Virus record (IMG/VR): IMGVR_UViG_3300031772_000310
Span: 1 to 22,457 of that record
Length of the DNA stretch: 22,457 bases
DNA from: a virus
Reading direction: 5' to 3' (one strand)
Positions within the stretch are counted from its first letter, which is position 1. Each line of letters begins with the position of its first letter. A program made the translations under genes and the position numbers. A model generated the notes under the pieces. That model did no database searches and was not told the DNA's origin. It saw nothing but the letters and a program-made list of their open reading frames with translations. Of this stretch, positions 1 to 22,457 are shown in pieces.

Positions 1-247
1 ATGCACCTTCAATCTCATAGAAGACGACTGTCAACGTACCGAACACGAGGCTGTCATCGGGCTCACGGGAAAAAGCAGGCAATTCAACATCACGGGCCAG
101 AAACGTATCGAATCCCTCGACCGTGAGGATCCAACGATTGGTTCGGTGAGGACGAAAGGCCTCCGGGCCCGCCGTTTCATCCGACAGCAACTTTCGTGAA
201 GGCGTCCACATGAGCCCCTTGAAGAAATCGATGAACCGTGAAATCAT
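1..247 (-). CDS. Putative tail-tube-like structural protein (3' end cut by window edge)
   Basis: An open frame starts at ATG 247, four bases after the stop of the upstream pyrophosphatase gene, and runs off the window at position 1, giving about 82 residues. The N-terminus reads MISRFIDFFKG. A stretch near residues 43-60 (NRWILTVEGFDTFLARDVELP) has the alternating pattern of T4 gp19-type tail-tube proteins, in which a beta strand is followed by a short 'xV..P.F' segment. A second strand (FGTLTVVFYEIEG) follows. This is a pattern-based guess, because the C-terminal half is missing and no signature motif is decisive. If right, the gene opens another structural block downstream of the nucleotide-metabolism genes. 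It could instead be another small virion or baseplate protein. The coding frame itself is well supported by the tight spacing and lack of stops. Confidence 0.55.
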   Translation of the reverse strand, partial: MISRFIDFFKGLMWTPSRKLLSDETAGPEAFRPHRTNRWILTVEGFDTFLARDVELPAFSREPDDSLVFGTLTVVFYEIEGA

Positions 248-251
248 GGTG

Positions 252-620
252 TCAGTACCCACTTTCAATACGTGCGACATTTGTGATGCCCTTGTCGATG
301 TAAGTCTGGTGTAGTTCTTCCAGTGTTACACCTGATGCGATCACCAGCTCAAAATAGAGGTGCAACACATCGACCAGCTCTTCCTTGTAGGCCTCACGGT
401 CGACCTCAGGAAGTTCTGTCGCTCGGTGCGATTTTGCATTTTTAAGATGCTGACCCGCTTCAAAGAGCTCTTCCAACAGGTGATTCCTGATGTCTTTTAG
501 GAACTGTTGTCCCTTCTTTGAGGTGATGTCAGTCGGGAACTCAGGAAAGTTTCGCTTGCGCTGCAGCAGGCGCATGAACTCATATTGCTGGTTCCACATT
601 TCCTGTAGTCGATCAGTCAT
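252..620 (-). CDS. Dimeric dUTPase / MazG-like NTP pyrophosphohydrolase
   Basis: This 122-residue all-alpha protein looks like the dimeric dUTPase/MazG-type pyrophosphohydrolases, which use Mg ions to cleave a (d)NTP, often dUTP, to the monophosphate and pyrophosphate. The metal-binding pattern is visible as E50-E51-x-x-E54 and E81-x-x-D84 (KEELVDVLHLY). The C-terminus, with YIDKGITNVARIESGY, matches the K..N..R...GY tail typical of phage dimeric dUTPases. The chosen start is ATG 620, which begins MTDRLQEMWN and has GAGG 12 bases upstream. ATG 632 and a TTG at 647 are in-frame alternatives. The cell would then have two unrelated dUTP-hydrolysing folds, since a trimeric dUTPase lies at 9129-9557. 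Substrate choice (dUTP, dCTP or other NTPs) cannot be read from the sequence. Confidence 0.8.
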   Translation of the reverse strand: MTDRLQEMWNQQYEFMRLLQRKRNFPEFPTDITSKKGQQFLKDIRNHLLEELFEAGQHLKNAKSHRATELPEVDREAYKEELVDVLHLYFELVIASGVTLEELHQTYIDKGITNVARIESGY

Positions 621-695
621 TGGGCAGGTCATCCTCTTTGAAGACAAGTGAGGTTATCAACAACACCGCGATCAACAAATACAGCCATCCTGACA

Positions 696-947
696 TCAGG
701 TACTGAAAACAACTTTCGCGGCGGCTCGGGCATCCTGGTGTGCCTGGGCCTCTTCTAGGAGTTTTTCGTGCATTTCAGTGACCAGGATTGTGTAGGCCGG
801 CGTCAGGTCCAATGTGGCACCATCAGGAGCAGGCTCGACTTCAATCTGACGCATCAAGTCGACGACATCGACACCGAGCAGCATCCCTTCTTGCAGAATT
901 TGAGCAATGCGGGCGATGACACTGTCAGACAACTTATATACATTCAT
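696..947 (-). CDS. Small conserved phage protein of unknown function
   Basis: This is an 83-residue protein starting MNVYKLSDSVIARIAQ. ATG 947 was chosen because a GGAG ribosome-binding site (953-956) lies five bases upstream. A longer frame beginning with GTG 986 overlaps the thymidylate kinase stop and would add 13 residues. The first 40 residues are predicted helical and hydrophobic on one face (VIARIAQILQEGMLLGVDVVDLMRQI). The central part is acidic and proline-containing, and a second helix (TPAYTILVTEMHEKLLEEAQAHQ) ends the protein. It has no Cys, no signal peptide and no transmembrane helix. No function is recognised. Its position between thymidylate kinase and the dimeric dUTPase only shows that it is expressed with nucleotide-metabolism genes. 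Confidence 0.75.
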   Translation of the reverse strand: MNVYKLSDSVIARIAQILQEGMLLGVDVVDLMRQIEVEPAPDGATLDLTPAYTILVTEMHEKLLEEAQAHQDARAAAKVVFST

Positions 948-982
948 GGTGACTCCATCGTAAATCGTAGCGGTGTCTTGTA

Positions 983-1567
983 TCACAGTACGCCTCTTTT
1001 TTGCAAGGCTGCAATGATCTGATTGTGGACCATCATCCTGGGCGCCTCACAGTCTATCAATTCACACTCGTCCTTGTGTCCCAGGGCCCATTGCTTGTAT
1101 GTAAAACGTACGGCCTCTTGCAACAGCTTATTTTTCTCGTATGCATCGCCATGGCGATCCACGTGAGCCTTCCCATGGAGGACGATGGTCACATCGGGTG
1201 TCTTCAATCGGGCACTCAGTTCTGCGATCCATGGTATACGAACGCCGGCCGCCATGCCATAGACAATCGATGATAGGACCCAGCGATCCAGGATCACGAA
1301 GTCATTGGTCTCCATCAAGTCAGCCAAGACAAATTCCTGAAAGGTACGTTTATTGACGTACTGGACGAACTGGAAAACATTGGGATATTGTACAGCCGTC
1401 CCATTGTGGAGCATCCAGTAGATGGCGCGGTACGTCAAAGAATCGTGCACTGGCACCTCAACGAGGGTCGCCTTGTGACCCAACTGTCGCAGATAGGCTG
1501 TCAACAATTTGGACTGCGTTTCTTTTCCTACCCTGTCTGGACCCTCCAGGACGATCAATCTTGCCAT
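983..1567 (-). CDS. tmk: Thymidylate kinase (dTMP kinase)
   Basis: The 194-residue product is a P-loop nucleoside monophosphate kinase that would phosphorylate dTMP to dTDP using ATP. The Walker A loop is GPDRVGKETQ at residues 9-18, close to the EGxDRxGKxTQ form of thymidylate kinases. A DR-aromatic motif (ILDRWVLSS, D94-R95) marks the substrate-binding site, and a lid-like segment follows (DRHGDAYEKN, about 128-137). Length is typical of the family. The start is ATG 1567, ten bases downstream of the ThyX stop. The gene directly follows thyX, so the two successive steps dUMP to dTMP to dTDP are encoded side by side. Phage homologues sometimes accept several dNMPs, so specificity for dTMP is inferred from the motifs and the neighbour. 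Confidence 0.9.
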   Translation of the reverse strand: MARLIVLEGPDRVGKETQSKLLTAYLRQLGHKATLVEVPVHDSLTYRAIYWMLHNGTAVQYPNVFQFVQYVNKRTFQEFVLADLMETNDFVILDRWVLSSIVYGMAAGVRIPWIAELSARLKTPDVTIVLHGKAHVDRHGDAYEKNKLLQEAVRFTYKQWALGHKDECELIDCEAPRMMVHNQIIAALQKRGVL

Positions 1568-1576
1568 GTCACCATT

Positions 1577-2263
1577 CTACTCAAAGGGTGCCCGAAGAAC
1601 ACCGTCATCAGACACCAGGTCGAACGCTCGCAGGCTGAGGTCGAAGGCGCCCGTCTGGTGAACGGCAGTCAACATTGCCCTTGAGAGGTCGCAGATCTCT
1701 TTTTGGGCATGCACTGAATAGCGCAGTCCCATGAAGTGAACGAAGCTGCGAAAATTGAACATCACGTCAGCCGTCAATTGGTTGCCATATGGCAGGTAGA
1801 ACCGCGCCGACTCTTTGGCTCGCTTCCGTGACATGCCTTTGGCGACCAGTCGCTCCAGCGTCAGGTGGTACTGCTGCAGGGCATTTTCCATGAAGGCCAC
1901 ATAGCGGTCGACTTCATCTGTGTCCCAATCAGTTGGCACGTAGAACTTGTCGTCTTTCAGTTCCTTGTATCTCGCAGACTCTGCGTTGAACGAGACACCG
2001 ATGCGGTGCTTAACGATCTGGATGTGTGTTGCAATTTCTGTCGTCACCAGAAAGTGAATCGATGACTTTTCAAACGGCGTGGCATGCCCGGCCTGAGCCA
2101 GGTCACGGAGCAGCTTGCCCACCCGAGCACGTTTGGCCTCGGTCAACTCACGGGAGGTCGATGTCCAGGCCGACAGGGCATGGCTCTCGTCGCCGCCGTA
2201 ATATCCCAACAATTCGACCCTATTGTCACCACACTCGTATTTCTTGAGATTATCCTGGGTCAC
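1577..2263 (-). CDS. thyX: Flavin-dependent thymidylate synthase ThyX
   Basis: The product makes dTMP from dUMP using methylene-tetrahydrofolate, FAD and NADPH. The frame is open further upstream, but GTG 2263 is the likely start: it overlaps the previous stop as GTGA and gives 228 residues, a normal ThyX length. The segment HATPFEKSSIHF matches the conserved 'HxSPFEH..F' block. The ThyX signature follows as KHRIGVSFNAESARY (about residues 85-99), with S91, N93, S96, R98 and Y99 conserved but Lys in place of the usual first Arg of RHR. The C-terminal block ARFYLP...NFRSFVHFMGLR...AQKEI is also typical. No ThyA-like gene is present in the window. Thymidylate kinase follows immediately. Confidence 0.93.
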   Translation of the reverse strand: MTQDNLKKYECGDNRVELLGYYGGDESHALSAWTSTSRELTEAKRARVGKLLRDLAQAGHATPFEKSSIHFLVTTEIATHIQIVKHRIGVSFNAESARYKELKDDKFYVPTDWDTDEVDRYVAFMENALQQYHLTLERLVAKGMSRKRAKESARFYLPYGNQLTADVMFNFRSFVHFMGLRYSVHAQKEICDLSRAMLTAVHQTGAFDLSLRAFDLVSDDGVLRAPFE

Positions 2264-2547
2264 TTTAGGGCCCCACGGGAGGCCTGAAGGATGGCAGCTG
2301 ACCGGTCTAGCATGGAATTGAACCTCGGGTAGTCTTCCAGACGCAGCATGGTGCAGTCGAAGGCACCGTACCTGCTCTTGCGACCGCAGACGTACTTGAT
2401 CGCAATCCACAGTCGCTGGTACCACGGGTGCCAGTGGTTGAGGTACACTTCAGACCAGACGTCGCCGCTGTCAGGATCGATGACAAAGCGCAAGACGTGT
2501 TCTGAACAATCACACTGGCACTCGAAGTACTCTGTTTCCATTTCCAT
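2260..2547 (-). CDS. Small Cys/Trp-rich phage protein of unknown function
   Basis: A 95-residue protein starting MEMETEYFECQCDCSEH. The N-terminal cluster C10, C12, C14 with H17 looks capable of binding a metal, followed by beta-strand-like sequence (VLRFVIDPDSGDVWSEVYLN) and the aromatic segment HWHPWYQRLWIAIKYVCGRKSRYGAFDC. The 'IKYxxGRKSRYGxFD' block is, to my recollection, a recurring feature of small uncharacterised phage proteins. No enzyme motif is recognised. The start overlaps the preceding gene by 38 bases, and its TGA overlaps the GTG of thyX, so the three genes are probably translationally coupled. A start two codons later (ATG 2541) is equally possible. Confidence 0.75.
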   Translation of the reverse strand: MEMETEYFECQCDCSEHVLRFVIDPDSGDVWSEVYLNHWHPWYQRLWIAIKYVCGRKSRYGAFDCTMLRLEDYPRFNSMLDRSAAILQASRGALK

Positions 2548-2716
2548 GCGGAGGCAATGGTACTTCAGGTTCAGTCAATTGTTTTGACCCCCGCGGGACA
2601 AAGTGATCCACATATTTTTCCCAACTGTGTTCACCCGTGTGAAGCGCTGGGAGGTTGCAGTGCACCTGTAGGCCTCCTGGAACGGGTGCCGTGAAAAGCA
2701 TACCACAGTCGCTCAT
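2510..2716 (-). CDS. Small Cys/His protein, hypothetical
   Basis: A 68-residue frame starting MSDCGMLFTAPVP at ATG 2716, overlapping the upstream stop as ATGA. Residues 18-31 read VHCNLPALHTGEHS, a C-x-L-P-x-x-H-x-G-x-H-S-W arrangement resembling short putative zinc-binding motifs in small phage proteins. Together with C4 it offers two Cys and three His. The last 15 or so residues overlap the start of the next gene by 38 bases and are proline- and asparagine-rich, with no obvious fold. No function is recognised. Support comes from the ATGA coupling, the patterned Cys/His residues and the lack of another gene in this interval. Confidence 0.55.
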   Translation of the reverse strand: MSDCGMLFTAPVPGGLQVHCNLPALHTGEHSWEKYVDHFVPRGSKQLTEPEVPLPPHGNGNRVLRVPV

Positions 2717-2976
2717 GTCTGTTGAAGAAAGCTCCAGAGTTTATCTTCCACCAGGGCATACATTTCCTCGTCGAGGTCTGCCAGTGACTCGTTGGCCAGC
2801 TGCAGCAGCTCGCGGGAGTGTGTGGGATTCTCGGCCCGCGTGGCAATGAAGCGCTTGATGTGCTGCCGCAGGCGCTCTGTACAGTCATCGGTCGCTTGAC
2901 GGAGCATGAATTCGGGCACGCCACGCATGAACTCTTCGCGGATGATCTTGCGTATCTGGTCTTCAGGATCTTTCAT
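2713..2976 (-). CDS. Small helical protein with shared N-terminal 'IIREE' motif
   Basis: An 87-residue, all-helical protein beginning MKDPEDQIRKIIREEFMRG. The segment IRKIIREEF aligns with LRRLIREGI, LHRIIVTEV and VNDIIQAEV at the N-termini of the next three genes upstream (2973-3323, 3320-3667, 3670-4089). The middle is rich in Arg, Glu and Gln, and the C-terminus is an acidic amphipathic helix (LADLDEEMYALVEDKLWSFL). There is one Cys, and no signal peptide or membrane segment. Its ATG overlaps the upstream stop as ATGA. I do not recognise an enzymatic function. The shared N-terminal helix suggests a common docking partner or a targeting tag (inference). Confidence 0.75.
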   Translation of the reverse strand: MKDPEDQIRKIIREEFMRGVPEFMLRQATDDCTERLRQHIKRFIATRAENPTHSRELLQLANESLADLDEEMYALVEDKLWSFLQQT

Positions 2977-3323
2977 TCCCTGTAGTACTGTCCATCGATC
3001 AACTTCATGATCATTTCTTCAGCAGCTTCTTCAAGCAGCGGTTCCACCTGCGTCATGAAATCTGTTGCAGCTTCTCGGCACTGTTGCTGCCAGGCCTGAG
3101 GTCCGACATGGTTCATTGAAGGATCACCTTCATCGTACATGTTGCTCAAGACTTCTTCGACCATCCCGTCGCCGGTCGCTGCCATGTTTGACGCAATGTA
3201 TGAGGCTTGCCCGTGTTGGTCTTGCGCCCGTGAGGCTTCAGTGATCCTCTGTGTGGTCTTCTTGACCTCAGTGACGATGATCCTGTGCAGTGCTTCTTTG
3301 CTGAGTTTGATGGGTTTCTTCAT
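2973..3323 (-). CDS. Small helical protein with shared N-terminal motif
   Basis: A 116-residue protein from ATG 3323, which forms an ATGA overlap with the upstream stop; an in-frame start ten codons earlier lies inside the upstream gene and is less likely. It begins MKKPIKLSKEALHRIIVTEV, carrying the same kind of basic lead-in and Leu/Ile-rich helix as its neighbours. The central part (ASYIASNMAATGDGMVEEVL) is Ala/Met-rich. The C-terminal helix (VEPLLEEAAEEMIMKLIDGQ) is acidic and amphipathic, similar in character to the ends of the adjacent small proteins. No catalytic motif or membrane segment is visible. The four neighbours may be diverged duplicates or may share only the N-terminal module. 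Confidence 0.75.
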   Translation of the reverse strand: MKKPIKLSKEALHRIIVTEVKKTTQRITEASRAQDQHGQASYIASNMAATGDGMVEEVLSNMYDEGDPSMNHVGPQAWQQQCREAATDFMTQVEPLLEEAAEEMIMKLIDGQYYRE

Positions 3324-3667
3324 GACGGGTTTTCCTTGTTGGCTGCAAGCCATCCCTGTTGCAAAGTATTACTGATCTGTGACATCACCTTTTCTGTGAT
3401 GCGATCAGCCTGAGACTTCAGAGCCTCGTAGGTTGCATCGTCAAAGTCCCGCGACTCAGCGTTGTACTTGTCCTTGTGGGCCAGAACCAGATTATTCATC
3501 AATGCTGAACTGTAGAACCGTTCCAGGTCTCCCATGGCCTTGCTGACGTTCTGACGCTGCATGGGATCCTTGACGGGCTTCTCATTGAAGGCTGCCGGTG
3601 ACAGGCTGATCTCTGAGATGATGCCCTCGCGGATCAACCTTCGCAGTGTTCCGACCTTAATTTTCAT
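3320..3667 (-). CDS. Small helical protein with shared N-terminal motif
   Basis: A 115-residue protein starting MKIKVGTLRRLIREGIISE at ATG 3667, two bases after the upstream TGA; an in-frame TTG two codons earlier overlaps that stop and is unlikely. LRRLIREGI is the clearest copy of the N-terminal helix shared by this group of genes. The rest is predicted helical: QRQNVSKAMGDLERFYSSAL and, near the C-terminus, ADRITEKVMSQISNTLQQG. There is no Cys and no recognised domain. It is followed by an ATGA overlap with the next gene, so these small genes form a tightly coupled string just downstream of the ribonucleotide reductase. Function is unknown. Confidence 0.75.
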   Translation of the reverse strand: MKIKVGTLRRLIREGIISEISLSPAAFNEKPVKDPMQRQNVSKAMGDLERFYSSALMNNLVLAHKDKYNAESRDFDDATYEALKSQADRITEKVMSQISNTLQQGWLAANKENPS

Positions 3668-3669
3668 TG

Positions 3670-4089
3670 TCAATACCCTGTCTCATCAGGTTCATTGCCA
3701 CCAGCAGTTCGAACAGCGGCGCCACCTAGTTTCCGCGCAAAATTGTGAAGAGCGGTAGTAATCTCCATGGCTAGCTCCTCCTCGAGGTCGGCGAGTTCAG
3801 GCTCTACAAGGAACACATCATCTTCTAGTTCGTTGGCCCTAACCTTGCGGTGACTCATTGCGTGTTGATTCATCTGGTCAATGATCTGTTTCATCACTTT
3901 GCGACGAAAGGAATTAACAACCTCAGACGCCGATGTCACTGCGGTGTCATACATCTTCTCTTCGATGACCTGGTTCATGATTGACATGTCAACGTTCATC
4001 GGTTCAGCTCGGCGCTCGGCTAGCACCGATTGTACTTCTGCTTGGATGATATCGTTAACTCGAGCGGCCTGTCTAGGTGTCAATTTCAT
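3670..4089 (-). CDS. Small helical protein with divergent N-terminal motif
   Basis: A 139-residue protein beginning MKLTPRQAARVNDIIQAEV at ATG 4089, with AGGA about ten bases upstream as a ribosome-binding site. VNDIIQAEV occupies the position of the IIREE-type helix in the three genes that follow, though it is less basic. Later segments are helical (EEKMYDTAVTSASEVVNSF, RRKVMKQIIDQMNQHA), and a strongly acidic helix (ELADLEEELAMEITTALHNF) precedes a Gly/Ala-rich tail. It is the first gene after nrdJ, with a 27-base gap. No known domain, signal peptide or transmembrane helix is seen. It could be a virion-associated or assembly protein, but this is not shown by the sequence. Confidence 0.72.
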   Translation of the reverse strand: MKLTPRQAARVNDIIQAEVQSVLAERRAEPMNVDMSIMNQVIEEKMYDTAVTSASEVVNSFRRKVMKQIIDQMNQHAMSHRKVRANELEDDVFLVEPELADLEEELAMEITTALHNFARKLGGAAVRTAGGNEPDETGY

Positions 4090-4116
4090 TGTGAACGATT
4101 CCTGTGAAGTTAAGTA

Positions 4117-6663
4117 TCAGCCGCACTTTGAGTTGCCACAATCAAGACATGCGACGCAGCCTTGTTGGTAGCACAGGTTGGTGCTGTTGCAGCTCGGGCA
4201 CGTTTTTTCCTGTGTGGCCTTGGTCCCGTCTGGGATGTAGCCCTTGCTGAGAACGCGGGCAATGACACTGGAGAACGACATGACGTCGCTGTGCTTGTCC
4301 TTACGGAGCTGCTCGACCAAGTATTGGACCGGCACCCCGTGACGCAAGGCCAATGAGACCGTCCGTGTGAAAGCTCCATACAACGGGTTGTCGAACAGCA
4401 ACACCATGTCTTTAAATAGGACGCAGTCATCGTCACCCACCGGGATCCGCAGGTTATAAGTGGCCACGCCATCCTTCTTGCCGTTCTTGATGAGGACACC
4501 CTTCTTGGCTTTTTTGGGCACCTCCACGTGTTCTGACAATCCAGCAAAGACTTCGTAGGGGACGCCGCCCAACAGGCCGACGCAGACCAGATATTGTTCA
4601 CCTTTGACATTGACACGGTGCACATCACAGTCTAGTTCCTTGGGCCGCTTCGGAGCATGGGTTTCAGTGATGATCAAAGGTAGACCGGTAGCGTCTTTCT
4701 CCTTGACAATGACGGCATCGCGGGAGCCGATGCGGTACATGGTGACGCCCTTGCACCCTGTCTCCCAAGCGTGCCAGCACATCTTTTCCACCAGGTCGAC
4801 GCTCACATCGTTGGGCAGGTTAGTTGTGTTACTGATGCTGTGACAGATCCATTTCTGGGCCGCGGCCTGGATGTCGACCTTCCTGATCGGATCGATCTCT
4901 TCGACTGTCGATCCATGGTACGGTGACTTTGTTATGTCTGTCTCACCGGTGATCGCCATCCACTTGGCAACACCGTGATGGTAAACGTCATAGTGTTGCC
5001 ATTTGTCACCCTTGTTGTCTGTCTCGTCAACGCGGGCCATTTTGTCGCTGGGATTGATCTTGCGCTTCCTGCGAGCCTTGACGAACAGCACGGGTTCACA
5101 GCCTGACGTGGTCTGCGTTTCGAGCGAAGTCGATCCTGCAGGCGCCGTGGTGGTGTTGGCAATGTTCCGGCGCCCGTAGAGCTTGTACTCGGCATTGAGC
5201 TCATGGTCAGCGTCCATGATTTGACAGATGAACGGGTGATCTTTTTCAACGCTGTGATCGTAGGTCGGAAATGGTCCTCGCTCCTTGGCCATGGCGACGC
5301 TGGACCTGTACGAATTCAACGCTAGTTCCTTGTAGATTGTGGAAGTCAACTTGATGCTATCGTCTGACCCATAGGCTATGCCCATGTAAGCAAATGTGTC
5401 GCCGAGCGATGTGATGCCCAGACCGGTGCGCCGGCCATTGACGGCGGCATTGCGGATCTTTTTCCACATCTCGAGCTCAACGCGCTTGACATCAGGCGGT
5501 TCCGGGTCGGCTTCCGTCTTGGCGAGGATCTTGTCGACGGCCTCGAACTCGAGGTCGACCAGGTCATCCATCATCCGTTGCGAGCGTTGCGTCACCCGAG
5601 CAAACGACTCAAAGTCAAACTGTGCCTTTACAGTGAACGGATCGGTGACAAACTTACAGAGGTTAATCAGCAACAACCTGCAACTATCGTACGCAGAGAG
5701 GACAATCTCGCCGCAAGGATTCGTCGAGATGGTACCGTACCCAAACTTCTCGTATGCATCAGCAGGAGAGCGTTCTTTGATGGCGTCCCAGAACAGCATC
5801 CCGGGCTCTGAACAATCTCGCATTGCAGAGACGATGTTGTTCCACACCTCGCGGGCATCGACCTGCTGCTCAATCGTGTGAACGGCATCTTTTTCAACAG
5901 GAAAACGTTGCTGGTACTTGGCGCCGGCCTTGACAGCCTCCATGAATTCATTGGTTATCCTGATTGAAACGTTGGCACCGGTGACGAGGTCAGGGTTGCG
6001 CTTGATGTTGGCGAACGTCAACACTTCAGGGTGATGCACCGACAGCGTCAACATCAAAGCCCCGCGGCGTCCGCCTTGGGCCACTTCACGGCAGGTGTTG
6101 CTGTAGCGTTCCATGAAGACGCCGATGCCATCGGTGGTCCTAGCTGCGTTGGCAGCCGGCTGTCCCTTGGGCCTGATTGTCGACATGTCGAAGCCCACTC
6201 CGCCGCGGCGCTTCATGATCTGGACCTCTTCCTGGTCGGTCTTCATGATGCCCCCGTACGAATCGTAAGGCGACTCTACGACAAAACAATTTGACAACGA
6301 CTGGATCTGAAAGTTGTTGCCGATCGCTGACATCGGCCCGCCTTGCGGCACCACCCGCCAGTCAGCCAGCATCTCGTAGATGTCGTCTTCAGCCAGAGCA
6401 TTGGGATATTTAGCCTCAATGCGAGCGAACTCACGGGCCAGGCGGCGGTGCATGTCAGCTGGTGTTGATTCATAAATGTTGCCCTGAAGATCCTGCAGGG
6501 CATATTTTCCGGCAAAAACGTCAGCTGCCAGTTCATCACCTTTGAAATACTCAACAGACGCGTCACGGACCTGTTGATACGTGAATTTCTTCATTCCATA
6601 GCTCTCCACGGGGTAAGACGATGTTTCGCCGGCCAAGCGAATTTTATGCTCCGAAGCAGTCAT
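4117..6663 (-). CDS. nrdJ: Adenosylcobalamin-dependent (class II) ribonucleotide reductase
   Basis: This 848-residue enzyme reduces ribonucleotides to deoxyribonucleotides using a B12-generated thiyl radical, so it needs neither oxygen nor a separate beta subunit. The first redox Cys is C126 (SLSNCFVV). The radical site is NPCGE with C317 and E319, and the partner Cys is C328 (YDSCRLLLINL, slightly diverged from the usual SCNLGSINL). The block TTTAPAGSTSLETQTTSG is at about 504-521, and the zinc-ribbon/redox tail ends GCVACLDCGNSKCG, as in class II enzymes. Length is complete and there is no intein. The start used is ATG 6663, 14 bases after the helicase stop. ATG 6594 (MKKFTYQQVRDAS), with a GGAG upstream, is a good alternative and matches where I expect phage NrdJ proteins to begin. 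No nrdA/B or nrdD gene is in the window. Confidence 0.95.
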   Translation of the reverse strand: MTASEHKIRLAGETSSYPVESYGMKKFTYQQVRDASVEYFKGDELAADVFAGKYALQDLQGNIYESTPADMHRRLAREFARIEAKYPNALAEDDIYEMLADWRVVPQGGPMSAIGNNFQIQSLSNCFVVESPYDSYGGIMKTDQEEVQIMKRRGGVGFDMSTIRPKGQPAANAARTTDGIGVFMERYSNTCREVAQGGRRGALMLTLSVHHPEVLTFANIKRNPDLVTGANVSIRITNEFMEAVKAGAKYQQRFPVEKDAVHTIEQQVDAREVWNNIVSAMRDCSEPGMLFWDAIKERSPADAYEKFGYGTISTNPCGEIVLSAYDSCRLLLINLCKFVTDPFTVKAQFDFESFARVTQRSQRMMDDLVDLEFEAVDKILAKTEADPEPPDVKRVELEMWKKIRNAAVNGRRTGLGITSLGDTFAYMGIAYGSDDSIKLTSTIYKELALNSYRSSVAMAKERGPFPTYDHSVEKDHPFICQIMDADHELNAEYKLYGRRNIANTTTAPAGSTSLETQTTSGCEPVLFVKARRKRKINPSDKMARVDETDNKGDKWQHYDVYHHGVAKWMAITGETDITKSPYHGSTVEEIDPIRKVDIQAAAQKWICHSISNTTNLPNDVSVDLVEKMCWHAWETGCKGVTMYRIGSRDAVIVKEKDATGLPLIITETHAPKRPKELDCDVHRVNVKGEQYLVCVGLLGGVPYEVFAGLSEHVEVPKKAKKGVLIKNGKKDGVATYNLRIPVGDDDCVLFKDMVLLFDNPLYGAFTRTVSLALRHGVPVQYLVEQLRKDKHSDVMSFSSVIARVLSKGYIPDGTKATQEKTCPSCNSTNLCYQQGCVACLDCGNSKCG

Positions 6664-6677
6664 AACTATCTGTCAAC

Positions 6678-8105
6678 TCAGCTCAGGTCTGTCTCAGGTT
6701 TTTTCAACTTGTCTCCCAACACAGGATCGTTCTTGAGCTCACGCCACTTGATACGGAGAGCGCGCTTCACCTCATCCTCATCTTCTTTGACAGCACCATC
6801 AAATGAACCAGCGGCGCCCAAAATTTCGAAATTGCTGCGTGCAGTATCAATTTTGACAGGGTATACTAGCCCATCACGGCCGGCGCGGTTCTTTGCCACA
6901 TAGAGTCGACCGAAACCAGTGGCCTTCTCGTGTGATTTCCTTGAGATGCTGAGCACAACGTCAGCGACCATGGCTTTACCGTAGGCTTCACTCATATTTC
7001 CCAAGTCGACAATGTCGCTGGTCGAACCTTCTTTGTTCGACTGGCTGGCCGTCCAGATTGGCAGGCCTTTCTCTGCAGCAAACCCACGGAGTTCCTCGTA
7101 GATCAATTTGAGCTCGTGGCGCAAGGAGTCGTACTGCCGCGTCGATCGCATGATGTCAGCATAGTCAATGATGATCAAGCCGGGTTTGAAACCCTTGACA
7201 TCCAGGCGCTCGATGTGGGCGCGGATGGTATAGATCGAGGCGGTGTTCGTCGGAAATCCCTTGATGATGAGCCGACCCAACTTCATATTCTTGTACTGTT
7301 CCATCACCTTGACTTTATCATCAATGACAGTGTTGGAATCGATGGAACACAGGTTGGAATCGTACCTCAACCCCACTTGCGACTCCGACAATTCGAAGGT
7401 ATAGTGCAACACATCGACGTTGTTTCGCATGGCATTGGCACCAAAGAACGTCAACATGTGACTCTTACCGACGCCGGTGGGTGCCACGACTACACCGATC
7501 TCTCCACTACCGAGACCGCCGTTGAGGACCTCTTTTTTATCGAGCTCATCGAGACCAGTGGCAATTGCATTGCGCTGCAGCAGGGTAAACCTGCTCTCGT
7601 AGTCCGTGAAAAAATCATGGCCCAATTGAGGTGCGGTGCCGACCATGACAGCCTTCTTGATCCCGTCAACGATCGACTCATATTTTTCTGCCTGGATCTG
7701 ATTGACAGCCTCCTCGAGGGCCGCTTTCAAGGCCTGTTTTCTGCAAAAGTCGAGCGCTTTTTCTTTGACGTACTGTAGATCGCCCGGATCGGGGTTGGCC
7801 CGCATACGTTGCAGGTAATCAACGATCTGATCACGGATGATTCCGTCGGTGCCAATTTTCAACTCATCACGGATGATTGTCACCAGCAACTGCATGGTCG
7901 GAAAGACCTTGTACTTTTTTGCGTATGCAAAATAACGATCAGCTAGGAAAACAAGGTACCTGGGTTCCAGGTAAGAAACGTCAAATACCTCCAGCATTTG
8001 TTCAGCAAACTGCTTGTCAGTGAGAAGACATTGGCAAATTTTTTCTTGAAATGATTTCCCGTATGTTCCGAATGTTGCCTTCGTGTTAGCTCGTTCGTCG
8101 CTCAT
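6678..8105 (-). CDS. DnaB-like replicative DNA helicase
   Basis: A 475-residue RecA-fold hexameric helicase of the DnaB/T4 gp41 type, expected to unwind DNA at the replication fork. The N-terminal 150 residues are helical. The ATPase core shows Walker A APTGVGKS (208-215), the catalytic-Glu strand TFELSESQ (E238), Walker B LIIIDYAD (D314), the sensor Gln in WTASQSNKEG (Q355) and the Arg-finger region VAKNRAGRDG (403-412), all in the order of the F4 helicase family. The start ATG overlaps the previous stop as TGATG, so it is coupled to the flap endonuclease. No separate primase gene or primase domain (toprim, zinc ribbon) is seen in this window, so primase is probably elsewhere in the genome. 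Confidence 0.93.
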   Translation of the reverse strand: MSDERANTKATFGTYGKSFQEKICQCLLTDKQFAEQMLEVFDVSYLEPRYLVFLADRYFAYAKKYKVFPTMQLLVTIIRDELKIGTDGIIRDQIVDYLQRMRANPDPGDLQYVKEKALDFCRKQALKAALEEAVNQIQAEKYESIVDGIKKAVMVGTAPQLGHDFFTDYESRFTLLQRNAIATGLDELDKKEVLNGGLGSGEIGVVVAPTGVGKSHMLTFFGANAMRNNVDVLHYTFELSESQVGLRYDSNLCSIDSNTVIDDKVKVMEQYKNMKLGRLIIKGFPTNTASIYTIRAHIERLDVKGFKPGLIIIDYADIMRSTRQYDSLRHELKLIYEELRGFAAEKGLPIWTASQSNKEGSTSDIVDLGNMSEAYGKAMVADVVLSISRKSHEKATGFGRLYVAKNRAGRDGLVYPVKIDTARSNFEILGAAGSFDGAVKEDEDEVKRALRIKWRELKNDPVLGDKLKKPETDLS

Positions 8106-9082
8106 CAGTTTGTGGTCCCAATTTCGAGGTTATCGATGCCATTGAATACGTAAAAAAAACCCTCGACATCAAAGTCTCCGATGCCTTCTTTCACTAGATT
8201 TTTGACCAGTGTCATCCTATCGATCCGTGGTTTGAATGTATTGACCAGGTGATCGACTTTTGATGCCTGGTGTGCAGACAACATCGAGCCATCGAGGTGA
8301 ACCAGCCTCCAGTTGCGCCTGACTTCATCAGCATGGTCGACGATGCGTTGGTACAGTGCACTGTCTTCAGCATGTGTGTGACAGAAATTGATGACGTCTT
8401 CCAACAACACGTCTCCTTCCAAGGACAAGAAAGGCAGCACTCGTGTCGCAGTCTTGAAGCCCATGCCTTTGATTCCTGGAATGTTATCACCCGGGTCACC
8501 GCAGAGGGCTTTGGCCAGCGCAAAATTCTGTGGGTGCACGTGGAAGTCTTCGACTACGTTGGCTCCTGTGATGTACGTCTTCTTGTGCAAGTTATAGATG
8601 GTCGTCTCCTCGTCCAAGAGCTGGTACATATCCTTGTCGGACGAGGCAATGATCTTGGGCACCGACTTGAAAAGCTGCCGCGAAAGGTAGGCAATCACGT
8701 CATCGCCTTCACAGTCTCCCACGTAGAGCTGGCACACCGGGACACACTTCAACATCGCCAGCAAGGCGATGATCTGGTGCTGCTTGTTTTCTTCACTGTC
8801 AGGGATGTCGTCTTCATAGAAGCGATTGAGCTTCTCCGGTCTGCGGTTCATCTTGTACTCAGAATACAGAGCCCGTCGCTTCCGGGACCCGCCCCCTTCC
8901 CACGCCACGTAGACTGCGGATGGACTAATTTCATTGACCAACTTTCGCAAGGTCTTCAAAAACCCGATGCAACCTCCCATCTGGTACCCGTGGGAACTCA
9001 TCTGGGGATATGCGGCATAACTTCTGATAAACGCGTTCATCGCGTCAATGATAAGAATCGGACGTTGACCACTTGCTGACAT
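8105..9082 (-). CDS. 5'-3' exonuclease / flap endonuclease (RNase H-like)
   Basis: A 325-residue member of the FEN/PIN-like 5' nuclease family that includes T4 RNase H and the N-terminal domain of Pol I; it would remove RNA primers and 5' flaps. The acidic metal-binding residues are present: D13 (IIDAMNAF), the cluster CEGDDVIAYL (E125, D127, D128), SSDKDMYQLL (D149, D151) and GDPGDNIPG (D196, D199). The helix-hairpin-helix DNA-binding segment IPGIKGMGFKTA follows. The basic arch region (GSRKRRALYSEYKMNRRP) is also in place. The start is ATG 9082, 46 bases after the dUTPase stop, without a strong ribosome-binding site. A separate 5' nuclease fits the polymerase in this window, which lacks any nuclease domain. 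Confidence 0.92.
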   Translation of the reverse strand: MSASGQRPILIIDAMNAFIRSYAAYPQMSSHGYQMGGCIGFLKTLRKLVNEISPSAVYVAWEGGGSRKRRALYSEYKMNRRPEKLNRFYEDDIPDSEENKQHQIIALLAMLKCVPVCQLYVGDCEGDDVIAYLSRQLFKSVPKIIASSDKDMYQLLDEETTIYNLHKKTYITGANVVEDFHVHPQNFALAKALCGDPGDNIPGIKGMGFKTATRVLPFLSLEGDVLLEDVINFCHTHAEDSALYQRIVDHADEVRRNWRLVHLDGSMLSAHQASKVDHLVNTFKPRIDRMTLVKNLVKEGIGDFDVEGFFYVFNGIDNLEIGTTN

Positions 9083-9128
9083 ACACCAACAGTAACCAAC
9101 GTCCGTTGCTCAGTACATGGGCCTATTT

Positions 9129-9557
9129 CTAAGTGCCTGTTGAACCCAATCCGCCTGATCCTCTAGTCGTTTCAGACAGCTCTTCTGAGCCCTCGAAGAC
9201 CGCTCGAAAAAAAGGTGAAAATACCAGCTGGGCTATCCTGTCTCCTTTTTTGACAAAAAACGGTGTCTGGTTCATGTTTCCCAGGATGACTTTGACCTCG
9301 CCACGGTAGTCAGGGTCGATAGTTCCTGGACTGTTTACCACGAAGATCCCGTGTTTAGCTGCCAACCCTGACCGCGAGCGGACCTGACCCTCAACGCCCG
9401 GGGGCATCTCTAGGTGCAAGCCAGTGCTGACGATGATCCAGTCGTTGGGTGGAATCTCGCGGTCTTCATTGGCGACAAGATCACAACCTGCTGCATCCAA
9501 CGATTGGTACTGTGGGACAGTCGGTCCCTTGATTTTTACAGGAACGCATTCATTCAT
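9129..9557 (-). CDS. dut: Trimeric dUTPase (dUTP diphosphatase)
   Basis: The product converts dUTP to dUMP and pyrophosphate, preventing uracil incorporation and supplying the ThyX substrate. All five motifs of the trimeric family are visible in the 142-residue protein: DAAGCDL (21-27), RSRSGLA (60-66), GTIDPDYRGE (78-87), GDRIAQLV (105-112) and the Gly-rich C-terminal RGSGGLGSTG (132-141). The frame is open upstream, but ATG 9557 overlaps the end of recA (ATGAATGA), leaves the first beta strand intact and gives the normal family length. ATG 9569 is an alternative. It is the third gene after the predicted ssb promoter. Confidence 0.95.
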   Translation of the reverse strand: MNECVPVKIKGPTVPQYQSLDAAGCDLVANEDREIPPNDWIIVSTGLHLEMPPGVEGQVRSRSGLAAKHGIFVVNSPGTIDPDYRGEVKVILGNMNQTPFFVKKGDRIAQLVFSPFFRAVFEGSEELSETTRGSGGLGSTGT

Positions 9558-10803
9558 CTGGTGTTTCATCCTCGTTGTCTGTGACCGGCGATTCACCTTC
9601 ATCTGAAGTGACTGCCTCACCCGCTTGTGTGGTGTAAGCAGCCTCGATGACCTTGTCAATGAAGGGCCTGTACTCGGGATCTTTCATCAGGTCGCCGAAC
9701 TCGCTCTTGTAGAACTTCTTCTCTACGAAGACTTCACCCGTTTCAGCACTGCTGACCTGCAACAACTTCCATCCAGAGGTCCCGGAAATGGCAACCTCGA
9801 CCTTGGAGACATTGCCTTTAGCGTCTTTGTGATCGATGATCACTTTGTTGGCCGCACAGTGCGACCTGACGTGGTCAAAGATGAACTCGTGTTCGACGAT
9901 GCCCTTACCGAAGATGATGTCGAAAAAATACTTGCGGAACGGCGGTGCCACTTTGTTCTTCTTCGTCGTCATGATGACGTGGATGCCGATGACGTTGCCT
10001 TTGGCGTCTTTCACCTGCGTGCCAGACGTTAGCCTGATCCTCAGGGACGCATGGTACGGGATCGCCTTGCCCCCGGGCGTGACGTCAGGGTCACCGTGAG
10101 TGACACCGATGGCAGTCCTGAGTTGATTGAGACACAGCAACGTCACATTGTTCTGACCGATGACACCGGTGATCTTTCGCATGCCCTTGCTGATCACTCT
10201 CGCCTGCAAGCCGATCGTGTTCTGGTCATAGTCACCATCGAGCTCAGCCTTGGGGCTGGTCGCGGCAACAGAGTCCCAGATCACCAAGATCGGCAGGTTC
10301 TTGCCGATGATCTGTTTGGCCTTGAGGACGGTGCTCTCGATGATGGAGAACACCTCTTCGGTGCAGTGCGTATCGCAGTAGACGAATTTCTTTGCCACGT
10401 TGATGCCGATGTCGCGGAGCTTCTCGATCGGCGTGGCGTTCTCTGTATCAATGTAGACGACCAGGCCACCCATCGCCTGAACGTTGGCCGCGGCATGGTA
10501 TGCTAGGTGTGACTTGCCGATCGATGGAGGACCTGAGATCTCAATGACGCGACCTTCAGGATATCCGCCGCCAGTAGCATTGCGAAACGCGTAGTTCAAC
10601 TGCACAGAACCAGAATCAATCCAGCGCTTGACAGTCGTCGGTGCTTCATCCACACTCAGGTTATACGCCACACGCTGTCCAAATTCCTTGTTAAGGGCAC
10701 GTATAAGGTCTGATGTGAGATTATCAAGCTCATCACCAGACTTCTTCGCGCCCTTTTCAAGGTCTTCAGAAGCCGCGGCAACCTTTGCAGTCGCCTTTGC
10801 CAT
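9550..10803 (-). CDS. recA: RecA-family recombinase
   Basis: A 417-residue strand-exchange ATPase. Counted from a GTG 12 bases further upstream, Walker A is GPPSIGKS (95-102), the catalytic Glu is in YIDTENATPIE (E125), Walker B is LVIWDSVAA (D181), and loop L2 with the DNA-contacting region is NQLRTAIGVTHGDPDVTPGG (230-249). This is nearer to bacterial RecA (NQIR.KIGV) than to T4 UvsX by inspection. ATG 10803 is preferred: the ribosome-binding site GAGG (10810-10813) lies six bases upstream and the GTG would overlap it. That site lies within the last codons of the ssDNA-binding protein gene, coupling the two partners. The C-terminal tail is acidic (EGESPVTDNEDETPDE), as is common in RecA. 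There is no LexA-like gene nearby. Confidence 0.95.
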   Translation of the reverse strand: MAKATAKVAAASEDLEKGAKKSGDELDNLTSDLIRALNKEFGQRVAYNLSVDEAPTTVKRWIDSGSVQLNYAFRNATGGGYPEGRVIEISGPPSIGKSHLAYHAAANVQAMGGLVVYIDTENATPIEKLRDIGINVAKKFVYCDTHCTEEVFSIIESTVLKAKQIIGKNLPILVIWDSVAATSPKAELDGDYDQNTIGLQARVISKGMRKITGVIGQNNVTLLCLNQLRTAIGVTHGDPDVTPGGKAIPYHASLRIRLTSGTQVKDAKGNVIGIHVIMTTKKNKVAPPFRKYFFDIIFGKGIVEHEFIFDHVRSHCAANKVIIDHKDAKGNVSKVEVAISGTSGWKLLQVSSAETGEVFVEKKFYKSEFGDLMKDPEYRPFIDKVIEAAYTTQAGEAVTSDEGESPVTDNEDETPDE

Positions 10804-10811
10804 GTTTTGCC

Positions 10812-11720
10812 TCACTCGTCGTTCATCAGGTCCTCGAATGCTTCATCGAGGGACTGCTTCTTTGCAGGAACTGCAGTTGTCTCATCGTCATCGACGGACG
10901 GCTTTTTGGTCGCCTTCTTTACAGGCTTGGCTTCAGCCTTGGCAGACTCGGGCTCGGGCGAAGGGGTAATCTTGGCCTGGCTGCGGACTTCCTTGACCAG
11001 ATCATCAAGCGCGTCGGTCCCGGGAGCGGCACCGCGAGGAGTTCCCTCGTCACCGGATGTCGCCTCGCCTCCGGACAACCAAGTGTTGAGAATGCTCTCG
11101 ATTTCTTCTTTGGTCTTCAAACGATACATGTCATCGAGATTCGGGACAGCATCGAGCCAGACCTGAGACTTCGCTGAATCCTCGTGCAACTTGCTAGGAC
11201 GACCCTTGCAGTCGACGACTGTATCCTGGAACTGTTTCCCGACCTGCTGTGAACAGGTGACCTTGAGGTCAAATCCCTCGAGAGGATCCAAGATGTCGCC
11301 ATAATCTTCATCGATGAAGAAGCCTAGGAGACGCTGGTAGACCAGCTTGCCGAAGCTCCACACCATGACGCCTTTGTCCTCCTGACCTCTGATGATGACT
11401 GGTGTGTATGCCCTCATCTTGGGCATCAGCTTTTTCGCCAAAAGCCGATCGTCAGGCTTACCTGATCGAAACAGCTTGCTGACCAATTCATCAATGGGAT
11501 CGGGCTTACCGAACTGCTTCGGCGTCAAGATGCCGGGATTGTTGCCGATGTAATAGAACCACTTTTCAGCAAAAGGTTGTCCCTGTGCCGCGTTCTTCCA
11601 CGGGAGACACCTGATTTTGTACTCGCCCGGACCGGGCTTCCAGAGTTGGACTGAAGACGTCCTCTTGGTCCCGTTGAGTTCTGCCATCCTACGCCTGATT
11701 GCTTCGAGATCGATTGCCAT
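10812..11720 (-). CDS. Single-stranded DNA-binding protein (gp32-like)
   Basis: A 302-residue protein, almost exactly the length of T4 gp32 (301). The N-terminal part (about 20-205) contains the beta-rich aromatic/basic pattern of an OB-fold ssDNA-binding core: VQLWKPGPGEYKIRCLPW, WFYYIGNNPG and VMVWSFGKLVYQRLLGFF. A low-complexity linker rich in Lys, Ala, Pro and Glu follows (about 220-290), ending in the acidic tip SLDEAFEDLMNDE. Such tails bind replication and recombination partners. Unlike T4 gp32, no Cys/His zinc cluster is evident; only three scattered Cys are present. The start ATG 11720 has AAGGA (11728-11732) seven bases upstream. A sigma70-like promoter and a palindrome lie in the leader. 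RecA follows at once, consistent with loading of the recombinase on SSB-coated DNA. Confidence 0.88.
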   Translation of the reverse strand: MAIDLEAIRRRMAELNGTKRTSSVQLWKPGPGEYKIRCLPWKNAAQGQPFAEKWFYYIGNNPGILTPKQFGKPDPIDELVSKLFRSGKPDDRLLAKKLMPKMRAYTPVIIRGQEDKGVMVWSFGKLVYQRLLGFFIDEDYGDILDPLEGFDLKVTCSQQVGKQFQDTVVDCKGRPSKLHEDSAKSQVWLDAVPNLDDMYRLKTKEEIESILNTWLSGGEATSGDEGTPRGAAPGTDALDDLVKEVRSQAKITPSPEPESAKAEAKPVKKATKKPSVDDDETTAVPAKKQSLDEAFEDLMNDE

Positions 11721-11780
11721 GCCTGTTTCCTTTTCCTATTCCAAATGTGATGGAACTTACGATCACACCATGTGATCTGT
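11721..11780 (-). promoter_or_regulatory. Predicted 5' leader of ssb mRNA
   Basis: Roughly 60 bases separate the predicted transcription start (about 11780, inferred from the -10 box) from the ssb ATG. The leader contains the 7+7 base palindrome at 11761-11777 and a strong purine-rich ribosome-binding region (GGAATAGGAAAAGGAAACAGG). T4 gp32 is known to repress its own translation by binding a folded leader. A similar control here is only an inference. Confidence 0.5.
11761..11777. promoter_or_regulatory. Operator-like perfect palindrome GATCACA-N3-TGTGATC
   Basis: The sequence GATCACACCATGTGATC has two perfect seven-base arms around a three-base centre. It lies just downstream of the predicted ssb promoter start point, where a repressor or an RNA hairpin could act. 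The half-sites resemble no specific regulator I can name with confidence; the CRP consensus has the half-sites in the opposite order (TGTGA-N6-TCACA). Confidence 0.6.
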
Positions 11781-11787
11781 TGGTTCT

Positions 11788-11817
11788 ATCATACCGTCTG
11801 TGCTGCCCAAAGTTCAA
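11788..11817 (-). promoter_or_regulatory. Sigma70-like promoter for ssb-recA-dut cluster
   Basis: On the minus strand TTGAAC (11812-11817) is followed after 18 bases by TATGAT (11788-11793). This matches the bacterial -35 TTGACA at four of six positions and the -10 TATAAT at five of six. It lies in the longest intergenic stretch of the window (159 bases) and is oriented towards the ssb gene. Recognition by host RNA polymerase is inferred from the consensus match alone. Confidence 0.55.
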
Positions 11818-11852
11818 CACAAGAACATGACCCATCATCGTACCAGACTGTG

Positions 11853-11865
11853 GCAGTGCCACTGC
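11853..11865. repeat. Short inverted repeat after the small basic protein gene
   Basis: GCAGTG-C-CACTGC is a perfect six-base inverted repeat around a single base, 15 bases past the stop of the 11880-12116 gene. No U-run follows it on the minus strand, so it is not a standard intrinsic terminator. It lies upstream of the predicted ssb promoter and could be a protein-binding site or a weak RNA hairpin. Confidence 0.35.
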
Positions 11866-11879
11866 TCAGGTGTTCGCGG

Positions 11880-12116
11880 TCACTTCTTCTTGCGCTTTGC
11901 AGCGTTCTTTTTGCGTCCCATGGCACCGGGGTCTGCGCCCAGCGGTGCTGTGTAGCCCGCGATCGCTCCGACACCTGAGAACTCATTGACGTCTTCGACT
12001 TCATCCTTCTTTTCCTTTTCCGAATCCGGGGCGTCCAAGAGCTGGTTGGGAACGCGGGCGTCCTTGACCGACTCCAAAACTGTCTTTATGTACCGCACAA
12101 GCAAGTTATTGCTCAT
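11880..12116 (-). CDS. Small protein with basic tail and GYTAPLG motif, unknown function
   Basis: A 78-residue protein from ATG 12116, beginning MSNNLLVRYIKTVLESV. A longer frame from GTG 12170 would overlap the HD-domain gene and add 18 residues. The N-terminal helix LVRYIKTVL resembles the shared helix of the small proteins at 2713-4089. A charged linker (SEKEKKDEVEDVNEF) leads to the Gly-rich motif EFSGVGAIAGYTAPLG. The tail, GRKKNAAKRKKK, is strongly basic and could bind nucleic acid. I have an impression that similar '(G)AIAGYT.PLG' endings recur in small proteins of large phages, but I cannot verify this here. No ribosome-binding site is obvious before ATG 12116. Confidence 0.65.
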   Translation of the reverse strand: MSNNLLVRYIKTVLESVKDARVPNQLLDAPDSEKEKKDEVEDVNEFSGVGAIAGYTAPLGADPGAMGRKKNAAKRKKK

Positions 12117-12156
12117 ACAAATAAGTATGGCCGCGAGTTCAAATTGTAAGGCACGT

Positions 12157-12747
12157 TCACTCGAAAGCACCTTTTTCTTGCATTGTCGACAGGTAATCCG
12201 CCGTCATGACAACGTGAGCAAGTAGTGGTTCCTTGAGACAATAGGGCTTGTTCTCGTCGACCACCCAACCATCGTTCAACAGGATCGCCAGTGTCTCATC
12301 CTGCGTCAACTTCAACCCGTAGTGAGCACACAGGAAGACCCCTCGTGCAGGAACTGTCATGTACTGCATGTCCTTGTTATAGGTGTAGAGCTCACCGAGC
12401 TTCTGAGCACGCCACTCTTCAGCAGGAACGTAGTAGTCATTCTCGTGATCGCCGACCTTTCCTAGGTCGTGAAACAAGCAACCAATGATCAAGGAATCCC
12501 TCGTCAGTGTCCATTCAAAGGCCTTGGCATACCTCATGGCATTGCCGAGAACGCGAAGACTGTGATCGACGAGTCCACCCGGAAACGCATTGTGGTAGTC
12601 TTTCTTGCCCGATGCCGGGCACAGTGCTAGCCGTTCGCCGAGACCGTCGACCAGTGCTAGGGCCGCAGGAGAACGCTCACCGAGCTTTTCACACAGTGAA
12701 CGAAACTTGTTGAAATTTTTCTCAATGTCTTCAGCCGTCAACGTCAT
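12157..12747 (-). CDS. HD-domain phosphohydrolase
   Basis: A 196-residue metal-dependent hydrolase of the HD superfamily. From ATG 12747 the metal ligands appear in order: H62 (GGLVDHSLRVLG), the HD pair H93-D94 (IGCLFHDLGKVGD) and a late Asp, D184 (VVMTADYLST). H142 (CAHYGLK) may assist. The family includes dNTPases, 5'-nucleotidases and nucleotide-second-messenger phosphodiesterases, so the substrate is not determined. Given the surrounding genes, action on nucleotides is likely (inference). A longer frame from 12795 overlaps the end of the polymerase gene; ATG 12747 leaves a 19-base gap and fits the start of the fold. It lies directly downstream of the DNA polymerase. Confidence 0.85.
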   Translation of the reverse strand: MTLTAEDIEKNFNKFRSLCEKLGERSPAALALVDGLGERLALCPASGKKDYHNAFPGGLVDHSLRVLGNAMRYAKAFEWTLTRDSLIIGCLFHDLGKVGDHENDYYVPAEEWRAQKLGELYTYNKDMQYMTVPARGVFLCAHYGLKLTQDETLAILLNDGWVVDENKPYCLKEPLLAHVVMTADYLSTMQEKGAFE

Positions 12748-12766
12748 GTTAGAACCGTACCCTTTA

Positions 12767-13990
12767 TCACAGTGATGTACACGGGAAGGTTTCACACTTC
12801 AGAAAAAAGTTTTGCACGTAACCTGGGACCTTGACTTGTTTGATGGCTTTGACGGCCTCAAGGTCGACCGCAGGAACGTCAAGGATTAGTGCATCGTGCA
12901 GCACAAACAGCGGCCGGATGCCCGGGAGATGTTGCAACTGCCTGACGATGTCGCTGAATCCCAACAGGCTGACGTCGACGCCGGTCGACTGCGCATAAGA
13001 ATTGATCAAAATGTGGTCTAGCGGCTCATCAATGACAATTTTGCGCCCATGGCGGTTGGTGATCATCCCAGTCTTGATGAACTCACCTTTGACACGCTTG
13101 AGGAGTTCTTTGCCACGGAAGAACCGCTTCACTTTGCCGATGAAACCGTCCAGTTCTTTGCCGGCAATCCCGAGCTGGTCACCCAAGGTGTGCTTGCCGA
13201 CACCGTACAGTTCTGAGATCACTGCCAACTTGATCGAATCCCGTGAGGCGGTGCCACCGAACAGCTCCCTAGAAATGAATGCATACATGTCGTGCTCGTC
13301 GCAGCGGCCACCAGCCTCGTACAGCATGATGCGGGCCTCTAGGGCCGCGAAGTCAATGTAGGCGATGCAGCCCTTGGGATCGCTCGGCACCAGCATGTCA
13401 CGGTAGTCACGCTTCAATGTCAAGATTCCCGGACCATGGTCAACTGTCAAGCGACCGGTCCGTGTTCCGAACCTGTCATAGGCGACTGTTGCTGCAAACC
13501 CGTTGTCGTTTGGACAGAAGTTCTCGATCGACTTTGCGTTATTTCCCGCCAGAGCCAAGACTTCGCGGTACCGCGCCTGTGAGACGCGGGCTGGTTGCAG
13601 GCTCCTCAGGACGGTGGACTGCGGCACCCAGGTGTTCACGTAATAATCTTTGGATATCGTCTCCAAGGCCTCACTGGCCTCATTTATCAGTTTTCTCACG
13701 TGGGCTCTGTGTTCCCTTTCGGGCATCACGTGGGCCCAGGGAATCGCCACGTGAGACCCTGACATCAACTGTGACATGGCGTTGACGAACCGTGCCGGCG
13801 GACTGACATCGACCACCCGTGAATTGAGACGCAGCAGGGTGTCCAGGCACCGGTCGCTGTGTAGCTTGAGTTCCCCTGATAGGTGCCATGTTGACTCAGG
13901 CACATGATCGACCCAGCGGTAACCCCCATCGACCAACAGGTTACGCTCTGTTCCCATCAACCGTGAATCGATGCAGAGGGGTTCAGTCAC
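12767..13990 (-). CDS. A-family DNA polymerase, polymerase domain only
   Basis: The 407-residue product carries the palm and fingers motifs of Pol I-type polymerases. The pre-motif-A segment is TRTGRLT (176-182). Motif A is YIDFAALEAR (catalytic D213). Motif B is RDSIKLAVISELYG (R250, K254, Y262, G263). NSYAQSTGVDV (330-340) matches the conserved N...Q block. Motif C is VLHDALILDVP (H365, D366), with Ala where Glu usually follows HD. The thumb-equivalent region is residues 1-170. There is no room for a 3'-5' proofreading or 5' nuclease domain, as the upstream gene is an unrelated structural gene ending 32 bases before. GTG 13990 gives the longest frame; ATG 13957 is possible. A 5' nuclease is encoded separately at 8105-9082. 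Confidence 0.92.
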   Translation of the reverse strand: MTEPLCIDSRLMGTERNLLVDGGYRWVDHVPESTWHLSGELKLHSDRCLDTLLRLNSRVVDVSPPARFVNAMSQLMSGSHVAIPWAHVMPEREHRAHVRKLINEASEALETISKDYYVNTWVPQSTVLRSLQPARVSQARYREVLALAGNNAKSIENFCPNDNGFAATVAYDRFGTRTGRLTVDHGPGILTLKRDYRDMLVPSDPKGCIAYIDFAALEARIMLYEAGGRCDEHDMYAFISRELFGGTASRDSIKLAVISELYGVGKHTLGDQLGIAGKELDGFIGKVKRFFRGKELLKRVKGEFIKTGMITNRHGRKIVIDEPLDHILINSYAQSTGVDVSLLGFSDIVRQLQHLPGIRPLFVLHDALILDVPAVDLEAVKAIKQVKVPGYVQNFFLKCETFPCTSL

Positions 13991-14022
13991 AGGACAATCG
14001 TAACCCCCGTGAGGTCACAACT

Positions 14023-17000
14023 TCATTTTGGCTTCAATTTTTTGATGACGTCTTCCACCCGTGTGAATGCATCGGGAGCGCTCTCGTACTTGCCATAGGC
14101 ATCGTAGAAACCCATTGTCAGTGACGATTCAAACTTGCCCGGGGTCAGAGTGTGCGTCAAGCCCGTGATACCGTAGATGTTGTCCAACGTGGTACCTGTG
14201 TTAAAGTCAATGAAAAATTGTTGGGAATAATTGAGCAGAGGACATCCGATCGTTCGCAGCGTCAAGGCAGCTGGAATCACTTTCAAAGGAAGACCTCCTT
14301 GACCACCACCCGCAGGTGTAGCCGCAACTTTTTTGCCGGCATTGAGACCCAAAAGTTGAGCAGCTGTCAACTGAGCGTCCTGTTTTGTCGACAGGTGAGC
14401 TTCCAACACTGCTGATGCATTCATGCCATAGATGATGCTGGGGAGCGTCTTGGACACCAGGTGCTTGATCTTCTGATTGTTGATGTCAGCTGTCAGATTT
14501 CCATTTTTGACATGAGTCTTGATTGACCCGTCAGAACTGACTGACTGCCAAACGTCGGCATATATGGATTTTGCCACGGTATCTTCATCTTCTGAGCGAT
14601 CTTTGACCCATGGTTCAGGCTCAACTTCGATGATGTTTGTGCCGCCTCCAGGATTGTCTGACTTGAGAATTCGACTGGCTTGCTTGTACGGTGTCGAGGT
14701 CTTGTCATATATGTGAATTCTAACAATCTTTTTAAGTTGATCGTGGCCTGACTTCTGTTGGTCTGCAGCGGTCGGTGAGGCCGATCCGACACTGGATCCA
14801 GGACGTTCATAGTACCTCAGGGCATCGACAACTTCTGAGTCAGTTGCTTTCGCGTGGGTCGTCTCAACGTGAACTTCAATCTGCGGCATGACAAACGCCC
14901 CGCGCTTGCCATTGACCTGTGACGTTTTTGATTCGTAGTTGTCAGCCGGTGAGTCGCCCTTTTTGGCGCCTTTTTTGTCGATAAAATTCGGGTCACGGTT
15001 CGTGGGAGACCATGGCTTGAAGATGCCGGCTGAACGAAATCCGTAAGGAATAGCTCTGACGTCATTGATCTGAGCATCGACGGCTAGCTTGACGAATTCT
15101 TCGACTGTCATCAAATTGGTGCCTTTTTGTTCTACGACTTCTTTGTATTGTCGCAAGAAAACAGGCAGATCGATCGGAAATTCTGCGATATTGGTACACG
15201 AGGCCGGCCCGCAGAGATCGTTCAACATGTAAAAAATCACCTGATACTCATCGATTGTGTTGATCGTTAGAAGTGCAGGCGTCATAAAAACGCTGAACAG
15301 TTTACCGAATGAAACAACGGTTTTCTTCCAGTCGATTTTTCCACCTGATGGATCTTTTTCTTTGGTGAGTTCAACTGACAATTTGTCTTTTGTGTTGTAG
15401 AACTCAATTTGTGATAGCAACGGGTGATCGCCAGTGGCGCCCGTCTTTTCTTTCATTGATTCATTCTTTTCTTTAAAGGTCAAAAAGGGATCAAATCCGC
15501 GCGACAGTTCTTTCAACTTAGTCCGCGTCAACGCGGTTGCGACACCTTTTGATCTCTCTTTGAAGTTGAAGCGGTTCTTTTTGATGTCTCCTGCATACAG
15601 TTCTTTCAACTGTGATTTCAACAAACCGATTGTTTCTGGTGAAACAGTCCCCTTGTCGTTCAACGCTTTTTCAATTTTTGTTATCGCTTCTTGTGTATCT
15701 TTCACAGACCATCCGTCAGGAAATTGTCCGCTCTGTGCGGCGTCGAGCAACATGAACCCTCTGACTTCTTTATTGAGACCACTGGGTGGTTCTAGATGAA
15801 GGCCTCTCACGATGAGTCCCACTTTGTGAGCGATCTCATCTATTTTACGTTGAACTGTCGCAAATTGATCGTCACCGATGTTGGTCTTGATGTCACGGAG
15901 CTCGGAAATTGACTTGGTGAACAGCTGCAACGTGATCGTCACCTGACCCACGGCATCAAAAGAAAATCCCGAATTGGCGATGCCGTATGCCTCTTTGACC
16001 AGCATGTTATTGTTGATGAAATCAGCATAAGTCGCAGTGGCAGTGTCACCGTTGGGTTCATAAGGGTGACGCCAACCATACGTCAACCATATTGTCGACC
16101 GCGTATATGTCGTGGGTTGGATCAAGTCCGCGAGTTCTGCCAACCGCGAACGATCATGCAACTTGATGACTGCTGTCGCCTTCTTGTACGACATAATACC
16201 CTTTGTCGGCGTCACATTGATCGTCACGCTCTCGAGCGAGGCAAATGGCCGCGTCGGATCCAACACATCAACGTACCGTGAACCAGGCTTGATGGGATTC
16301 ATGTTAACCAACGTCTGGGGTGCTGTGAACAGCTCCATTCCCGCAGAAGTTTTGCTACTTTGACCGTTGGTCCATGAACGAGCATCAAACATTGCAGCAT
16401 CAGGAGTTCCATCAGTCACCTTGTCAGCACCCAACAAAAATTTCAACATGCCAGCTGACGCCAACTCGCGGCCTGTTTTGGCGTCTTTGTCAAACCCGCG
16501 ATCAAAGACAAACTCGAGCTCAAGGTAAGGCACGCACCGCGAGATGACAATCGTTGGCAAAAAATTCAGGAACAGTTCAACTTTTTGGGCATCACGCACC
16601 TTTGGATTGACATAGGGTGAATTAACCAAGATGATTGTCATTTGTCGATTTATGAATTTCTCCTCATCGAGAGCGCAAATCTTGGCCACGGTGATGTTTT
16701 TCTCAACATCCTTGCCATTTTTACCGACGTACATGTACGGATACTCGGCGGCTTCAATGTTACCGGCCGTTGAATAAAAACTGATGATCCTATCAAAGTC
16801 TTGCTCGGGTTTGCTGCCAGCGAGGGAAGCTCCTTGGTCACCTTTACCTTGACGGTAGGCCTTCAATTTTTCGAGCATGTTCTCTGAACTCGTCACACCA
16901 CCGCCGCCGGTCTCAAGCAACAATCGTTGCAGGACCCGAGTCAGGCTGTTTTCCTTGTTAGGATCGCCGATGCCGATCTTTTGGGCCACCAGCAAGTCAG

Positions 17001-17052
17001 CCGGCGTGACCATTCGAAAGATGCTCTCGAGCCTTGAAAAGTCAGCCGCCAC
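14023..17052 (-). CDS. Large tail/baseplate structural protein, hub-like
   Basis: A 1009-residue protein with the composition of a virion structural protein and no enzymatic motif. About residues 275-330 contain a beta-rich block (ESVTINVTPTKGIMSY, then STIWLTYGWRHPYEPNG). The final 85 residues include NYSQQFFIDFNTGTTLDNIY and GLTHTLTPGKFESSLTM, a pattern I associate with the C-terminal beta domain of baseplate-hub/gpD-like proteins. The central part is charged and lysine-rich. The GTG at 17052 gives the longest frame but overlaps the upstream gene by 112 bases and lacks a clear ribosome-binding site. ATG 17013, preceded by GAGAG, would shorten both protein and overlap. The gene lies after tape measure and LysM-like genes, consistent with baseplate assembly; the hub assignment is tentative. 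Confidence 0.75.
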   Translation of the reverse strand: MAADFSRLESIFRMVTPADLLVAQKIGIGDPNKENSLTRVLQRLLLETGGGGVTSSENMLEKLKAYRQGKGDQGASLAGSKPEQDFDRIISFYSTAGNIEAAEYPYMYVGKNGKDVEKNITVAKICALDEEKFINRQMTIILVNSPYVNPKVRDAQKVELFLNFLPTIVISRCVPYLELEFVFDRGFDKDAKTGRELASAGMLKFLLGADKVTDGTPDAAMFDARSWTNGQSSKTSAGMELFTAPQTLVNMNPIKPGSRYVDVLDPTRPFASLESVTINVTPTKGIMSYKKATAVIKLHDRSRLAELADLIQPTTYTRSTIWLTYGWRHPYEPNGDTATATYADFINNNMLVKEAYGIANSGFSFDAVGQVTITLQLFTKSISELRDIKTNIGDDQFATVQRKIDEIAHKVGLIVRGLHLEPPSGLNKEVRGFMLLDAAQSGQFPDGWSVKDTQEAITKIEKALNDKGTVSPETIGLLKSQLKELYAGDIKKNRFNFKERSKGVATALTRTKLKELSRGFDPFLTFKEKNESMKEKTGATGDHPLLSQIEFYNTKDKLSVELTKEKDPSGGKIDWKKTVVSFGKLFSVFMTPALLTINTIDEYQVIFYMLNDLCGPASCTNIAEFPIDLPVFLRQYKEVVEQKGTNLMTVEEFVKLAVDAQINDVRAIPYGFRSAGIFKPWSPTNRDPNFIDKKGAKKGDSPADNYESKTSQVNGKRGAFVMPQIEVHVETTHAKATDSEVVDALRYYERPGSSVGSASPTAADQQKSGHDQLKKIVRIHIYDKTSTPYKQASRILKSDNPGGGTNIIEVEPEPWVKDRSEDEDTVAKSIYADVWQSVSSDGSIKTHVKNGNLTADINNQKIKHLVSKTLPSIIYGMNASAVLEAHLSTKQDAQLTAAQLLGLNAGKKVAATPAGGGQGGLPLKVIPAALTLRTIGCPLLNYSQQFFIDFNTGTTLDNIYGITGLTHTLTPGKFESSLTMGFYDAYGKYESAPDAFTRVEDVIKKLKPK

Positions 17053-17348
17053 GTTAAGCCCACAAGACCGCTGACGTCTGCAAGGTCAGGAATGTTGATG
17101 ATGGTCCCAGGAGGAACCTGCATGCCCCAGCCGATGTTACTCGCGGCAGCCAAGACCCACCAATACCGAGCATCACCGTAGATGCTGCCAGCAAGCGTGT
17201 CAAGGCGTTCAACACCGCGGACCAACAATTGCTTTGTTTTGATGGTCCCGTTTGCGATTCCGGCGCGCAGGGCATCAATGCCTGACGTGGTCCCGTACTG
17301 ACGGCCGAAATCAATGACCGGTGTTCTAGAATACCTGCTGAATGCCAT
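16941..17348 (-). CDS. LysM-like baseplate protein (T4 gp53-type)
   Basis: A 135-residue protein starting MAFSRYSRTPVIDFG at ATG 17348, three bases after the previous stop and with GGGAG about eleven bases upstream. The core RLDTLAGSIYGDARYWWVL then AAASNIGWGMQVPPGTIINIP has the classic LysM/gp53 pattern found in baseplate wedge proteins of contractile-tailed phages. Homologues usually end soon after the 'P.G..I.IPDL.DV' strand, reached here near residue 93. The remaining 40 or so residues are Arg- and Trp-rich and are read from DNA that also encodes the N-terminus of the next gene in another frame. That tail may be real but poorly conserved, or tolerated. No slippery heptamer for a frameshift was found at the junction. 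Confidence 0.85.
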   Translation of the reverse strand: MAFSRYSRTPVIDFGRQYGTTSGIDALRAGIANGTIKTKQLLVRGVERLDTLAGSIYGDARYWWVLAAASNIGWGMQVPPGTIINIPDLADVSGLVGLTWRLTFQGSRASFEWSRRLTCWWPKRSASAILTRKTA

Positions 17349-17351
17349 ACG

Positions 17352-20300
17352 TTACTTGGCTCCCTTGTCAGAATCAGGCCCGTGTGCGAAGAAGCCGATC
17401 GGGTAAATGGGTGCTCTGTTATACCCTTGTGAATCGAGACCCGGAGAAATGTCATGGATGGGACTAAATGAGATAGTGACCTTACACATCTTGGGTGCCT
17501 TATTCCCGGGATCTGTGTCCCAGGTGACCTGAGAATACCAGTCGAAGTTCATCGAGTCAATGAAACCTGCCAGACCTTTGCCACCGGCAGAACGAAAAGA
17601 TTTCACTAGGGCATTTTTCTCAATGTCGAGGAACTCTGACAAGTCTTTGACGGCCTCATTTTCACTAGCAAAGAGCTCGTCAAAGATTTCTTTTTGAGTT
17701 TTTCCAGTCGGCAACAACTGTCCAAGCGCTACGACATATTCACCTCCAATAATTCTGTGTTTAGGATCATCTGAGTTATCGTATTGTTTTTTGATGTAGG
17801 AGATCCATTCACCTTGTTTTTTTGAATCTGTAATTCCGATGTCTTTCAAAAAGACGCTATCAGGAACCTGAGGTTTGACAAAAATGATCCAATCATTGTC
17901 AGGATCTTTTCCTGTAATCTTACACGGAATATATGCAGCATCACCATTGATTGTCCAATTGGGTGCTTTGTCTTTATTTCCGCCACCACCACCAACCGAC
18001 AATCCATCGTCGGTTTTAGCGTCGAGCACGCCACCAGGAACTAGTATCCATGTTCCAGCCATGGATTTAATTTTGTCTTCGATCTTTTTTTGCGCATCCT
18101 TAGCCTTGCTACCATCCAATTTCAATGCACCTTTACCGAATTGTGCCTCAGGTAGCGTTGCTCCAAACAACCTTGCAAGGGCAAATCGAGAGTAATTGGT
18201 CGTCAACAAATTACCAAGCCTGATTCTAATCATCGGTGAAGCACCCATCATTTGACTGAAAGGCTGTGTAAAATTGTACTTTGCAGTCGGATCTGTTAGT
18301 CTACGACCTTCCGTATACTGAGGGTAGACCAGTGTTACAAGCTTGTTGATCTTGACCCACATGTCATTGAAATCTGTCGTTGACGTGGCCGCCACAAAGA
18401 AACTCATGCCGATCTTACGGTGGGTGCCCTTATAGATCTTGACTGGTTCTACGCGGCCGAAGCCTTCTGTTGATTCATAACTTGCCGCGTAATCATCAGT
18501 CAATGACGCTAGAAATGCGTGAAACGCGATGACTTCATTGGTCCGAATGTCGTGAAAATAGAAAGGAACGTACTCAGCGTCTAGTACAGATTCGATCTTT
18601 TTCAATGTCGCAATGTCATCAGACTCACCGGCATCACCGTGAGGAATTCTATTGCCATTTGTTTTAGCTTCATCATCGCTCAACAAGCGATAAAATGATC
18701 GTGTTTGTTCTTCTTGCAATCCCAAACCGCTTTGAAACCCTCCCAATGTTTGCGCAACGGGTTGAATACCCGCAATACTATTGGGCAACAAATAAAGCGA
18801 AGCTGCCCGATTCGAAGCCCATGCCAACTTAAGACTTGGAGTACCATCAGGTGCATTCAGTCGATTTTTAGCAAAAGTTGCAATTGGATCATCGTTACCG
18901 ATACTATCAATTCTAGATTTACGCTTGGGTTCTTCATCTCGACCTGGAATTGTTTCAGCCGGATTATCTGTCTTGAGCGCATCTCCGAGGCTGGCGAACA
19001 CATTGATCGCAGAGATCAATTTTGATGTTCGAATGACATCTATCAAGGCTAGAATTTTCTTGATAGCCGCGATCAAATTGCCACTAAAGGCTTTCTTGAT
19101 CTTATCAATGATGATGACAATTGATCTGATGATGGCTCGAGCCACGACGCTATTATACCCGGGTGAATCTGCGGGTTTTGTGATGGCTGACACCAATGCG
19201 CCTACAATGGGAGGCGCATCGTCGTCAATTCCAAAAAACGCATGAACACCAGCTGAAACGGCTTCTTTTAGAGGCGTGATGGTAAAACGAATGCCCAATA
19301 GCGAAGCAATGTCGAGCGACAACAAGGCACCGATGCCGCTGGTCGCTTGGTGTTTAGTGACAGTTGACCTGCCCAAAATAAACCTACCGTCAGGATTCTT
19401 GCGAGGCTCAGGTGTTCCTTTTGCTAGACCCAAGATGAGACCCAAACCATCGAAAAGAATGCCAATTGCGGCTGTCAAAGCAGCAGAAAGAGCGACCATT
19501 CCCAGTGCCGACATGCCATCATATTGATCCAGGGTGTTGTTCATGGTGCCGTACGACAGGTCTGCCATATTGATGATGTTAGCATCAGGGACCTCGTCGT
19601 TCGTCAAGTTATTCAAGACGTCGTTGGCCTCGAGAATCGAAAAATTAATACGCTCGGCACCGAGCTGGGCAAAACTGGGCAGGATTGCCGCGGCTTCAGT
19701 TCCTGCAGAACTCGGGCTAGCATTTGATGTTGAACGTATCTCGTGACCTCCTCTGATCGACAACGAAATACCGACCTGGGCCATTCGATTCATCGAAATT
19801 GTGCCGTACTTAGGAGAGTGAAGGTCGAAATTTGCCCCACGAGCAGTGAAATTAGCATCGGCAGTGAATCGATTATTGGCTAGCACTCCTGCAGTATACG
19901 GTGCCAAGGTTCCCAATGGAACAACCGGTGGAGCCGCGGCAGGATCAACTTGAGGCAACAGTTCATTTCCTGTCACAAACGTTCGATCGTCGGCGACAGA
20001 CTTACCTTTTTTAAGCTTTGTCAGCTTCAAATTAGGAGGAGTGAACTTGACATCGCCTCCTTTTTGCCACACTGACTTTAGGTCTGGTGAAGTATCTACT
20101 GTACCGGTCAGCGTCTTTTTGCCTTGGGTGAACCACTTGGAATTTTTAGCAGTGTGATCAGGGCTCGGGATCACCGGTGTGGTGTTATTGACGCCGACGA
20201 TGCTAGTGTCGACTGGAAATCCTGCTGCGTCTACTGGCAGTGTTCCGTCTATTGCCACATAGTTGAGCTGCGTTTTCTTGCCCAAATAGTCAGCCAGCGT

Positions 20301-20477
20301 CTTCTTGGTGACTCGACCGATGTCTTTGGTCGGGGGCTCGTTCTTGTCAACATGAATGTCGCCGTGATCGGTCGGAACAGGGTAGTTGGGATCATCAGGG
20401 GCCCGCGGGTCTCCGACGTCGAACGTATACGTCTTACCGTCAATATCGAAACCAGGTGTACCCGTCTTGGTGCTCAT
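17352..20477 (-). CDS. Large tail/baseplate structural protein
   Basis: A 1041-residue protein with no catalytic motif. The first 320 residues are Pro/Asp/Thr-rich and low in Cys. Two long hydrophobic stretches follow, at about 322-352 (MSALGMVALSAALTAAIGIL and continuing) and about 440-500 (ARAIIRSIVIIIDKIKKAF and continuing). These could be membrane-inserting or simply buried helices. Around 635-775 is a compact domain, EYVPFYFHDIRTNEVIAFHA through GFGRVEPVKIYKGTHR to VKINKLVTLVYPQYTEGRR, of a type seen to my recollection in large structural proteins of big phages. The C-terminal part is beta-rich. The start ATG 20477 lies two bases after the upstream TAA. Its position between tape measure and the LysM-like protein suggests a baseplate or tail-tip role. 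Confidence 0.75.
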   Translation of the reverse strand: MSTKTGTPGFDIDGKTYTFDVGDPRAPDDPNYPVPTDHGDIHVDKNEPPTKDIGRVTKKTLADYLGKKTQLNYVAIDGTLPVDAAGFPVDTSIVGVNNTTPVIPSPDHTAKNSKWFTQGKKTLTGTVDTSPDLKSVWQKGGDVKFTPPNLKLTKLKKGKSVADDRTFVTGNELLPQVDPAAAPPVVPLGTLAPYTAGVLANNRFTADANFTARGANFDLHSPKYGTISMNRMAQVGISLSIRGGHEIRSTSNASPSSAGTEAAAILPSFAQLGAERINFSILEANDVLNNLTNDEVPDANIINMADLSYGTMNNTLDQYDGMSALGMVALSAALTAAIGILFDGLGLILGLAKGTPEPRKNPDGRFILGRSTVTKHQATSGIGALLSLDIASLLGIRFTITPLKEAVSAGVHAFFGIDDDAPPIVGALVSAITKPADSPGYNSVVARAIIRSIVIIIDKIKKAFSGNLIAAIKKILALIDVIRTSKLISAINVFASLGDALKTDNPAETIPGRDEEPKRKSRIDSIGNDDPIATFAKNRLNAPDGTPSLKLAWASNRAASLYLLPNSIAGIQPVAQTLGGFQSGLGLQEEQTRSFYRLLSDDEAKTNGNRIPHGDAGESDDIATLKKIESVLDAEYVPFYFHDIRTNEVIAFHAFLASLTDDYAASYESTEGFGRVEPVKIYKGTHRKIGMSFFVAATSTTDFNDMWVKINKLVTLVYPQYTEGRRLTDPTAKYNFTQPFSQMMGASPMIRIRLGNLLTTNYSRFALARLFGATLPEAQFGKGALKLDGSKAKDAQKKIEDKIKSMAGTWILVPGGVLDAKTDDGLSVGGGGGNKDKAPNWTINGDAAYIPCKITGKDPDNDWIIFVKPQVPDSVFLKDIGITDSKKQGEWISYIKKQYDNSDDPKHRIIGGEYVVALGQLLPTGKTQKEIFDELFASENEAVKDLSEFLDIEKNALVKSFRSAGGKGLAGFIDSMNFDWYSQVTWDTDPGNKAPKMCKVTISFSPIHDISPGLDSQGYNRAPIYPIGFFAHGPDSDKGAK

Positions 20478-20479
20478 CT

Positions 20480-20740
20480 TTATCCAATTGAGCCTGAAAC
20501 ATCAGGTCCAGTGTTAACTAGTACTGGGTCGCCAGTCAGACCCCGGGCGAGTTCAGCTTGAGCCTCAGGATTTTCTTTGATCTGGTCTGCAAATTCTTCC
20601 ATCTGCATCACCACGTCGATGATCAAATTTTGGACAGCTGATTCAATTTGGGACCGTTCTTCTGCAGGCAATCCTGTCATCACGCTACGATACAAGGGTT
20701 CATCCGCCAGTTGGTCGATGATTTGTTTCTTAGTGCGCAT
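20480..20740 (-). CDS. Small helical protein between tape measure and baseplate genes
   Basis: An 86-residue acidic protein starting MRTKKQIIDQLADEPLYRSV at ATG 20740. An AGGA ribosome-binding site lies seven bases upstream, inside a 12-base palindrome. The body is helical (EERSQIESAVQNLIIDVVMQ, then MEEFADQIKENPEAQAELA) with a short Gly/Pro-rich end (GDPVLVNTGPDVSGSIG). No Cys, signal peptide or membrane segment is visible. Its location suggests a tail assembly or minor structural protein, but no family is recognised. Confidence 0.7.
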   Translation of the reverse strand: MRTKKQIIDQLADEPLYRSVMTGLPAEERSQIESAVQNLIIDVVMQMEEFADQIKENPEAQAELARGLTGDPVLVNTGPDVSGSIG

Positions 20741-20741
20741 G

Positions 20742-20753
20742 GTAGGATCCTAC
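20742..20753. repeat. 12-base perfect palindrome over the ribosome-binding site
   Basis: GTAGGATCCTAC is a perfect palindrome starting two bases upstream of the ATG at 20740. It contains the AGGA ribosome-binding site of that gene on the minus strand. It could fold into a short 4-bp hairpin that partly hides the site, or bind a dimeric protein. Either role is inferred. Confidence 0.45.
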
Positions 20754-20762
20754 ACCTTTTTT

Positions 20763-20780
20763 CTCAAGATTATTCTTGAG
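20763..20780. repeat. Inverted repeat, 7-bp stem and 4-base loop
   Basis: CTCAAGA-TTAT-TCTTGAG is a perfect hairpin-forming repeat, 20 bases past the tape-measure stop. On the minus strand it is followed by six A residues, not a U-run, so it does not fit an intrinsic terminator in the direction of the genes. On the plus strand the T-run precedes the stem. A role in mRNA processing or stability, or as a binding site, is possible. Confidence 0.5.
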
Positions 20781-20799
20781 CCCTCTGAGATGCCGCTAG

Positions 20800-22457
20800 T
20801 CACTTAGGTTGGGCAGGTATTTGAACGGGAGAACCTTGGTTAGGAGGCAACGGCGAGGTGCTCTTATCGTGGTTTTCCTCGCTAGTAGCAAAATTGAGGC
20901 GGTCGCGGATGATCGATTTTTCACGGAGGACCATTGACTTCTCAAGATCGTCAGCATTCATCGTGACAGTAAAACTGACGTTCATGACAACGTCTTTGTT
21001 TTTGATCTGATAATTGAATTTTCCGCCCAAACCGATGCCTGTTGCAAAGCTCTTCAATTTGGCATCGAGCTTCAGGTCAGGCAAGCTGCCCATGGCTTCG
21101 TTCAACTTGTTGGCATTGTCGACCATATCACTGATGGCCTTCAGGCCTTGCACCATTGCAGCCACGCCAGAATTGCTAAAAACAGTCAGTGAATCACCGA
21201 ATGCCTTTGCATGGATTGCCGCGAGGGCAATGTCAGCCAACACAGGGGCAGTGAATGACGTTCCCATTTTACGTACAGTTTCAATGGTGTGATTCAAAGC
21301 GACAGAAGCAACGAAAACAACGTCTGGGTTGAATCCCTTTGAAACATCTACTGTATGCTTTGAAAAGTCACTGACCTGGCCCATCAATTCATTGAGCGAC
21401 GTAAAAGCACTCTTCAAGTTGGTAATTTGAGGTCCGGCCTTGGCGAATGCAACTAGTTCAGGAGACGTCAAATTGTCTTTTAGCTCGACCAGAGGAGGTT
21501 TTGACGTGCCAAAGGCCGCAGTGTTGACCAACCGAGAGATGAACAACGCCATGTCGGCGACGGTTTTAACCAACGGATCGAGTGCCGCAGGGCCTGCTGG
21601 AATACTGCCCGCAAATCTTTTGATCGATCCCAACAGTTCACTCATCAGACCGAACGTTGACTGCAATATCTCCAGTTGCGGCTTGGCAGCTGCTAGTGCA
21701 GCAACGACTGGATTTTTCAATGCTCCGGTGACAGCGGGCAACATGTCTGGACTGGTTGCCAATTCTTTCAACAATTTGCCGGCGGCGGCAACATTTGTCT
21801 TCATTGCCTCAAGTCCACTCAGGTCGATCGCCTTCCCACCGCCAGCAGGTTCAATCTTTTCTCCTTTTCCTGCTGGCTTTGTAGCATCTGCGACTTGAGC
21901 GCCGATCGGTTTAGCCTGTTTTTGGGCTGCTTCGCCCGTTTTCTTCATTTTTTCAGCCATGGCCTGAGGCATCTTGTCGGTGCCTTTATCGAAGCCTTTA
22001 GCAATATCATCACCGATGTCTTCAAACACCTTGGACGGTGATGAAATCTTGAAAGCTTTTTTGGCAATTTCAATCAAGTTCTTGAAGACAGGAATGTCAA
22101 GCAACTTGTTGAGTGCATTAGTGATTCCCTCAACGACTAGTTCGAACAGTGCCATCACTGGTTTCAAGCCAAAGACGGTGGCAATGATATCCCAAGCTTT
22201 TCTAAAAACGCCAGGTATCACATCAAGAACCTTATTGAAAATAGAACTCAAGGGTGTGAGAACGTTTTCAGTAAAAAAGGAACCAACTGTTGACCAGTCG
22301 GTTTTCACGTTATTCCATACCGCTGACATAACTGTTGAAATCAAACCCAAAAAATTAAAGATCGCGCCGACGACGCCTGAACTCTTGAATGCCGCTGAAA
22401 TATCACTGAACAACCCTGAGATCTTGCCCATCACAGTGCTCAACACTGTGAAGTATA
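20800..22457 (-). CDS. Tail tape-measure protein, C-terminal part (5' end cut by window edge)
   Basis: The frame is open from the right edge of the window without a stop. A GTG at 22446 is the first in-frame start candidate, but the gene very likely begins outside. At least 551 residues are visible. Hydrophobic helices (VVGAIFNFLGLISTVMSAVW, then VLDVIPGVFRKAWDIIATVFG) precede the diagnostic segment KISSPSKVFEDIGDDIAKGF, the 'SPSKVF..IG..IA.GF' motif common near the C-terminus of phage tape-measure proteins. A Lys/Ala/Gly-rich linker and a long Ala- and Leu-rich helical region follow, then a short beta segment (GGKFNYQIKNKDVVMNVSF). The protein sets tail length and may reach the membrane during DNA injection. 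It lies upstream of the baseplate genes, the normal order. Confidence 0.88.
   Translation of the reverse strand, partial: YFTVLSTVMGKISGLFSDISAAFKSSGVVGAIFNFLGLISTVMSAVWNNVKTDWSTVGSFFTENVLTPLSSIFNKVLDVIPGVFRKAWDIIATVFGLKPVMALFELVVEGITNALNKLLDIPVFKNLIEIAKKAFKISSPSKVFEDIGDDIAKGFDKGTDKMPQAMAEKMKKTGEAAQKQAKPIGAQVADATKPAGKGEKIEPAGGGKAIDLSGLEAMKTNVAAAGKLLKELATSPDMLPAVTGALKNPVVAALAAAKPQLEILQSTFGLMSELLGSIKRFAGSIPAGPAALDPLVKTVADMALFISRLVNTAAFGTSKPPLVELKDNLTSPELVAFAKAGPQITNLKSAFTSLNELMGQVSDFSKHTVDVSKGFNPDVVFVASVALNHTIETVRKMGTSFTAPVLADIALAAIHAKAFGDSLTVFSNSGVAAMVQGLKAISDMVDNANKLNEAMGSLPDLKLDAKLKSFATGIGLGGKFNYQIKNKDVVMNVSFTVTMNADDLEKSMVLREKSIIRDRLNFATSEENHDKSTSPLPPNQGSPVQIPAQPK

Follow-up and report, generated by a model that had tools for sequence, protein, structure and literature searches.

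Small internal proteins of bacteriophage T4 carry N-terminal propeptides of 10-19 residues that direct them to the core and are subsequently cleaved off, and the T4 protease gp21 cleaves after L/I-x-E (PMC9026906). Residues 4 and 7 of IPIII are important for its targeting, residues 8 and 10 for its processing (PMC9026906). Read from the T4 DNA, these leaders are MKTYQEFIAE^A, in two genes, and MKTFKEFIKE^D. The latter begins a 54-aa ORF (L518:871, minus strand) and represents a third leader of the targeting type. In phiKZ and SPN3US, many head proteins likewise have N-terminal propeptides that are removed by the prohead protease; the SPN3US protease cleaves after A-x-E, and most propeptides are long (111-254 residues), two being of 20-24 residues (PMC10052503). 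A portable tag common to several proteins of phiKZ or SPN3US was not found in the literature.

The locus analysed here is encoded in IMGVR_UViG_3300031772_000310, a viral fragment of 22.4 kb (22,457 nt), the whole of which is called the window below. Four small genes, located directly downstream of nrdJ on the minus strand, begin with variants of a common N-terminal tag of 14-22 residues with the consensus MKITxxQLRxII[KR]E(E..xxLLxE). The observation is larger than first seen: the same tag is present on well over 100 otherwise unrelated proteins in related giant phages. The four products are probably cargos sharing a portable N-terminal head-targeting propeptide, which would load them into the head and be cleaved off by gp21.

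The tag resembles the T4 capsid targeting sequence (CTS) of IPI, IPII and IPIII in three respects. Indeed (i) it is short, N-terminal and shared by small proteins that are otherwise unrelated, (ii) it consists of MK, a short basic or polar stretch and then [FI]I[AKR]E, and (iii) its hydrophobic-x-Glu ending corresponds to the gp21 motif, in phages with gp21, gp22 and gp23. However, it differs from the CTS by a distinct sequence, by 4 additional residues (one helical turn) before the first Glu, by a basic P2 residue and by a second site that is often present at residue 22, and its carriers number up to 43 per genome, compared with three CTS-like leaders found in T4. No homology of the tag to MKTYQEFIAE was detectable with the tag profile against T4 (E <= 0.1); the similarity is too short to show homology, and only the plan is common. 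The tag is therefore likened to the T4 CTS and not classed within it, since homology is unproven and packaging is a prediction. Compared with SPN3US, the tag ends in I-I-[KR]-E and not in A-x-E, and it is absent from the phiKZ and SPN3US genomes.

The features of the locus, based on ORF calls and orthologs and, for gene 4, also on a structure model, are as follows.

4117..6663, minus strand: nrdJ (ribonucleotide reductase; gene name taken from the first-pass annotation), which anchors the locus in relatives
3670..4089, minus strand: gene 1, 139 aa, MKLTPRQAARVNDIIQAEV
4015..4089, minus strand: gene 1 tag, MKLTPRQAARVNDIIQAEVQSVLAE, with candidate cleavage site VLAE^R at residue 25
3320..3667, minus strand: gene 2, 115 aa, MKIKVGTLRRLIREGI
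3611..3667, minus strand: gene 2 tag, MKIKVGTLRRLIREGIISE, with candidate cleavage sites LIRE^G (residue 14) and IISE^I (residue 19)
2973..3323, minus strand: gene 3, 116 aa, MKKPIKLSKEALHRIIVTEV
3267..3323, minus strand: gene 3 tag, MKKPIKLSKEALHRIIVTE, with candidate cleavage site IVTE^V at residue 19
2713..2976, minus strand: gene 4, 87 aa, MKDPEDQIRKIIREEF
2935..2976, minus strand: gene 4 tag, MKDPEDQIRKIIRE, with candidate cleavage site IIRE^E at residue 14

The first-pass annotation had described the genes as tightly coupled right after nrdJ, which agrees with the ORF calls: nrdJ is the upstream neighbour of gene 1, genes 2/3 and genes 3/4 overlap by 4 bases each, and genes 1/2 are separated by 2 bases. 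All four tags contain at least one hydrophobic-hydrophobic-x-Glu unit within 25 residues. With a scoring profile trained on other phages only, the N-termini of genes 2, 4, 3 and 1 reached 18.8, 12.5, 6.0 and 3.5 bits, respectively, scores equalled among 6569 internal 35-mers of the relatives by 1, 1, 4 and 19 of them, in the same order. None of the other window proteins tested with this profile scored above 0. From these scores and this background, genes 2 and 4 are unambiguous, whereas genes 3 and 1 are weak alone. The orthologs of gene 1 carry the canonical form of the tag (MRLTKRQAEAVNEIIQEEVQ, MKLTPRMAKEINSIVQEEVQ) and match gene 1 over the first 26-27 residues, after which the bodies diverge; the window copy has an Ala in place of the orthologs' first Glu. 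In the relative L082, the tag of the gene 3 ortholog reads VKLNKLQLRSLLREAI. The tag assignment of genes 1 and 3, weak on its own, thus rests partly on orthologs. The earlier description of four small neighbouring genes with a common N-terminal motif is therefore confirmed, clearly for genes 2 and 4 and via orthologs for genes 1 and 3; the motif is real, but the pattern first given for it was too loose and is better written MKITxxQLRxII[KR]E.

Searches of Pfam and PHROGs with genes 1-4 gave no convincing family. The structure model of gene 4 comprises a separate N-terminal helix (residues 4-14, with a low confidence of about 60) and a better supported helical core (residues 22-86), without any fold match in the PDB; the model of gene 2 is of poor quality. 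An acidic C-terminal helix had also been attributed to all four products: the net charge of the last 40 residues agrees with this for genes 1, 3 and 4 (-5, -6 and -7, respectively) but hardly for gene 2 (-2). Elsewhere in the window, a 78-aa protein (11880-12116, minus strand; MSNNLLVRYIKTVLES...NEFSGVGAIAGYTAPLGADPG...KKK) adjoins the DNA polymerase gene and is kept in dozens of relatives; its N-terminal helix is tag-like, but without a tag match.

Four adjacent genes, helical and of similar size, could also be paralogues that retained their N-terminus as their bodies diverged, and tandem arrays of tagged genes do exist. Pairwise BLAST showed that the bodies are unrelated, as had been noticed at first sight, save for a weak 19-residue C-terminal match between genes 1 and 4 (ELADLEEE... 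/ SLADLDEE..., E about 0.06-0.1). This match would fit a duplicated family, an origin also proposed in the first-pass annotation, which is left unsupported because the bodies are unrelated. Since whole-protein homology is absent, unrelated enzyme folds occur among the cargos elsewhere and non-homologous cargo replaces genes at the nrdJ locus, duplication is considered improbable.

The relatives of this locus were found via nrdJ and a 1041-aa protein. A search with gene 2 as query returned zero relatives. Downstream of nrdJ, their tagged genes are retained, fused or exchanged. In brief, the gene 1 tag is fused in L082 to a gene 3-like protein that has its own tag; in L085 (13801-14211), the tag of the gene 4 ortholog is separated from its body by an inserted CxxC...CxxC knuckle; and different tagged cargos, one of them rich in Cys motifs, occupy this place in L084, L087 and L091. 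Gene 4 shows the widest conservation among the four, and gene 2 orthologs are present in at least three relatives. The window copy of gene 2 and one ortholog differ from two others (L086, L088) by five residues, which form a second hydrophobic-hydrophobic-x-Glu unit absent from L086 and L088 (LIRE/GIISE/ISLSP vs ILRE/VAVSP, the gap placement being our reading). Tagged cargos behind nrdJ in L083, L084, L085 and L086 share a PPMHPR-like sequence at or near the C-terminus, which is a possible second shared element. GYxTP, considered for the same role, occurred only once in the gene calls of the relatives and was dropped.

Beyond this locus, the motif is concentrated at N-termini, with a density per 1000 residues of 0.53 in the first 10 residues vs 0.02 beyond residue 300 (1322 distinct ORFs of the first loci; ratio about 25x). 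In seven relatives with 2867 called proteins, the tag profile picked out about 50 that carry the tag at the N-terminus; most of the strongest internal matches were due to starts called too early. Genome searches gave 12-20 tags per genome for six relatives and 2 for G014, which is more distant; LR756508.1 (484 kb) has 20, and the cultured Flavobacterium phage immuto has 2, at about 81.5 and 113.1 kb of MW353176.1. Other large tag-bearing contigs contain 6-43 tags each, and one 17-kb piece contains about 28 tagged genes, nearly end to end. The motif is thus enriched at other N-termini, and the initial reading survives this check. The same search detected no tag in T4 (at E <= 0.1), KVP40, P-SSM2, S-SKS1, C48C1, OC, RM378 and phage G, nor in phiKZ and SPN3US as given above, and 34 random viral contigs yielded zero convincing tags. 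With tblastn, the bare tag peptide gave a single weak match among cultured phages, in LR756508, and a tagged protein from a head cluster gave zero matches. Neither the tag strings nor such a tag were found in the literature searched, which excluded subscription journals and preprints. In L315 (240-677) and L184 (G018:102739-103371), a second complete tag is present inside the chain.

A chance likeness of short helical N-termini would agree with the low scores of genes 1 and 3 taken alone, and is hardly credible in view of the DNA. A strict 42-base degenerate pattern for MKITxxQLR[RK]II[KR]E occurs in at least 120 stretches of IMG/VR, where almost none are expected according to our rough estimate from base composition, and the controls are empty; for the tag as a whole, this count and these controls exclude chance. 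In GTDB genomes, the same pattern occurs in 8 stretches on a handful of contigs.

The strict pattern retrieved 219 tagged ORFs with 179 distinct cargos among the matches listed, which have only the tag in common. The cargo folds include an AAA_33/polynucleotide kinase and a tRNA-ligase-type 2H phosphodiesterase (2H phosphoesterase), and a YkuD L,D-transpeptidase and EF-hand proteins are also tagged. This variety, together with the exchange of cargos at the nrdJ locus, strongly supports the proposal of the first-pass annotation that a tag is carried by unrelated cargo. Within the 17-kb array, the tag codons have a pS of 0.74 and a pN of 0.14 (pN/pS 0.19), compared with 0.73 and 0.72 for the cargo codons, and the DNA upstream of the tagged genes is 26% identical, which is the chance level. 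As the pS of the tag equals that of the unrelated cargo whereas its pN is far lower, it is the peptide that is under selection, and recent DNA copying is excluded. A start region conserved across genes could in principle reflect an element at the DNA or RNA level, such as a translation enhancer, a regulatory site or the end of a recombination cassette within the 5' coding region, but these same values, with unrelated DNA upstream, refute such an element unless it is confined to codon positions 1 and 2, and it is regarded as very improbable. A portable N-terminal peptide kept by selection is the best-supported part of the analysis and is independent of any role in the head.

The end of the tag resembles a predicted cleavage site. 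In tag-bearing genomes, the propeptide junction of the major capsid protein, placed by alignment with T4 gp23 (cut FLTE^A), reads [VIL]L[RK]E^[ASQVTE], and tag positions 11-14 (I-I-[KR]-E) follow the same pattern, although the remainder of the capsid propeptide is unlike the tag. The background of hydrophobic-hydrophobic-[KR]-E is 0.0007 per residue. Among the matches listed, Lys or Arg stands at P2 in 167 of the 179 tags, and a second site lies exactly at residue 22 in 47 of them and at residues 16-32 in 74 (shuffles: mean 14.4, maximum 27). In the 17-kb array, conservation of the tag stops at this second site, residue 22. The hydrophobic-hydrophobic-x-Glu pattern could partly reflect helix periodicity.

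Furthermore, gp21 (S77 prohead protease) and gp23 are both encoded in 16 of 16 tag-bearing viral contigs larger than 100 kb, some of which are close relatives, so that the lineages are not all independent. They are also present in most large relatives, and this co-occurrence is read in these contigs and relatives, the window itself being a 22-kb fragment. In comparison, gp23 is present in 1 of the 34 random viral contigs, which are mostly smaller (two larger than 100 kb), the base rate of gp23 being therefore not size-matched. In GTDB, two MAGs with several tags contain gp21 and gp23, at the level of the MAG. Tagged proteins also occur in the head clusters: almost all clusters that could be parsed (a few of 22 pieces could not) have them between terminase and portal, right behind gp21 or close to gp23. 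In particular, the protein following gp21, of about 140 aa, begins with MAKxSRxxLKxLVKECLVEILSEG in nearly every parsed cluster and has two glutamates 8 residues apart, as in the tag. A scan for T4 late promoters revealed no enrichment over expectation in tag-bearing genomes; on T4 itself, the scan gave 8 vs 1.6 expected. The virion or scaffold role suggested in the first-pass annotation is consequently supported in an indirect manner, by the co-occurrence with gp21 and gp23, the synteny with head genes and the cleavage-site pattern.

The N-termini of the tagged genes are mostly basic and helical, and many of these genes lie outside the head clusters, for example the window genes beside nrdJ. 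Both facts would also suit a helix that docks on a target other than the head, such as the inner membrane or a host or phage partner (polymerase, clamp, tail or baseplate), with neither cleavage nor packaging. Such docking is unlikely, as it would account neither for the invariant Glu14 and the Glu22 of the second site, nor for the agreement with the capsid junction and the co-occurrence with gp21 and gp23. For the head-targeting propeptide, we infer the following steps from the tag, its portability and N-terminal placement, the selection on it, the co-occurrence, the synteny and the agreement with the predicted capsid cleavage site. As a basic amphipathic helix of 14-22 residues, the tag would dock the new protein on the prohead core (scaffold) during head assembly; at head maturation, gp21 (S77) would cleave after the hydrophobic-hydrophobic-x-Glu that ends the tag, and often at the second site 8 residues further, so that the cargo would be freed within the head; the freed cargo would then be packaged with the DNA and probably injected, like the T4 internal proteins. 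A broader reading, for which the chances seem close to even, is that a large lineage of giant environmental phages related to T4 uses one universal, protease-removable N-terminal address to load into the head, and inject at infection, a rapidly changing set of 10-40 different proteins per virus, some of them encoded in arrays that reach about 30 tagged genes.

If true, one short peptide would predict, among the hundreds of anonymous proteins encoded by these abundant giant phages, those that are borne in the virion and act first in the cell. Hypothetical genes could then be ranked as candidates for injected effectors, among them nucleic-acid repair, cell-wall and possibly counter-defence enzymes. 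The gp21/gp23 machinery would then carry a cargo system far exceeding that of T4, a general delivery system as opposed to a handful of internal proteins, and the peptide could possibly serve as a tag for loading proteins into phage heads.

Other shared N-terminal leaders, e.g. (F[DN]L[KR][KS]FL.ENKLT...LKE) and RMQKLAGIITE, are found on several Flavobacterium phage immuto proteins encoded close to the head genes (L377 and L236), and possibly constitute a second tag family with the same ending pattern. Two nearly identical gp23 genes are encoded in tandem in L500 and L502 (G026 and G028, respectively). Finally, partial matches to the gp23 profile are present in small frames located away from the capsid gene (G001:C1:16752-17807; G005:C1:185435; G006:C1:120934 and 317511; G014:C1:235394).
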